Source: Parabacteroides sp. (lineage in GTDB: Bacteria; Bacteroidota; Bacteroidia; Bacteroidales; Tannerellaceae). From it: DNA of 64,000 bases. The notes under the pieces were generated by a model. That model made no database searches. It was given only the letters and a program-made list of their open reading frames with translations, and was not told the origin of the DNA. The stretch spans positions 1 through 64,000 of the forward strand of contig JALFJR010000002.1 of assembly GCA_022775005.1 (NCBI GenBank), given 5' to 3'. Below, one piece after another: positions 1 to 64,000 of the stretch. Position 1 is the first letter of the stretch, and every line of letters starts with the position of its first letter. The position numbers and the translations under genes were made by a program.

Positions 1-89
1 GGTTGATATATCGAAAGCGTGGAAAGCGCTGCGAGTTACTTGAGTTGATCGCTCAAGATGTCCAATGTCGAGACCTTATTCAAGGATAT

Positions 90-198
<109 letters not shown>

Positions 199-207
199 TT
201 TAGGGGA

Positions 208-243
208 GGGAGTCAGTCCGAAAGATTGACTCCCTTTTTTTTG
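208..243 (+). terminator. Rho-independent terminator of the rRNA operon
   Basis: GGGAGTCAGTC-cgaaa-GATTGACTCCC followed by a T run. Confidence 0.9.
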
Positions 244-319
244 TTTAGAGCTTAGTAAATGACAATAAGAAGCCTATCCTTTCGTTTACAATTATATTGT
301 AGAAAAATACTTTTCTGAT

Positions 320-1477
320 ATGAGCAGTATATATGATTCTCGGCAGCGGTGGAAGTTGGGGTTTATTTTTGCCGCTGTGGTGATTGCTATTTTTTCTGTA
401 GTGGTTTCAGATTTGCTGATCAAAGATCTGGCCCGTGAGGAACGCCAAAAAATGGAGGTTTGGAGTGAGGCAACTCGTGTGATGACTAGCGAGAATCCAA
501 GTTTAAACATGAAACTGATCTTAAAGATTATTCAAGGTAATACCTCTATTCCTGTGATATTATGTACGGATCATGATGAGGTAGTGTCTTATAATAATAT
601 AGAAATCCCTGAGAAGGACTCGGAGCTCTTCCTTAGGAAGAAGGTTAAGGACTTGAAGGCGAAGAATCCTCCTATTGCGATTGACATGGAAGATGGCTCT
701 TTCCAATACCTTTACTATGATGATTCCATTATCTTGAAGCGATTGCTTATTTATCCGTATGCGCAGCTTTCTGTGGTGTTTGTGTTTATCCTACTTGCTT
801 TCTTGGCGTTGGCGAGTACAAAAAGGGCTGAGCAGAATAAGGTGTGGGTCGGCTTGTCCAAGGAAACTGCACACCAGTTAGGAACACCTATTTCCTCTTT
901 GATCGCTTGGGTGGAGTACTTGCGCACCAAGGATATTGACGCTTCCCTCTTGAATGAAATGGACAAGGATGTGAAGCGGCTGCAAACTATTGCGGAGCGT
1001 TTCTCGAAGATTGGCTCTGATCCTGATCCTCTGCCCACGGACCTTGTGGAATCTATCCGAACGGCATTGGGCTATATGTCCACCCGGATCTCTTCCAAAG
1101 TGACTATTCATGCCGATCTGCCTTCGTCTCCGATTTGGGTGTTGATGAATGATTCACTCTTTGCTTGGGTGATCGAGAACTTGACAAAGAATGCCGTAGA
1201 TGCGATGGAGGGCCATGGAGATATTTATCTGCGCATCGAGGAACGAGATACACTCGTGCGGATTGATATAAGCGATACAGGCAAGGGAATCCCTAAATCT
1301 AAGTTTAAGACGGTTTTTAACCCAGGCTATACGACAAAGCAGCGAGGTTGGGGATTGGGGCTCTCTTTGGTGAAGCGAATTATAGAATCTTTACAAGGCG
1401 GAAAGATTTACGTAAAGTCCTCTGAATTAGGCAAAGGAACAACTTTTAGAATAGAACTTCGTACCTATAAAGGTTAA
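320..1477 (+). CDS. Sensor histidine kinase (two TM segments, HATPase_c)
   Basis: ORF; H-box KETAHQLGTPISSL, N-box ENLTKNAVDAM, G-boxes DTGKGIP and GWGLGLSLVKRI. Confidence 0.9.
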   Translation: MSSIYDSRQRWKLGFIFAAVVIAIFSVVVSDLLIKDLAREERQKMEVWSEATRVMTSENPSLNMKLILKIIQGNTSIPVILCTDHDEVVSYNNIEIPEKDSELFLRKKVKDLKAKNPPIAIDMEDGSFQYLYYDDSIILKRLLIYPYAQLSVVFVFILLAFLALASTKRAEQNKVWVGLSKETAHQLGTPISSLIAWVEYLRTKDIDASLLNEMDKDVKRLQTIAERFSKIGSDPDPLPTDLVESIRTALGYMSTRISSKVTIHADLPSSPIWVLMNDSLFAWVIENLTKNAVDAMEGHGDIYLRIEERDTLVRIDISDTGKGIPKSKFKTVFNPGYTTKQRGWGLGLSLVKRIIESLQGGKIYVKSSELGKGTTFRIELRTYKG

Positions 1478-1536
1478 AACCTTCTATAATGCTTAAAATA
1501 AAACCCTTTAGATAGTGATTGTAAAAAGAAAAATCG

Positions 1537-1544
1537 TACCTTTG
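1537..1544 (+). promoter_or_regulatory. Bacteroidetes -7 promoter box (TACCTTTG) ahead of the DUF177-rpmF run
   Basis: TAnnTTTG match about 22 nt upstream of the 1567 start. Confidence 0.6.
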
Positions 1545-1566
1545 CAAGGTTTTTACATAAAAGGCT

Positions 1567-2145
1567 TTGGGAAAATTTGAATTATATACGATCGATTTGA
1601 AGAATCTCACTCCTGGAACTCATGAATTTGAGTATCTTTTGGAGAATAAGTTTTTTGTGGACATCGATGGAAATGAGGTACATAAAGGGCATGTGCATGT
1701 CCAATTGACCGTGAAGAAGTCATCGATGGCATTTGAATTGAACTTTCAGATTGCGGGAATGGTTATTGTACTGTGTGATCGTTGCTTGGATGACATGGAG
1801 CTTCCTATCGAGACGCAAGATAAACTGATCGTGAAATTCGGAAAGGAATATGCTGAGGAGAGCGATGAGATTGTGATTATACCGGAAAAGGAGGGAACGA
1901 TCAATATCGCTTGGTTCTTGTATGAGTTCATAGCTTTAGCGATTCCGATCAAGCATGTTCATGCTGCAGGCAAGTGCAATAAGGCAATGGCGGCGAAACT
2001 AAGGAAACATACGGCGAGAAGCCTGGATGACTTAGAGGAGCCATTGGATGAGGAGCAGGAAGAGGTGTCGGGTGAGCAAGATGCTGGTGCTTCAGATCCT
2101 CGCTGGGATGCACTGAAGGGATTATTTGAGAATGATAACAATTAA
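1567..2145 (+). CDS. DUF177 (YceD-like) protein
   Basis: ORF with TTG start; CDRCLDDMELPI motif and position directly upstream of rpmF. Confidence 0.85.
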   Translation: MGKFELYTIDLKNLTPGTHEFEYLLENKFFVDIDGNEVHKGHVHVQLTVKKSSMAFELNFQIAGMVIVLCDRCLDDMELPIETQDKLIVKFGKEYAEESDEIVIIPEKEGTINIAWFLYEFIALAIPIKHVHAAGKCNKAMAAKLRKHTARSLDDLEEPLDEEQEEVSGEQDAGASDPRWDALKGLFENDNN

Positions 2146-2157
2146 ATAAATAAAACA

Positions 2158-2343
2158 ATGGCACATCCTAAAAGAAGACAAGGTAAGACAAGAACAGCCA
2201 AGAGAAGAACTCATGACAAGGCTGTAGCTCCGACAATGGCAATTTGCCCCAACTGTGGCGCATGGCACGTTTATCACACCGTATGTGGTGAGTGTGGTTA
2301 TTACAGAGGTAAATTAGCAATTGAAAAAGTAGCTGCTGTGTAA
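2158..2343 (+). CDS. rpmF: 50S ribosomal protein L32
   Basis: MAHPKRRQGKTRTAKRRTHDKA...CPNCGAWHVYHTVCGECGYYRGK. Confidence 0.97.
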   Translation: MAHPKRRQGKTRTAKRRTHDKAVAPTMAICPNCGAWHVYHTVCGECGYYRGKLAIEKVAAV

Positions 2344-2382
2344 CGAGTTTATTGAACCTTTGGTTTAATAGACGGAAGAAAT

Positions 2383-2414
2383 AGCCCTAAAAGTTTTTTT
2401 AGGGCTTTTTTTCT
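2383..2414 (+). terminator. Rho-independent terminator after rpmF
   Basis: AGCCCTAAAA-g-TTTTTTTAGGGCT followed by T run. Confidence 0.85.
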
Positions 2415-2448
2415 AATTACCGAATAGCTCATCCTTAATTTTTGATGT

Positions 2449-3453
2449 ATGGATAAGATTAATGCAGTGATCACCGGTATCGGTGGCTATGTTCCTGAGG
2501 ATATCTTGACCAATGAGGATATCTCAAAGATGGTAGATACGACAGACGAGTGGATCATGACTCGTGTGGGTATCAAAGAGCGTCGAATCTTGCGCGGAGA
2601 GGGCAAGGGTATGTCTTACATGGCAATCAGAGCGGTCAATCAGTTGTTGGAGAAAACGAACACGAAGCCGGAGGAGGTAGAGGTGTTGTTTACAGCGACT
2701 ACGACACCGGATCACCATTTCCCGACAACCTCCTCGATCATCGCATATCACACGGGTTGTAAAAATGCGATGACCTTCGACATGCAAGGTGCTTGCGCCG
2801 GTTTTCTTTATGCGTTAGAGACGGGTGCGAACTATATCCGTTCGGGGCGCTATAAGAAGGTGGTAGTGGTAGCTGGTGATAAGATGACCGCTATTACAGA
2901 CTATACTGATCGTTCTACCTGCCCTCTGTTTGGTGACGGTTGTGGTGCGGTCATGTTAGAACCTACGACAGAGGAGATCGGTATCATGGATACGATTCTG
3001 CGTACAGATGGTATTGGTTATTCGCATCTAATCATGAAATCGGGTGGATCTGCTTATCCTCCCTCGCATGAGACAGTGGATAATCATGAGCATTTTGTAT
3101 TTCAAGATGGACGTTATGTGTTTAAGTATGCGGTTTCCTATATGGCAGATGCTGCTGCTGAGATTGCGGAGCGTAACCATTTGACACATGATGACATTGC
3201 TTGGATTGTGCCTCATCAGGCGAACTTGCGTATCATTGATGCGACAGCGAAGCGTCTGGGTGTTTCAGAAGACAAGGTGATGATCAATATTCAGAAGTAC
3301 GGTAACACGAGTGCGGGTACGATTCCCCTTTGCCTTTGGGAGTGGGAGAATCAGCTCAAGAAGGGCGATAATTTGATTTTGGCTGCTTTTGGCGCTGGCT
3401 TTACATGGGGTGCGTTATACCTGAAATGGGGCTATGATGGAAAAAAAGCATAA
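2449..3453 (+). CDS. fabH: 3-oxoacyl-ACP synthase III
   Basis: Full-length [16 protein letters not shown] active-site region, [23 protein letters not shown]. Confidence 0.95.
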
Positions 3454-4327
3454 GTCGGGCTTTGTCAATATCGTGGGTAACCCCAATGTGGGGAAATCTA
3501 CGTTGATGAATAAGTTGGTTGGCGAGCGTATTTCTATCATTACCTCTAAGGCGCAAACCACGCGTCATCGGATCATGGGTATCGTGAATACCGACGATAT
3601 GCAAATTGTCTATTCAGACACACCTGGTGTACTGCGGCCCAACTATAAGCTGCAGGAATCTATGCTTAATTTTTCGGAATCTGCCTTAGGCGATGCGGAC
3701 GTATTGCTGTATGTAACCGACGTGGTTGAGACAGTGGATAAGAACAACGATTTCTTGCAACGGGTGGAGCACATGTCGTGCCCGGTCTTGTTGTTGATCA
3801 ATAAGATTGACCAAAGCAATCAGACGGAGTTGGAGGGGTTGGTTGCTCGTTGGAAGGAATTGATGCCGCAGGCTGAGATAATACCAATCTCGGCGTTGAC
3901 CAACTTCAATGTGGACTATGTGAAACGCCGGGTGGAGGAGCTGATGCCTGAGTCGCCTCCCTATTTCGAGAAAGATGCCTTGACTGATAAACCGGCTCGG
4001 TTCTTCGTGACGGAGATTATTCGCGAGAAGATCTTACTGTATTACCAAAAGGAGATTCCTTATTCGGTAGAGGTGGTAGTTGAGGAGTTCAAAGAGGATG
4101 AGACAATGATCCGTATTAAGTCGCTGATCATTGTAGAACGTGATTCTCAAAAGGGAATCATCATTGGACATAGAGGGCAGGCACTGAAGAAAGTGGGTGC
4201 CATGGCTCGTAAGGACATTGAACGGTTTTTCGACAAGAAGGTTTTCCTTGAGATGTTTGTCAAGGTTGAGAAAGATTGGCGCAATCGCGATAGCTTGTTG
4301 AAGACTTTTGGTTATCAATTAGATTAA
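3434..4327 (+). CDS. era: GTPase Era
   Basis: [23 protein letters not shown]-terminal KH domain [15 protein letters not shown]. Confidence 0.96.
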
Positions 4328-4339
4328 AAGAATAAGCTT

Positions 4340-5653
4340 ATGGGAAATATCGTAGCGATAGTGGGTAGGCCCAATGTGGGTAAATCTACTCTTTTCAACC
4401 GATTGACGGGTACTCGCCAAGCGATTGTGAATGAGGAGGCGGGAACTACCCGTGATCGTCAATACGGAAAAGTGGAATGGGCTGGCAAAGAGTTTTCGTT
4501 GATTGATACGGGTGGTTGGGTGGTCAACTCAGAGGACATTTTCGAAGAGGAGATCAACAAACAGGTGAGGATTGCGATCGAAGAGGCGGATGTGATACTC
4601 TTTGTAGTGGATGTGGTGAGTGGCATCAATGATTTGGACATGGAAGTTGCGAATATCTTGCGTCGTTGCAAACGACCGGTAATCGTGGTGGCGAATAAAG
4701 CGGATAATTACGCTTTGCATGCCTCCTCTGCGGAGTTCTACTCTTTTGGATTGGGCGATCCTTTCTGCATCTCAGCCATCAATGGCTCTTATACTGGAGA
4801 TCTGCTGGAAAAGATTGTGGCTTCCCTGCCTGAGGACAATGGCGAGGTGCTTGAGGAAGAGTTGCCTCGTATTGCGATTATTGGCCGTCCTAATGCGGGA
4901 AAGTCTTCGTTGATCAATGCGTTTATCGGTGAGGATCGACATATTGTGACGGATATTGCTGGAACAACACGTGATTCTATCTATACGAAATATAATAAAT
5001 TTGGATTGAATTTTTACTTGGTTGATACGGCTGGTATCCGAAAGAAGGGTAAGGTAAATGAGGATCTGGAGTATTATTCTGTGATTCGTTCCATCCGTGC
5101 TATCGAGACTTCGGATGTTTGTGTCTTGATGTTGGATGCAACCCGTGGTATTGAAAGTCAAGATTTGAATATTTTCTCGTTAGTACAGAAGAACAAGAAG
5201 GGATTGGTGGTCTGCGTGAACAAGTGGGACTTGGTGGAGGATAAGAATCAGAAGGTGATCGATACCTATATGGAGGCTATCCGTGCCCGTTTGGCTCCAT
5301 TCACAGATTTCCCGATTCTGTTTATTTCGGCATTGACGAAACAACGCATCTTGAAGGTGTTGGAGACGGCGAAGATGGTTTATGAGAATCGTTCCAAGCG
5401 TGTCTCTACTGCTAAGCTGAATGAAGTGCTGCTGCCGATCATTGAGAATTATCCTCCTCCAGCATGGAAAGGGAAATACATCAAGATCAAGTATATCACA
5501 CAGCTCCCTGCGGGTAGTGTACCCTCTTTTGTCTTTTTCTGTAACTTGCCGCAATGGATCAAGGATCCTTATAAACGCTTCTTGGAGAATAAGATTAGAG
5601 AGAACTGGAGTTTCACTGGCACGCCGATTAACATCTTTATTCGCGAGAAATAA
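4340..5653 (+). CDS. der: Ribosome biogenesis GTPase Der
   Basis: Two tandem G domains ([28 protein letters not shown]) with DTGG/DTAG and NKAD/NKWD. Confidence 0.97.
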
Positions 5654-5670
5654 AGCGGTATAACATTATA

Positions 5671-5724
5671 ATACAATAAGGCGATTCGCTTTGATTAGTT
5701 GATCAAGGAATCGACTTATTGTAT
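5671..5724. terminator. Hairpin between convergent der and GH3 genes, probable bidirectional terminator
   Basis: ATACAATAAG...CTTATTGTAT perfect 10-bp arms plus inner CGATT/AATCG pairing. Confidence 0.6.
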
Positions 5725-5743
5725 GTGTATGATTGATAAAGAC

Positions 5744-8080
5744 TTATCGCTTTAACAGGTTGATATGCTGTTGCGGCGTCAACACGGCATGAACCTTCTC
5801 AATGACGGTGTTGTTGGGGCACTCAAAAGAACCTCTCAAACGAATGTCAGCTGCGGATGAGCCAATCTGTGCCTCATAATGTCCGGCCTCTGTGACCCAT
5901 TGGCTATTATGCTCATCGAAAGAGGCTAAATCTGCGTCTGTCAGTGTGAAGACTACCTCCTCGCTCTGGCCCGGTTGCAATAGGGCTGTCTTTGCAAAAG
6001 CACGCAACTCCTTCTCGGGCTTCTCCATCTCTTTGTCAGGAGCGGCTACATACAGCTGAACGACCTCTTTACCAGCTACCTCACCTTGGTTGGTAATCAC
6101 GCAACGCACCCGATAGCCCTTGCTTTGCGGCTCCACTTTCAGGCCAGCGTAGTTGAAGGTGGTATAGGATTCCCCATAACCGAATGGATAAGAAACGGCC
6201 TGCTTGAAGCTGTCGAAATAGCGATAACCTACGTAAATGCCCTCCTCGTAGTTGGTGTAGTCGATGTTGGGACGGTTGGTCGGTTGATCGGTGCCACCCA
6301 TAAAACTGCCCATCATCTCTTTGGGATCCACGCTGCCTGCGTCAGGGAAGTTCTTTGCGGAAGCTGTGTCAGTGCTCTTCATCGGGAAGGTCATCGGCAG
6401 TTTGCCAGATGGATTCACCTTGCAGGATGTCAGCTACCGTGTTACCGCCCTCTTGACCAGCTTGCCAAGCCAATAGAATGGCGTCAGGAATGGATTTCCA
6501 GCTGGCTGTTTCGATCACACCCCCAATGTTGAGGATTACGACGGTTTTTTGCCCTCCTTGTGGAAAGCCTCAGTGACTGTTTTGATTAGCGCCTGCTCTT
6601 GTTCGGTCAAGTTGAAATCACCGGCGATGGCACGATCTTGGAACTCACCAGAGCTACGTCCGATTGTGATGAAAGCGATGTCTGCTTCTTTGGCCTTGGC
6701 TGCCACACCAGCAGCTTCAGGTACGAACTCCGGAATACGGGGCTGATTGAAGAAGGCCATCATCGGATTGTCGCTCTTGGGACGCTTCGCTTCCTCGTCT
6801 GCTCTGTACTTGGCGTACATCGCCTTTACCTCCTCATCTAAGGTGTAACCAGCCTGCTCCAATCCCTCCACTAAAGATACGGTATAAGCTTCGTGTACGT
6901 CTCCACTACCAGTTCCTCCAGCTATAAAGTCGTAAGAGGTAGTGCCATAGGCAGCGATTTTCTTAATAGACGGAGAGAGTGGTAGCGCTTTACCACTGTT
7001 TTTCAATAGGATCATACCTCCTGCTGCAGAGGCACGAGTCACCTCGGCATGTGCTTTGAGATCTGGACGATCGCTGTATTTATAACGCTGGAAATGAGGA
7101 GATTGTAACACGAGGTTAAGTAAACGGGTCACGTCTGTATCCACATCCTCCATAGAGAGCTGTTTATTCTCAATCGCTTTCAAAATGGCCTGCTTTTGAT
7201 CAGGACGACCGGGCATCAAGAGGTCGTTACCCGCATGGATTTGCGCTGGAGCGTTCTTGCCGCCAAACCAATCGGTCATAACCAATCCCTTGAAGCCCCA
7301 CTCCTCACGCAAGATCGTGGTCAAAAGACTGCGACTTTCTGAGTCATATTCGCCATTGATCTTGTTATAGGAAGACATCACAGTCCAGGGTTGGGCCTCC
7401 TTCACCACCATTTCAAATCCTTTTAGATAAATTTCTCTGAGGGCACGTGGTGTAAGACGGGCATCGTTACCGGTACGGTTGGTTTCTTGGCTGTTCACGG
7501 CAAAGTGCTTGACGCTAGTGCCTACGCCTTGGCTCTGAACCCCCTGTACCATTGCCGAAGCCATCTTGCCAGTCAGGTAGGGATCCTCGGAATAGTATTC
7601 GAAGTTACGGCCACAGAGTGGGCTGCGGTGAAAGTTCAAGGCTGGGCCTAACAAGACATCACACCCATATTCTTTTACCTCTTCGCCCATTGCTACTCCT
7701 ACGCTGTGCACTAACGTTGTATTCCAAGTCGAAGCTAACAGTGTGGCAATGGGGAATGCCGTACAGTAATAAGTAGCATCCGCTCCCTCACGGGTAGGGT
7801 TGATGCGCAGGCCGGCAGGACCATCGGCCACGATAATGGCTGGAATGCCTAAACGGGCAACGCCATGTGTGGTGCCAGCCGCACCGGGCACTAAGTCTTG
7901 TGTGCTGCCTACTACGGCGGATTGACCGCCTACACCCGCCATACCTGTGCCCACTAACAAGCTCACTTTCTCTTCTGTGGTCATGGCGCTTACCACCTGT
8001 TCAACAGGATCTTTTCCGAGTTGTGGCACGTTTTGAGCCACGGATGCTTGCACGCCGGCGGCGATGCAAACACTCATCAT
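5744..8080 (-). pseudogene. Beta-glucosidase, GH3 family, split by a 1-nt frameshift
   Basis: ORFs 6536-8080 (N-terminal, GH3 catalytic) and 5744-6418 (C-terminal, fibronectin III-like); the intervening +2/-1 frame reads [49 protein letters not shown], so one gene is interrupted at T6 6545-6550. Confidence 0.85.
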
Positions 8081-8191
8081 CCATTTGTTCGTACTGTCAA
8101 AATACTATTTAGGCTTCTGATTAATATTAGTCATGTTGCAAAAATAGTGATTATTTTAGGGTAGCACTTTGCCGTATCACTACAAAAATCG

Positions 8192-8199
8192 TATCTTTG
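8192..8199 (+). promoter_or_regulatory. -7 promoter box TATCTTTG driving the riboswitch transcript
   Basis: TAnnTTTG match immediately upstream of the cobalamin aptamer. Confidence 0.65.
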
Positions 8200-8213
8200 C
8201 CGCTGAGCATTGT

Positions 8214-8392
8214 TCCTCTTTCCCGTATTTTTTTGTGAAGAGGATTAAAAGGGAATCGGGTGAGAATCCCGGACAGTCCCGCTGCTGTGAGTTTCCAAGA
8301 AAAGACTGAGGCATTCCATAGCCACTGTTTTCAAGATAAGAAAATGGGAAGGCGCCTTTAGTCGGAAGCGAGTCAGAAGACCTGCAATGCCT
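8214..8392 (+). ncRNA. Cobalamin (B12) riboswitch
   Basis: GGGAATCGGGTGAGAATCCCGGACAGTCCCGCTGCTGTGA core, AGCCACTG, GGGAAGGCGCC, B12 box GAGTCAGAAGACCTGC. Confidence 0.92.
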
Positions 8393-8506
8393 ATGGAGTT
8401 TCGACGGCTTCGAGGAAGGCCGAAGGGCATGGAGTGGAATTGCGCTCTTTATTCCGTTGAACTGTCGAATCTTGCACCGTATAATTATTTTGCCATAATA
8501 ATTAGT

Positions 8507-8564
8507 AAAAGGAGGCATGGATTGAACAACGGGATGAGCGCCGATGTAGGACCATGCCTCTTTT
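8507..8564 (+). terminator. Hairpin with T tail downstream of the B12 aptamer (terminator or expression platform)
   Basis: AAAAGGAGGCATGG...CCATGCCTCTTTT, at least 9 bp stem. Confidence 0.7.
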
Positions 8565-8660
8565 ATGTAAAATCGGACTAATATTTATGAACTATTTGGG
8601 TTGGTGCCAGGTTTTCGTAAAAGAGAGAGTTCTATATTCATAGTTATAAATAGAGATAAG

Positions 8661-9275
8661 ATGAGAAATAAACGAATGATTATAGGGCTGATGCTTTCAG
8701 CCTTTTTGTTTATGATAGGACAAGCGAATGCGCAGGTGCGCTTAGGGGTCAAAGGTGGTGTGAATATTGCTTCAGTTCATTTCAGTTCTGATGTGTTGAA
8801 ATCCGATAATGTGACGGGCTTCCAGATCGGTCCCATGATCGAGGGTTCGTTGCCCTTGGTCGGTGTTGGCTTCGATGCGGCGATTCTTTATGCGCAAAAA
8901 GGTCTGGAGACAAGGACTGCGGGTGGTGAGAAAACCTCACTTAAGAATGATTATATTGACGTGCCTGTAAATCTGAAATGGAAGTTGGGATTGCCGGTGG
9001 CGAAGCTCTATCTGACCGCAGGTCCTTATGTTGGCTTTCGTGTGGGAGGCAATAAAATCTGGCAGATACCAGGTAGTATGGTGGATCAGGTGAAGACGAA
9101 AAACTTCAGTGCCGGATTGAACTTTGGTGCGGGTGTGGAGTTGATTAGCCATCTGCAGGTAGGCCTGAATTATGGTTTAGGATTAACTGATAACTACAGT
9201 GTGGAATCCCTCTCTTTAACAAAGAGCGATGGTAAGAGCCGAGGGTGGTCTGTCACTGCGGCCATTCTTTTCTAA
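8661..9275 (+). CDS. Outer membrane beta-barrel protein (PorT/OMP_b-brl-like)
   Basis: Signal peptide MRNKRMIIGLMLSAFLFMIGQANAQ then alternating beta-barrel pattern; given ORF begins at 8601 but 8661 fits the signal peptide. Confidence 0.8.
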   Translation: MRNKRMIIGLMLSAFLFMIGQANAQVRLGVKGGVNIASVHFSSDVLKSDNVTGFQIGPMIEGSLPLVGVGFDAAILYAQKGLETRTAGGEKTSLKNDYIDVPVNLKWKLGLPVAKLYLTAGPYVGFRVGGNKIWQIPGSMVDQVKTKNFSAGLNFGAGVELISHLQVGLNYGLGLTDNYSVESLSLTKSDGKSRGWSVTAAILF

Positions 9276-9284
9276 GTTGGCAGC

Positions 9285-11534
9285 ATGAGGTATGCGGAGG
9301 TCATACTGCCCCTTCCTTTAGCAAATAGTTATACCTATCGGATACCCGACGAACTGGAATCTCTGGTGGTTCCAGGTTGTCGAGTTATGGTTTATTTTGG
9401 CAGGAAGCGCTCTTACACGGCGTTAGTGTGGGAGGTGCATGATCGGGCACCCCAAGCGGAGCAAATGGTGAAAGAGGTGTATGCCTTGGTCGATTCTTCT
9501 CCTGTCGTTCGTCCGCTTCAGTTACGCTTTTGGCAGTGGATCGCTTCCTATTATATCTGTCGATTGGGCGATGTTTATAAAGCTGCCATTCCTTCAGCGC
9601 AAGGTTTTCAGCCGAAACGACAGTTGTATGTTCGTTTAGCGGTAGATTATCGAAAAGAGGAGCGTTTGCTTTCATTGTTGGATAGTTTAAAACGGGCGAA
9701 AAAACAGGAACAATTGCTTTTGCGTTTCTTGGATCTGACGCAGGCACTGGTGCCAGGATCAGCGGCGGAGATGCCTCGCAAAACCTTGTTGGAGCAGTGT
9801 GACGCCTCAGCTGCTGTATTGGATGGTTTGCTGAAACGAGGTGTGTTAGAAGCGTATGAGAAGAAGGTGGAACGGCAATGGGAGTTAGGTTCGTTGCAGG
9901 AGATGATTATGAAACCTCTGAGTGAGGAGCAAACCCGTGCCTTTGTGGAGATCCAATCTGTTTTTAAGGAAAAGGCTGTCTGTTTGTTGCAGGGGGTTAC
10001 TTCTTGTGGCAAAACTGAAATCTATGCGCATTTGATAGCCGAAGAGTTACGGCAAGGAAGGCAGGTGCTTTACCTATTACCAGAGATTGCGATCACGACT
10101 CAGATCATGGAGCGGTTAGGGAAATATTTTGGTAATCGTTTATTAGTATATCATTCTAAGTTCTCAGACAATGAGCGGGCCGAGGTTTGGAATCGGCTAT
10201 TGCAGGATGAGGAGCCTGTAGTGATATTAGGTGTGCGTTCCTCTCTTTTTCTCCCATTCTCACGGTTAGGGCTGATCATTGTGGATGAGGAGCAGGAAAC
10301 CAGCTATAAGCAGCAGGATCCCGCTCCCCGTTATCATGCTCGGAATGCAGCGATTATATTAGCTAATCTACATGGCGGGAAAACTCTATTAGGCTCGGCC
10401 ACTCCATCCCTTGATTCCTATTTTAATGCGATTACAGGTAAATATGGTTTGGTAGAGTTGACAACACGTTATGGTGATTGTCGAATGCCGGAAATCTTGA
10501 CGGTGAATACTCGTGAACTGAAACGAAAGAAGATTATGAAAGATACGCTCTTCTCACCACTATTGGTGGAGAAAATGCAGGAGGCCTTGGCTTGTGGAGA
10601 ACAAGTTATCCTGTTTCAGAATAGACGAGGCTTTGCGCCGATGGTGGAGTGTCGGCAGTGTGGCTGGGTTCCTCATTGTGTGAATTGTGATGTGAGTCTC
10701 ACTTACCACAAGGCATACCGTACTTTGACCTGTCATTACTGTGGTTATACCACCTCTTTTCCTATCCGTTGTCCGGATTGTGAAAGTGAAGAGTTACGTT
10801 TGCAGGGATTCGGTACCGAGCAGGTTGAGGAAGAGGTAACTCGGCTTTTCCCAGAGGTCAAGGTGGATCGTTTGGATTTTGACACGGCACGAACGCGAAC
10901 AGCGTATGAGCGGATCATTGCGGACTTTGAACGGGGTAAAACGCATATTCTAATTGGTACACAGATGTTATCCAAAGGGCTGGACTTTGGACGGGTAAGT
11001 GTAGTCGGTATTCTCAGTGCTGATAGCTTGATGAACTTTCCCGATTTTCGGGCGCATGAGCGTGCGTTTCAGCTGATGGTGCAAGTGAGTGGTCGTGCTG
11101 GTCGACGGGAGCAACCGGGTGTCGTCGTGCTACAAACTTCGCAACCGGATCACCCTTTAATTGACATGGTGCAGCGTTTTGCTTATAAAGAGATGGTGCG
11201 GATGCAACTGGCAGAGCGTAGTCAGTTTCGCTATCCGCCCTACTATCGTTTGATTGTAGTCGTGTTACGAGGTAAGCAGGAGACTACTTTGCGAGAGATG
11301 GCTCTCCTGTATGCAGATAGGCTTCGCAGTCGTTTGGGTGATCGGGTGTTAGGCCCGGTTACTCCGCCGATTCACCGCATCCAGGCTCTCTTTCTACGCC
11401 AGATTGTTATTAAGGTGGAGATTACAGCTGGTATAACACCCCTTCGCGCATTCTTGGAGGAGGTACATCAATATATGCAAACGTTTCCTGCTTTCCGCTC
11501 TCTTCTTCTTCATTATGACGTTGACCCAGTCTAA
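9285..11534 (+). CDS. priA: Primosomal protein N' (replication restart helicase)
   Basis: Walker A GVTSCGKTEIY, DEEQ box, zinc-binding CRQCGWVPHCVNCDVSLTYH...CHYCGY...CPDC. Confidence 0.96.
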   Translation: MRYAEVILPLPLANSYTYRIPDELESLVVPGCRVMVYFGRKRSYTALVWEVHDRAPQAEQMVKEVYALVDSSPVVRPLQLRFWQWIASYYICRLGDVYKAAIPSAQGFQPKRQLYVRLAVDYRKEERLLSLLDSLKRAKKQEQLLLRFLDLTQALVPGSAAEMPRKTLLEQCDASAAVLDGLLKRGVLEAYEKKVERQWELGSLQEMIMKPLSEEQTRAFVEIQSVFKEKAVCLLQGVTSCGKTEIYAHLIAEELRQGRQVLYLLPEIAITTQIMERLGKYFGNRLLVYHSKFSDNERAEVWNRLLQDEEPVVILGVRSSLFLPFSRLGLIIVDEEQETSYKQQDPAPRYHARNAAIILANLHGGKTLLGSATPSLDSYFNAITGKYGLVELTTRYGDCRMPEILTVNTRELKRKKIMKDTLFSPLLVEKMQEALACGEQVILFQNRRGFAPMVECRQCGWVPHCVNCDVSLTYHKAYRTLTCHYCGYTTSFPIRCPDCESEELRLQGFGTEQVEEEVTRLFPEVKVDRLDFDTARTRTAYERIIADFERGKTHILIGTQMLSKGLDFGRVSVVGILSADSLMNFPDFRAHERAFQLMVQVSGRAGRREQPGVVVLQTSQPDHPLIDMVQRFAYKEMVRMQLAERSQFRYPPYYRLIVVVLRGKQETTLREMALLYADRLRSRLGDRVLGPVTPPIHRIQALFLRQIVIKVEITAGITPLRAFLEEVHQYMQTFPAFRSLLLHYDVDPV

Positions 11535-11537
11535 CCT

Positions 11538-11969
11538 TTACTCTTCGTCTTCAAAATCATCTTCGTCAAAGTCAAAATCAAGTGCAGTGGGGTCAAAAGA
11601 GGGTTCTGTGAACTGTTCCAATTCTCGTCTATCCTTCTTGGTGGGGCGACCTAAACCTTTGGCTCTATTGACGAAGCCAGAGATGCGGCTCATCTCTAAG
11701 ATTTCGTATTGATCAGGGGTGGTCACATTCTCCATGTATTCTGGTACGAGCTTGGCGCCCATACGGTTTTGTGCCAAGGCCAACACTTTAAACGAGAAGG
11801 TGATGGGCGGCTTGCGCACTTGGATTACCTCACCTACCTTGATGGCGCGAGAAGGCTTGACCGTTACACCACCCACCATCACACGTCCTTTCTTGCAGGC
11901 ATCCGCTGCAATGGTACGCGTCTTGAAGATGCGGGTCGCCCACATCCATTTGTCTATGCGAACTTCCAT
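11538..11969 (-). CDS. S4-domain RNA-binding protein (HslR/Hsp15-like)
   Basis: MEVRIDKWMWATRIFKTRTIAADACKKGRVMVGG S4 domain. Confidence 0.88.
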   Translation of the reverse strand: MEVRIDKWMWATRIFKTRTIAADACKKGRVMVGGVTVKPSRAIKVGEVIQVRKPPITFSFKVLALAQNRMGAKLVPEYMENVTTPDQYEILEMSRISGFVNRAKGLGRPTKKDRRELEQFTEPSFDPTALDFDFDEDDFEDEE

Positions 11970-11974
11970 ATTCC

Positions 11975-12532
11975 TTAATTATATTGGTTCATTGTGATTT
12001 GGATACCGGCTAAGCAGAAGCTCTTGATGATCTCTACCGCCTTGTCTAACACTTCTGGCATCTGTTGCAGTTGCTCGGGCGGAAACTTGCCTAAGACATA
12101 GTCAATTTGTCCACCACGGGGGAAATCATTACCAATGCCGAAGCGTAGACGGGCATAGCTTTGTGTGCCCAGTAGTTGCGCTATATTCTTCAGACCGTTG
12201 TGTCCGGCATCGCTTCCTTGGGGTTTCAAACGTAGGTGTCCGAAAGGCAAGGCTAAGTCGTCGACCACGACCAACAGGTTCTCCACAGGGATGTTCTCTT
12301 TCTGCAGCCAATATCGTACGGCGTTTCCACTGAGGTTCATGAAGGTATTGGGTTTCAAGACAATCAACTCTGCACTCTTTACCCGGATGCGGGCGATAGC
12401 CCCATAACGTTCATCCGTGAACTCGCCGTTTACGTTTTCTACTAACTGGTTGACAACTCGAAAGCCGATGTTATGGCGTGTGCCTAAATACTCAGCTCCG
12501 ATGTTGCCTAATCCGGTAATCAAATATTTCAT
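11975..12532 (-). CDS. pth: Peptidyl-tRNA hydrolase
   Basis: [53 protein letters not shown]. Confidence 0.96.
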
Positions 12533-12559
12533 CTTGTTCGGTTATCTTGGTTATACAAA

Positions 12560-12592
12560 CGGGGGAGAACATTCCAAGAATATCCTCCCCCG
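12560..12592 (-). terminator. Hairpin downstream of rplY
   Basis: CGGGGGAG...CTCCCCCG 8-bp arms; only a weak T tract follows. Confidence 0.5.
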
Positions 12593-12623
12593 ATCTTTGT
12601 GTACTGTGTTGCTTTCTCAAGGA

Positions 12624-13208
12624 TTAAGCCTTTGCCTGAGCACCACGAGCGGCACGAGTCAACTGAACGGCGCAAACGACAGCGTTCTTTGCGTTCATGA
12701 TCTCTAAGCCCTCAAAGTGCAATGCACCAACCTGCATGGTCTTGCCTAAGCCCAAGTTGTCCACATTGATCACCAACTTTTCGGGGATCTGATCGTAGAT
12801 AGCCTTTACTCTCAGCTTTCTCATCTGCAGCGTCAACTTACCACCGGCTTTCACACCTTCTGCGTGACCCTCCAAAGCAACGGGAACCTCCATCTCAACG
12901 GCCTTCTCTTTGCTGACTGCCAAGAAGTCCATGTGCAGGATCTTGTCGCTTACCGGGTGGAACTGGATCTCCTTCAAGATTGCCATGGTAGTCTCGCCGT
13001 CGATTGTCAACTCGACTGCAAAGATCTCCGGGGTGTAAACCAACTTACGAACAGCGTCGTTTGTTACTGCAAAGTGAACTACTTTCTCGCCACCATAAAG
13101 CACAGCGGGGATCTCATCGTTCTTACGCATAGCCTTCAAAGCTCTCTTCTGATCAGCAGAGCGTGCGATGATCTCTCTGCTTTTGCCTTCCAATTTGAAT
13201 GTCTTCAT
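12624..13208 (-). CDS. rplY: 50S ribosomal protein L25/general stress protein Ctc
   Basis: MKTFKLEGKSREI...RKNDEIPAVLYGGEK...EGVKAGGKLTLQMRKLRVKA. Confidence 0.93.
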   Translation of the reverse strand: MKTFKLEGKSREIIARSADQKRALKAMRKNDEIPAVLYGGEKVVHFAVTNDAVRKLVYTPEIFAVELTIDGETTMAILKEIQFHPVSDKILHMDFLAVSKEKAVEMEVPVALEGHAEGVKAGGKLTLQMRKLRVKAIYDQIPEKLVINVDNLGLGKTMQVGALHFEGLEIMNAKNAVVCAVQLTRAARGAQAKA

Positions 13209-13317
13209 TTTTTTATTTGTTTGTGTTACTCAAAATTAGTTTGTTGTTGTGCTCTCTAATTTCCCATCACACGGTACGGGCTAAAAAGCGGGTGCAAAGA
13301 TAGTGATTATTTAAGAA

Positions 13318-14142
13318 TTAGGAATGAGGAGTGGGGATTTTTTCATCATGCGTGGGATGATACGGCAAAATACCGGTATGACGCATGAGGAAGATGACTA
13401 CGCATTGCGGTAAAGACATGACAATGGGGGTGAAGATCTTGTTGAGCACACCGGGCAGGATGCTGTAACGCTTCTTGAACATAGCGTTGATGCCTCGACG
13501 GGCCAACTGCTCCGGGCGCATCATCACGCCCAGGTTGATGGCCAACTCCTTCAAGTTGTCCTTTAAATTATAGAGGTTGGTCGCTACCGCACCGGGACAA
13601 ACCACAGTAACGTTTACTCCGTATGCCTTCATCTCCGTACGCAACCCTTGCGCCATGCTTTTCAGGTAACGCTTGGTGGAGGCGTAGAGCGAGATGCCGG
13701 GGAAGGGGAACCAGCAGGAGAGTGACGACATGATGAGGATATGCCCATGCTCTCGCCGCTTCATCTCCTGGCCGAAATAGTAGCACAGTTGGGTAGGTGT
13801 GGTCATGTGAAGGTAGAGCATCTTCTCCACCTTGATCTCTTTCTCATCCACGATCTCATTGAGGAAGAACATACCGGCGTTGTTCACTAATATATCCACG
13901 ATGATGCCTTCCGCCTGGCAAGTCTCAAAAAGGGCCTTGGCTGCTCCGGGCATAGCCAAGTCTTGGTAAAGCGCGAGCACATCCACTCCATAAGTTTGTC
14001 GGATCCATTCCCCTTTCTCTTGGATGGCCTGCTTCTCGTTGCTGACCATCACCACGGGATAACCTCTGCTTGCCAACTCCTTGGCATAGGCAAAACCGAT
14101 GCCAGAGCTGGCACCGGTTACTAACGCCCACAAATTCTCCAT
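13318..14142 (-). CDS. Short-chain dehydrogenase/reductase
   Basis: TGASSGIG, NNAG, S...YASTKRYL catalytic motif. Confidence 0.88.
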   Translation of the reverse strand: MENLWALVTGASSGIGFAYAKELASRGYPVVMVSNEKQAIQEKGEWIRQTYGVDVLALYQDLAMPGAAKALFETCQAEGIIVDILVNNAGMFFLNEIVDEKEIKVEKMLYLHMTTPTQLCYYFGQEMKRREHGHILIMSSLSCWFPFPGISLYASTKRYLKSMAQGLRTEMKAYGVNVTVVCPGAVATNLYNLKDNLKELAINLGVMMRPEQLARRGINAMFKKRYSILPGVLNKIFTPIVMSLPQCVVIFLMRHTGILPYHPTHDEKIPTPHS

Positions 14143-14154
14143 GTTTTCCTTTCC

Positions 14155-15378
14155 TTATTTATATTCCAGTCGTTTGATTTCGTTCGCTAAGCAAGCGGGC
14201 AAGCCCTCCACGGTCTTATGGCAGACCATGTCTCGGGTATAGATGCGCGCTACGCAATAGTTGCTATGGCCACAATCCACCCGGGCATGTTCGTCGCTCT
14301 TCATCCGGTTGACGAAACCGGGATCATTCACCAAGGCACGTGCCATGGCGACGAATTGGAAACCGTCGTTCAAGACCTCCTCGATCTTATCCCGTGCGAT
14401 CAAGCCACCCACGTAGATCAACGGCATGTGTAACGCCTTCCGGAACTTCAAGGCGTCCTCTAAGAAATAGGCCTCTTTGAAAGGAACGGAAGGAATCATG
14501 TATTTCCCCACCATACGTACACCGATAGGCAAATAACCCCAAGGCATGTAGTGGGTTAAGGTGCGGATCGGCATTGTGCCACGCATCACATACATTGGCG
14601 CACGGCTCACGAAACCACCGCTCAATACCAACGCATGTACGCCACACTCATCTTGCAGGGTGCGTGCCACCTCTAAGCACTCGTCAATCTCCATGCCACC
14701 CTTGAAGCCGTCACGCATGTTCATCTTTACCGTAACAGCCATGTCGCTGCCGGCAGCCTTCATTACCTCCGCCATACACATCTTCATGAATTTCATACGG
14801 TTGGCGAGGCTACCTCCATACTCGTCTGAACGGTGGTTGGTGTAGGGAGAGAGGAACTGGCTGATCAAGTAGCCGTGTCCGGCATGAATCTCTACGGCAT
14901 CCATACCCGCTTCACGTGCTAAGTTTACCGCCTCTCCATAGGCTCTGGCCATGGCTGGAAGCTCTGAGGGGTTCAACCCACGCACGATGGTCGGTGAATA
15001 GAGGTTGAATCCACTGGAGGCACCGACCGGTGTGCAGCCACAGATCCTTTTGTGTGACATGTTGCCACAATGACCTAACTGGATAGAAGCGGCTGCTCCC
15101 TCTTTGTGAATGGCATCGGTCAGTTTGCGTAAGTCGGGGATAATCTCCTTGCGCATCCATAATTGGCGCTCAAAGGAGAGGCCGCTTTGCGTCACGGCTG
15201 CGTAGGCGATGTTGGTCATGCCGATACCGCCAGCAGCTACCGCTGTATGATAGTTGAACAATTGCTCCGAAGGGGCATTACCTGGGCACATACCTTCGTA
15301 GGCCGCAGCTCGGATCGTACGGTTTCGCAGTGTGAGCGGACCGATCTTTCCTGGGGTAAATAAAATTGAGTTACTCAT
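14155..15378 (-). CDS. NADH:flavin oxidoreductase (Old Yellow Enzyme family)
   Basis: FTPGKIGPLTLRNRTIRAA..., IQLGHCG, EIHAGHGYLISQFLSPYTNHRSDEYGGSLANR. Confidence 0.9.
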   Translation of the reverse strand: MSNSILFTPGKIGPLTLRNRTIRAAAYEGMCPGNAPSEQLFNYHTAVAAGGIGMTNIAYAAVTQSGLSFERQLWMRKEIIPDLRKLTDAIHKEGAAASIQLGHCGNMSHKRICGCTPVGASSGFNLYSPTIVRGLNPSELPAMARAYGEAVNLAREAGMDAVEIHAGHGYLISQFLSPYTNHRSDEYGGSLANRMKFMKMCMAEVMKAAGSDMAVTVKMNMRDGFKGGMEIDECLEVARTLQDECGVHALVLSGGFVSRAPMYVMRGTMPIRTLTHYMPWGYLPIGVRMVGKYMIPSVPFKEAYFLEDALKFRKALHMPLIYVGGLIARDKIEEVLNDGFQFVAMARALVNDPGFVNRMKSDEHARVDCGHSNYCVARIYTRDMVCHKTVEGLPACLANEIKRLEYK

Positions 15379-15406
15379 GATAAAACTATTTCCTTACCTT
15401 AATCTA

Positions 15407-15700
15407 TTATATGGTTTGTTCGATGTTCCAGACAAACGCACGCAACCCTTGTGCCTCCGTCGCTTGATCCAATTGATGCAGCAGCGAGAGAAAGTGTTCC
15501 ACCTTCTCGTCAGGTACCATCATCAAGATGGCAGCGTTCAATGTCGGCCAAGCATGGTTGCCGTAGTGCGGTTCTCCCGTATGGCTGCCTCGGCCTTGCA
15601 CCTCGTTCCAATAGGTGTAACCACGCAGGTTGTTGCGGTCCATCAAATTCACAATCGACTCGTAATAAGCCTGATTGAATGATATGAAGATTGCTTTCAT
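15407..15700 (-). CDS. Small PII-like/CutA-like protein, last gene of an RND operon
   Basis: 97-aa ORF 3 nt downstream of the RND pump gene; pattern resembles PII-superfamily ferredoxin-like fold (inference). Confidence 0.6.
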   Translation of the reverse strand: MKAIFISFNQAYYESIVNLMDRNNLRGYTYWNEVQGRGSHTGEPHYGNHAWPTLNAAILMMVPDEKVEHFLSLLHQLDQATEAQGLRAFVWNIEQTI

Positions 15701-15703
15701 AGC

Positions 15704-18700
15704 TTACTTGTTCTTATTCAATTTATGCAATTTACGCCGTTTACGTTTCACGCCGTTAGCGGCAAATACCGAATAGACAGTCGGCACAATCACCAAGGTA
15801 ATCAATGTGGAGACTGCCAAACCCCAGGCTACGGTCATACCCATGGACTTCCACATCTCAGATCCCTCACCGGTACCGATGGCCATCGGGATCATACCCA
15901 AGACTGTAGTCAAGGTGGTCATCAACACAGGACGTAGACGAGACTTACCGGCGGTGACTACCGCTGTCAAGATACCCATGCCTCGCTCCCGACAAAGGAT
16001 GGTGTAGTCGATCAACACGATACCATTCTTCACCACGATACCCATCAACATGATCAAACCAATCAAGGCCATAACGCCTAACGGAGTGCCAGTTACTGCT
16101 AAGCCGATCGCAATACCTGTGAAAGCGAAGGGGATGGAGAACATGATCACGAAGGGATCGACCAATGACTCAAACTGAGCGGCCATCACAATGAACACCA
16201 AGATGATGATCAACACCATCAACACTCCTAAGTCGAAGAAGGTATCTTGCATATCCTCAAACGATCCGGCTAACTGCCAGCTTACCTCCGAAGGAATCTC
16301 CATCTGTGCTAATTCTCGTCGAGCACCCTCTACCAAGTCACTCAACGCAGCATCCGGCGCGGCTATGGCCGTCACGGTGATGATACGTTCACGGTCTTTA
16401 CGCTCGATCGTCGGCGGCGTCATACGCTCTACTACCTTACCGATGTCACGCAGGCGGACGCTTTGCCCTTGGTTGTTGAAGATCAAAATGTTCTCAATGT
16501 CTTCAATGGTCTGACGGAACTCAGGTGCGTAACGTACCTTGATGTCATACTCCTCGCCATCCTCTCGATACTTAGAGGCGGTAGAACCGTTGATTCGGTT
16601 GCGCAAATATAGCGAAACTGTCGTCATGTTCAAGCCGTGCATCGCTAATTTTTCCCGATCGAAGTCGATCTGATACTCCGGGATGTAGTCGTTTCGGCTG
16701 ATATTGGCTTGCGAACAGCCCTTCACGTTGCGCATACGTTGCGCTACCTCAGCAGCCACTTGGTCTGTTTGCGCAAAGTCGAAACCGAAGATCTCAATAT
16801 CGACGGAGGTATCACCACCCATAGAGCCCTCCTGGCCACCTGCCAATACGGAGTACTTCTTGATTTCGCTGTATTCAGCCAAGTCTTGACGCATCAACTC
16901 ACAAATCTCAGTCAAGCCACGCTCACGATCGCCCACGCTGACCAAGCTGATGTTAAACTCGATGATGTGTGAGCCGTTGTCGCTCAACTGGGCAAAGGTG
17001 TTGTCGGTATCGGCAGTTCCTTCGGTGAAGTTACTGATCTTGATCTCCGGGTATTTCTCTCGGAAATTCTGGTCGATGCGCAGGGCCAACTCACGGGAAA
17101 TCTCCTGACGTGTACCGATCGGCAACTCGATCGTGATACCGATGCGGGCATTATCCTGTGTCGGGAAGAACTCCGTCTTGATGACCGGGATCAGGCACAT
17201 GCTAGCTGCAAACACCATGAATGCGGAGACGATGACCGTCTTGCGGTGACGAACCGCCCAGTTCAAGAAACGGGCATAGACATGATCCAGTTGATCCAAA
17301 GCGTGCTCAATCGGGGTGAAGATCAACTTATAGAGCTTTCCCTTCTCCGGACGAAGACGCAGCAATTGCGAACAGAGCATCGGTGTTAAACTCAACGCAC
17401 CCACCGTGGAGACAATCATGATGATGCTGACAATCCAACCCAACTGCTTGAACAAGATACCCGCCATACCACTCACCATTGTCAAGGGCAGGAACACAGC
17501 CAACATGGTCAAGGTGGAGGCGACTACGGAGATGGCCACCTCATTGGTAGCATGAACAGCCGCTTGCTTAGGCATACTGCCTCGTTCGATATGGGTCGTG
17601 ACATTCTCCAACACTACGATAGCATCATCCACCACCATACCGATGGCGATAGAAAGTGAACTCAGTGAGATGATGTTCAGGGTATTACCCGAGGCCAACA
17701 GGTAGGCGAAAGAAGCAATCAAGGAGATTGGAATGGTCAAACAGATGATGAAAGTCGCCCGCCAGCGCCCTAAGAAGACAAACACCACCAAGATAACCAC
17801 GAAGAAGGTGATCATGATGGTCTCTTGCAAGCTGTCGATGGTGTTGAGGATGTTGGTGGAGGTATCCATGATCACATCCAGCTTCACATCGGAAGGAAGA
17901 CTGGCCTGAATAGCAGGAAGTTGCTCATACACCTTCTTGGCGATGTTGACCGAGTTGGCACCGGACTGCTTCTGGATCACAATCATACCACCCTTCTCTC
18001 CATTGTTGTAGGTCTCTTGCGCCCGCTCCTCGACGCTATCTTCTACACGGGCCACATCCCGCAGATAGACGTTCTTCCCATTCTGGCTACCGATCACCAG
18101 GTCAAGCATCTGCTTGGCATCGGAGAACTCTCCTTGTACACGCAGTGAATAGGTGTTCGAACCGAAATCAACACTACCACCCGGTGTGTTGCGGTTTTCT
18201 TGGGCGATCAAAGTTGAGATGCTCTCAATGGTCTGTCCGTAAGCCTCCAACTTATAGGGATCGCAATAGACCTGCAACTCTCGGATAGGTGTACCAGAGA
18301 TAGAGACAGCACCTACGCCACTGATACGTGCCAGAGGGTTAGACACCTTATCATCCAGAATCTTATAGAGGGCATTTGTGCTCTCGTTGGCTGTCACCGA
18401 AAGGATCAAGATGGGAATATCGTCCGTACCGAACTTGAAGATGATCGGGTTCTGCACGTCGTCGGGGAGAGAGGTCTCCACCATATCCAATTTATCACGC
18501 ACGTCGTTGGTCGCCACGTCAATATCAATGCCGTAGTCAAACTCCAAGGTGACGATGGAGATGTTCTCTCGGGATTGCGAAGTGATGTGCTTTAGATCGC
18601 TGACACTGTTCAGCACATTCTCCAACGGTTTGGAGACGTTCATCTCGATATCCGCCGCACTGGCACCCGGGTAGGAGGTCATCACCATGATGGTGTTGGT

Positions 18701-18823
18701 CTCGATCTCTGGAAACAGGTCGATGGATAGCTTACTTAATGAAAAAAGGCCAAAGATCACGATCGCCACGAACACGAGAGCCGTGGTAACCGGTTTCCGG
18801 ACCGCTGTTGCATATAAACTCAT
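15704..18823 (-). CDS. RND-family efflux transporter permease (AcrB/MexB type)
   Basis: 1039 aa; SKLSIDLFPEIETNTIMVMTSYPGASAADIE, GMVVDDAIVVLENV, two RND repeats. Confidence 0.94.
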   Translation of the reverse strand: MSLYATAVRKPVTTALVFVAIVIFGLFSLSKLSIDLFPEIETNTIMVMTSYPGASAADIEMNVSKPLENVLNSVSDLKHITSQSRENISIVTLEFDYGIDIDVATNDVRDKLDMVETSLPDDVQNPIIFKFGTDDIPILILSVTANESTNALYKILDDKVSNPLARISGVGAVSISGTPIRELQVYCDPYKLEAYGQTIESISTLIAQENRNTPGGSVDFGSNTYSLRVQGEFSDAKQMLDLVIGSQNGKNVYLRDVARVEDSVEERAQETYNNGEKGGMIVIQKQSGANSVNIAKKVYEQLPAIQASLPSDVKLDVIMDTSTNILNTIDSLQETIMITFFVVILVVFVFLGRWRATFIICLTIPISLIASFAYLLASGNTLNIISLSSLSIAIGMVVDDAIVVLENVTTHIERGSMPKQAAVHATNEVAISVVASTLTMLAVFLPLTMVSGMAGILFKQLGWIVSIIMIVSTVGALSLTPMLCSQLLRLRPEKGKLYKLIFTPIEHALDQLDHVYARFLNWAVRHRKTVIVSAFMVFAASMCLIPVIKTEFFPTQDNARIGITIELPIGTRQEISRELALRIDQNFREKYPEIKISNFTEGTADTDNTFAQLSDNGSHIIEFNISLVSVGDRERGLTEICELMRQDLAEYSEIKKYSVLAGGQEGSMGGDTSVDIEIFGFDFAQTDQVAAEVAQRMRNVKGCSQANISRNDYIPEYQIDFDREKLAMHGLNMTTVSLYLRNRINGSTASKYREDGEEYDIKVRYAPEFRQTIEDIENILIFNNQGQSVRLRDIGKVVERMTPPTIERKDRERIITVTAIAAPDAALSDLVEGARRELAQMEIPSEVSWQLAGSFEDMQDTFFDLGVLMVLIIILVFIVMAAQFESLVDPFVIMFSIPFAFTGIAIGLAVTGTPLGVMALIGLIMLMGIVVKNGIVLIDYTILCRERGMGILTAVVTAGKSRLRPVLMTTLTTVLGMIPMAIGTGEGSEMWKSMGMTVAWGLAVSTLITLVIVPTVYSVFAANGVKRKRRKLHKLNKNK

Positions 18824-18831
18824 AAACCGTT

Positions 18832-19848
18832 TTATTTATCAATTTCCACTTCCATACCATTATTCAGACGGCTTTGCCCGGTGATAACCACCTCATTCCC
18901 ATCTGATACACCGGAAATCACCTCGTAAGTGTTGCCGATAAGACGTCCTAACTCTACCTTCTGGTAGGAGACTTGGCCGTTCTTATAGACATAGACATAG
19001 CGATCACCCGATCCGGCCTGCTTCACGATGGCTCTATCGGGAACAACCACATGCTGTTGTGCGCCGAGGTTAAAGGTGACACGGGCGAACATACCCGGAC
19101 GTACCCGCTCGTCGTTATTAAGGAGGCGAACCTCTACCGGGAAGGTGCGTGTGGTGGCATCAATGGTGGGATAGACCAGGTGAACCTTTCCCTTGAACAC
19201 CTCATCGCCATAGACATCCAAACGGACATCCACCTCGTTGCCTTTCTTGACCTGTGTGAAGAGACTCTCCGACACATTGATCAATAACTTGACCGGACGG
19301 ATTTGCTCCACGGTGTAGATGGGCGTGCCACCGCTGTACATATCGCCGCTATCGTAGTTACGAGCGGTGACGATACCACTGATCGGGCTAATCAAGCGGG
19401 TGTTCTCCACCAAGTTGGCATACGATTCACGAGCTACCTCTACGCTGGTCTTTTGGGCATCCCAAGCCGACTTGGAGGCTCCACCTACCTTGTATAATTC
19501 GTCGATACGCATAAACTCTGCCTCTTGGTTGTCGAGCTGGATCTTTGCCTGCTTTAAGTTGGTGGCATCCATTTCGGCCAAGGTCTGTCCGGCCTTCACA
19601 TGATCGCCGATCTCCGCATAGATCTTGCGGATGCGGAAGGGGCTTTGCGGGGCGATGTTGTTTTTGACATTCGCCTCTACGGTAGCGGTAAACTCACTTA
19701 TCTGATCGACCGTTTGCGCATGGACGGTCTCTATCTTGACCTTCACTTTCTCTGTGGTAGTAGTGGTCTTTGTCTCACCTCCCGTGCAGGCGCAAAGTCC
19801 GACGAGTGAGGTGATCGTTGTCAATTTAATGTACTGTAGTGTATGCAT
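18832..19848 (-). CDS. RND efflux periplasmic adaptor (membrane fusion protein)
   Basis: Lipoprotein signal LVGLCACTGG; barrel-sandwich hybrid APQSPFRIRKIYAEIGDHVKAGQTLAEMD. Confidence 0.92.
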   Translation of the reverse strand: MHTLQYIKLTTITSLVGLCACTGGETKTTTTTEKVKVKIETVHAQTVDQISEFTATVEANVKNNIAPQSPFRIRKIYAEIGDHVKAGQTLAEMDATNLKQAKIQLDNQEAEFMRIDELYKVGGASKSAWDAQKTSVEVARESYANLVENTRLISPISGIVTARNYDSGDMYSGGTPIYTVEQIRPVKLLINVSESLFTQVKKGNEVDVRLDVYGDEVFKGKVHLVYPTIDATTRTFPVEVRLLNNDERVRPGMFARVTFNLGAQQHVVVPDRAIVKQAGSGDRYVYVYKNGQVSYQKVELGRLIGNTYEVISGVSDGNEVVITGQSRLNNGMEVEIDK

Positions 19849-19887
19849 GATTTGAATTGATTTCTAATTCCTGATTTTTCTAAATGC

Positions 19888-21306
19888 TCATTCCTCGTTG
19901 CCTAATGTCTTCTCCAAGTCTGTCTTGGCCACCATGTAATCATAGATTGCTTGGTTGAAATTGAGGCGGGCTTGCGTCAAGGCCAACTCCGCATCGTTCA
20001 TCTCCAACCAGGTACCGGCACCGGTGTCGTAGCGTTTCTGGGCGATACGATAACCTCGTTCCGCTTGGTCAATGCCTTTGCTGGCAGCATCGAAGCGTTT
20101 GACGCAGGTGCTCATGTTGTCCAATTGCTGCTTCACCGCCAACCGCAGGTTGCGCTGGGTGTCGTCACGCTGCCAATCCAATTGCTTCAACGAGATCTCA
20201 GTCTGCTTTATCTTCATGTAGCGGCTTCCACCCGTAAAGATGGGGATAGAGAGCGAGAGCCCGATCATTGAATAGGGATTCCAGCGGTAGTTCTTGAACT
20301 TGAAGTCGTTGTTCATGGCGCTCCACTGATACAGCCCGCTCAAGGAGAGGGTAGGCAAGAAGTCCAATTTCTGCATGGTCAAGGTGTGACGCAACTGTTG
20401 CTGCTGCAGGTCGAGTTGACGCAGGTCGCTGTTCGCCGCCAAAGTGGTGTCTGTCGCCATGTAATCCGCAAACAGTAAACCTCGATAGTCGCCCAATGCC
20501 CCTTCGCAGTCGATCGGCATCTCCAAGTCCATACCCAGCAGGGCTTTGAGCTGCCACTTCGCCAGCACTAAGGCATTCTCCGCTTGCAAAAGATTCGGCT
20601 CCGTATTCTTGACGGTGACGTCTGCCCGTATCAGGTCATATTCCGCCACGGTACCCTGCCCATACTTCCGTTTGATGTCGAGGTAGTTCTCCATAGCGTT
20701 GTCGTAGCTCTGCTTGAAAACCAGGTAAGAATCGTGCGCCAACAGCACCGCATAGAAGCCCTTCTTCACTTGGTTGATCATGGATAGCTTGGAGGAACGA
20801 GCTTGCTCGACCGCCAACTCCACATCAGTGGCTGAGATACGCAGGCTTCTCCACAAGGAGGTGTTGATCAACGGCATGGAGGCCGTGATTCCTGTGCTCC
20901 AGTTGTTGCTACGGCCTACCTCGAAGCCTTCATCCATGCTCGAAGCGTCCATACCTTCCGGCATCTCGCCACCCATGCCACCCATGTCTCCCATGTCGAA
21001 GTCCATGTACATCACCTGCTTTTTCAGCGTACGGCTGTAATCCGCGCTGTAACTGATTTGTGGAAAGAGGGAAGCCAGCGTCCCTTTATGTGCGTAACGT
21101 TTCTTCTCAATTTCTTGATTGGCCACCTTGATCGTAGGGTTTTCCGTCAGGGCGATCTCCAAGGCTTGTGCCAAATCGATACGCAGCGTGTCTTGTGCGT
21201 GAGTCGAAAGAGGAATAAAGAATGATGCGGCTATCAGTGCTTGCCTTATCTTCTTGATGAAGGCCCGTTGTTGCAAGTATAGCCGGTTCATGGATTGTGT
21301 AACCAT
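19888..21306 (-). CDS. TolC-like outer membrane efflux protein
   Basis: Signal peptide; OEP repeats, RYDTGAGTWLEMNDAELALTQARLNFNQAIYDYMVAKTDLEKTLG. Confidence 0.92.
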   Translation of the reverse strand: MVTQSMNRLYLQQRAFIKKIRQALIAASFFIPLSTHAQDTLRIDLAQALEIALTENPTIKVANQEIEKKRYAHKGTLASLFPQISYSADYSRTLKKQVMYMDFDMGDMGGMGGEMPEGMDASSMDEGFEVGRSNNWSTGITASMPLINTSLWRSLRISATDVELAVEQARSSKLSMINQVKKGFYAVLLAHDSYLVFKQSYDNAMENYLDIKRKYGQGTVAEYDLIRADVTVKNTEPNLLQAENALVLAKWQLKALLGMDLEMPIDCEGALGDYRGLLFADYMATDTTLAANSDLRQLDLQQQQLRHTLTMQKLDFLPTLSLSGLYQWSAMNNDFKFKNYRWNPYSMIGLSLSIPIFTGGSRYMKIKQTEISLKQLDWQRDDTQRNLRLAVKQQLDNMSTCVKRFDAASKGIDQAERGYRIAQKRYDTGAGTWLEMNDAELALTQARLNFNQAIYDYMVAKTDLEKTLGNEE

Positions 21307-21492
21307 TCGTTCGTTGATTTATTAGTGATTTCGCAAAATTAATTAATCTTGCAAAGATGTTATTTCTCTTGTACGTAAATTGTTCCAAATTGACATAAGG
21401 TTTGTCTATATAAGAAAGGATGAACCCGAAAGATCCTTTCGGTAATCGTTTTGGGGCTCATCCTTTTCATGGGGACAAAGCGCATCAGTCTA

Positions 21493-22566
21493 TTATATGT
21501 ACTCGAAATAGAAGAAATCCGTCCATCCGGTGTTGGCCGCATAGAGATGCTGTTTGCCTCGATAGACAAAGCCTAATCGCTCATAGAGTTTATGGGCGGG
21601 GAGATTCGTGGCGAGCGCATCGAGCCGGATCGCTTTCATCCCGTTGGCTTTAGCCAGGGCGATGGCTTCACGTACCAATTGGGCACCGATGCCTCGACCT
21701 TGGTAGTCAGGATTGACTGCCAGGATATGGATCACCGCTACCTCGTCGTCGGGCAGTTCTTGGCTCCAAGCAATGGCATGGTAATCCTCGCCTTGGAACA
21801 TTGTCACAGCCATGGCGCCCACTATTGTTTCTCCCTCTTTGTAGAGATAGAAGCTGTTCCCTTGGATATACTTGTTGTAATCCTCCTCGGTGGGGTAGAG
21901 TCCCTGCTTCCAACGACCATAGGTCGGCATGTGGGTAGTGTCGTTTACTACATGCGCATAGAAGGCCTCGACTGCGGAAAAATCCTCGGCGGTAGCCGGA
22001 ACCAATTTCTTGGGTTGCCCAGCTAAGGGAATCATTACGCCACATTGGAAATCAGGTGATTGGATGTCCGTCCCGCCATACCACTCCATCGAAGAGGCGT
22101 TGCTGGCCACCTTGAATTCCGGGTGCTGCGGCAACCATTCGTGATAAACCTGGTGGAATTGTTGCTGGAAAGCCGCCATACCTCCTTTGAAGTGAACTTT
22201 CAGCCAAGCACCGTTGTGTATCGGATAGAGATGCAATCCTTCGGGCACCTCGCCCCCTTGGTAGGTTCCTGCAATGACGTAGGTGAAAGTCTTTGCATTG
22301 CAGGCCGTGAAGTTTTCCTCCGCACAGGTCGAACAATTGTGGTTCGGCAACTCGCAGGTGCAGAGGGCATACTCACCGATATGGTTGTCAATCGCCGCTT
22401 GCTGTTGGGCATTCGGAGCCTTTCCCTCTATCACGACCGGCTTGATCAAAGTCTCGAAATATTCACCCCAGAACTTCGGGCATTCCGTGGCTCCTTGGTT
22501 GAACGGAATCGGTTTGGCTATGCCGATAAGCTGCGCACCTTGCAGCGTGATGATCTCGTGTCTCAT
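21493..22566 (-). CDS. GyrI-like/AraC effector-binding domain fused to GNAT acetyltransferase
   Basis: N-terminal GyrI-like region with CTCELPNHNCSTCAEENFTAC; C-terminal GNAT motif HILAVNPDYQGRGIGAQLVREAI. Confidence 0.8.
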   Translation of the reverse strand: MRHEIITLQGAQLIGIAKPIPFNQGATECPKFWGEYFETLIKPVVIEGKAPNAQQQAAIDNHIGEYALCTCELPNHNCSTCAEENFTACNAKTFTYVIAGTYQGGEVPEGLHLYPIHNGAWLKVHFKGGMAAFQQQFHQVYHEWLPQHPEFKVASNASSMEWYGGTDIQSPDFQCGVMIPLAGQPKKLVPATAEDFSAVEAFYAHVVNDTTHMPTYGRWKQGLYPTEEDYNKYIQGNSFYLYKEGETIVGAMAVTMFQGEDYHAIAWSQELPDDEVAVIHILAVNPDYQGRGIGAQLVREAIALAKANGMKAIRLDALATNLPAHKLYERLGFVYRGKQHLYAANTGWTDFFYFEYI

Positions 22567-22723
22567 ATCATGTCCTTTTTTAGAAGTAACGTTTTTGCAA
22601 AAGTAAGTAAAATGAGAGGAATGGATTGGTATAATTCGGACATTTGTGGCAGTGGGCAGTAGGGTATCTAAAAAATAAAACTACTTTTGTCGAAGCTATT
22701 TATTAATTATTGTATAAAGATCC

Positions 22724-24028
22724 ATGAAAAAAGACAACTGGCTCACGTCGGCCTTTGGTTTTGATCCTAAAACCATGACGGTGAAGAAAGAGATTTTGGG
22801 TGGCTTGACCACTTTCCTTACGATGGCTTATATCTTAGCCGTTAACCCAACTATTCTTGGAGGAACCGGTATGGATAGTCAAGCCGTATTTACAACTACG
22901 GCATTAGCTTCATTGATTGCGACTTTGGTAATGGCTTTCTATGCGAAACTGCCTTTTGCCTTGGCTCCTGCAATGGGTCTCAATGCCTTTTTCGCTTATA
23001 CGGTCGTCATGGCGATGGGCTATTCTTGGCAGTTTGCTTTGACTGCTGTCTTTATCGAAGGACTTCTTTTTATCTTGATGACTTTAACCGGATTGCGGGA
23101 GAAGATTGTCGATGCGATTCCTCCTATGCTTCGCCGAGCTATTTCGCCGGGTATCGGACTTTTTATAGCGTTTATCGGGCTAAAGAACGCTGGAATTATC
23201 ACCAGTAGTCAAGCGACCTACGTCGCATTGGGGAATTTGCATGATCCAGCTGTGCTCTTGGCTTGTTTTGGTATTTTGCTGAGCGCCGTGTTGCTGGTTC
23301 GCCAGGTGACAGGTGCGCTTCTGCTGGGCATATTGGCTACCACTGTGATCGGTATCCCATTGGGGGTTACGCAGTTCCAAGGTGTGGTGAGCACGCCTCC
23401 CAGTATTGCGCCCATCACTTGTCAATTTGATTGGAGTGGCGTATGGAGTTTAGATATGGTGGTTTGTGTCTTTACCTTCCTGTTTATTGACATGTTCGAC
23501 ACGATTGGTACGATGCTTGGAGTGGGTAGCCGAGCAGGATTGGTGGATGAACAGGGGAACATGCCACGATTGAAGCAGGCTTTCATGGCTGATTCTATCG
23601 GTACGACTATCGGTGCTCTTTTGGGTACCTCCACGATCTCAACCTATGTTGAGAGTGCATCGGGCGTGAATGCGGGTGGCCGATCGGGCTTGACAGCGTT
23701 TACTACGGCTGTCTGTTTTGCGTTGGCATTGTTCCTCTCTCCGTTATTCCTTTCCATTCCCTCCGAGGCCACAGCTGCGGCATTGGTGTTGGTGGGTGTG
23801 ATGATGATGGCTGATATTCGTCGGATCAATTTCCAAGATTATGTCAGTGCTGTTCCCTGCTTCGTGTGCATCATTTTCATGCCGTTGGCTTATAGCATTT
23901 CGGATGGCATTTTGCTGGGCATGATCACATGGGTACTGATCCATCTCCTCAGCGGGCATCATCGCACTTTGAGTATCGGGATTGTTATCCTATCGGTGTT
24001 GTTTGTGCTGAAATACGCACTCCTGTAG
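22724..24028 (+). CDS. NCS2 (AzgA-type) purine permease
   Basis: KKEILGGLTTFLTMAYILAVNP, GLNAFFAYTVV, FLFIDMFDTIGTMLGVG. Confidence 0.92.
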   Translation: MKKDNWLTSAFGFDPKTMTVKKEILGGLTTFLTMAYILAVNPTILGGTGMDSQAVFTTTALASLIATLVMAFYAKLPFALAPAMGLNAFFAYTVVMAMGYSWQFALTAVFIEGLLFILMTLTGLREKIVDAIPPMLRRAISPGIGLFIAFIGLKNAGIITSSQATYVALGNLHDPAVLLACFGILLSAVLLVRQVTGALLLGILATTVIGIPLGVTQFQGVVSTPPSIAPITCQFDWSGVWSLDMVVCVFTFLFIDMFDTIGTMLGVGSRAGLVDEQGNMPRLKQAFMADSIGTTIGALLGTSTISTYVESASGVNAGGRSGLTAFTTAVCFALALFLSPLFLSIPSEATAAALVLVGVMMMADIRRINFQDYVSAVPCFVCIIFMPLAYSISDGILLGMITWVLIHLLSGHHRTLSIGIVILSVLFVLKYALL

Positions 24029-24158
24029 AGACCACGCTACGTCTCTACGTTCTTCTACAAACAGGACAGAGGAGAATGCCCATGTTTTTGCAGAAACCAT
24101 GGGATCTATTTCCGCTTACATCTCTAAGAAAAAGAGCTTGAATACCGATGATTTTTTC

Positions 24159-24242
24159 GTTCCAAACTTTTGAACAGACATTCAAAAGAATGGAACGGCC
24201 GTTCGGAACTTTGGAATGTGCGTTCAGTACTTTCGAACGAAG
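24159..24242 (+). repeat. 4 x 21-bp phased dyad array, copy 1
   Basis: Four consecutive 21-nt units each starting (G/A)TTC with internal GAAC/GAAT; paralogous to 46620-46703. Confidence 0.85.
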
Positions 24243-24257
24243 ATTTAATAGTGATCA

Positions 24258-25178
24258 TCACACTTCCTGTACGGCTCTTGGATCGTGATAGGAGCGGTAG
24301 GCGGAGAAAAGTTCCGGGGTTTGAATCGCCTGCAGGTAGTGCAGGAAGTCCGTGGGCGACATGCCAGAGAACTGCTGAAACTCCCGATAGAAATGGCTAT
24401 GATCGGTGAAGCCAAAATGGTTGATCAAACTGTCGAAGGAGGAGACTGGCATGCTGATCAACCGATTGGCTACTTGATGAAAGCGCTGAATCCGCAAGAG
24501 TTGCTTGGGTGAGAGACCGACGTGTTCGATAAAGACCCGGCGAAATTGTCGCTCGCTGAGGCAAGCCATGTCGGCTAAGGCCTCTATCCGGAGGATCGGC
24601 TGCTGACCGATGGATTGGAACACCTTGGCTAAGGGCTGTTGATAGGGCGACATTTTGGCCTGCGCCAATTGCCGCAACAGGAAAGATTCAAGGCGCGCAA
24701 TGGCCGCATCGCTGCTTTCCGACTCCAACACTTGACTTTTCAGTGTTTTGAAGCCTCGGCTATCTAAGCCCTCGAAATCCACGTTGTTGTTAGTGAAGAG
24801 TCGGCCAGGAATCTCCGTGAGCAGATGGAACGCATAGGGATAAAAGATGACCATGATCATCTCCAGCTCCTCTTCCGTGGAGAGGTGAATGGCCTTCTCG
24901 TAGGGACCGCTAACAGAAGCTTTGGCGCTGAAGTTGGTCTCCTCCTGCACCCAGAACGGTCGCTTGCGGTGGATGATCCACTTGAAACAGCCGGTGGGCA
25001 TGATGATGGGAAACATGCTTTCTTGGTTGGCCTGAATGATCCAATAGTGATGCACGTAGGGGCGCAACAGGGGGGTGGGTTGTATGACTTTAGTTGTTAT
25101 CATGGGCACAAAGGTAACCAACCTTAGGTAATATGAATTTGTAGAAAGGCAAAAAAGAGCGTGTGCCCGAAAGTACAC
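24258..25178 (-). CDS. AraC-family transcriptional regulator
   Basis: C-terminal HTH LADMACLSERQFRRVFIEHVGLSPKQLLRIQRF...FGFTDHSHFYREFQQFSGMSPTDF. Confidence 0.88.
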   Translation of the reverse strand: MYFRAHALFCLSTNSYYLRLVTFVPMITTKVIQPTPLLRPYVHHYWIIQANQESMFPIIMPTGCFKWIIHRKRPFWVQEETNFSAKASVSGPYEKAIHLSTEEELEMIMVIFYPYAFHLLTEIPGRLFTNNNVDFEGLDSRGFKTLKSQVLESESSDAAIARLESFLLRQLAQAKMSPYQQPLAKVFQSIGQQPILRIEALADMACLSERQFRRVFIEHVGLSPKQLLRIQRFHQVANRLISMPVSSFDSLINHFGFTDHSHFYREFQQFSGMSPTDFLHYLQAIQTPELFSAYRSYHDPRAVQEV

Positions 25179-25208
25179 GCTCTTTTCCTGTTGGAGATAT
25201 TACGTTCG

Positions 25209-25976
25209 CTATCGAATGATACCTAACTTGGAGGCACTGATGAAATCGATGAGGTGTTGTATCTCATCGCTCATGGGTACCTGATCATGCACCATAAGCA
25301 ATGCGTCTGTCAAGCTGCAATTGCTTTGATAAATAATGCGGTAGGCATGACTGAGGTGCTTGATCACCTTCTCGTCGAAGCCTTCATGCTGCATGACCAT
25401 GGCGTTCACACCATAATAGGTGGTTGGCTCCTTGGCTCCTACGATGTAGGGCGGGATGTCTTTGCGGAATCGACAGCCAGTTTGTATCATCGACCAGGTA
25501 CCTACCCGGCAACCTTGGCTCACCAATACATTACCACCAAAGATCACATAATCCTCCATCTGGCAATTACCGGAGATCTTGCAGCCGTAGCCAAAGACAC
25601 TGTGGTTGCCAATCTGTGTATCGTGGGAGATATGTACCCCCTCATGAATGAAATTGCCGTTGCCAATGCGGGTCGCCCCCTCCGCTTTCGAGGAGCGATT
25701 GATCACCACGTTCTCTCGGATGACATTGTCATCACCGATAATCGCTAAAGTGCCACCTCCTTTGTAGGCGAAGTCTTGCGGCTCTGCGGCAATCACCGCA
25801 CCATTATAAATCTTGTTGCGGCAACCTAAACGTGTACCACTCATGAGGCTGGCGTAAGGCATGATCTCGCAATCATCGCCAATCTCGACATTCTTATCAA
25901 TGTAAGCGAAAGGATGGATGGTGACACCCGTCCCAATTTTCGCTTCTTTATCTACGTAAGCTAATGGACTAATCAT
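25209..25976 (-). CDS. LpxA-like acyl-ACP--UDP-N-acetylglucosamine O-acyltransferase
   Basis: Left-handed beta-helix hexapeptide repeats, NVVINRSSKAEGATRIGNGNFIHEGVHISHDTQIGNH. Confidence 0.85.
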   Translation of the reverse strand: MISPLAYVDKEAKIGTGVTIHPFAYIDKNVEIGDDCEIMPYASLMSGTRLGCRNKIYNGAVIAAEPQDFAYKGGGTLAIIGDDNVIRENVVINRSSKAEGATRIGNGNFIHEGVHISHDTQIGNHSVFGYGCKISGNCQMEDYVIFGGNVLVSQGCRVGTWSMIQTGCRFRKDIPPYIVGAKEPTTYYGVNAMVMQHEGFDEKVIKHLSHAYRIIYQSNCSLTDALLMVHDQVPMSDEIQHLIDFISASKLGIIR

Positions 25977-25995
25977 GATTCTTCATTTAAGGTTA

Positions 25996-27420
25996 TTATT
26001 TTCTTCCGCCACCCAAGGCACTATACAGGTCGATAACGGCTTGGATGCGCTGTACATTGTCTGACACTTCTGATAGCTGTGCGCTCAACAGATTCTGTTG
26101 AGCCGTCAGGATCTCCAAATAGGAAGCACCACCACTCTGGAACAAATCTTTCGTGTAAGAAACCGCCTTGGTCAATTGATCGACACGGCCTTGATCCTCA
26201 ATCAGCTTACGCTCCGTAGCATCATAGAGATAGAGCGCATCGCTCACCTCTTTGCCTGCCTTGAGGATGGCCTGCTGATAGTTCATCTTGGCGATCTGCT
26301 CCTCTGCCTTGGTTACCTTCAAGTTGGCAATCAGTTTACCACGGTTGAAGATGGGTTGTGCTAACTGTCCGATCGCATCCCACATGAACTGTCCCGGGTT
26401 AGGCAACTTATTCCCGGCTGAACCATTCAGCCAACCTGCGTTAGCCGTGATGGTCACGCTCGGATAGAAGGCCGCACGGGCTTGGTTGGTCTGATAGTAA
26501 GCGCTGGCCAAGTTCATCTCCGCCACCTTCACGTCGGGACGGTTCTCTAACAGCTGCAAAGGCACACCTGCCAACAAATCCTTCGGTAACTCCTGTTGAT
26601 CAAGCGTGCCTCGTTTGATTTGCTGGGGAGCCTTAGCCAATAAGATAGAAAGCGCATTCTCAACCTCACGTACAGAGCGATTCAGCTCGATGTGAGAGGC
26701 CTCCACCTGATGCAAGGCAGCCCGCATTTGTACAACCGCAGCCTCTGTGGTCATACCTGCCTCTTTCATTGCTTCCATCACACGGACATTCTCCTTATAG
26801 ATACCAACCGTTTGTGCTGTAATATCTACTTGGCGATCCAACATCAACAGGGAGTAGTAGGTGTTGGCAATGCCACAAATGAGTTGTGAACGAACGGCTT
26901 GACAGCTATATTGACTCTTCAGATAGGCTGCACGTTGCCCGCGAGAGGCGTTCAGCAACTTACCAAACAGGTCGATCTCCCAGCTGGCTGAGCCCGAAGC
27001 CCGATAAGTCTTTGTTGGGTCGGCGCCATCGTAGCTATACAACTCGCCTTGCCCTGCGATGTTGATAGAGGGCAGGTAGGCCAAACGAGCAGAGGTCAGC
27101 AGCGCCTTCGACTCCTCCACACGCAGGATAGCCGCTTGCATATCTACGTTGTTTGCCAATCCCTCCTCAATCAAGGCCTGCAGTTGGGGATCTTGGAACA
27201 CCTCCTGCCATGGCAGATTGGCGATGTTGGTCGTGTCTGTCGTAGCCAAAGGAGCAGCTTCGGCAATCGGATCCCGATAGATGCCGTTCGTCTCAATAGA
27301 CTCTGGCCGATCGTATGCCTTGTAAATATGGCAACCACTTAATAAAGCGGTTGCGCATACCATATATATATATTGTCTCTTCATGCTAATTTTATTCTTT
27401 GATTTTAGCGTATTGTTCAA
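25996..27420 (-). CDS. NodT-type outer membrane efflux lipoprotein
   Basis: Lipobox LLSGCHIYKAYDRPE; NLPWQEVFQDPQLQALIEEGLANN; true start probably MKRQYIYM (27384). Confidence 0.92.
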   Translation of the reverse strand: MNNTLKSKNKISMKRQYIYMVCATALLSGCHIYKAYDRPESIETNGIYRDPIAEAAPLATTDTTNIANLPWQEVFQDPQLQALIEEGLANNVDMQAAILRVEESKALLTSARLAYLPSINIAGQGELYSYDGADPTKTYRASGSASWEIDLFGKLLNASRGQRAAYLKSQYSCQAVRSQLICGIANTYYSLLMLDRQVDITAQTVGIYKENVRVMEAMKEAGMTTEAAVVQMRAALHQVEASHIELNRSVREVENALSILLAKAPQQIKRGTLDQQELPKDLLAGVPLQLLENRPDVKVAEMNLASAYYQTNQARAAFYPSVTITANAGWLNGSAGNKLPNPGQFMWDAIGQLAQPIFNRGKLIANLKVTKAEEQIAKMNYQQAILKAGKEVSDALYLYDATERKLIEDQGRVDQLTKAVSYTKDLFQSGGASYLEILTAQQNLLSAQLSEVSDNVQRIQAVIDLYSALGGGRK

Positions 27421-30400
27421 TTTCAGAGGTCATATCGCTATTGTCCAAATCCTTCCACTCAATCGGCTTGACTTTCTCTTGCAGATACTGGAAGGCAACG
27501 AACAAGGCAGGCACGATAAAGATCTGGCAGATCATACCGATAAACATACCTCCGATCGCAGCTGTACCCAAGGTACGGTTACCATGTGCGCCTACACCGA
27601 AGGCGAACATCATCGGGAGCAAACCAACAACCATAGCCAAAGAGGTCATTAAGATCGGACGCAAACGAGCGGCTGCGCCTAAGACTGCGGCCCAGGTGAT
27701 GCTCATACCCATGCGTCGGCGATCCAAAGCGAACTCTACGATCAAGATGGCGTTCTTGGCCAACAAACCGATCAACATGATTAAAGCGATCTGCATATAG
27801 ATGTTGTTCGACATCGTGCCCAGGATCATCTTCAAGGCAGAGATGTTACCGATCGCACCGAAGATACGCACGAAGATGAAGCTACCCAACAAACCGAAGG
27901 GCACGGAGAGCAATACCGCCATCGGCAGGATGTAACTCTCATACTGCGCACTTAGCAACAGATAGACGAACAAGAAGCAGAGCAAGAAGATCAATGCCGT
28001 GGTGCTGCCACTGGTGCTGGCCTCCTCACGGGCCATACCTCCTAACTCATAGGTAAATCCGGCGGGCAGATTCTCCTTGGCTACCTCGGCGATCGCCTGC
28101 AACGCCTGACCACTGGTGTACCCATCGGCTTGCGCCACCATCACCTTCATGGAGGTAAACATGTTGAAACGGTTGATGATGTCCGGGCCATACACCTTTT
28201 TCATGGAGATGAATTGAGTGATAGGAGCCATCTCGCTGCCACTCTTCACCTTGATGTTCTTCAACGACTCCATGTTCGCACGCAGATCAGGCTCAGCCTG
28301 CACCATCACACGATACATCTTACCGAAGCGGTTGAAGTTGGAGGCATAAAGACCACCATAATAACCTTGCAGCGTGGAGAGAATATCGCTCGGGCTGATG
28401 CCTGCACGCTTACAAGCAGCCGCATCGATGTCAAACTCATACTGCGGGAAGTTCGGGTTGAAGGTAGATTGCGCAGACTTGATCTCCGGACGTGCTTGCA
28501 ACGCCGCTAAGTAGTCGTTGACCACATCGAAGAAGTGATTCAAGTCACCACCGGTCTTATCCTGCATGTTCAACTCAATATCGTTAGAGGTGGAATAACC
28601 GGGGATCATAGGCGGCGTGAAGAAAAGTACCTGACCCTCTTTCACGACCTTCTGCGCACGCATGAACAGGGTACTATATACGATGTCGGCACTCTGAGTC
28701 ATGGATCGCTCCTCCCAGTTCTTCAGCTTGATGATGAAAGAGCCATAAGAGGCACCGCGACCACCGATGAAGCTATAACCAATGATGGATGTGCGTGACT
28801 CTACCGCCGGATCGGCTGCGATCAAGCTATCCACCTTATTCATCGCCTCAATCGTGCTTTCCTGTGAAGCTCCTGGTGGCATCGTGATCGCACCCATGAT
28901 CGTACCCGTATCCTCGCTCGGTACCATACCCGTCGGTGTGGTTTGCATCAAGAACATCATCAATACAATAGAGCCGGTGACAATACCGAAAGAGAGCCAT
29001 TTCTTCTGGATGAAGAAAAGCACCTGCTTCTTGTATTTCGTCAACAACGAATCGTAAGCGGCATTGAAAGAGGTATGGAAACGACTGACAAACGTGCTCT
29101 TTTTCTCTCCATGTCCCTCATCGTGCGGCTTCAAGAAGATCGCACAAAGAGCCGGACTCAACGTCAAGGCGTTCAAGGCCGAAAGACCGATAGAGATAGC
29201 CATCGTCAAACCGAACTGGCGATAGAAGACACCCGCCGTACCGCTCATGAAAGATACCGGAATAAACACGGACATCATGACCAACGTAATGGAGACGATC
29301 GCACCACCCAATTCGTTCATGGCATCGATGGAAGCTAACTTGGCGGACTTATAGCCTTGATCCAACTTCGCATGGACACCTTCGACGACCACAATCGCAT
29401 CATCGACCACAATTGCGATAGCCAATACCAACGCACAAAGGGTCAACAGGTTCAAGCTAAATCCAATCATAGATAGCAAGAAGAAGGTACCGATCAAAGC
29501 CACCGGGATGGCGATAGCCGGGATCAAGGTAGAACGCATATCCTGCAAGAAGATATAGACCACGATGAACACCAAGATAAAAGCCTCGATCAAGGTCTTG
29601 AGCACCTCATGGATTGAGGCGAACAAGAAGTCGTTGGCATTCATGGAGACATTGATCTGCAATCCCGGGGGCAAAGCCGCCTCTTGCTCTTTCAGCAACG
29701 CCTCGATGTCGCTAATGGTTTGTGTCGCATTAGATCCTGCCATCTGGAAGACGATACAGGTCACTGCGTTATGTCCATCAACCTTGTTCAAGTTCGTATA
29801 GGCCTGACGACCCAGCTCCACATCGGCGATATCCTTCAAGCGCAACACCTGTCCGTCAGGCAAAGCCTTGATAACGATCTCCTCAAACTCTTCTGCCTCT
29901 TGCAGACGACCTTTGTAGCGAATCGTATATTGGAAAGTCTGGTTGCCCTGCTCACCAAACTGACCCGGAGCGGCCTCGACATTCTGTTCAGCAAGGGCTG
30001 CCGTGACATTAGCAGGAACCAAGCCATATTGCGCCATTACATCGGGCTTCAACCAAATACGCATGGAGTAGTTAGAACCCATCACCATCGCGTCACCCAC
30101 ACCGGATACACGCTGTACCTCTGGGATCAAGTTGATCTTCGCGTAGTTCTCGATAAATTCCGTAGTGTAACGATCCTCCACATCCGAGAGGGAGAAGATG
30201 ATCAACATAGAGTTCTGACGTTTCTGCGTCGTGACACCGATCTTGGTTACCTCGGCAGGTAGCAAACCTTGCGCCATAGAGACACGATTCTGCACATTGA
30301 CTGCCGCCATATCGGGATCGGTACCCTGCTTGAAATAAATCGAGATATTACCCATACCGTTGTTGGATGCCTCGGAACTCATGTACATCATGTTCTCCAC

Positions 30401-30616
30401 ACCATTGATCTGATCCTCCAACGGGGCAATCACACTATTCAATACCGTCTGCGCATTCGCACCCGGATAGGTGGCACTAACCATGACCGTAGGGGGTGCG
30501 ATGTCCGGATACTGGGTGATTGGCAAGGAAACCAAACCAATGGCACCCAAGATGACGATCAAAATAGAGATCACCGTGGAAAGCACCGGACGGTTAATAA
30601 AGTTATCTAATTTCAT
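27392..30616 (-). CDS. RND efflux permease, HAE1 family
   Basis: 1074 aa; MKLDNFINRPVLSTVISILIVILGAIGLVSLPITQYPDIAPPTV, IAIVVDDAIVVVEGV. Confidence 0.95.
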   Translation of the reverse strand: MKLDNFINRPVLSTVISILIVILGAIGLVSLPITQYPDIAPPTVMVSATYPGANAQTVLNSVIAPLEDQINGVENMMYMSSEASNNGMGNISIYFKQGTDPDMAAVNVQNRVSMAQGLLPAEVTKIGVTTQKRQNSMLIIFSLSDVEDRYTTEFIENYAKINLIPEVQRVSGVGDAMVMGSNYSMRIWLKPDVMAQYGLVPANVTAALAEQNVEAAPGQFGEQGNQTFQYTIRYKGRLQEAEEFEEIVIKALPDGQVLRLKDIADVELGRQAYTNLNKVDGHNAVTCIVFQMAGSNATQTISDIEALLKEQEAALPPGLQINVSMNANDFLFASIHEVLKTLIEAFILVFIVVYIFLQDMRSTLIPAIAIPVALIGTFFLLSMIGFSLNLLTLCALVLAIAIVVDDAIVVVEGVHAKLDQGYKSAKLASIDAMNELGGAIVSITLVMMSVFIPVSFMSGTAGVFYRQFGLTMAISIGLSALNALTLSPALCAIFLKPHDEGHGEKKSTFVSRFHTSFNAAYDSLLTKYKKQVLFFIQKKWLSFGIVTGSIVLMMFLMQTTPTGMVPSEDTGTIMGAITMPPGASQESTIEAMNKVDSLIAADPAVESRTSIIGYSFIGGRGASYGSFIIKLKNWEERSMTQSADIVYSTLFMRAQKVVKEGQVLFFTPPMIPGYSTSNDIELNMQDKTGGDLNHFFDVVNDYLAALQARPEIKSAQSTFNPNFPQYEFDIDAAACKRAGISPSDILSTLQGYYGGLYASNFNRFGKMYRVMVQAEPDLRANMESLKNIKVKSGSEMAPITQFISMKKVYGPDIINRFNMFTSMKVMVAQADGYTSGQALQAIAEVAKENLPAGFTYELGGMAREEASTSGSTTALIFLLCFLFVYLLLSAQYESYILPMAVLLSVPFGLLGSFIFVRIFGAIGNISALKMILGTMSNNIYMQIALIMLIGLLAKNAILIVEFALDRRRMGMSITWAAVLGAAARLRPILMTSLAMVVGLLPMMFAFGVGAHGNRTLGTAAIGGMFIGMICQIFIVPALFVAFQYLQEKVKPIEWKDLDNSDMTSEIEQYAKIKE

Positions 30617-30655
30617 ATTTTTCTGTTTTAGTCAACACAAGTCATACTCACTGAA

Positions 30656-31864
30656 TTAATTGAAAGCAGATTGCAGGTTACCCTCTTTTTGATCTTTCAC
30701 GGCTTGATCGTATTTCGCTTTCTGTTGCTCCGGCGTGAGGGGCACGATCTCCTGGCCGTCTCTTACCTTCTGCACACCTTCGATCACGATCTTATCGCCC
30801 GACTTCAAGCCGTTGGTCACGATATAGTTCTTGCCGTCGTTCAATGAGGAGATGACCACCTCCGTATTCTTTACCTTGTTGTCTGCCTGCAATACAAAGA
30901 CGAACTTCTTGTCTTGGATCTCAACGGTGGCTGATTGTGGAATGATCATGATGTTCTCCATCGTGTAGGGGAATACCACGCTACCCGATCCACCGCTACG
31001 CAAAATGTTATCGGTGTTGGGGAAGATCGCGCGCATGCTGACCGAACCGGTCGATTGGTCAATCACACCACTGACGGCATCAATCTTTCCTTTGTATTTG
31101 TAGAGGCTCTCATCTGCCAAACGTAATTGTACGTCCGGCATCTTTTCCAATTGCTCTTTCAACGTGCCGCCTGCCTTTGTCAGATTCAGCAACTCTTTCT
31201 CGGTCATAGAGAAATAGACATACATTTCGCCAATCTCAGAGACCGTGGTCAACGGCTTAGCGATAGATGGACTTACCAAGCTACCTACACGATAGGGGAA
31301 GGTACCTACTACTCCATTTGATGGACTGGTCACCGTACAGAACGACAGGTTCTGGTTGGCACTGATCAGCTGTGCCTCGGCTTGCGCAAGGGTTGCTTTG
31401 GCTGACAGCAATTGGTTGACCGCCGATTGATACTCGAAGTCGCTGATGATCTGTTTCTCATGCAGTATCTTCTTGTTTTGCTCTGTTAATGTCAAGGTAT
31501 TGACACTTGCTTTCGCCATCTCTACTGCCGCTTTCGCTTGACGGACAGCCGCCGCATATTGGGTCGGGTCGATTTGAAACAAAGCCTGTCCTTTTCGAAC
31601 GGTCGCACCCTCATCTACACACAGTTTCACCACAAATCCGGAAACTTGTGGACGAACTTCAATGTCTTGTGTGCCTCGGATCGTGGCTGGATAAGAGGTC
31701 GATTGATCACTGGTTGTTGTACTAACGGTCATGACCGTAAACTCATTGTCGCCGATTTTCATGCCTCCCTCGCTGCTTCCACAGGCGGTTAATAAAGACA
31801 TACCCATCGCGCATAAGGCAATCTGCCTTAACGGTGTCACTGTTAATCTCAGCATCTGATACAT
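30656..31864 (-). CDS. RND efflux periplasmic adaptor (AcrA type)
   Basis: Lipobox LLTACGSS; VRPQVSGFVVKLCVDEGATVRKGQALFQIDP. Confidence 0.93.
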   Translation of the reverse strand: MYQMLRLTVTPLRQIALCAMGMSLLTACGSSEGGMKIGDNEFTVMTVSTTTSDQSTSYPATIRGTQDIEVRPQVSGFVVKLCVDEGATVRKGQALFQIDPTQYAAAVRQAKAAVEMAKASVNTLTLTEQNKKILHEKQIISDFEYQSAVNQLLSAKATLAQAEAQLISANQNLSFCTVTSPSNGVVGTFPYRVGSLVSPSIAKPLTTVSEIGEMYVYFSMTEKELLNLTKAGGTLKEQLEKMPDVQLRLADESLYKYKGKIDAVSGVIDQSTGSVSMRAIFPNTDNILRSGGSGSVVFPYTMENIMIIPQSATVEIQDKKFVFVLQADNKVKNTEVVISSLNDGKNYIVTNGLKSGDKIVIEGVQKVRDGQEIVPLTPEQQKAKYDQAVKDQKEGNLQSAFN

Positions 31865-32137
31865 ATTATAGTTTAATTTTCGTCAAAATAGAAGAGCCTT
31901 GCGCAGGCCCTACCACTGTTGCATTCCTAAAAAAGTCGGTTTTACTCGTTGATTAGGTTGTACAAAAGTAGGAAAAAACAGACTAATATTGACCTAAACG
32001 GATATTTTTTACCACAATTAACAGCTTGGAATTGGTGCTTTGGTTGTTTCCTCTAACTTTTTCGTCTTATTTAAAAATCGGATTGTCATTTTCGAGAAAT
32101 AGGCTTACTTTTGTGTCTGTCAAAAACAGGAATAGCA

Positions 32138-32950
32138 ATGAACGATTTATTTAGTGTAAAAGATAGCGTGATCCTCTTGACCGGAGGATACGGCATCTTG
32201 GGCACCTGCATGGCCAAGCATTTGGCGAAAGAGGGAGCCAAGGTGGTGATTTTAGGTCGTAATCCGCAGAAAGGCGAGGCCTTGGCGAAGGAGATCCAAT
32301 CGGCTGGGGGCGAGGCCCTGTTCTTGCAAGCGGATGTATTGGATCGAGACTCATTGATGGCTTGTCGAGAGCAGATCATGGCTCGCTATGGGCAGATTAA
32401 TGTGTTGGTGAATTTGGCGGGTGGCAACCAGGCGGGAGCAACGATTCCTCCCGGCAAGACCTTCTTCGACTTGGATGTGTCGGCTTTCCGGGGCGTGGTG
32501 GATTTGAACCTGTTCGGCACCGTGATCCCGACGATGGTCTTTGCCGAGGTGATGGTACAGCAGGGCAAGGGTAGTATCATCAATATCTCTTCCGAATCGG
32601 CTTTGCGCCCATTGACTCGAGTGGTGGGCTATGGTTGTGCGAAGGCGGCGATCAACAATTTCACCCAATATTTGGCAGGTGAGTTGGCAATCAAGTTTGG
32701 TGAGGGCTTGCGCGTGAATGCGATGGCTCCCGGTTTCTTCCTGACCGATCAGAATCGGGCGTTAATGAGCAACCCGGATGGCACTCCTTCCGATCGCTGC
32801 AACACGATCGTGGCGCACACGCCTTTCCGCCGGTTGGGCAAACCTGAGGAGCTGTTGGGCACTTTGCAATGGTTGGCGAGCGATGCCTCCGCCTTTGTGA
32901 CCGGTACGGTCATCCCCATTGATGGTGGTTTCGATGCCTTCTCCATTTAA
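32138..32950 (+). CDS. SDR-family oxidoreductase, probable D-mannonate oxidoreductase
   Basis: TGGYGILG, NLAGGNQ, SSESA...GYGCAKAA; directly upstream of uxuA. Confidence 0.85.
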   Translation: MNDLFSVKDSVILLTGGYGILGTCMAKHLAKEGAKVVILGRNPQKGEALAKEIQSAGGEALFLQADVLDRDSLMACREQIMARYGQINVLVNLAGGNQAGATIPPGKTFFDLDVSAFRGVVDLNLFGTVIPTMVFAEVMVQQGKGSIINISSESALRPLTRVVGYGCAKAAINNFTQYLAGELAIKFGEGLRVNAMAPGFFLTDQNRALMSNPDGTPSDRCNTIVAHTPFRRLGKPEELLGTLQWLASDASAFVTGTVIPIDGGFDAFSI

Positions 32951-33027
32951 TTCAAAATTTGTGAGGACGCACGAACCGTATGTCCCTACATTCAAAATTC
33001 ATAATTCAAAATTTATAATTCTATTAT

Positions 33028-34197
33028 ATGTATCTGTGTGAGCAAACATGGCGTTGGTATGGCCCGAATGATCCCGTTTCGCTTTGGGACATTCGGCAGG
33101 CAGGTGCGACAGGCATCGTGAACGCTTTGCACCATATCCCGAATGGAGAGGTATGGAGCGTGGAGGAGATTGAGAAGCGAAAAGCGTTGATCGAGGCGGC
33201 CGGGTTACGCTGGAGCGTGGTTGAGAGCGTGCCAGTGCATGAGCATATCAAGACGCAAACAGGCAACTTCCAAACCTATATTGAGAACTATAAACAGACC
33301 CTTCGCAACTTAGGCGCTTGCGATGTGCGGGTCGTTACCTATAACTTTATGCCCGTGTTGGATTGGACCCGTACCGACTTGGCTTATACCTTGCCCGATG
33401 GCTCGAAAGCATTGCGTTTTGAGCGGGCCGCTTTCATGGCGTTCGATCTTTATATCTTGAAACGACCGGCGGCAGAGCAGGAGTATTCAGCGGAGGATAA
33501 AGAGAAGGCTTGGGTGCGTTACCAAACGATGGATGAGGCTGAGAAACAACAATTGATACGCAACATAATCGCCGGTCTTCCGGGATCGGAGGAGAGCTTC
33601 ACGCTCGATCAGTTCCGGGAGGCCTTGGCCCGTTATAAAGACATCGACGCGGAGCAGTTGCGTGCGAACTTGATCTATTTCTTGCGTGAGATCGCTCCAG
33701 TGGCCGACGAGGCAGGTGTCCGTTTGGTGATCCATCCTGACGATCCTCCCTATTCCATTTTAGGTTTGCCGCGCATCCTCAGCACAGCCGATGATTTTCA
33801 GCGTTTGATCGAGGCCGTGCCCAATCCAAGTAATGGCCTTTGCCTCTGCACGGGTTCTTTCGGCGTGCGTGCGGATAATGAGTTGGCAGCCATGATGGAG
33901 CGATTTGGCGACCGCATTGATTTTGTCCATTTCCGGAGTACCTGCCGGGATGCGGAGGGCAACTTCTATGAAGCCAACCATTTGGAGGGCGATGTGGATA
34001 TGTATGGCGTGATGAAGGCGCTCTTGGAGTTGCAGCAACGTCGTGGTTGCTCCATTGCGATGCGTCCGGATCATGGCCATCAGATGATTGATGATTTGAA
34101 GAAGAAAACCAACCCGGGTTATTCCTGCATCGGTCGCCTGCGTGGCTTGGCCGAGTTGAGAGGATTGGAGATGGGTATCGCAAAAAGCCTATTTTAA
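33028..34197 (+). CDS. uxuA: Mannonate dehydratase
   Basis: [50 protein letters not shown]. Confidence 0.95.
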
Positions 34198-34260
34198 AAT
34201 TATGAATTAGGAATTGAATCAGTGCTCATTCCTCATTCCAAAATCCTAAATAATAAGAAT

Positions 34261-34824
34261 ATGACCTATAAAGAAACGACTATACCGGGCGTATGGATCA
34301 TTGAGCCCAAAGTGTTTACCGATCAGCGAGGCTATTTCTTCGAGGCGTTTAAGCAAGAGGAATTCGATTCGATCGTGGGAGGCGTGCGTTTTGTGCAAGA
34401 CAACGAGTCTTGCTCTTCTAAGGGGGTGTTGCGCGGATTGCATTATCAGTTAGCCCCTTATGCGCAGTCGAAATTGGTACGTGTCATCAAAGGACGAGTG
34501 TTGGATGTGGCGGTGGATATCCGGAAGGGTTCGCCTACGTTTGGGAAATATGTGGCGGTGGAGCTCTCCGATGCCAACAAACGTCAGCTGTTCATTCCGC
34601 AAGGCTTCGCGCATGGCTTCCATGTGCTGAGCGAGGAGGCGATCTTCACCTATAAAGTAGATAATCCCTATATGCCTTCGCATGAGCGAGGCATTCGTTA
34701 TGACGACCCGACGATTCAAGTGGCATGGGGCATTACCGATCCCTCCACGGTCAATCTCTCGGTAAAAGATACGCAAGCACCTACCTTAGCGGAGGCGGAA
34801 AACAATTTTAGCTATAAACGTTAA
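34261..34824 (+). CDS. rfbC: dTDP-4-dehydrorhamnose 3,5-epimerase
   Basis: DQRGYFFEAFKQEEF, VQDNESCSSKGVLRGLHYQ, FIPQGFAHGFHVLSE. Confidence 0.95.
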   Translation: MTYKETTIPGVWIIEPKVFTDQRGYFFEAFKQEEFDSIVGGVRFVQDNESCSSKGVLRGLHYQLAPYAQSKLVRVIKGRVLDVAVDIRKGSPTFGKYVAVELSDANKRQLFIPQGFAHGFHVLSEEAIFTYKVDNPYMPSHERGIRYDDPTIQVAWGITDPSTVNLSVKDTQAPTLAEAENNFSYKR

Positions 34825-34835
34825 ACAAGCAAAGG

Positions 34836-35975
34836 ATGAAAAGATACTTGGTAACCGGTGCGGCTGGCTTTATTGGAGCCAACTTCATCAAATACATGCT
34901 GAAGCAATACACCGATATTCAGATTGTTGTATTGGATCTGCTGACCTATGCGGGCAATCTGGGCACCATCGCTGAGGATATAGATGGCCAGCGTTGCTGC
35001 TTCGTCAAGGGCGACATTGGCGATCGGGCGTTGGCGGATCAACTCTTCGCGCAATATCACTTCGATTGCGTGGTCAATTTCGCCGCCGAGAGCCATGTCG
35101 ATCGCAGCATCGAGAATCCGCAGCTCTTCCTGCAAACCAATATCTTGGGTACCCAAAACCTGCTGGATGCCGCGCGCAAGGCGTGGGTGACCGGCAAGGA
35201 TGAGAAAGGCTATCCCGTTTGGCGGGAGGGCGTTCGCTTCCATCAAGTCTCGACCGATGAGGTCTATGGCAGCTTGGGTGCGGAGGGTTATTTCACCGAA
35301 GAGACCCCCTTGGATCCGCGCAGCCCCTACAGCGCCTCCAAGACCAGTGCCGATCTGTTCGTGAAGGCCTATCATGAGACCTACAAGATGCCGGTCAGCA
35401 TCACCCGTTGCTCCAATAATTACGGCCCCTATCACTTCCCGGAGAAACTGATCCCGTTGATCATCAAGAATATATTAGAGGGAAAGCCATTGCCGGTGTA
35501 TGGAGATGGCACGAATGTGCGCGATTGGCTTTACGTAGAGGATCATTGCAAGGCGATTGATGCGGTGATCCATCGTGGGCGTGCCGGCGAGGTGTATAAC
35601 GTGGGTGGTCATAACGAGAAGCAAAACATCGAGATCGTCCGCTTGACAATCCGCACCATCCGTCAGCTCATGACCGAGCAACCCGCTTACCGCCAAGTGT
35701 TGAAGAAGCAGGAGCGCACCGCCGATGGCGAGATCACCATTGATTGGATTAATGACTCCCTGATCACTTTCGTGAAAGATCGCCTGGGGCATGACCAGCG
35801 TTATGCGATCGACCCCTCCAAGATCAACCGGGAGTTGGGTTGGCTGCCCGAAACCTCCTTCGAGGTCGGCATCGTGAAAACCATCCGTTGGTATTTGGAG
35901 CACCAAGACTGGGTAGAAGCAATCACCGGTGGCGACTACATGCGCTATTACGAGCGGATGTATCAGAATCGGTAA
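34836..35975 (+). CDS. rfbB: dTDP-glucose 4,6-dehydratase
   Basis: VTGAAGFIGANFIKYML, FAAESHVDRSIENP, PYSASKTSADLFVKAYHETY. Confidence 0.96.
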   Translation: MKRYLVTGAAGFIGANFIKYMLKQYTDIQIVVLDLLTYAGNLGTIAEDIDGQRCCFVKGDIGDRALADQLFAQYHFDCVVNFAAESHVDRSIENPQLFLQTNILGTQNLLDAARKAWVTGKDEKGYPVWREGVRFHQVSTDEVYGSLGAEGYFTEETPLDPRSPYSASKTSADLFVKAYHETYKMPVSITRCSNNYGPYHFPEKLIPLIIKNILEGKPLPVYGDGTNVRDWLYVEDHCKAIDAVIHRGRAGEVYNVGGHNEKQNIEIVRLTIRTIRQLMTEQPAYRQVLKKQERTADGEITIDWINDSLITFVKDRLGHDQRYAIDPSKINRELGWLPETSFEVGIVKTIRWYLEHQDWVEAITGGDYMRYYERMYQNR

Positions 35976-35993
35976 ATATCCCTACTTAAAAGA

Positions 35994-36033
35994 GCCGCAA
36001 AGCGTAGTCGGATTCCGACCCTCGCTTTGCGGC
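35994..36033 (+). repeat. Two-tier perfect hairpin after rfbB, terminator-like
   Basis: GCCGCAAAGCG/CGCTTTGCGGC 11-bp arms with nested GTCGG/CCGAC. Confidence 0.7.
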
Positions 36034-36071
36034 ACATTTTGGATTGGTAGAGACGTCACTGTGTGAAAGCA

Positions 36072-36490
36072 TTAGTGCCTCATACTGTCATTTGCTATAT
36101 AATATAATGTTCGCGTGCGAAGATTGTCGAAGACAAAGTTCATCCGCTTCAACGCCTCTTCCTCGACCAGCTGGCTTTTTGCGCTGAACGAGGGCGTGAA
36201 TGTGCCGATGCCCTCTATCTGCACGGGATGGCCCTCTTGGATGAAGGTTTTCATTGCGTAAGCTAGGGCGTTTGTCACAAGTTGGACTACTTTCCAGACT
36301 GAGCGTAGTCGATCTTGCGGCCACACTGCATAGATTCTCAAACGTTACGGTGGTTGACCGATCGGGCACCAACACGTACTTCTCAGCGTTCGTCTTCTCG
36401 TAAGCGAACACGCTCTTCACTCTTCTGGTTCTCTGGCGCCTTGATCGGACCACTGGTCCACTTCCCGGCTTTACATTTACGAATAGCCAT
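36072..36490 (-). pseudogene. HU-like DNA-binding protein remnant, at least two frameshifts
   Basis: Fragments MAIRKCKAGKWTSGPIKAPENQK / VFAYEKTNAEKYVLVPDRSTTVTFENLCSVAARSTTLS / KVVQLVTNALAYAMKTFIQEGHPVQIEGIGTFTPSFSAK lie in three frames. Confidence 0.7.
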
Positions 36491-37000
36491 CCATTGCCGA
36501 AAAAGTATGAAACTATCGGAACCCAATTCCTGCTATTCACCCTTAAGGGAATGGTGTCGTCAAAATCGTCTTTTTTTAATCAGCCCTTAAATAGTTAATG
36601 TGTGTTTGTGGAGATGGTCGTATTTAACGTGATTTTAACGAAAATAGGGTGCTCAAAAAACCATCACGATGGAAAATAAATTTCATCGTGAAGCGAAGGT
36701 TGCTCGCTCCACGAAGCGGAAAAATTTCCATCACGATGCCGCGAAAACTTCGTAGGCATGAGTTTTTCCCCGTAGTATTGGAAATGCAATCGGAAATGCA
36801 ATCGTGTTGCGGATAAAACGATTTGCGCAGCAATTAGCTGTATGTAGTGGAACATCTGTTAAGCCTGCTTATGACATTTTATTATCGTTTCATAAACGTT
36901 CTATTTTTATTAACAGAGTGTCATGAGTGGGTGATCGGTGTGAATAATTTACCAAAAAACGGAATTATTTGACATAATTCCTATATTTTCTTCCAGAAAT

Positions 37001-37031
37001 TTTGCAGTTTTCTACAAAACGCATATATTTG
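37001..37031 (+). promoter_or_regulatory. SusC/SusD promoter: TTTG-N19-TATATTTG
   Basis: Matches Bacteroidetes -33/-7 consensus with 19-bp spacer. Confidence 0.8.
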
Positions 37032-37242
37032 CGGCGTTCTGATACGAGAAAGAGTTAATTGATTTCGGATTTTACCCGCTGTATTTCGGAATAGAAACGG
37101 AAAATGTTTGATAATTTCAACAATTTGTTAGCATTCGTTAGTAAATTAAACAGCATAAAAAGGCAAAGAGACGTTAGGCAAGAGCTTTCTCACTGGGAAG
37201 GATGGAATTTATAACCAATTAATAAATAAAAAGTATGTGTTT

Positions 37243-40200
37243 ATGAAAAGGTTGACGAATCTATTTCTATGTATGTCGGCAGCGAGTGTCGCTGTAGTGA
37301 CAGCGCAGACTACGAAAGTGACCGGTACGGTTGTTTCCGCAGACGATGATTCTCCCGTGATCGGTGCCTCTGTCGTTGTGGCAGGTACCACGACGGGTAC
37401 AGTGACGGACTATAACGGAGCATTCACCTTAGATGTTCCTAGTAACGCCAAGACGTTGATTATCTCCTACATCGGTATGGAATCTGTGCAGGTTCCCGTA
37501 AAGCCGATTGTCAGCGTAGTCATGAAATCTGACTCACAAGACCTCGACGAGGTGGTGGTTGTCGGTTATGGTACGCAGCGCAAGAAGGATGTGACCAGTG
37601 CCATCTCCAAAGTGGGTGGTAAGGATTTGGGCGAGTTGCAGGTAGGATCATTCGATACGCAGTTGGCTGGTCGTGCAGCCGGCGTGCAGGTATCAACCGG
37701 TGATGCCTCTTTAGGATCCGTGCCTCGCTATCAGATTCGTGGTGTGGCTTCTATGACCTCCAGCACACAGCCGTTGATCGTAGTGGATGGTATGCCAGTT
37801 GTTTCCGGTGATATGACCGAGACCTCCAGCGAGGGTTCTTCCTACAACGCCATGTCGGATATCAACCCGAACGATATCGAGTCTGTCGAGATCTTGAAGG
37901 ATGGTGCTGCAACGGCTATCTATGGTTCTCGTGCGGCGAATGGTGTCATCTTGATCACCACCAAGCGTGGTTCGCAGGGCAAGATGAAACTGACCTACGA
38001 TGGTTCGATCTCTTGGAGTAGCGCTACGAAGCGTTATGATTTGCTGAACGCAGCGGAGTTCAAGGAGATCCAAGATATTTTATATGGTAACTGGGGTGAT
38101 GAGAGCCCGGCTGTCAACGACGGTACCGATACCGACTGGCAGGATTGGGTGATGCGCACAGCCTTCCAGCACAGCCACACCTTGTCGGCCAGCGGCGGTA
38201 CGGAGAAGACCCAGTATTACTTCTCTGTGGGTTACACCAACCAAGAGGGTATCATCCGTTCCAACAGCATGGAGCGTTACAACATCAAGGCGAACCTGGA
38301 TCAGAAGGTGAACAAGTGGTTGAAGGTGGGTATGAACACACAGACCACCCGTAACACCATCTTTGGCCAATCTAACGGTACGAACTCTTTGTCTGGCGCG
38401 ATGTTCGCCGCTACCCGTATGTTGCCGAACGTTTCCGTAATGGATCCGAACAACCCGACCGGTTACAACATCAGCGCAAAGTCATTGGGTAAAGGTGCGA
38501 ACAAGGATGAGATTACCAACTCTGTGCCGAACATTGTTTGGGTTTTGGACAACAACGTCTATAGAAACGCCAACACCCGTGTGATGGCCGGTGGTTATGG
38601 CGAGATCACGATCCTTCCGGAGTTGATCTTCAAGACACAGGCGGGTGTCGATTACTCCATGGTGAAAGGTGACCTCTACTGGAACCCGGATTCTGGTGAT
38701 GGCTACGGCTATAACGGTTATTTGATGGAGAGCAACGCTCGCCACGAGAACTGGAACTGGCAGAATGTGTTGAGCTACAACAAGACCTTCAACGCCGTAC
38801 ACAACGTGAGCGCAACAGCCGTGCAGGAGTACAACAAATCTACCTATGAATATACAGAGGCGGACGTGCAGGGCTTGTCGGATAAGTTCTTCTCCGATCA
38901 CATCATCTCCAACACCTACGAGCAACAGTTCGTTTATGGTAGCAAGTATTTCTACGGTTTGGCTTCCTACATGCTCCGTGCGAACTACAACTACGATAGC
39001 AAGTACTACATCGGTGCCTCACTCCGTCGAGATGGTTTGTCTCGTTTGTCCAAGGACAACCGTTGGGGTACCTTCTGGGGCGCATCCGCTGCTTGGCGTG
39101 TCTCTCGTGAGAAGTTCTGGAGCGAGGATTCCTTCATGAACGACTTGCGTCTCCGTGCCAGCTACGCCGTTGTCGGTAACTCTGAATTGAACTCCTACTT
39201 CCCCTACTTGGGCACATACGGATCTAAGCTCTATGGTAACCAGAGCGGTATCGCTTGGAATAACATGGGTAACAAAGACCTGCAATGGGAGTCCACCTCA
39301 ACCTTCGACCTCGGTATCGACGGTAGCCTGTTGAACAACCGCATTACCTTCGAGTTGGCTTACTGGCAGAAGGATTCCAAAGACTTGGTGATGGAGGTTT
39401 CCACCGCTCCCTCTTTGGGTATCCCGGGCAACAGCTACTACGCAAACAACGGTAAGGTGAAGAACTCCGGTATCGAGTTCACCGTGGGCGCAGACCTGTT
39501 CCGCACGAAGGACTTCTCTTGGCACACCGACATCAACATCTCTACGCAGCACAACAGCGTGAAAGAGTTGAACAACCATGCCGACGTATTGCCTGACAAC
39601 TACACGATCATCCGTGAGGGCGAGTCTTATCGTTCACTCTACGGCTATGAGTACTACGGTGTGAACATGGCCAACGGTAACCCGATCTGGGTGAAGGGCG
39701 ATGGCTCTTTGGTACAGTTCGACACCTTTGGTGACTATAGCTACCATGTGTATGACCCGGCTAATCCCTCCGATGTATCGAAAGATGCTTCATTGGATCC
39801 GGATGGCGACCGTAAGGTATTGGGCAGCGTTCTGCCGAAGTGGTTTGGTGGATGGACCAACACCTTTACCTATAAGAACTTCGACGCTACGGTATTCTTC
39901 CGCTTCTCAGGTGGCAACAAGATCTTGAACGCTACCGAGCAGAATGCCCTGTTGAACACGAACTTCTGTAACCAAGGTTCGGTGATCTTGAACACATGGC
40001 GTTCACCGGAGCAGCCGGGTGATGGCCGCATCCCGAAAGTGGGTAATGGTGATGGTTCCGCTTTGTTCAACCAAGGTTATACCGACTCTAACTTCGTAGA
40101 GAATGGCAGCTACTTGAAACTCGCTCAGTTGGCGATCGGCTACACCTTGCCGAAGAACCTCGTACAGAAGTTGGACATGCAGAACATCCGTCTCTACGTA

Positions 40201-40344
40201 CAGGCACAGAACCTCTTCACGATCACCGGTTATAGCGGTTTGGATCCTGAGAGCCGTGCCAGCTCATCCAGCTACATGGGTGTAGATTACAACAGTATGC
40301 CGATGCAGCGTACATTCACATTCGGTGCAAGCGTTACATTCTAA
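37243..40344 (+). CDS. SusC/RagA-family TonB-linked outer membrane protein
   Basis: Signal peptide, carboxypeptidase-like domain, plug region DLDEVVVVGYGTQRKKDVTSAISKV, EILKDGAATAIYGSRAANGVILITTK. Confidence 0.97.
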   Translation: MKRLTNLFLCMSAASVAVVTAQTTKVTGTVVSADDDSPVIGASVVVAGTTTGTVTDYNGAFTLDVPSNAKTLIISYIGMESVQVPVKPIVSVVMKSDSQDLDEVVVVGYGTQRKKDVTSAISKVGGKDLGELQVGSFDTQLAGRAAGVQVSTGDASLGSVPRYQIRGVASMTSSTQPLIVVDGMPVVSGDMTETSSEGSSYNAMSDINPNDIESVEILKDGAATAIYGSRAANGVILITTKRGSQGKMKLTYDGSISWSSATKRYDLLNAAEFKEIQDILYGNWGDESPAVNDGTDTDWQDWVMRTAFQHSHTLSASGGTEKTQYYFSVGYTNQEGIIRSNSMERYNIKANLDQKVNKWLKVGMNTQTTRNTIFGQSNGTNSLSGAMFAATRMLPNVSVMDPNNPTGYNISAKSLGKGANKDEITNSVPNIVWVLDNNVYRNANTRVMAGGYGEITILPELIFKTQAGVDYSMVKGDLYWNPDSGDGYGYNGYLMESNARHENWNWQNVLSYNKTFNAVHNVSATAVQEYNKSTYEYTEADVQGLSDKFFSDHIISNTYEQQFVYGSKYFYGLASYMLRANYNYDSKYYIGASLRRDGLSRLSKDNRWGTFWGASAAWRVSREKFWSEDSFMNDLRLRASYAVVGNSELNSYFPYLGTYGSKLYGNQSGIAWNNMGNKDLQWESTSTFDLGIDGSLLNNRITFELAYWQKDSKDLVMEVSTAPSLGIPGNSYYANNGKVKNSGIEFTVGADLFRTKDFSWHTDINISTQHNSVKELNNHADVLPDNYTIIREGESYRSLYGYEYYGVNMANGNPIWVKGDGSLVQFDTFGDYSYHVYDPANPSDVSKDASLDPDGDRKVLGSVLPKWFGGWTNTFTYKNFDATVFFRFSGGNKILNATEQNALLNTNFCNQGSVILNTWRSPEQPGDGRIPKVGNGDGSALFNQGYTDSNFVENGSYLKLAQLAIGYTLPKNLVQKLDMQNIRLYVQAQNLFTITGYSGLDPESRASSSSYMGVDYNSMPMQRTFTFGASVTF

Positions 40345-40364
40345 TCAATTAAGGAGGATATAAA

Positions 40365-41963
40365 ATGAAAAATATACAGCAATTCTTGAAAGCATCCTTG
40401 GGCTTGGCCTTCATGGCAGGTTCCTTGATGTTCACATCATGCGAAAGTGATGTAATCGACCTCTCCCCGGTCAACTCGTTGACCGACGAGACGGCATACG
40501 CAACCCCTGAGCGTTGCAAATTAGCCTTGGTAGGTGCCTACGACGCCGCACAGTGCGGTCTCTACAACGGTAGCTATTCTCGTGGTTACCCCCTCGGATC
40601 TGCCATCATAATGCAGGGTGAGATGCGTGCGGAGGATATGGTGAACCGCGCCTCTTTCTTCCAATACACCTATGAGTCTACCCACAACGCCTCTTCGACG
40701 TTGAACAACATCACCTTCTGGAACGCCTCTTTCGAGGCCATCAACCGCATCAACGTGGTGATCGCTGGTGAGCAAGAGGCTGCTGCCAACGGCGTGTTGG
40801 ACGCAGAGACAGCGAAGCAGTATGACGGCGAGTTGAAGTTCTTGCGTGGCGTGATCTACCACTATTTGATGGTTCACTTCGCTATGCCCTACAACTTGCA
40901 GGATCAAAACAGTGGCTACGGCTTGCCGATCCATACCGAGCCGATCAACACAATGGAGGGCATCGAATCTGGTGTCAACACACACCGCTCTTCCGTGGCT
41001 GACACCTACGCACAGATCGTGAAGGATCTGACGGAGGCTGCCGAGGAGTTGCCGACCAGCAACAGCGACAACAACATCACTCGTGCCACCAAGGGTGCCG
41101 CATACGCGATGTTGAGCCGTGTCTATCTGCACATGCGCCAGTGGGACAAGGTGATCGAGATGGAGGATAAGGTGAAGGCTTGCGGCTATAAGCTGGAGGC
41201 TGACCCGATCACGCCGTTCACCAACTATACCACCAACAGCGAGTCCATCTTCTCTTGCGAGAACAGCGCCAACGATAACGGTTCTGTGAATGGTGCGATG
41301 TTCTCTATGTTCAGCTGCCGTTCCGGTTCACGCTACTTGGTTTCCATGTCTCCGCTGTTGGTCAACGACACACGTTGGTTGCAGGATGACAAGCGCCGTT
41401 CGGAGTATATCATCAGCTCAGAGGCTCCGGAGTCAACCATCGGTAGCTACAACTATCAAGTTTATTTCTGCGATAAGTATCGTAGCAGCACACGTGAGGA
41501 CTATACCCCGGTATTGCGCTATGCGGAGGTGCTGTTGAACTCAGCCGAGGCATACGCTCGCCAGGGCAACATCAACGCCGCCGTAGAGAAGATGAACGAG
41601 GTGCGTGACCGTGCGTTGGCCGATGCCGCTACGCAATCTTATAAAGCTTCTGACTTCGCTGACAAGAAAGCAGCCCTTGAGGCCATTCTTTTCGAGCGTC
41701 GTGTAGAGTTCTTGGGTGAGGGTATTCGTTGGAACGATGTTCACCGTTTGGCAGCTGATGATCTCTGCCCGACAGGTGGTGTGCCCGCGAAGGTGAAATG
41801 GACGGCTATCAACGGTAAGGGTAACAACGGCTTTGGCATTGAGATGCCGGCTTGTGGCCTTGCGCTCTATCCTTACACCGATCGTCGCTTCTTGTGGCCG
41901 ATCCCGGTTGATGAGTTGCTCTATAACGATGTGTTAGCGGCAGAGCAGAATCAAGGATGGTAA
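40365..41963 (+). CDS. SusD/RagB-family nutrient-binding lipoprotein
   Basis: Lipobox LMFTSCESD; RYAEVLLNSAEAYARQG, FERRVEFLGEGIRWNDVHRL. Confidence 0.96.
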   Translation: MKNIQQFLKASLGLAFMAGSLMFTSCESDVIDLSPVNSLTDETAYATPERCKLALVGAYDAAQCGLYNGSYSRGYPLGSAIIMQGEMRAEDMVNRASFFQYTYESTHNASSTLNNITFWNASFEAINRINVVIAGEQEAAANGVLDAETAKQYDGELKFLRGVIYHYLMVHFAMPYNLQDQNSGYGLPIHTEPINTMEGIESGVNTHRSSVADTYAQIVKDLTEAAEELPTSNSDNNITRATKGAAYAMLSRVYLHMRQWDKVIEMEDKVKACGYKLEADPITPFTNYTTNSESIFSCENSANDNGSVNGAMFSMFSCRSGSRYLVSMSPLLVNDTRWLQDDKRRSEYIISSEAPESTIGSYNYQVYFCDKYRSSTREDYTPVLRYAEVLLNSAEAYARQGNINAAVEKMNEVRDRALADAATQSYKASDFADKKAALEAILFERRVEFLGEGIRWNDVHRLAADDLCPTGGVPAKVKWTAINGKGNNGFGIEMPACGLALYPYTDRRFLWPIPVDELLYNDVLAAEQNQGW

Positions 41964-42105
41964 TACCATTTAGACACACTCTTATTGATTGACCCTACAA
42001 GGGTAGATTAGACAATTGAGGGGATGGGATCGGGAGATCTCATCCCCTTTTTCTTGCCCCTCAATGGCTGATTCCGTGAATGGAGAATCGTTGCTGATGA
42101 AATGA

Positions 42106-42747
42106 TTACAGCAACAATTCGCCGAAAAACTCGGGGCGATGGAAGTCTGGTTGCTCGGTATCGATTGGGCTCCAGCTGAGGTAATGGGGCAACAGGGTCG
42201 CGTCGCCACATTTATAGAAATTGCCCAGGAGTTTCTCCGGCATGTGACCCTTTTCCAGCCCTATTATATATAAAGGTATAACGACAAGCAAGCTCCAGCT
42301 CTGAAAACCTGTTTTCTCAGGGAACGGTCGCCGGGGTAGGGAGGGATACCGACGGATCGTGGCTAACTGCTCAGGAGGCAGATCGGTTTTCTCCGTTCTC
42401 GACAACCGGTAGGAGGCATCGCAGGTGCCGATGCAGTTGAACTCAAAATTGATGTAATGCTCATCCGTGGGGCGTTTGACAAAAAACTCCACACAGCTAT
42501 CTTGATAGACCGGAGAGCTATCTTTGTCGTAAACGGCTCGGAGGGAGTTGGCCATGGAGAAGAATTGGATGAACAGATGCTTGTCGCTTCGGGCGATGTT
42601 GAACGATGCGACGGGTATGTAGGAATAACTTGGCCAATTGACTTGGTCGATGTAGTGCCTTGGGGTTTTCCGCTCGATGATGTCGATGACGGAGGCGGTA
42701 TCCAGCATTTCCAGTGCGGGATGGTAAGGAATAGTCAGCTGTTTCAT
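42106..42747 (-). CDS. CBM9-like carbohydrate-binding protein
   Basis: IDQVNWPSYSYIPVASFNIARSDKHLFIQF...DSCVEFFVKRPTDEHYINFEFNCIGTC; start set at MKQLTIPYH. Confidence 0.8.
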   Translation of the reverse strand: MKQLTIPYHPALEMLDTASVIDIIERKTPRHYIDQVNWPSYSYIPVASFNIARSDKHLFIQFFSMANSLRAVYDKDSSPVYQDSCVEFFVKRPTDEHYINFEFNCIGTCDASYRLSRTEKTDLPPEQLATIRRYPSLPRRPFPEKTGFQSWSLLVVIPLYIIGLEKGHMPEKLLGNFYKCGDATLLPHYLSWSPIDTEQPDFHRPEFFGELLL

Positions 42748-42760
42748 GATGATTGAGAGA

Positions 42761-43417
42761 TTAGCATAAAAGTCCGGGAAAATAGAGGGTGAGCAATGCG
42801 GAGGCGATACCGATCGCAGCCAAGCACAGCACGATGATACCAATCAGCCTATTGAGCAACCCGATTCTTCGGACATTGATCATGGTTCCTAATTTTGCGA
42901 ATAGAGAGGTGATCATCAGCCACCAGGCAATCGCTCCCAAGGCGATGCCCAACATGCCTATGGCGATCATGCTGACTGGATGCTCAGGCAGGATGAAGCC
43001 AAAACGGGCATAAAGGCCGATGTAGAGTAAAACGATCAATACATTGCTGAATGTGAGCAGGAAGGCCGTGAAGAAATCTTGCGTGTAGGTGCGCTTTTTC
43101 CGGTGTGGCACGGTGGGCTTGCTCAACATTTTGGCGGGATTGCTGCGGTAGATGTAATACCCGAAAAGTCCTAACACGATGCTTCCCATCAGCTGCAAGG
43201 GTGTTTGGTTGGTCTCGACGAAGTTTGCGACGAACCCCATACCCAAAGCGGTCAATATGCCATAGCAGATGTCGGAGAGTGTCGCTCCCAGTCCGGTCAT
43301 AAAGCCGTGCCAACGCCCTTTGTAGAAAGTGCGGCGGATGCAGAGCATACCGACAGGTCCCATGGGTGCCGATACCAATACACCGATTAGCAAGCCTTTG
43401 ATGAAGATTTCGATCAT
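42761..43417 (-). CDS. LysE-family transporter
   Basis: Multi-TM; GVLVSAPMGPVGMLCIRRTFYKGRWHGFMTGLGATLSD. Confidence 0.88.
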   Translation of the reverse strand: MIEIFIKGLLIGVLVSAPMGPVGMLCIRRTFYKGRWHGFMTGLGATLSDICYGILTALGMGFVANFVETNQTPLQLMGSIVLGLFGYYIYRSNPAKMLSKPTVPHRKKRTYTQDFFTAFLLTFSNVLIVLLYIGLYARFGFILPEHPVSMIAIGMLGIALGAIAWWLMITSLFAKLGTMINVRRIGLLNRLIGIIVLCLAAIGIASALLTLYFPGLLC

Positions 43418-43540
43418 TAGACGCTTTCGCTTACTGAGAAATTATGAGTTATGAATTGGATGCTTCCGTTCAATTATGAATGAAGATTTATTGAATTCAT
43501 AATCCATAATCTGAAAAATCCATAACTCATAATTTAAATG

Positions 43541-46138
43541 TTATCGTTCAATGGTATAGCTACCAGCCTTGTATTCCGTGGCGGTTGTCTCGCCCGGCAA
43601 GGTGACAGCGGCAGTGGCTCCTTCCGGAATGGTGAAGTTCCAGATCCACTTGTCGCCCTCATACTTCCAAGAGCTCTTGATCAAACCAGCCGCAGATTGG
43701 TATTCCGCATTGACGAAACCTAAACGTTTGTCGGGTATAGGCTTCATGATGATGTGCTTGAAGCCGGGTTGCGCCACGTCGGCAGCGATGCCGGCCGCTG
43801 TCTCCCAGATCCATTCGCACACGCAGCCATAAGCGTAATGGTTGAAACTGTTCATGCCACGAGGACCCATACCCTTGTCGAGCATGTAGCTGTTCCAACG
43901 CTCCCAAATGGTGGTCGCCCCATTATCGACGGAGTAGAGCCAGCTCGGGTTCTTGCGCTGGAAAAGCAACTCATAGGCAATATCGACCATTCCATTCTCG
44001 GTGAGGGTAGGCATCAAGATGGAGGTACCCAAGAAGCCGGTTTGCAAGCAGTTGCCGTGGTCGGCAAAGTTCTGACGCAAGCGAGCGATCATGTTCGCTT
44101 TGGCTTGACCCTCCACCAACTCGTTCTTGAGGGCGAAGAGGGCCGGTGTCTGCATGGTGTTGAGGATCTCTGTCTTGAAGGATCCGTCGGCCTGGAGGAA
44201 GTTATCACGCAGGTATTGTTGTGCCTCCTTGACCATCGCCTCATACTTGGCCGCATCCCGACCAGTTGCCTTCGCCATGTCGCACATCAGGTTAGCATCA
44301 ATCGCCCAATAGCTGGCACTGAGGTAATTCCAGTAAACGTAGGTCTCCGGACGAAGCACATTCTTGCCGTTGGCATCTTTCATGTGGATGCCGCCTCCAC
44401 AACTCTCCAACGGCTCGTAGCTCAACCAGTCTGCCCATTGGTAATTGCCATTCTCGGCACTCAGTGTTTTGTGATCATATTTGGTCTCGTTGATGTGGTT
44501 GACAAACTTCTCCATAGAGGCCCAGTGCTCATTCACGATCTCGGTGTCGCCAAACTGTTTCCACACCACCCAAGGCACGATCACACCGGCATCAGCCCAA
44601 CCTAAACGCATCATGGAGGTAGGCTCCGCACCATACTGTGCCTGAGGCGCTACACCGGGGTATCCACCTAATTCGGTTTGCGTGTCACGCATGTCGCGCA
44701 ACCATTTGTGGAAGAACTTACGGGTGTTGGCGAAGAAGGTACCAGTCTCTGTGAACACCTGCGTATCAGCCGTCCAGCCCAAGCGCTCATTGCGTTGCGG
44801 ACAGTCCGTAGGCACGGAGAGATAGTTGGAACGTTGTCCCCAAAGGGTATTCTCGATGAGCTGGTTGATAGAGGGATCGCCGGTCGTGATCGTACCGATC
44901 TCTGTGTCTTGCGCGATAGAGGTGACGGGAATGGATTGAAGTGACTTGATACGTACCTCATCCGTCGCCGTGATGGAGACGAAGCGGTAGCCATAGAAGG
45001 TGCATGCCGGATGATAAGCGACATAGTCTTTGCTGTCCGCAAAGGTGTAGTGGAGCAGCATACCGATCTCCGGGGTACGCAGGTTCAGGCGGTGGCAACT
45101 GCCCTCTGGCCCATCCATGCCACGTTCCTTAGCTCCGTTGCCATCGTTGAGCAACTCGGCAGGCAGGCAGGTCAGCTTCGTGCCGCCCTTTGCGTTAAAG
45201 AGGAATGAGGGCACAGCCGCACAATTCTGACCGAAATCGACTACCAAGGTCTCGCCCGGCTTTACGATCATCTCCTCGCCCGGGGTATATTCTTTCGTGA
45301 TAACTACTTTACCGTATGCCTCTTCGCTCTCGCCGGTCACCCCTTTCCAAGTGTAGGCTTTTTGCGGTTGGAGCGCCAAATCGTTACGCAAATAGATCTC
45401 CGCACCATCCGAGGGTAGAATCTCACCCTTAAATTCGGTATTGACTTCCGGTGTAGAGAGGGCTTGCACATTGGCGAAACCCATCGGCTCGCGTGCGTCA
45501 TACTCCTCACCATCAAAAATAGCCGCATGTTTCACGGGGCCTGCGATGCCGGCTTTCCAGTCGGCTGTATTCGTACCATAATATTGCTTGCTGCCATCTT
45601 CGAAGGTCAGCTCTACTACACCGCGGAAAGCCACCTTCTTGCCAATCATACCCACATGGCCACTCGGTGTGATGATCTTGTCGGCCCACCAGCCCGGAGT
45701 GACCTGTACGGCCAAGGTGTTCTCGGCATCGGCAGCCGTGGCCAATGCGTCGGTAATATCGTAAGTGAAGGAGCGTTTGGTCTTCTCGTAATGGGTGAAT
45801 CCCGGTTTCAAGATCTCCTCGCCAATCGGCTGGCCGTTCACGTAAAGCGCATAGACACCCAAACCGGTCGTCATCCAGTGGGCCGCCTTTACCTTCTTCT
45901 CATTTTTAAGTGTGGATACGAACCAGCTTGCGCCATCGGCAGCTCGCTCATGAACACCCCACACCGTATCTGTCATGACAGGAGCGTTGGCAGCGGAGAT
46001 CCATTCCGAGGCGTCCCAAGCCGCATGGTCTAATGCCTCCATGCGCGTCACTCCCTTTTCGGACTTTGGCGTGTTACAACTCACTACCGACAGGAGTGCA
46101 ATGCCGGTAGCCAAAACCATCACAAGATTCTTTCTCAT
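43541..46138 (-). CDS. Alpha-L-rhamnosidase (GH78 family)
   Basis: Signal/lipobox LLSVVSCNTP; VPTDCPQRNERLGWTADTQVFTETG, WADAGVIVPW; start set at MRKNLVM. Confidence 0.92.
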   Translation of the reverse strand: MRKNLVMVLATGIALLSVVSCNTPKSEKGVTRMEALDHAAWDASEWISAANAPVMTDTVWGVHERAADGASWFVSTLKNEKKVKAAHWMTTGLGVYALYVNGQPIGEEILKPGFTHYEKTKRSFTYDITDALATAADAENTLAVQVTPGWWADKIITPSGHVGMIGKKVAFRGVVELTFEDGSKQYYGTNTADWKAGIAGPVKHAAIFDGEEYDAREPMGFANVQALSTPEVNTEFKGEILPSDGAEIYLRNDLALQPQKAYTWKGVTGESEEAYGKVVITKEYTPGEEMIVKPGETLVVDFGQNCAAVPSFLFNAKGGTKLTCLPAELLNDGNGAKERGMDGPEGSCHRLNLRTPEIGMLLHYTFADSKDYVAYHPACTFYGYRFVSITATDEVRIKSLQSIPVTSIAQDTEIGTITTGDPSINQLIENTLWGQRSNYLSVPTDCPQRNERLGWTADTQVFTETGTFFANTRKFFHKWLRDMRDTQTELGGYPGVAPQAQYGAEPTSMMRLGWADAGVIVPWVVWKQFGDTEIVNEHWASMEKFVNHINETKYDHKTLSAENGNYQWADWLSYEPLESCGGGIHMKDANGKNVLRPETYVYWNYLSASYWAIDANLMCDMAKATGRDAAKYEAMVKEAQQYLRDNFLQADGSFKTEILNTMQTPALFALKNELVEGQAKANMIARLRQNFADHGNCLQTGFLGTSILMPTLTENGMVDIAYELLFQRKNPSWLYSVDNGATTIWERWNSYMLDKGMGPRGMNSFNHYAYGCVCEWIWETAAGIAADVAQPGFKHIIMKPIPDKRLGFVNAEYQSAAGLIKSSWKYEGDKWIWNFTIPEGATAAVTLPGETTATEYKAGSYTIER

Positions 46139-46164
46139 TTTTAGTAAGTTTTTAAATAGTCGGG

Positions 46165-46172
46165 CAAATATA
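46165..46172 (-). promoter_or_regulatory. -7 box TATATTTG upstream of GH78
   Basis: TAnnTTTG on minus strand about 27 nt upstream of the 46138 start. Confidence 0.6.
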
Positions 46173-46619
46173 CAAAAAAGACCTCTCTTCACAGGGAGAT
46201 CTTTTTGTCTTTTTTTGATAATCTTATATGCTTACATAAAAATTAGCGATCGGTTCTGGCTTTTTATTTAATTGCGATATACTAATAGTGTCACGACATT
46301 TGCAACTTGTCTGAATTTGACATCGCGAAGATAGCCTGCCTCCGACCGCACCACAATACCTAAATATGGGTAATTTGCTGAGTCTATTACCTTGATTAGG
46401 GGATAGCATATAGGCCTAATGCCCCCAATCAACCCGTTTGACTGAACTTTCGCCGAACATATAAAACACCTAAATAACAACCTGTCAAACAAGCAGAAAA
46501 CTCACTTTCTCATCATTACCCATTTTTATCCATCTGTAAGCCGTAACAATAGATAAACAATGGCATAAAAAAGGAAAGGATATGCGATAAAAAAGGAGGG
46601 GATACACCTTGATTTCTTT

Positions 46620-46703
46620 GTTCGCCTCAGCCGAACGTGCGTTCAGCACAGTGGAACGGCCGTTCAGCAGTGCCGAATGTCCGTTCCACACTGCCGAACG
46701 AAG
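46620..46703 (+). repeat. 4 x 21-bp phased dyad array, copy 2
   Basis: GTTCGCCTCAGCCGAACGTGC / GTTCAGCACAGTGGAACGGCC / GTTCAGCAGTGCCGAATGTCC / GTTCCACACTGCCGAACGAAG. Confidence 0.88.
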
Positions 46704-46775
46704 ATTCTAATCCGTATCTCTTTCTTTTTCCTGCCTACTTCTCTCTATTTTGTAGCCTACTCCTCTTCATTTTCC

Positions 46776-49685
46776 TTACGACAGCAAAGAGAAAAGATCT
46801 CCAGTCAATGCAGCAAGAGAGACTCGGCAACGGGCGCATATATCGGTGATCGTAGCGGCTGCGTTTGCCAAGCGATAGAAGGTCTCTTCATCGAGCAACA
46901 CATATTCCCATTCTCGTTCCATCCGTTTCTCCGCAGGGAGTTCGTTAATCTTGCGACACCATTCCACTGCAGCCGTCTGCTTCTGGCGCACATTTCGGTC
47001 GTTGATCTTATCATTTCCCTTCGTCTCGACGAGGTAGATCTTTTCCTTCGTGCCCACCAAGAAATCCGGATGATAGGTAGCCATCAAGCCATCTTGCCGC
47101 AAATAGTAGATCACAGCAAACGCATGGAGAGACTCATGGATCTTCAAGAAACGCTCCACTTCGGCATCCCGATCCAAGAATTCCATGAATGCTTTCTCAA
47201 ACCCACCGTTATGCGAGGGATAACCCAATCGCTCATAAATAGATTTGTGCACTTCAAGCGAATAGCTCTCTCGCATCTTCATTGTCGCCACCTCCGAGAA
47301 TCGCCGATAATCCACCTGTGCCTCCGCTGTCTGCACATGCGTTTGCATCTGATAGATCGCACGGGCCATCTCGCCGATAAGGTGTTGCGTCACCAATCCA
47401 TTTTGCGCCAACAGAATCTTCCAGTCATACCGCTTAAAGGGATCGAAAGGCTGGCCAAACAGACGGGTACGGATAAAGCGATCGAGGGTGGCCATGATCT
47501 GTGCGTCATTGATCTGCAAGGTGGGCAGGCGAAGCTGCTTATGTGCCGAGACACGATCGAAACGCAAGAGTATGGTACGCAGAATCTTTTGCAAATATTC
47601 CCGATAGGTGCGTGCGTTGAACAGATCACCCGTCACGACATAGCGGCCAAACTGCGTCTTCGTGGAAACCTCTTGCGAGAGAAAGGTCTCGCCCTCCTGT
47701 ACCAAGAATTGGCGCAGGCGTTCCAAGCTATAATCGGTGAAGGGGTGCAACTTTTGGATGTCAATTTCATAATCATCCAACTCCTCTTCAGCCTCTCGCA
47801 GGATAATGGGCCACTCAAAATCGTAGGTGGCGTAATCGGCACGCAATCCCACTTTGATCAGATCACCTACGGAAGCTAAATCTGCATTATCTCCCTCCTC
47901 TATCGCTCCGGCTCCTTGCGCAAACAGCTCGTCATAAAACTGCAAGAAAGCAGGATGCTCAATGATGGAAAGCATATCCAAATAACTCTTCGGTGCTTGG
48001 CGTAGCTGCAACACACGTCGGCGATCCTCATTCTTGATCTCCTGATAATCCGACTCTCTCCACATCAAGCGCAAACCTCGGCCAATGATTTGCTCCAACA
48101 GAATCGGAGCTTCGGAAGAACGCAAAGGCACAATGACACAGATATTGTTCACATCAAAGCCCTCACGCAACATCAAGACAGAGACGATCACCCGAGGACG
48201 CTGATAACGGTCGATGTCGAACAGTTTTGTCTTGGTTTCCTTCCATTCCTCTTCCGACACCTCACCCTTAGCATTGCTGTCGATCAACACAATATCCTCC
48301 TGCCGCAACCCTTCGTCTAACAGGAATTGCTCCACAAAGGGAGAGACGGAGGTATCCTCGCAGATGACTAACATCTTCGGATTCTTCCTCACATCTAACG
48401 CTGTAAACTCCTTTTCCAGTTTTTTCAGTTTCGCCCATCCAGCACGCAACATCAAACGTTGCCCCTCACTCAATCCGCAAGCTTTTCCCCGATAATCTCG
48501 CTCAGCCTTGAAATCCAATTGTTCCAAGTCGGTTAGTTCTTGCCTACGATCCAACAACAGGGTTTTCACAAATCCTTTGCGCATAGCGGTGGCCAGATCG
48601 AAATCTACTACAATATGGGGGAAAAAGCACTTTGCCGCATTCCTTCCAGAACCCTGTTTATCATAGGGCGTAGCCGAAAAGTCCACCTGCACAAAGCGAC
48701 TGCCTTTCCCGCCCGCTATGGCATTCAGACCCTTTTGCCACTCCACCTCTTCCACTTCACCTCCACGTTTCAACTCATGGATATGGTGTGCCTCATCGTT
48801 GATCACCATCAGATCGGGTAAACCAGCCAAATAGTCTAACTCACTGCCTCGCAGGTAACGACGATCCAACATGCCCAAATCGTTTCCTGCTGCCTTGCCC
48901 GGACGTATCGGCAGCAATTGCTCCACAATCTCTGGTGCGGTGAGCGATTGTAACTCGTCGTTTTCTTCCTCCTCAATCGGCAGTTGATTCTCAAAAAGAT
49001 GCCAGTTCGTAAGGGCAATCAAGCCATCACCCGTCGTCTTGCGCCCAATGCCCTCCTCCTTCGTGACCACATTGTTTTGGATAAAAGAGAACACCTCTTG
49101 CCGTAAGTGAGGCGGAATAAAAAGCGCTTGGTTCAGGTGAAAGTCGTTTGTCTCCGGATCGCGATAGCGCTGTCCCCGAGGCATCCGTCCGCAAAAGGCA
49201 TCTAACAGGCGGTCGTAAACAATCAACCCCGGTGCCACGATCAAGAAGTTCTGCGTGAACCGTCCACTCGGTTGCTCCTCATGACGGGCATTCAGCAACT
49301 GCCAAAGCAACAGGGCGTGCATCACCCACGTCTTGCCCGTACCAGTCGCCATCTTCACGGCATATTTGGGCATCTGATATTTGGGTCGAGCCAACGCGCC
49401 TAAGTTTGCGTATGCCAAGAGGCTCTCGTCCACACAGCGGTAGTTGTCGATCACCTGCTCCACCCGTGCCACCTCATGCAGGTAAATCACGTTGAGAATC
49501 GCTTGCCGTTGCCCTTCATGAAAGTTCCGATCACGTTCCATCCTGTGCGCCTCACCAAACCAATAGCGCAACAAGGTTTGTGTCATGGGAGTAACCGCTT
49601 CTAAAAGTGAGCCATCCGCCCATGCCTGATTGACCTGCTCCGTCAATCGTTTGGCCAATTCCAAAGAGATCGTATTCGCATTCAT
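46776..49685 (-). CDS. Type III-like restriction enzyme Res subunit (DEAD/DEAH helicase-nuclease)
   Basis: Walker [29 protein letters not shown]-terminal [19 protein letters not shown] nuclease motif. Confidence 0.9.
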
Positions 49686-51616
49686 CGTGTTGTCGCATTT
49701 AAAACCACTTGACTTTCAAAACCAAACACATCCACTGCTTTCACGCATACCGTGCGTTGCTCCTTGTGGGGCACACGCAAGCGCGTCGAATAGATGCAAT
49801 GCAAGGGATCATCATCGTTATCAGTGTTCTCCCGATAATCCTGCCAAGTTGATCGGAAGGTGACACCATCATAATCAGGATCAATGCTCCAATACTCAAT
49901 CAATGAGAGGGGATCCTCCTCCATCACCTCGCACAGCTTCTCCTTGTCTTTATCATCGAGCGGAATATTATCTGGCGAGAGCAACACATAGTCTTTCAAG
50001 GCGATGTCTAACTCATCTTGATCGCCTTGGCGGTACACATTTACCAATGCCGCGCTTAAGTATTGTAGGGAGGAGAAGCGAACCGACCGATCGTCAATCA
50101 ATTTCTTGTATCCCTTCTTCGACAGTTTATCCAATAGGTCGGGTGGAATGACCAAGACAACCACATTGGCATTTTGGTATTGTTGGATAGCTTGCGAGAT
50201 GTCGAACGCAAAGTTCCATCCCAAGACAACCACTTTATCCCAACCACCGCCTAACAGGGAGGCCTTGGCTTCTACGGCCCGTTTGATCGTAGCCGCCGTG
50301 GTCAATCGGTTGGGGCTATCCACCATCACCAACGTGCGTGTTCCCTTCACATAGCCAAAGTTTCGATCGTTGCATTGCTCTGGGGCGAAGGGTAAAGCCC
50401 CATAAAGGCCCAACACCACTTGGCTCAGATCGCCCACTCGCTGATAACGCTTGTTGTTGCGGAAAGCCTCCTTTTGATAGTCGCCAATGGATTGATAGAG
50501 GAAAGGGTTCACCTCTTGGTCGATAAAGCGTTTGCGCATCACCAAGGAGGCCGGTTTCCCTATATCCCCAATGATCCAACGTCTGCCTAACCGCTCTGCC
50601 ACAGCCGCTGTGGTACCGCTACCTCCGAAGAAATCACATACCAAATCGCCCTCGTTACTACTTGCCTTTATAATGCGTTCAAGAAGGGCTTCTGGTTTTT
50701 GGGTAGCGTAACCTATACGTTCATGTCCTGTTTTACCCACTTGATACAAATCATCCCAGCAATCTGTATCATCCCAAAAGTCTGATACAGGCTTATCTTC
50801 TTGTTGCCGATACACGACATTCCCATTCTCATCTCGCATGGAAACTTTTATTCCATCTATCATTTGGACAAGATTTCTTTTTCTGCTTTCAGATAGTTTA
50901 ATCCTTTGTTCATGGAATATAGAATTTGAGGATCTCCCATAGTAAAAAATATTGTCATGCATTCTTTGAAAGGCGCTTGACACATTTGCCCAACGACTGT
51001 AAGCCCATATAATTTCATTTTTGAAATTATCTTTCCCAAATATCTCATCCATCAATATTTTCACATAGTGCCCGACATGCCAATCAATATGCACATAAAT
51101 ACTTCCTCGATCGGATAATAGCTCACGCATCAGTACCAAACGAGGATACATCATGCGGAGATAAGACACCGTGCCCTCCTCCCAAGTGTCCGCATAGGCG
51201 AATTGCTCAATCACGGTGGGCTTTTGCTGAATATCCGCCCCTGGCAAAGTAATCTTTGTGCGATAATCCGCTTTGCTATCGAAAGGGGGATCAATATAAA
51301 TCAGATCCACTTTGCCACGCATAGAGGGTAAACCGGTAGCTGGGTCGCCTGCCAATAGTGCCTGCATCGTCAGCAGGTTATCGCCATAGATCAACCGATT
51401 CATCCAACCCTCTCCATGCAGGGCTTGGTTAAACGCATTGGGAATTTGGGGCGAACTGCCTCGAAACAGCCCACTGGTGTCTTTACTGGGCAACACCAAT
51501 TCATTGGTTTGCAAACCAATCTGCGTGCCATTGCTTAGGCGCTCCAAGATTTGTTGCGCCTCTTTTCTGCCTTCGCTTGCGATGCGAGGCAATGCTTCAA
51601 TCAGGGATTTTGCCAT
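49682..51616 (-). CDS. Site-specific DNA methyltransferase (Mod), beta-class motif order
   Basis: [19 protein letters not shown] then [24 protein letters not shown]; overlaps Res by 4 nt. Confidence 0.92.
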
Positions 51617-51667
51617 AACTGCATTAACCGTGTTTTCATCCGTATTAATGCGTCGCTTTTCTTACGA

Positions 51668-51820
51668 GTTTCCGCCAAGCACCTAAAAAGAACGTGGACG
51701 TTGTTACATCCGGTTCGAAGGTACTTGGCGGAAACCTATGCTCAACAGATGCAGCCAGCCGTCCACGCATAACGTGAACGTCCGCTATTATCCATTGAGC
51801 ATGTTCTTTCCACCGCCAAG
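51668..51820. repeat. Interlocking inverted repeats upstream of mod
   Basis: GTTTCCGCCAAGCACCT/AGGTACTTGGCGGAAAC, CGTGGACG/CGTCCACG, ATGCTCAA/TTGAGCAT, extra CCGCCAAG. Confidence 0.75.
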
Positions 51821-52035
51821 TTTCTCGAACCTCGAATAATCAGCAAACGCTAATATTTACCACAAAAAGACCTAACCACAGCTACGCTTAGCGGGATCAG
51901 TCGGCCACAAAAGTACGAATTAATTCAATTTTCAGCAATCTCTCTTTTGGGATCCATTCAACGTTTTCAAGGAAAGACACCCTGGCGGATGGCTTACCTT
52001 CGTAACAGGAAATGAGAGGGCAGGGAAAGCGCAAG

Positions 52036-52156
52036 GCTAAGGTAACGCTAAAGTGACGCTAAAGTAACACTAAGGTAAGTCTAATCCGGCTCTAATCCGG
52101 AATTAGAGAATGATTAGAGGATGATTAGACAACGATTAGAGGATGATTAGAGCTAC
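52036..52156. repeat. 11 x 11-bp tandem array with internal strand inversion
   Basis: Eleven consecutive 11-nt units from GCTAAGGTAAC to ATTAGAGCTAC; CTAA-type units then ATTAG-type units. Confidence 0.85.
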
Positions 52157-52302
52157 CGTAGCGCAGCCTTAGCCAAGCGGCCTATCAGATGGTATTATAG
52201 AGACGTAGCACGCTATGTCTCTACTTATTGATATACTTGCTTACTGCCACCACAACCTTGCAGTTTTAGCTAAAATCATAGGGAAAACCAACGGTGTATA
52301 TA

Positions 52303-52337
52303 TAAAAAAAGAGAGTCACTCATTTGAGTAACGCTCT
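52303..52337 (-). terminator. Rho-independent terminator of the tRNA-Phe transcript
   Basis: Minus strand AGAGCGTTACTCA-aa-TGAGTGACTCTC followed by TTTTTTT. Confidence 0.8.
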
Positions 52338-52348
52338 GATTTTCTATG

Positions 52349-52463
52349 TGGTGCCACCAAGAATCGAACCGAGGACACAAGGATTTTCAGTCCTTTGACT
52401 CTAAAGACTTCCAAAAGCTCGCTATCGCTCACTTTTGGAAGCAACCAACTGAGCTATGGCACC
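52349..52463 (-). tRNA. tRNA-Phe(GAA) with a 40-nt hairpin insertion in the D-loop, possible pseudogene
   Basis: GGTGCCATAGCTCAGTTGGTT-[40 nt]-AGAGTCAAAGGACTGAAAATCCTTGTGTCCTCGGTTCGATTCTTGGTGGCACC; intact acceptor and anticodon arms. Confidence 0.8.
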
Positions 52464-52610
52464 TTATAAATCAATAGAGCTACATAAATTGCTCGTAATC
52501 TTTTATTCCACTGATTATTCCGTAACTATTCATAAGTTTTTGGAATAGTGTATTACTTAGTTTTCGATAAGCTTCTATGATAGATAGAATATTGACACTT
52601 TTCATAACGA

Positions 52611-52690
52611 AATACCTATTTTGAGGTATTCCGTTCCTAATTTTACCTATTTGAGGTGATTTCGGGGCACCCGGGAAGCCTGTACTTTTG
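52611..52690 (+). promoter_or_regulatory. Promoter of the imelysin/DHOR operon: NarL-like palindrome, second TACCTAT, -7 box TACTTTTG
   Basis: AATACCT-N6-AGGTATT at 52611-52630, TACCTAT at 52644, TACTTTTG at 52683. Confidence 0.7.
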
Positions 52691-52711
52691 CCCCAAAAAT
52701 TAGAAAAGGAT

Positions 52712-54025
52712 ATGCGATTATTTACAAATGTACTCTGTATAGGCTGCCTCGTATGTGGCACGTTGCAGGCTCAGGAGAGCGCTTCGGAACGGGCGGAAGC
52801 TATCTATGCCTCTGGTTACGAGCAATTTCGGATCGGAGGGTATGGTGAGGTGGTGGCCAACTTCAAGGATTATGGCATCAACCGCTTCTATGGCGGATCG
52901 GATGGAAACACCAAGAAACATCGAAACACGATCTCGATCCCTCGCTTTGTCTTGGCCTTGGATTACAAGTTCAACAGCCAATGGGTGCTGGGGGCGGAGA
53001 TCGAGTTTGAGGCGGGTGGTACCGGTTCGGCTTACGAGCTGGAGAATACCGAGAATGGCGAGTATGAGACCGAGGTGGAGAAGGGGGGCGAGGTAGCCAT
53101 CGAGCAGTTTCACCTGACCCGACTGATCCATCCGGCCTTCAATGTGCGTGCCGGTCATCTGATCGTGCCGGTTGGCTTGACCAATGCCCACCACGAGCCG
53201 ATCCATTTCTTTGGTACCTCCCGACCAGAGGGGGAGACCACCATCCTGCCCTCCACTTGGCACGAGACCGGTATCTCCTTTTTCGGTACCTGGGGCCGAG
53301 GGTATGGCCGCTTCGATTACGAGGCTCAGGTGGTGGCCGGCTTGAATGCCAATGGGTTCGACCGCAACACCTGGGTGGCCAGTGGCAAGCAGGGCATCTT
53401 CGAGGTCGATAACTTCACTTCGCCCGCCTATGTGGGACGGCTGAACTATCAGAGTGTGCCGGGCTTGCGGGTAGGTGCCTCCATCTATTATTGCGCGGAT
53501 GCGGGGGCCAATGCAGATAAATACCAGACCTACTCCTCGATAGGCAAGATTCCTGTGCGAATCTATACGGCGGATGCGCAATACAAGAATCGTTTCGTGA
53601 CGGCTCGTGCCAATTTGGTGTATGGCGACTTGGGTAACTCGGCCAAGTTGAGTGCCGCCAACGTGAAGCTCTCCAACAAGTCGCCCTATTCCCGGGTGAC
53701 CCCGATCGCCAAGCATGCGGTCAGCTATGCGGCTGAGGCAGGTGTGAACCTCTCGGCTTTCTTCCCGGAGAGCAATCGGGTACCCGTGATTTACCCCTTC
53801 GCTCGTTACGAATACTACAACTCGCAGGAGGGTGGCGAGGCCGGACAGACCATGGACAAACGGTGCCAAGTGGGGATGTGGACAGCCGGCTTAAACTGGT
53901 TCGCTCTACCTAATTTGGTGGTGAAGGCCGATTATTCGACCCGTCGCATCGGAGGTGGGCGTTACAACAGCGAGAATGAGTTTGCGATAGGTATCGCCTA
54001 TGTGGGCTGGTTTTTCCGCCATTGA
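52712..54025 (+). CDS. Outer membrane porin-like protein
   Basis: Signal peptide MRLFTNVLCIGCLVCGTLQAQ; IGGYGEVVANFKDYGINRFYG...beta-barrel to C-terminal WFFRH. Confidence 0.78.
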   Translation: MRLFTNVLCIGCLVCGTLQAQESASERAEAIYASGYEQFRIGGYGEVVANFKDYGINRFYGGSDGNTKKHRNTISIPRFVLALDYKFNSQWVLGAEIEFEAGGTGSAYELENTENGEYETEVEKGGEVAIEQFHLTRLIHPAFNVRAGHLIVPVGLTNAHHEPIHFFGTSRPEGETTILPSTWHETGISFFGTWGRGYGRFDYEAQVVAGLNANGFDRNTWVASGKQGIFEVDNFTSPAYVGRLNYQSVPGLRVGASIYYCADAGANADKYQTYSSIGKIPVRIYTADAQYKNRFVTARANLVYGDLGNSAKLSAANVKLSNKSPYSRVTPIAKHAVSYAAEAGVNLSAFFPESNRVPVIYPFARYEYYNSQEGGEAGQTMDKRCQVGMWTAGLNWFALPNLVVKADYSTRRIGGGRYNSENEFAIGIAYVGWFFRH

Positions 54026-54060
54026 TGAATGAATAACAATGTAAAAAACAGATAGATAAG

Positions 54061-55245
54061 ATGAGAAAGAAGGATATTTATGTGGCGATGATCGCCTTGG
54101 GATTGAGCTGTGGCTTCACGGCTTGCAGTGATGATGAGGGTCCAGTCGTTGTGGATCCGGAGGTGGAGCAACCGACCTCCTCTGCCGATTTGCTCTACAC
54201 GAAAACCAATGCCAGCAGTTGGGGCAACTACATGCGGGTGGTGGCCAACCTGTTGAAAGAGGATGCGGCCACACTCTATGCGGATTGGAACAGTAGTTAT
54301 AATGGGGGCGAGAGCTATGCCGCACTCTTCAAGGGACATAACAATGCCACCTTCCCCAGTGCGATCAGTTGCGTGGAGCAGTTGATTGATGGCTGTTGGG
54401 ACATTGCCAATGAGGTGGGTACGGCCAAGATAGGCGATCCCTACAACCTCTATATGGAGGGGAAGACCACCGAGGCGCTCTATGCCGTGGAGTCTTGGTA
54501 CAGCTGGCACTCCCGGGAGGACTACCGCAACAACATCTACTCCATCCGCAATGTCTATTATGGCTCACGGGATGGACAGATCAGCGAGAAGTCGCTCTCC
54601 AAGGCGATTGCCGCGCTCAATCCGGCGCTGGACGAGACGATGAGACGGGTGATCGCGGAGGCTGCCGAGGCCATTTGGGACATACCCAGTCCCTTCCGAA
54701 GCCACATCAACAGCGAAGCGACCACTGTGGCGATGGAGGCTTGCGCGACCTTGGCCGATGCGTTGAACAACCAGTTGAAGCCTTTCGTGATCGCGAACTT
54801 GAGCGAGGATGCGGTGTTGGATCCGATCGTGACCAATTATGTGGATGTGGTGGTATTGCCCACCTATGCGGACTTGAAACGAGAGAACGCAGATCTGGCG
54901 GATGCGGTAGCCGCGTTTGCCGAGAATCCCTCCGATGCGGCTTTCGAGAAGGCTTGTCAGGCTTGGTTGGATGCCCGTGAGCCGTGGGAGACGAGTGAGG
55001 CCTTCCTCTTCGGGCCGGTGGCTGACAAGGGGTTGGATCCCAATATGGATAGCTGGCCGTTGGATCAGGATGGTATCGTGCAGCTGCTGAACTCAGGCAA
55101 TTATGCCGAGATGGAGTGGAGTGGCGATTATAACGAGGAGAGTGATGCGATCGCGGCTGCCCAAAGCTTGCGAGGCTATCACACCCTGGAGTTCCTGCTG
55201 TTCCGCAATGGTGAGCCTCGTTCGGTAGCGGAAGGAGAGAAATAG
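54061..55245 (+). CDS. Imelysin-family lipoprotein
   Basis: Lipobox GFTACSDD; WLDAREPWETSEAFLFGPV and GYHTLEFLLF (GxHxxE). Confidence 0.92.
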   Translation: MRKKDIYVAMIALGLSCGFTACSDDEGPVVVDPEVEQPTSSADLLYTKTNASSWGNYMRVVANLLKEDAATLYADWNSSYNGGESYAALFKGHNNATFPSAISCVEQLIDGCWDIANEVGTAKIGDPYNLYMEGKTTEALYAVESWYSWHSREDYRNNIYSIRNVYYGSRDGQISEKSLSKAIAALNPALDETMRRVIAEAAEAIWDIPSPFRSHINSEATTVAMEACATLADALNNQLKPFVIANLSEDAVLDPIVTNYVDVVVLPTYADLKRENADLADAVAAFAENPSDAAFEKACQAWLDAREPWETSEAFLFGPVADKGLDPNMDSWPLDQDGIVQLLNSGNYAEMEWSGDYNEESDAIAAAQSLRGYHTLEFLLFRNGEPRSVAEGEK

Positions 55246-55269
55246 ATGGAATAGGATCATCAAACGGAT

Positions 55270-56730
55270 ATGAAGATGTTATTCGCTTTGCGAAAAAGTA
55301 GGGACGCTATGTGTGGCGTTGGTTTAGGACTGCTGCTCTTGGGGGCAATCGCCTGCTCGGAAGAGGAGGGGCTGGAGGTGACGGATGTGTCCGTCCCTTC
55401 CGGCTATGCCCTTTCGGCGGGCACCTCCACGGTTTTCCTCAACTCCACCATTGCCTACGACACGGAGGCGCCTTGGGTGAGTGGCAGCTATGCCAGTCGT
55501 TTCACCCGTGGGGATGGACTCTACGATGATGTGCGCACCAGCGGTCTGGGCGATGGTGGCGGCTTGGGCCCGGTCTATGCCGGTTACTCTTGTGGCAGTT
55601 GCCACCGCAACGCAGGCCGCACGCAACCCACCTTGTGGAGTGAGGGGGGATCGGGCAGCTATGGCTTCTCCTCGATGTTGGTCTATATCACCCGTCGCAA
55701 TGGGGCCTTCTTCAAGAACTATGGACGGGTGTTGCACGACCAGGCAATCTATGGGGTGAAAGCGGAGGGTAAGCTGAAGGTGAAGTATGATTACGAGACC
55801 TTCTCCTTTCCCGATGGCGAGACCTATGAGCTTTGCAAGCCCACCTATACCATCACGGAATGGTATGCCGACAGCATCGCCCCCAACGACCTCTTCTGTA
55901 GCGTGCGCATCCCCTTGCGTCATGTGGGATTAGGGCAGATGATGGCACTCGACCCGACCGAGATCGAGGCCTTGGCCGCCCGGAGCAACTACCCGGAATA
56001 TGGCATCAGTGGACGAGCCAACTACATCAACGAGCGAGGCATGAAGCGGCTGGGCCTTTCCGGCAACAAGGCGCAACATGCGGACCTCACGATCGAGCTG
56101 GGCTTCTCCAGTGATATGGGTGTGACCAACAGTCGCTACCCGGAGGAGATTTGCGAGGGGCAGCTCCAGATGGATCAAGGCAGCATGATGGGCTTGGCCT
56201 ACGACCAGTTGGATGTCTCCACCGAGGAGATGGAGAATGTGGATCTCTATCTCCATAGCTTAGGCGTGCCGGCCCGTCGGAACGTAAACGATCCGCAGGT
56301 GATCTTGGGCGAGCAGAAGTTTTACGAGGCGAAGTGCCACCTGTGCCACGTCACGACGCTGCACACGCGCCCTCGGGGAGCGGTCTTGATCAACAATACG
56401 GAACTGCCTTGGCTGGGCAACCAGACGATCCATCCCTATTCCGATTACCTGCTGCACGACATGGGATCGGAAATCATGGGGGTAGGTCTGAACGATAACT
56501 ATGTCAGCGGATTGGCTCGGGGAAACGAGTGGCGAACCACCCCTCTGTGGGGCATCGGCTTGCAGGAGAAGGTGAACGGACATACCTATTTCCTGCATGA
56601 CGGACGGGCACGCAACGTGCAGGAGGCGATCCTTTGGCATGGCGGAGAGGGCGAGGCCTCGAAAAACCTGTTCAAGCAGATGAGCAAGGCTGATCGAGAG
56701 GCGTTGGTAGCCTTCATCAATTCTCTTTAA
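55270..56730 (+). CDS. Di-heme oxidoreductase (DUF1111, thiol-oxidoreductase-like) lipoprotein
   Basis: Two heme c motifs CGSCH and CHLCH; lipobox AIACSEE; LHTRPRGAVLINNTELPWLGNQTIHPYSDYLLHDMG. Confidence 0.92.
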   Translation: MKMLFALRKSRDAMCGVGLGLLLLGAIACSEEEGLEVTDVSVPSGYALSAGTSTVFLNSTIAYDTEAPWVSGSYASRFTRGDGLYDDVRTSGLGDGGGLGPVYAGYSCGSCHRNAGRTQPTLWSEGGSGSYGFSSMLVYITRRNGAFFKNYGRVLHDQAIYGVKAEGKLKVKYDYETFSFPDGETYELCKPTYTITEWYADSIAPNDLFCSVRIPLRHVGLGQMMALDPTEIEALAARSNYPEYGISGRANYINERGMKRLGLSGNKAQHADLTIELGFSSDMGVTNSRYPEEICEGQLQMDQGSMMGLAYDQLDVSTEEMENVDLYLHSLGVPARRNVNDPQVILGEQKFYEAKCHLCHVTTLHTRPRGAVLINNTELPWLGNQTIHPYSDYLLHDMGSEIMGVGLNDNYVSGLARGNEWRTTPLWGIGLQEKVNGHTYFLHDGRARNVQEAILWHGGEGEASKNLFKQMSKADREALVAFINSL

Positions 56731-56759
56731 CATACGAATTAAATGATGTATAAACAGCA

Positions 56760-57974
56760 ATGAAACAGCTATTCGCAATACTATGCTTATGGATCGCCTG
56801 TGCCGCTCATGTATATGCCCAGCACGAGGAGGAATCCGAAAACGGCATTGTCTCCTTGGCCGGTAAAGAGGGCTTCACGATCGGCAGCAAGAAGGGAGAC
56901 TTCCTGTTCAAGCCCTATCTGTTGGTACAGGCCAGTGCCAATGTCAACTACTACGATGATGAGGGGTTGGATCCGGCCTATAACCAGGACAATATCGCCA
57001 ATTCCGGCTTTTCCATTCCCTATGCGATCTTGGGATTCACGGGAAAGGCCTTCGACAAAGTGACCTTCAACCTTTCGCTCAATGCGGCCGCCTCAGGAGG
57101 GGCTTTGTTGCAACAGGCTTGGTTTGATGTGCGCCTGAAAGAGGCTTTTGCTATTCGGGTGGGTAAGTTCAAGACCCCTTTCTCGCATGCCTACCTGACC
57201 ACCTTGGGCGAGACCTTGCTGCCGGTATTGCCAGCCTCGCTGACAGCTTCCGTCATCCTGCCCCATTCGCTCAATGCGGTCACGCCTAATATAGGGACCG
57301 GTTTTGACCTGGGTGTCGAGGTGCATGGATTGGTGAAGGAGAAGTTTGGCTATGAGGTCGGCATCTTCAACGGAACGGGTAGTGCGGTCAATCTGGCGAG
57401 CAAGACCTTCAGCGACGATTGGCACATCCCCTCGTTGCTCTATGCCGGTCGCTTCACCTACATGCCCAAGGGTGTGATGCCCTCCACGCAAGGCAATCCC
57501 CACCGCCTCCGGGAGGATAAGTTGCTCTTTGGCCTCTCTACCTCCCTCAATGTCGAGAGCGAGAATGAGAGTACCAACGATTTCCGGGTGGGTGCGGAAT
57601 TTGCCTGGTTGAAGAACCGCCTCTATGTGGGGGCCGAGCTCTACTACATGCAGGTGGGCTTCACCGAACGGCAGAAGATTGATGAGACCTATCGCTATTT
57701 GGGAGGCTATGTGCAGGGCGGCTATTTCGTCACGCCCAAGTGGCAGGTAGCGGCTCGTTACGACCTATTCAACCGTAACGGGATGGACACGAACGGTTTC
57801 CTGAATATGCCGGCCGTGGGCTTCAACTACTTCTTCACGGGATGCAACCTGAAGCTCCAGGCCATGTATCAATTCATCGGGCGGACGGGGCACGACACCC
57901 AGCTGGATCGAGACAACGACGATCTGGGATTGGCTATGCACTCCGGCACGATCCTCCTGCAATACACCTTCTAA
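56760..57974 (+). CDS. Porin (OprO/OprP-like)
   Basis: Signal peptide; FLFKPYLLVQASANVNYYDDEG, DVRLKEAFAIRVGKFKTPFSHAYL, C-terminal LLQYTF. Confidence 0.85.
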   Translation: MKQLFAILCLWIACAAHVYAQHEEESENGIVSLAGKEGFTIGSKKGDFLFKPYLLVQASANVNYYDDEGLDPAYNQDNIANSGFSIPYAILGFTGKAFDKVTFNLSLNAAASGGALLQQAWFDVRLKEAFAIRVGKFKTPFSHAYLTTLGETLLPVLPASLTASVILPHSLNAVTPNIGTGFDLGVEVHGLVKEKFGYEVGIFNGTGSAVNLASKTFSDDWHIPSLLYAGRFTYMPKGVMPSTQGNPHRLREDKLLFGLSTSLNVESENESTNDFRVGAEFAWLKNRLYVGAELYYMQVGFTERQKIDETYRYLGGYVQGGYFVTPKWQVAARYDLFNRNGMDTNGFLNMPAVGFNYFFTGCNLKLQAMYQFIGRTGHDTQLDRDNDDLGLAMHSGTILLQYTF

Positions 57975-57977
57975 GCG

Positions 57978-58703
57978 ATGAACGTGATGAAAGCAATGAA
58001 ACAAATCCGTTGGGCCGCCTTAGCCCTCCTGCTGTTGGGCGTTGCTTGCGATGATGGCAAGATCTACGAGGCCTATCAACCGATGGAGGAGCAGGGCAGT
58101 GTCTATCAGCTGACAGCCATCTTGCGAGGGGTCGATACCTGGCCGGACGATTACGAGTTGGTGGCCGCAGCCTTTGGGGATAGCCCCTATGCCACCTATA
58201 CGAAGGTGATCCATGCCCCTGCGCGAGAGGGGGAGCCGGTCAGTGTGATCTTATCCGGTATGCGTGAGGTCAACCAGGTAGAGATCTGTGCGGTCAATCG
58301 CTTGCGGAAGCGGATCGTCACCTTCTATCAGACCGAATTCACCCTGCAGGAGGATACCCTCTTCGTGGATGCGGGCACATTAGATGTCAGTATAGGCAAT
58401 GGCGTGCAGCAACAGGTGTTCAATACCGATTGCATCGGTTGTCATGGTGCGAGCACCTTTGCGGCCGCCAATCTCTTCCTGACCGAGGGGAAAAGTGAGG
58501 CAGCCTTGGTAGGAGTCCCCTCCACCCGTTCGGAGGTCGGCAAGCTGTTGGTCACACCCGGCTCACCCGACGAAAGCTTCCTCATGGATGTCCTGACCCA
58601 TCCCGAAGCCGTCCGTCACGACCATGTCGATATCCTCCCCGCCAAACCCGATAAGCTCACCCTCCTCGAAGCATGGATTGAATCAATTAAAACGAATTTA
58701 TAA
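57978..58703 (+). CDS. Lipoprotein with C-terminal monoheme cytochrome c-like domain
   Basis: Lipobox LLGVACDDG; NTDCIGCHGASTFAAANLFL (CxxCH). Confidence 0.8.
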   Translation: MNVMKAMKQIRWAALALLLLGVACDDGKIYEAYQPMEEQGSVYQLTAILRGVDTWPDDYELVAAAFGDSPYATYTKVIHAPAREGEPVSVILSGMREVNQVEICAVNRLRKRIVTFYQTEFTLQEDTLFVDAGTLDVSIGNGVQQQVFNTDCIGCHGASTFAAANLFLTEGKSEAALVGVPSTRSEVGKLLVTPGSPDESFLMDVLTHPEAVRHDHVDILPAKPDKLTLLEAWIESIKTNL

Positions 58704-59836
58704 TGTATAGAGAAACAACAAAGCAAATCGATCAAGCGGAAGCGGTATCCATCCAGTTGAACCGCTTCGAACCCGAAGAAGGTATGGCCGAATACCAACT
58801 GCTGCTCAGCGGAACAGACCCCACGCTCCCCTTCACGGAGCAAGCCGAACACCTCTGGCAAGCCTATATCCGGGTGATGCGGGAGGAGCTGGCGGACAAG
58901 AAAGCCTGCCCCGTGATGCGCAGATATTTCGTGAGCGATGCCGCCAACCAATCCGACTGGATCCAAGCCTGGGAGTTGGAGAACGGTTGTTCGGCCTATA
59001 GCATCGTACAGCAACCCCCATTGAACGGAACCAAGATAGCCCTCTGGTGCTACCTGCTGACCGATGTCACGGTGGAGCGAGCGGCGGAAGGGCTTTGGCA
59101 AGTGGCCCATGCGGGCTATCGCCATTATTGGATCGGAGGCTTGACCGCCCGGGCGACCGATGCCGAGCAACAGACCCGCCTCCTGCTGGGCGATTATGTG
59201 ATGCGACTGATGCGTCAACGGATGACCCTCTCCGCGAATTGCTTACGCACCTGGCTCTTCGTGCAGAACGTGGATGTCAATTATGCGGGTGTGGTGAAAG
59301 CCCGTAGGGAGCTCTTCGTCACCCAAGGACTGACCGAGCAAACCCATTACATCGCCAGCACCGGTATCGAGGGACGCCATGCCGATCCGGAGGTGTGCGT
59401 GCAGATGGATGCCTATGCCGTGGAGGGCTTGCGACCGGAGCAGATCCAACAGCTCTATGCCCCCACCCATCTCAACCCTACCTATGAGTATGGGGTCACC
59501 TTCGAGCGAGGCACGGCCATCCACTATCCCGATCGCACGCACATATTGATCTCCGGCACGGCCAGCATCGACAACCAAGGCACGATCTTGTATGAGGGCG
59601 ATGTCATCCGGCAAGCCGAACGCATGATGGAGAACATCTCCGCCCTCTTGGCCGAGGCGGGAGCCACGATTGACGACATCACCCAAGCCATCACCTACCT
59701 CCGGGATCCCGCCGATTATGCCGTGGTGAGTCACTATTTCGCCACGCACTATCCCCATCTGCCCCAACTCATTGTCCTCGCTCCCGTCTGCCGCCCCGGA
59801 TGGTTGATCGAGACGGAATGTTGGGGGGTGGTTTGA
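58703..59836 (+). CDS. Chorismatase/FkbO-like RidA-superfamily protein
   Basis: C-terminal ILISGTASIDNQGTILYEGDVIRQAERMMENISALLAEAGATIDDITQAITYLRD; start overlaps preceding stop (TAATG). Confidence 0.75.
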   Translation: MYRETTKQIDQAEAVSIQLNRFEPEEGMAEYQLLLSGTDPTLPFTEQAEHLWQAYIRVMREELADKKACPVMRRYFVSDAANQSDWIQAWELENGCSAYSIVQQPPLNGTKIALWCYLLTDVTVERAAEGLWQVAHAGYRHYWIGGLTARATDAEQQTRLLLGDYVMRLMRQRMTLSANCLRTWLFVQNVDVNYAGVVKARRELFVTQGLTEQTHYIASTGIEGRHADPEVCVQMDAYAVEGLRPEQIQQLYAPTHLNPTYEYGVTFERGTAIHYPDRTHILISGTASIDNQGTILYEGDVIRQAERMMENISALLAEAGATIDDITQAITYLRDPADYAVVSHYFATHYPHLPQLIVLAPVCRPGWLIETECWGVV

Positions 59837-59847
59837 CTTTTTTTCCT

Positions 59848-59855
59848 TACCTTTG
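59848..59855 (+). promoter_or_regulatory. -7 box TACCTTTG upstream of a structured leader
   Basis: TAnnTTTG match. Confidence 0.55.
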
Positions 59856-60013
59856 CCCTCGCATGACAAGACAGACATTGGATATTGTATTGTAAACAAC
59901 CCGGCTCCTGTACGGGAGCTTCAGGTTGTTCCTTTCGTTCCTCCCTCGGAAATAGTTCTTTTTCTGAGGGATAATCTTTTATTTTGTTTAATGAATAGTA
60001 ATACACAAAGAAA

Positions 60014-60787
60014 ATGAATAACGAAGACAATACAAACTATGGTTTAGACGTGAACCTAATCTGCGAATTTTTTATGGGCATGGATCGACAGGGACCCGGT
60101 AGTCCCGATATGACCGTGAAGGCATTAAGCTTCATCGAGGGGCTTGACGAACGATCCCGGATCGCTGACCTTGGCTGTGGCACGGGCGGCCAGACCATGA
60201 CACTTGCGGAGGCTTGTCCTGCCCAGATCACGGCCATCGACAACTATCCCGGTTTCATTGACAAATTGAATCATGAGGTACAAGCGAAGGGACTGCAAGC
60301 GCGGGTGAACGGTCTTGTGGGCACGATGGAGGAACCACCCTTCGAGCCGGGATCCCTCGACCTGATCTGGTGTGAGGGAGCCATCTATAACATCGGTTTT
60401 GAGCGAGGCATTCGCCTGTGGTATCCCCTTTTGAAGGAGGGAGGCTATCTCGCCCTCACGGAAAGTTGTTGGCTCACCGAGGAACGGCCGAAGGAGATTC
60501 ATGCCTTTTGGATGGAGGGTTATCCCGAGATCGGCACTATCCTTGTTAAGCAGGAACAGCTCAAGCAGGCGGGCTATCAGTTGGTCTCCACCTTCGTCCT
60601 CCCCGAGAGTTGCTGGACGGACAACTACTATCAGCCGATTGCTACTTGGAAAGAAACTTTCCGGGCGAAGCATCCGGGCAATAGATCGGTAGAAGAGCTG
60701 TTGCGTTTCTTAGAGCTGGAGACGAATATGTATCGTCGCTATCAGGCTTACTATGGCTATGTCTTCTTCATCGCCAAGAAGTGTTGA
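60014..60787 (+). CDS. Class I SAM-dependent methyltransferase
   Basis: IADLGCGTGGQTMTLAE motif I, LDLIWCEGAIYNIGF. Confidence 0.9.
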   Translation: MNNEDNTNYGLDVNLICEFFMGMDRQGPGSPDMTVKALSFIEGLDERSRIADLGCGTGGQTMTLAEACPAQITAIDNYPGFIDKLNHEVQAKGLQARVNGLVGTMEEPPFEPGSLDLIWCEGAIYNIGFERGIRLWYPLLKEGGYLALTESCWLTEERPKEIHAFWMEGYPEIGTILVKQEQLKQAGYQLVSTFVLPESCWTDNYYQPIATWKETFRAKHPGNRSVEELLRFLELETNMYRRYQAYYGYVFFIAKKC

Positions 60788-60836
60788 TAATAAATGAGGT
60801 AGGGGAGTTTTTCCCTGCCTTCATATATACTTTTCC

Positions 60837-60914
60837 TACCTATATATAGGTATCGTCGGGCGTAAAATACCTATCTGATGCGATTGCGGGAGCCTCCGGA
60901 AGCCATTACTTTCG
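60837..60914 (+). promoter_or_regulatory. Promoter of the hemerythrin/LuxR operon: 7-2-7 palindrome, second TACCTAT, -7-like TACTTTCG
   Basis: TACCTATATATAGGTA perfect palindrome at 60837-60852, TACCTAT at 60868, TACTTTCG at 60907. Confidence 0.75.
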
Positions 60915-60961
60915 CGGCAGATTAAAAATTAGAATAGACTATTCAAAACTCCAAGCGGATT

Positions 60962-61699
60962 ATGTTATCTTTGGCCACTCAAACCGTCACGACAAACAAC
61001 GAGCGAAAGATGTATAAGAATGGATTGTATCGGGAGACCGACAAGATGAGCGACTTGATCTGCGAGAACTATCCGATGGTGCTCGTCATGAGCCGTTTCG
61101 GGATAGCCCTCGGCTTCGGGGAGCAGAACATCGGGGAGGTCTGCCGGCAGAATGGCGTGGATGCGACCACCTTCCTGGCGGTGGTGAACTTCCTGACCGA
61201 GGAGGTGCCCACCCCTGTGGATTGGACGGATAGCCACCTCTCCGTAGGCGACTTGATTCGCTACCTGCATAATGCCCACGACTATTTCCTGCAGTTCCGC
61301 CTGCCTCACCTGCGCCGGAAGCTGGTCATGGCCATCGAGTCATGCCCGGCCGATGTGGCTTTCGTGATCACCCGTTTCTTCGACGAGTACGCAAGTGAGG
61401 TCAATAAGCACATGGCCTACGAGGAGCAGTCGGTCTTTCCTTACGTGCGGGGACTGATCGAGGGGCGGAAGGATCCGAAGTACAACATCGCCATATTTCG
61501 CAAGCGACACGACCAGATTGAGAGTAAGATCTCTGACTTGAAGAACATCCTAATCAAGTATTACCCGGGCGAGGGGAGCTATCTGCTGAACAGTGTGCTC
61601 TTTGATATTTTTGCCACCGAGGCAGACTTGGCCTCGCATACTCGTGTGGAGGATTTCTTGTTGGTGCCTGCCGTGGCCGCTTTGGAGCAAACCTTGTGA
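60962..61699 (+). CDS. Hemerythrin HHE-domain protein (Ric/YtfE-like)
   Basis: LHNAHDYFLQFRLPHLRRKL...EVNKHMAYEEQSVFPYV...KRHDQIESK...ASHTRVEDFLLVPAV. Confidence 0.88.
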   Translation: MLSLATQTVTTNNERKMYKNGLYRETDKMSDLICENYPMVLVMSRFGIALGFGEQNIGEVCRQNGVDATTFLAVVNFLTEEVPTPVDWTDSHLSVGDLIRYLHNAHDYFLQFRLPHLRRKLVMAIESCPADVAFVITRFFDEYASEVNKHMAYEEQSVFPYVRGLIEGRKDPKYNIAIFRKRHDQIESKISDLKNILIKYYPGEGSYLLNSVLFDIFATEADLASHTRVEDFLLVPAVAALEQTL

Positions 61700-61711
61700 T
61701 AGATTATTGTT

Positions 61712-62320
61712 ATGCGTACCAATTTGAAAGTAGCGATTGCTGAGCCTGCCGATATTATTCGCTATGGCTTAGAGATGATGCTGAGGCGGTTGCCAGGTTC
61801 CCGCCTACAGTTGGTGGAGATTGCCTCTGCTGGCAGTTTGCTAGATCTATTGCGACTACATAAGCCCGACTTGCTGATTATTAACCCCTTATTGCCTGGC
61901 TCTTTTGGCCTTTCGCACATCAAGGAGGATTGTGGATGCCAGGAGATGAAATGTGTGGCCCTGCTGACCACCCCGGTCGATCCGCAGACCTTGGAGGTGT
62001 ATGACGAGCGGTTGAGCCTCTATGATTCTGCCGAGGAGATAGCCTGCAAGCTGCAACGGCTGGCCAATCCTCCGGAGGCCGTGGTTGGCGATGGCGAGGA
62101 GGGGCAGCAGCTGTTGAGCCAACGGGAGAAGGAGATCGTGGTGTGCGTGGTGAAGGGCATGACCAACCGGGAGATTGCCGACCGGCTTTTCCTCTCTACC
62201 CATACGGTCGTGACTCACCGAAGGAACATCGCCCGCAAGTTGCAGATCCATAGCGCGAGCGGTTTGACCATCTATGCCATCGTGAATAAATTGGTGGAGC
62301 TGAGCGACATCAAGCAATAA
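61712..62320 (+). CDS. LuxR/NarL-family regulator with degenerate receiver domain
   Basis: C-terminal HTH LSQREKEIVVCVVKGMTNREIADRLFLSTHTVVTHRRNIARKL; receiver phosphosite replaced (LLIINPLLPG). Confidence 0.88.
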   Translation: MRTNLKVAIAEPADIIRYGLEMMLRRLPGSRLQLVEIASAGSLLDLLRLHKPDLLIINPLLPGSFGLSHIKEDCGCQEMKCVALLTTPVDPQTLEVYDERLSLYDSAEEIACKLQRLANPPEAVVGDGEEGQQLLSQREKEIVVCVVKGMTNREIADRLFLSTHTVVTHRRNIARKLQIHSASGLTIYAIVNKLVELSDIKQ

Positions 62321-62390
62321 AAGAAACCCTGGCGAGGAACTTTTTTGACTGCCTGCCAGGGTCATATAAAGAGCTAAAGTGGTGTTTAGA

Positions 62391-63581
62391 TTATTGGTAA
62401 TCCTCGCCATTCATCCAAGCGTTAGCCTCCCATTGCTCACGCAGGTGCTTTACCCAAATCTGTCGAATCTCTGGATAGCTGCCCAAGGCCATGATGTTGC
62501 ATCCTGAGCTAATTCCATGATCCGCTCCCGCTTGGGAGAGGGGGTGAGACTCAAAATCCAACTGCACATTGAATCCCATCTTTGAAAGACGTTCCCGCCA
62601 GCTGTACTCGTTACTATTTAGCTCAACCTCGTCGAGGCTCGCATTCTCAGCCAAGGCCTCCAAGCCCCACAAATCATTGTGCGCATGGTCTCCTGCGATG
62701 GACATGAATGGGGAGAGATAGACGTTCACATCGGCGGGTTGCAGATTATTGTTCTCGCAATATTGCATGATCTGTGCGTAGATGCAGTTGGGGTATTCTC
62801 TCCGGACGAGCTCCTTATCTTGGATGCGATCTGCCGGATTTTCCTCCTCTTCTTTCGGCCAGAAAAGCATGTCGCCATAGTCCACCGTGCCCACAAAGAT
62901 GTTCTTGTTGATCGCCTTAGCCTGCAAAGCCTCCTGTGTGTCGGCATATTTCTGGTTTGCGCTATAGCTTTCGTCCGGATTACCGTGGCCCATTAGCAAG
63001 ACCAGATTATGCTTGTCAGACAGCTTGTCGGCATAATGGGTGTAGAGCACTTTGGCTACCTCTTCCGTGTCCTCGTCTGTGCTTAGCAGGTTGGCTCCTC
63101 GAAGCACGTCAACTTGAGGGAACCATTGAATCATGAAATACTTCTTGATGTCTGTGTTCATCAAGGAAAGATACTCCTCACCGGGGATCACATGCAATGA
63201 CTGTACGGCCAGACGCTTGTAACCCGCATTGCCAATCGCTTTCAGCCATTGATCCAGCTCGTAACGCTCAATGCCCGTGGAAGCTTGCACACGGTTGATA
63301 CAGGTGCGTGAGGTGAACGACATGTAAATATCCGTATCAGGGAAGGCCGACTTGAAATCGGCGATGATATCCTCATACACGGAGAGAGACTCGTTGTAGG
63401 TGCTACCGAAGGTGCAGAGCATCAAGGCTGTGTCGTGCTGCTTGGTTTGAGCGACCTGTTGTTCGGCCGGGTTCAACGTGCTTTCAACATCGTCATTGTC
63501 GCTACATGAGGCGAAACCTGTACAAAGGGCAGTTGCCAAAAGGGCCGCCATGACATTTGTCTTTACAAAACGCTTGTTCAT
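62391..63581 (-). CDS. CbiK-like tetrapyrrole chelatase lipoprotein (IhtB/FetB-like)
   Basis: Lipobox GFASCSDN; ALMLCTFGSTYNESLSVYEDI, VQSLHVIPGEEYLSL, LVLLMGHGNPDES. Confidence 0.85.
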   Translation of the reverse strand: MNKRFVKTNVMAALLATALCTGFASCSDNDDVESTLNPAEQQVAQTKQHDTALMLCTFGSTYNESLSVYEDIIADFKSAFPDTDIYMSFTSRTCINRVQASTGIERYELDQWLKAIGNAGYKRLAVQSLHVIPGEEYLSLMNTDIKKYFMIQWFPQVDVLRGANLLSTDEDTEEVAKVLYTHYADKLSDKHNLVLLMGHGNPDESYSANQKYADTQEALQAKAINKNIFVGTVDYGDMLFWPKEEEENPADRIQDKELVRREYPNCIYAQIMQYCENNNLQPADVNVYLSPFMSIAGDHAHNDLWGLEALAENASLDEVELNSNEYSWRERLSKMGFNVQLDFESHPLSQAGADHGISSGCNIMALGSYPEIRQIWVKHLREQWEANAWMNGEDYQ

Positions 63582-63616
63582 AATTTGTTGTAATTAAAAG
63601 GTTATATATAATTGAT

Positions 63617-64000
63617 TTATTTGCTCTTGTATTTGATCAGCAAAGAGGCATAGTAGTTCCTGCCGGGTGTACTGGTGGCCCGGTTGCGCCCGAAGGGTGT
63701 CCGGTCTATATAGTTGAAAAGATTGTCCACCCCAACATTGAACGTGAGTGTCCACGTTTTCAGCCCCAGAAGCGTGTGGGCGGTATTCAGTCGCCAGGTT
63801 TGAAAGGCGTCTGCGTCATTATCGACTATATAGTGCTTGGTGGATTGGTATCGTCCATTGGCACTCACTCCCAGGCGGTAGCGCTTCCAGCTGTGTTGCC
63901 AGGAGGCTGTCAAGGTAGCCGCATGCTGTGAGGTGGCATTGATGGGGATATACTCCATGTAGTGGATACCTTGGTTGGGGTATTGGGCTTTCGGGTCTGT
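63617..64000 (-). CDS. TonB-dependent receptor, C-terminal part, truncated by window end
   Basis: NVGVDNLFNYIDRTPFGRNRATSTPGRNYYASLLIKYKSK beta-barrel C-terminus; reading frame open to the window end. Confidence 0.8.
   Translation of the reverse strand, partial: TDPKAQYPNQGIHYMEYIPINATSQHAATLTASWQHSWKRYRLGVSANGRYQSTKHYIVDNDADAFQTWRLNTAHTLLGLKTWTLTFNVGVDNLFNYIDRTPFGRNRATSTPGRNYYASLLIKYKSK

Follow-up and report, generated by a model that had tools for sequence, protein, structure and literature searches.

A tRNA-Phe(GAA) copy with a D-loop hairpin in a Parabacteroides genome as the probable attR scar of a tRNA-targeting integrative element

Bacterial islands very commonly enter the chromosome by integrating into tRNA genes, and the attP sites involved are usually described as linear arrays of protein-binding sites. 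Among the Bacteroides systems, integrases of the CTnDOT/NBU type combine Arm-DNA-bind_5, SAM_5 and Phage_integrase domains, and paired arm-type direct repeats flank the core, as they do in the elements described here; we know of no tRNA half-site with a hairpin in CTnDOT or NBU1. In the Islander class of tRNA-targeting islands, the integrase gene adjoins the target tRNA gene, which is restored at one end of the island, while the displaced 3′ part of the gene lies at the other end (PMC4383910). The present elements share this layout, but the usual displaced copy in that class is a 3′ fragment only, whereas the attP considered here adds an imitation of the tRNA 5′ half and a conserved D-loop hairpin. 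The attC sites of integrons are also tyrosine-recombinase sites, with a folded single strand in which pairing is conserved and sequence is variable; there, however, the hairpin itself is the substrate, whereas the present hairpin lies about 20 bp outside an anticodon-loop core and is not where the exchange is placed, and the elements yielded no integron integrase. In the tRNA-dependent lysogeny of mycobacteriophages, the element likewise targets a host tRNA gene and brings along a tRNA of matching type, but there the host gene is broken and a separate functional phage tRNA takes its place (PMC10865867); in the hairpin elements the host gene is restored by the element, and the element's own copy has a hairpin and no promoter. 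The open-access literature searched describes islands integrated at tRNA genes, the tRNA fragments that they leave behind and phage tRNAs required for lysogeny, but no tRNA half-site with a conserved D-loop hairpin.

The locus studied here lies in a stretch of 64,000 nt from Parabacteroides sp. (contig JALFJR010000002.1, positions 1–64,000), hereafter the window. An earlier note, made from the sequence alone, had read one short feature of it as a tRNA-Phe(GAA) with a perfect hairpin inserted in the D-loop, and had named a decayed tRNA, a small mobile hairpin and an unusual expressed RNA as possible explanations. The features of the locus are as follows.

46492–52607, no strand: segment that is variable with respect to the closest relatives, G007 and G031, comprising the element remnant and a Type III restriction-modification pair (from synteny)
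52273–52348, minus strand: chromosomal 3′ flank of the native tRNA-Phe with its intrinsic terminator
52349–52463, minus strand: tRNA-Phe(GAA)-like putative attR half-site (from comparison with two intact paralogues and with the attR layout elsewhere)
52402–52349, minus strand: tRNA 3′ half of the putative attR
52390–52402, minus strand: AGAGTCAAAGGAC, the left side of the probable recombination core, which continues through the anticodon stem-loop (from attL/attR comparison)
52403–52443, minus strand: D-loop hairpin insert of 41 nt between T20 and A21 (from stem covariation in 16 copies)
52463–52444, minus strand: putatively element-derived tRNA 5′ half of the attR
52464–52607, minus strand: probable remnant of the element P arm (attP flank), which aligns with the P arms of G059 and G204

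The minus-strand sequence from 52463 to 52349 matches the earlier description exactly, and the 10-bp perfect arms (52408–52417 and 52432–52441), the acceptor stem (complete, with 7 bp), the intact anticodon arm and the intrinsic terminator after the copy are all present as read before; the T arm is complete as well. The D-loop position of the insert also stands, but its size, given as 40 nt, has to be corrected to 41 nt, to which one additional T (AGAGTC against AGAGC) brings a total of 42 nt. The insert folds into a stem, GCTTCCAAAAG/CTTTTGGAAGT, followed by a UGA/GAG internal motif, GC/GC and a C(GATA)G loop, and the predicted RNA fold has a z-score of −4.9 against 200 shuffles. Whether the genome holds another intact tRNA-Phe had been raised earlier, and two such genes are found (C21:18627–18699 and C87:13827–13899), so that the window copy need not work; it differs from both by the insert, the extra T and two C-to-T changes in the T-stem. 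The C–U mismatch and two wobbles described in this stem are indeed there, but the mismatch is native to both paralogues (CCCGG/CCTGG) and is not a sign of decay, since these intact and presumably working genes share it, and only the two wobbles are specific to the window copy. No tRNA was called in the window by ARAGORN; with the Rfam tRNA model, the copy stays below the gathering cut-off.

At least 15 other Bacteroidales genomes have a tRNA 5′ half interrupted by a hairpin at this D-loop position, at tRNA-Phe, tRNA-Lys, tRNA-Thr and tRNA-Met. Within the genus, three of 38 other genomes have hairpin tRNA-Phe copies with a different hairpin sequence at the same place; in the loci read in a genus-wide BLAST survey, every displaced copy was of this kind, and no hairpin copies were seen to result from a second class of integrases located at tRNA-Phe in these genomes. 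When 394 Bacteroidales genomes were searched with a pattern, further copies came to light, and the reversed control pattern matched nothing. Scanning a collection of 85,462 species gave at least 119 stretches; most are chance matches, and a T arm in tRNA context was required for a stretch to be retained. Among the matches listed there are tRNA-Lys, tRNA-Met and more tRNA-Phe cases, in hosts that include Sanguibacteroides, Bacteroides mediterraneensis, B. caecigallinarum, Paramuribaculum and Muribaculaceae. The match in G162 was rejected as a chance occurrence inside other sequence, and a Parabacteroides plasmid match proved to have ordinary chromosomal genes around the tRNA. A phage origin of the tRNA copy gained no support either, the lone match to a 'phage' record (MT838005.1) being a bacterial chromosomal contig with an ordinary intact tRNA-Phe. 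The analysed set comprises 16 distinct hairpin copies, including that of the window.

These copies do not resemble working genes. The Bacteroidales promoter motif TAnnTTTG occurs within 100 nt of 50 of the 52 intact tRNA-Phe genes and of one of the 16 hairpin copies, the window copy being among those that lack it, and ARAGORN called none of the hairpin copies tested; the combination of a callable cloverleaf and a promoter, as in a functional tRNA gene, was not found among them. In many copies the 5′ strand of the acceptor stem has been poorly preserved, whereas TAGCTCAGYTGGTTG hardly varies; the search pattern accounts for part of this constancy, but the genus-wide BLAST survey mentioned above imposed no such sequence. 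The earlier suggestion of an unusual expressed RNA gains no support from a promoter motif, though such an RNA may nonetheless exist.

Five elements of 6–13 kb, each with a tyrosine integrase, were found with both ends, in the order intact tRNA, integrase, element, hairpin tRNA, the intact tRNA being attL and the hairpin copy attR. These elements, and one remnant, are as follows.

G038, tRNA-Phe, 8.7 kb: intact tRNA-Phe at L063:7177–7250, with the hairpin copy in the same direction
G059, 9.3 kb: integrase gene split
G001, tRNA-Thr, 6.4 kb
G105, tRNA-Lys, 12.7 kb
G268, tRNA-Lys, 13.0 kb
G204: remnant of 1.65 kb

In G014, a close relative with an empty site (L109), the flank upstream of the G038 attL is joined directly to the flank downstream of its attR, and it is from this empty site and the common layout that the hairpin copy is assigned as attR and its hairpin-bearing 5′ half as part of attP. 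All five complete relatives show a regenerated tRNA at one end and a displaced tRNA segment at the other, as expected of a genomic island; in the window, only the displaced end is present. Since attL and attR differ on both sides of the stretch equivalent to 52390–52402, the exchange is placed between the hairpin and the T arm, and we infer that it occurs in the anticodon loop. The integrase lies inside the element adjoining attL (G038, G001, G105, G268 and, split, G059), and its gene follows the tRNA at about 130 bp in the same direction; that of G038, downstream of the intact tRNA-Phe, has 399 aa and the three domains named above. Its relatives of 57–69% identity are found at tRNA-Thr, tRNA-Lys and tRNA-Phe, and a relative of 47% at tRNA-Pro. 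The hairpin is not indispensable, since it is missing from the tRNA copies of two relatives, G003 and G243, whose integrases are 69% and 61% identical.

One cargo protein that recurs is about 600 aa long and has a DECH motif; compared with the G038 copy, its relatives in three other elements show 76, 55 and 23% identity. The element proteins that were scanned include no relaxase, phage structural or PADLOC defence proteins, apart from weak HEPN-type matches of HepT. A nucleotidyltransferase and HepT-like toxin–antitoxin pair stands directly before the hairpin attR in G059 and G204 (L130, 17027–17958; L132, 19075–19708), and the G059 element has a further nucleotidyltransferase-like ORF. At three loci (L064, L133 and L065), a second, distantly related integrase starts about 300–500 bp downstream of the hairpin copy, so that hairpin elements stand there in tandem with another type of island at the same tRNA-Phe. 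At another locus (L167 in G170), two tRNA-Phe copies at 865 and 19561, 18.7 kb apart and with identical promoters, flank a related integrase, and this pair does not fit a simple attL/attR layout.

The window retains only part of such an arrangement. Positions 52273–52403 match the intact tRNA-Phe of G031 (L070) over its 3′ part and flank at 91.6% identity, and the left flank (43542–46491) and the right flank (from 52608) are syntenic with G007 and G031 at 90–97%, the synteny from 52608 onward being at 96–97%; these two genomes carry a different segment of about 5.5 kb between the syntenic flanks. An element still standing to the right of the hairpin, from 52463 onward, was ruled out by this synteny from 52608, which covers porin, imelysin and di-haem oxidoreductase genes. 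The window genome has no close relative of the integrase (E up to 1e-50), and no arm-type repeats of the kind TGTAAACC can be recognized in the window, those of the P-arm remnant having apparently decayed. Because the P-arm remnant aligns, the native 3′ flank is present, synteny resumes at 52608 and 46491 and a close integrase is missing, the window copy is, on these comparisons, an orphan attR, whose element would be gone, its P arm mutated and its arm sites decayed. That the feature is the attR scar of a tRNA-targeting integrative element is thus nearly certain. Within the variable segment, the restriction-modification pair (46776–51616, minus strand; Res 46776–49685, Mod 49682–51616) is missing at the corresponding place in the two closest relatives. 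Units of 11 bp form an array at 52009–52182, its first half (CTAAAGTAACG) and second half (ATTAGAGGATG) being inverted relative to each other; the array has a 95% copy at C21:171–344 and weaker copies elsewhere in the genome and in G007 and G031, and is by this distribution a dispersed repeat.

In the 16 copies, 93.2% of the cells of the outer 11 pairs are standard pairs, and 35 cells are changed on both sides. The covariation score is 0.561 compared with 0.226 in shuffles (none of 500 as high), and controls with slid partners are at most 54% paired; these covariation counts come from a manual alignment of the outer arms in related copies and do not represent independent events. All four Watson–Crick pairs are used at stem position 3, and close copies show compensating changes at single stem positions (GCTTC/GAAGC, GCATC/GATGC and GCGTC/GACGC). 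It is very likely, on this evidence, that the pairing is under selection. The loop is C(GNA)G or C(GNNA)G in 14 of the 16 copies, no tetraloop is of the GNRA type, and the internal UGA/GAG motif, present in many copies, could form tandem G–A pairs. Loops of the d(GNA) type and sheared GA pairs are known in DNA. The d(cGNNAg) sequence is a stable DNA tetraloop, according to Nakano (2002) as cited in PMC9969394. The stem wobbles favour the tRNA-sense strand (15 G–T against seven A–C), as does the RNA folding energy in 14 of the 16 copies, a bias no less compatible with RNA than with DNA.

The hairpin copy is preceded by two arm-type direct repeats, approximately TGTAAACC, at an interval of 12 bp; a second pair like them stands immediately ahead of the integrase start. 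Measured to the anticodon loop, the upstream repeats lie 118/106 bp away in three short-hairpin elements, G038 (Phe), G001 (Thr) and G268 (Lys), and 118/107 bp away in a fourth, L222 (Lys), although the spacer sequences differ; in most long-hairpin copies the figures are about 140/128 bp. Exceptions are L237, L243 and L227, of which L237 and L243 lie outside both spacing classes. The hairpin-free Thr element of G003 keeps 119/107 bp because its spacer is about 33 bp longer. The linear spacing between arm and core thus appears to be constrained with or without the hairpin, and its fixity could be due in part to common descent.

In the mechanism that we propose, the element would use tRNA-Phe as attB, and the window feature would be attR, carrying the element-side half of attP. 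The attP would imitate a whole tRNA, with a 5′ half in which the D-arm is kept and the acceptor strand is loosely kept, the hairpin after D-loop position 20, and then the tRNA 3′ half, the terminator and the integrase gene. The tyrosine integrase would recombine attP with the host tRNA somewhere in the anticodon arm, joining the host promoter and 5′ half to the element 3′ half to give a working tRNA (attL), and the hairpin-bearing element 5′ half to the displaced host 3′ half to give attR. The tRNA-sense strand may extrude the hairpin, either while the circle is supercoiled or while the DNA is single-stranded; in the linear form the arm–core distance would be right for the recombination complex, and extrusion would shorten it by 32–43 bp, so that folding out could switch the site between recombination-competent and recombination-incompetent states. 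We give this explanation as a whole, an attR of an integrative element with the hairpin as a DNA-level module of attP, a probability of about 0.6. The hairpin probably takes part in insertion or excision of the element, and the loop type and spacing somewhat favour a role in DNA recombination over one in RNA. A stronger proposal is less likely than not: in this family of Bacteroidales elements, which are not integrons, a tyrosine recombinase would need the hairpin, folded as DNA on one particular strand within the tRNA imitation between arm sites and core, as the conformational switch of its att site in integration and excision.

A role in RNA would fit the strand bias of the wobbles and folding energies, as well as the integrase gene lying close downstream in the same orientation. 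Transcripts from the last element genes would run through the hairpin tRNA into the integrase gene in the circle, where the hairpin would block tRNA folding and the cutting of the read-through transcript by RNase P/Z, the integrase mRNA being whole only in the circle; otherwise the hairpin RNA might be a small regulator. A promoter motif is, however, missing near 15 of the 16 copies, a terminator stands between the tRNA and the integrase, GNRA tetraloops do not occur and the conserved linear arm–core spacing is not predicted by an RNA role, and we regard this explanation as possible but rather unlikely. Excision factors often bind between the arm sites and the core in systems of the lambda/CTnDOT type, and the inverted repeat sits in just this place, so that it might be a double-stranded palindrome bound by a dimeric excisionase or regulator of the element. 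Yet a protein that reads the duplex would conserve bases and not pairing, whereas the stem changes are compensating, and the loop bases are conserved too; such a binding site is improbable.

The options left by the earlier note fare differently. With two intact tRNA-Phe genes in the genome, and two T-stem changes and an extra T in the window copy, an ordinary pseudogene with a chance or IS-related hairpin insertion might seem the obvious reading, and the genome could indeed do without this copy as a tRNA; a simple pseudogene is nevertheless hardly credible, as the same arrangement is the attR of elements elsewhere, and at least 15 other genomes have covarying stems of different sequence at the same D-loop position, at the far end of an integrated element wherever both ends were visible. 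The idea of a small mobile hairpin was right as to mobility, although the moving unit is probably the 6–13-kb element, with the hairpin as part of one end. A small palindrome hopping in the genome was ruled out by the absence of further exact copies there (the 115-mer of the window copy has no second copy in its own genome, and the exact 34-mer hairpin has none in the genome contig collection) and by the hairpins of different sequence and the same fold at the identical position in other genomes.

In conclusion, reading the window feature as an attR accounts for a peculiar locus that would otherwise pass for a pseudogene. The hairpin tRNA half-site may serve as a marker for finding elements and scars of this kind, which ARAGORN missed in every copy tested. 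A recurrent attP that combines an imitation of the tRNA 5′ half with a hairpin selected for its pairing would add a structural element to the present picture of attP.
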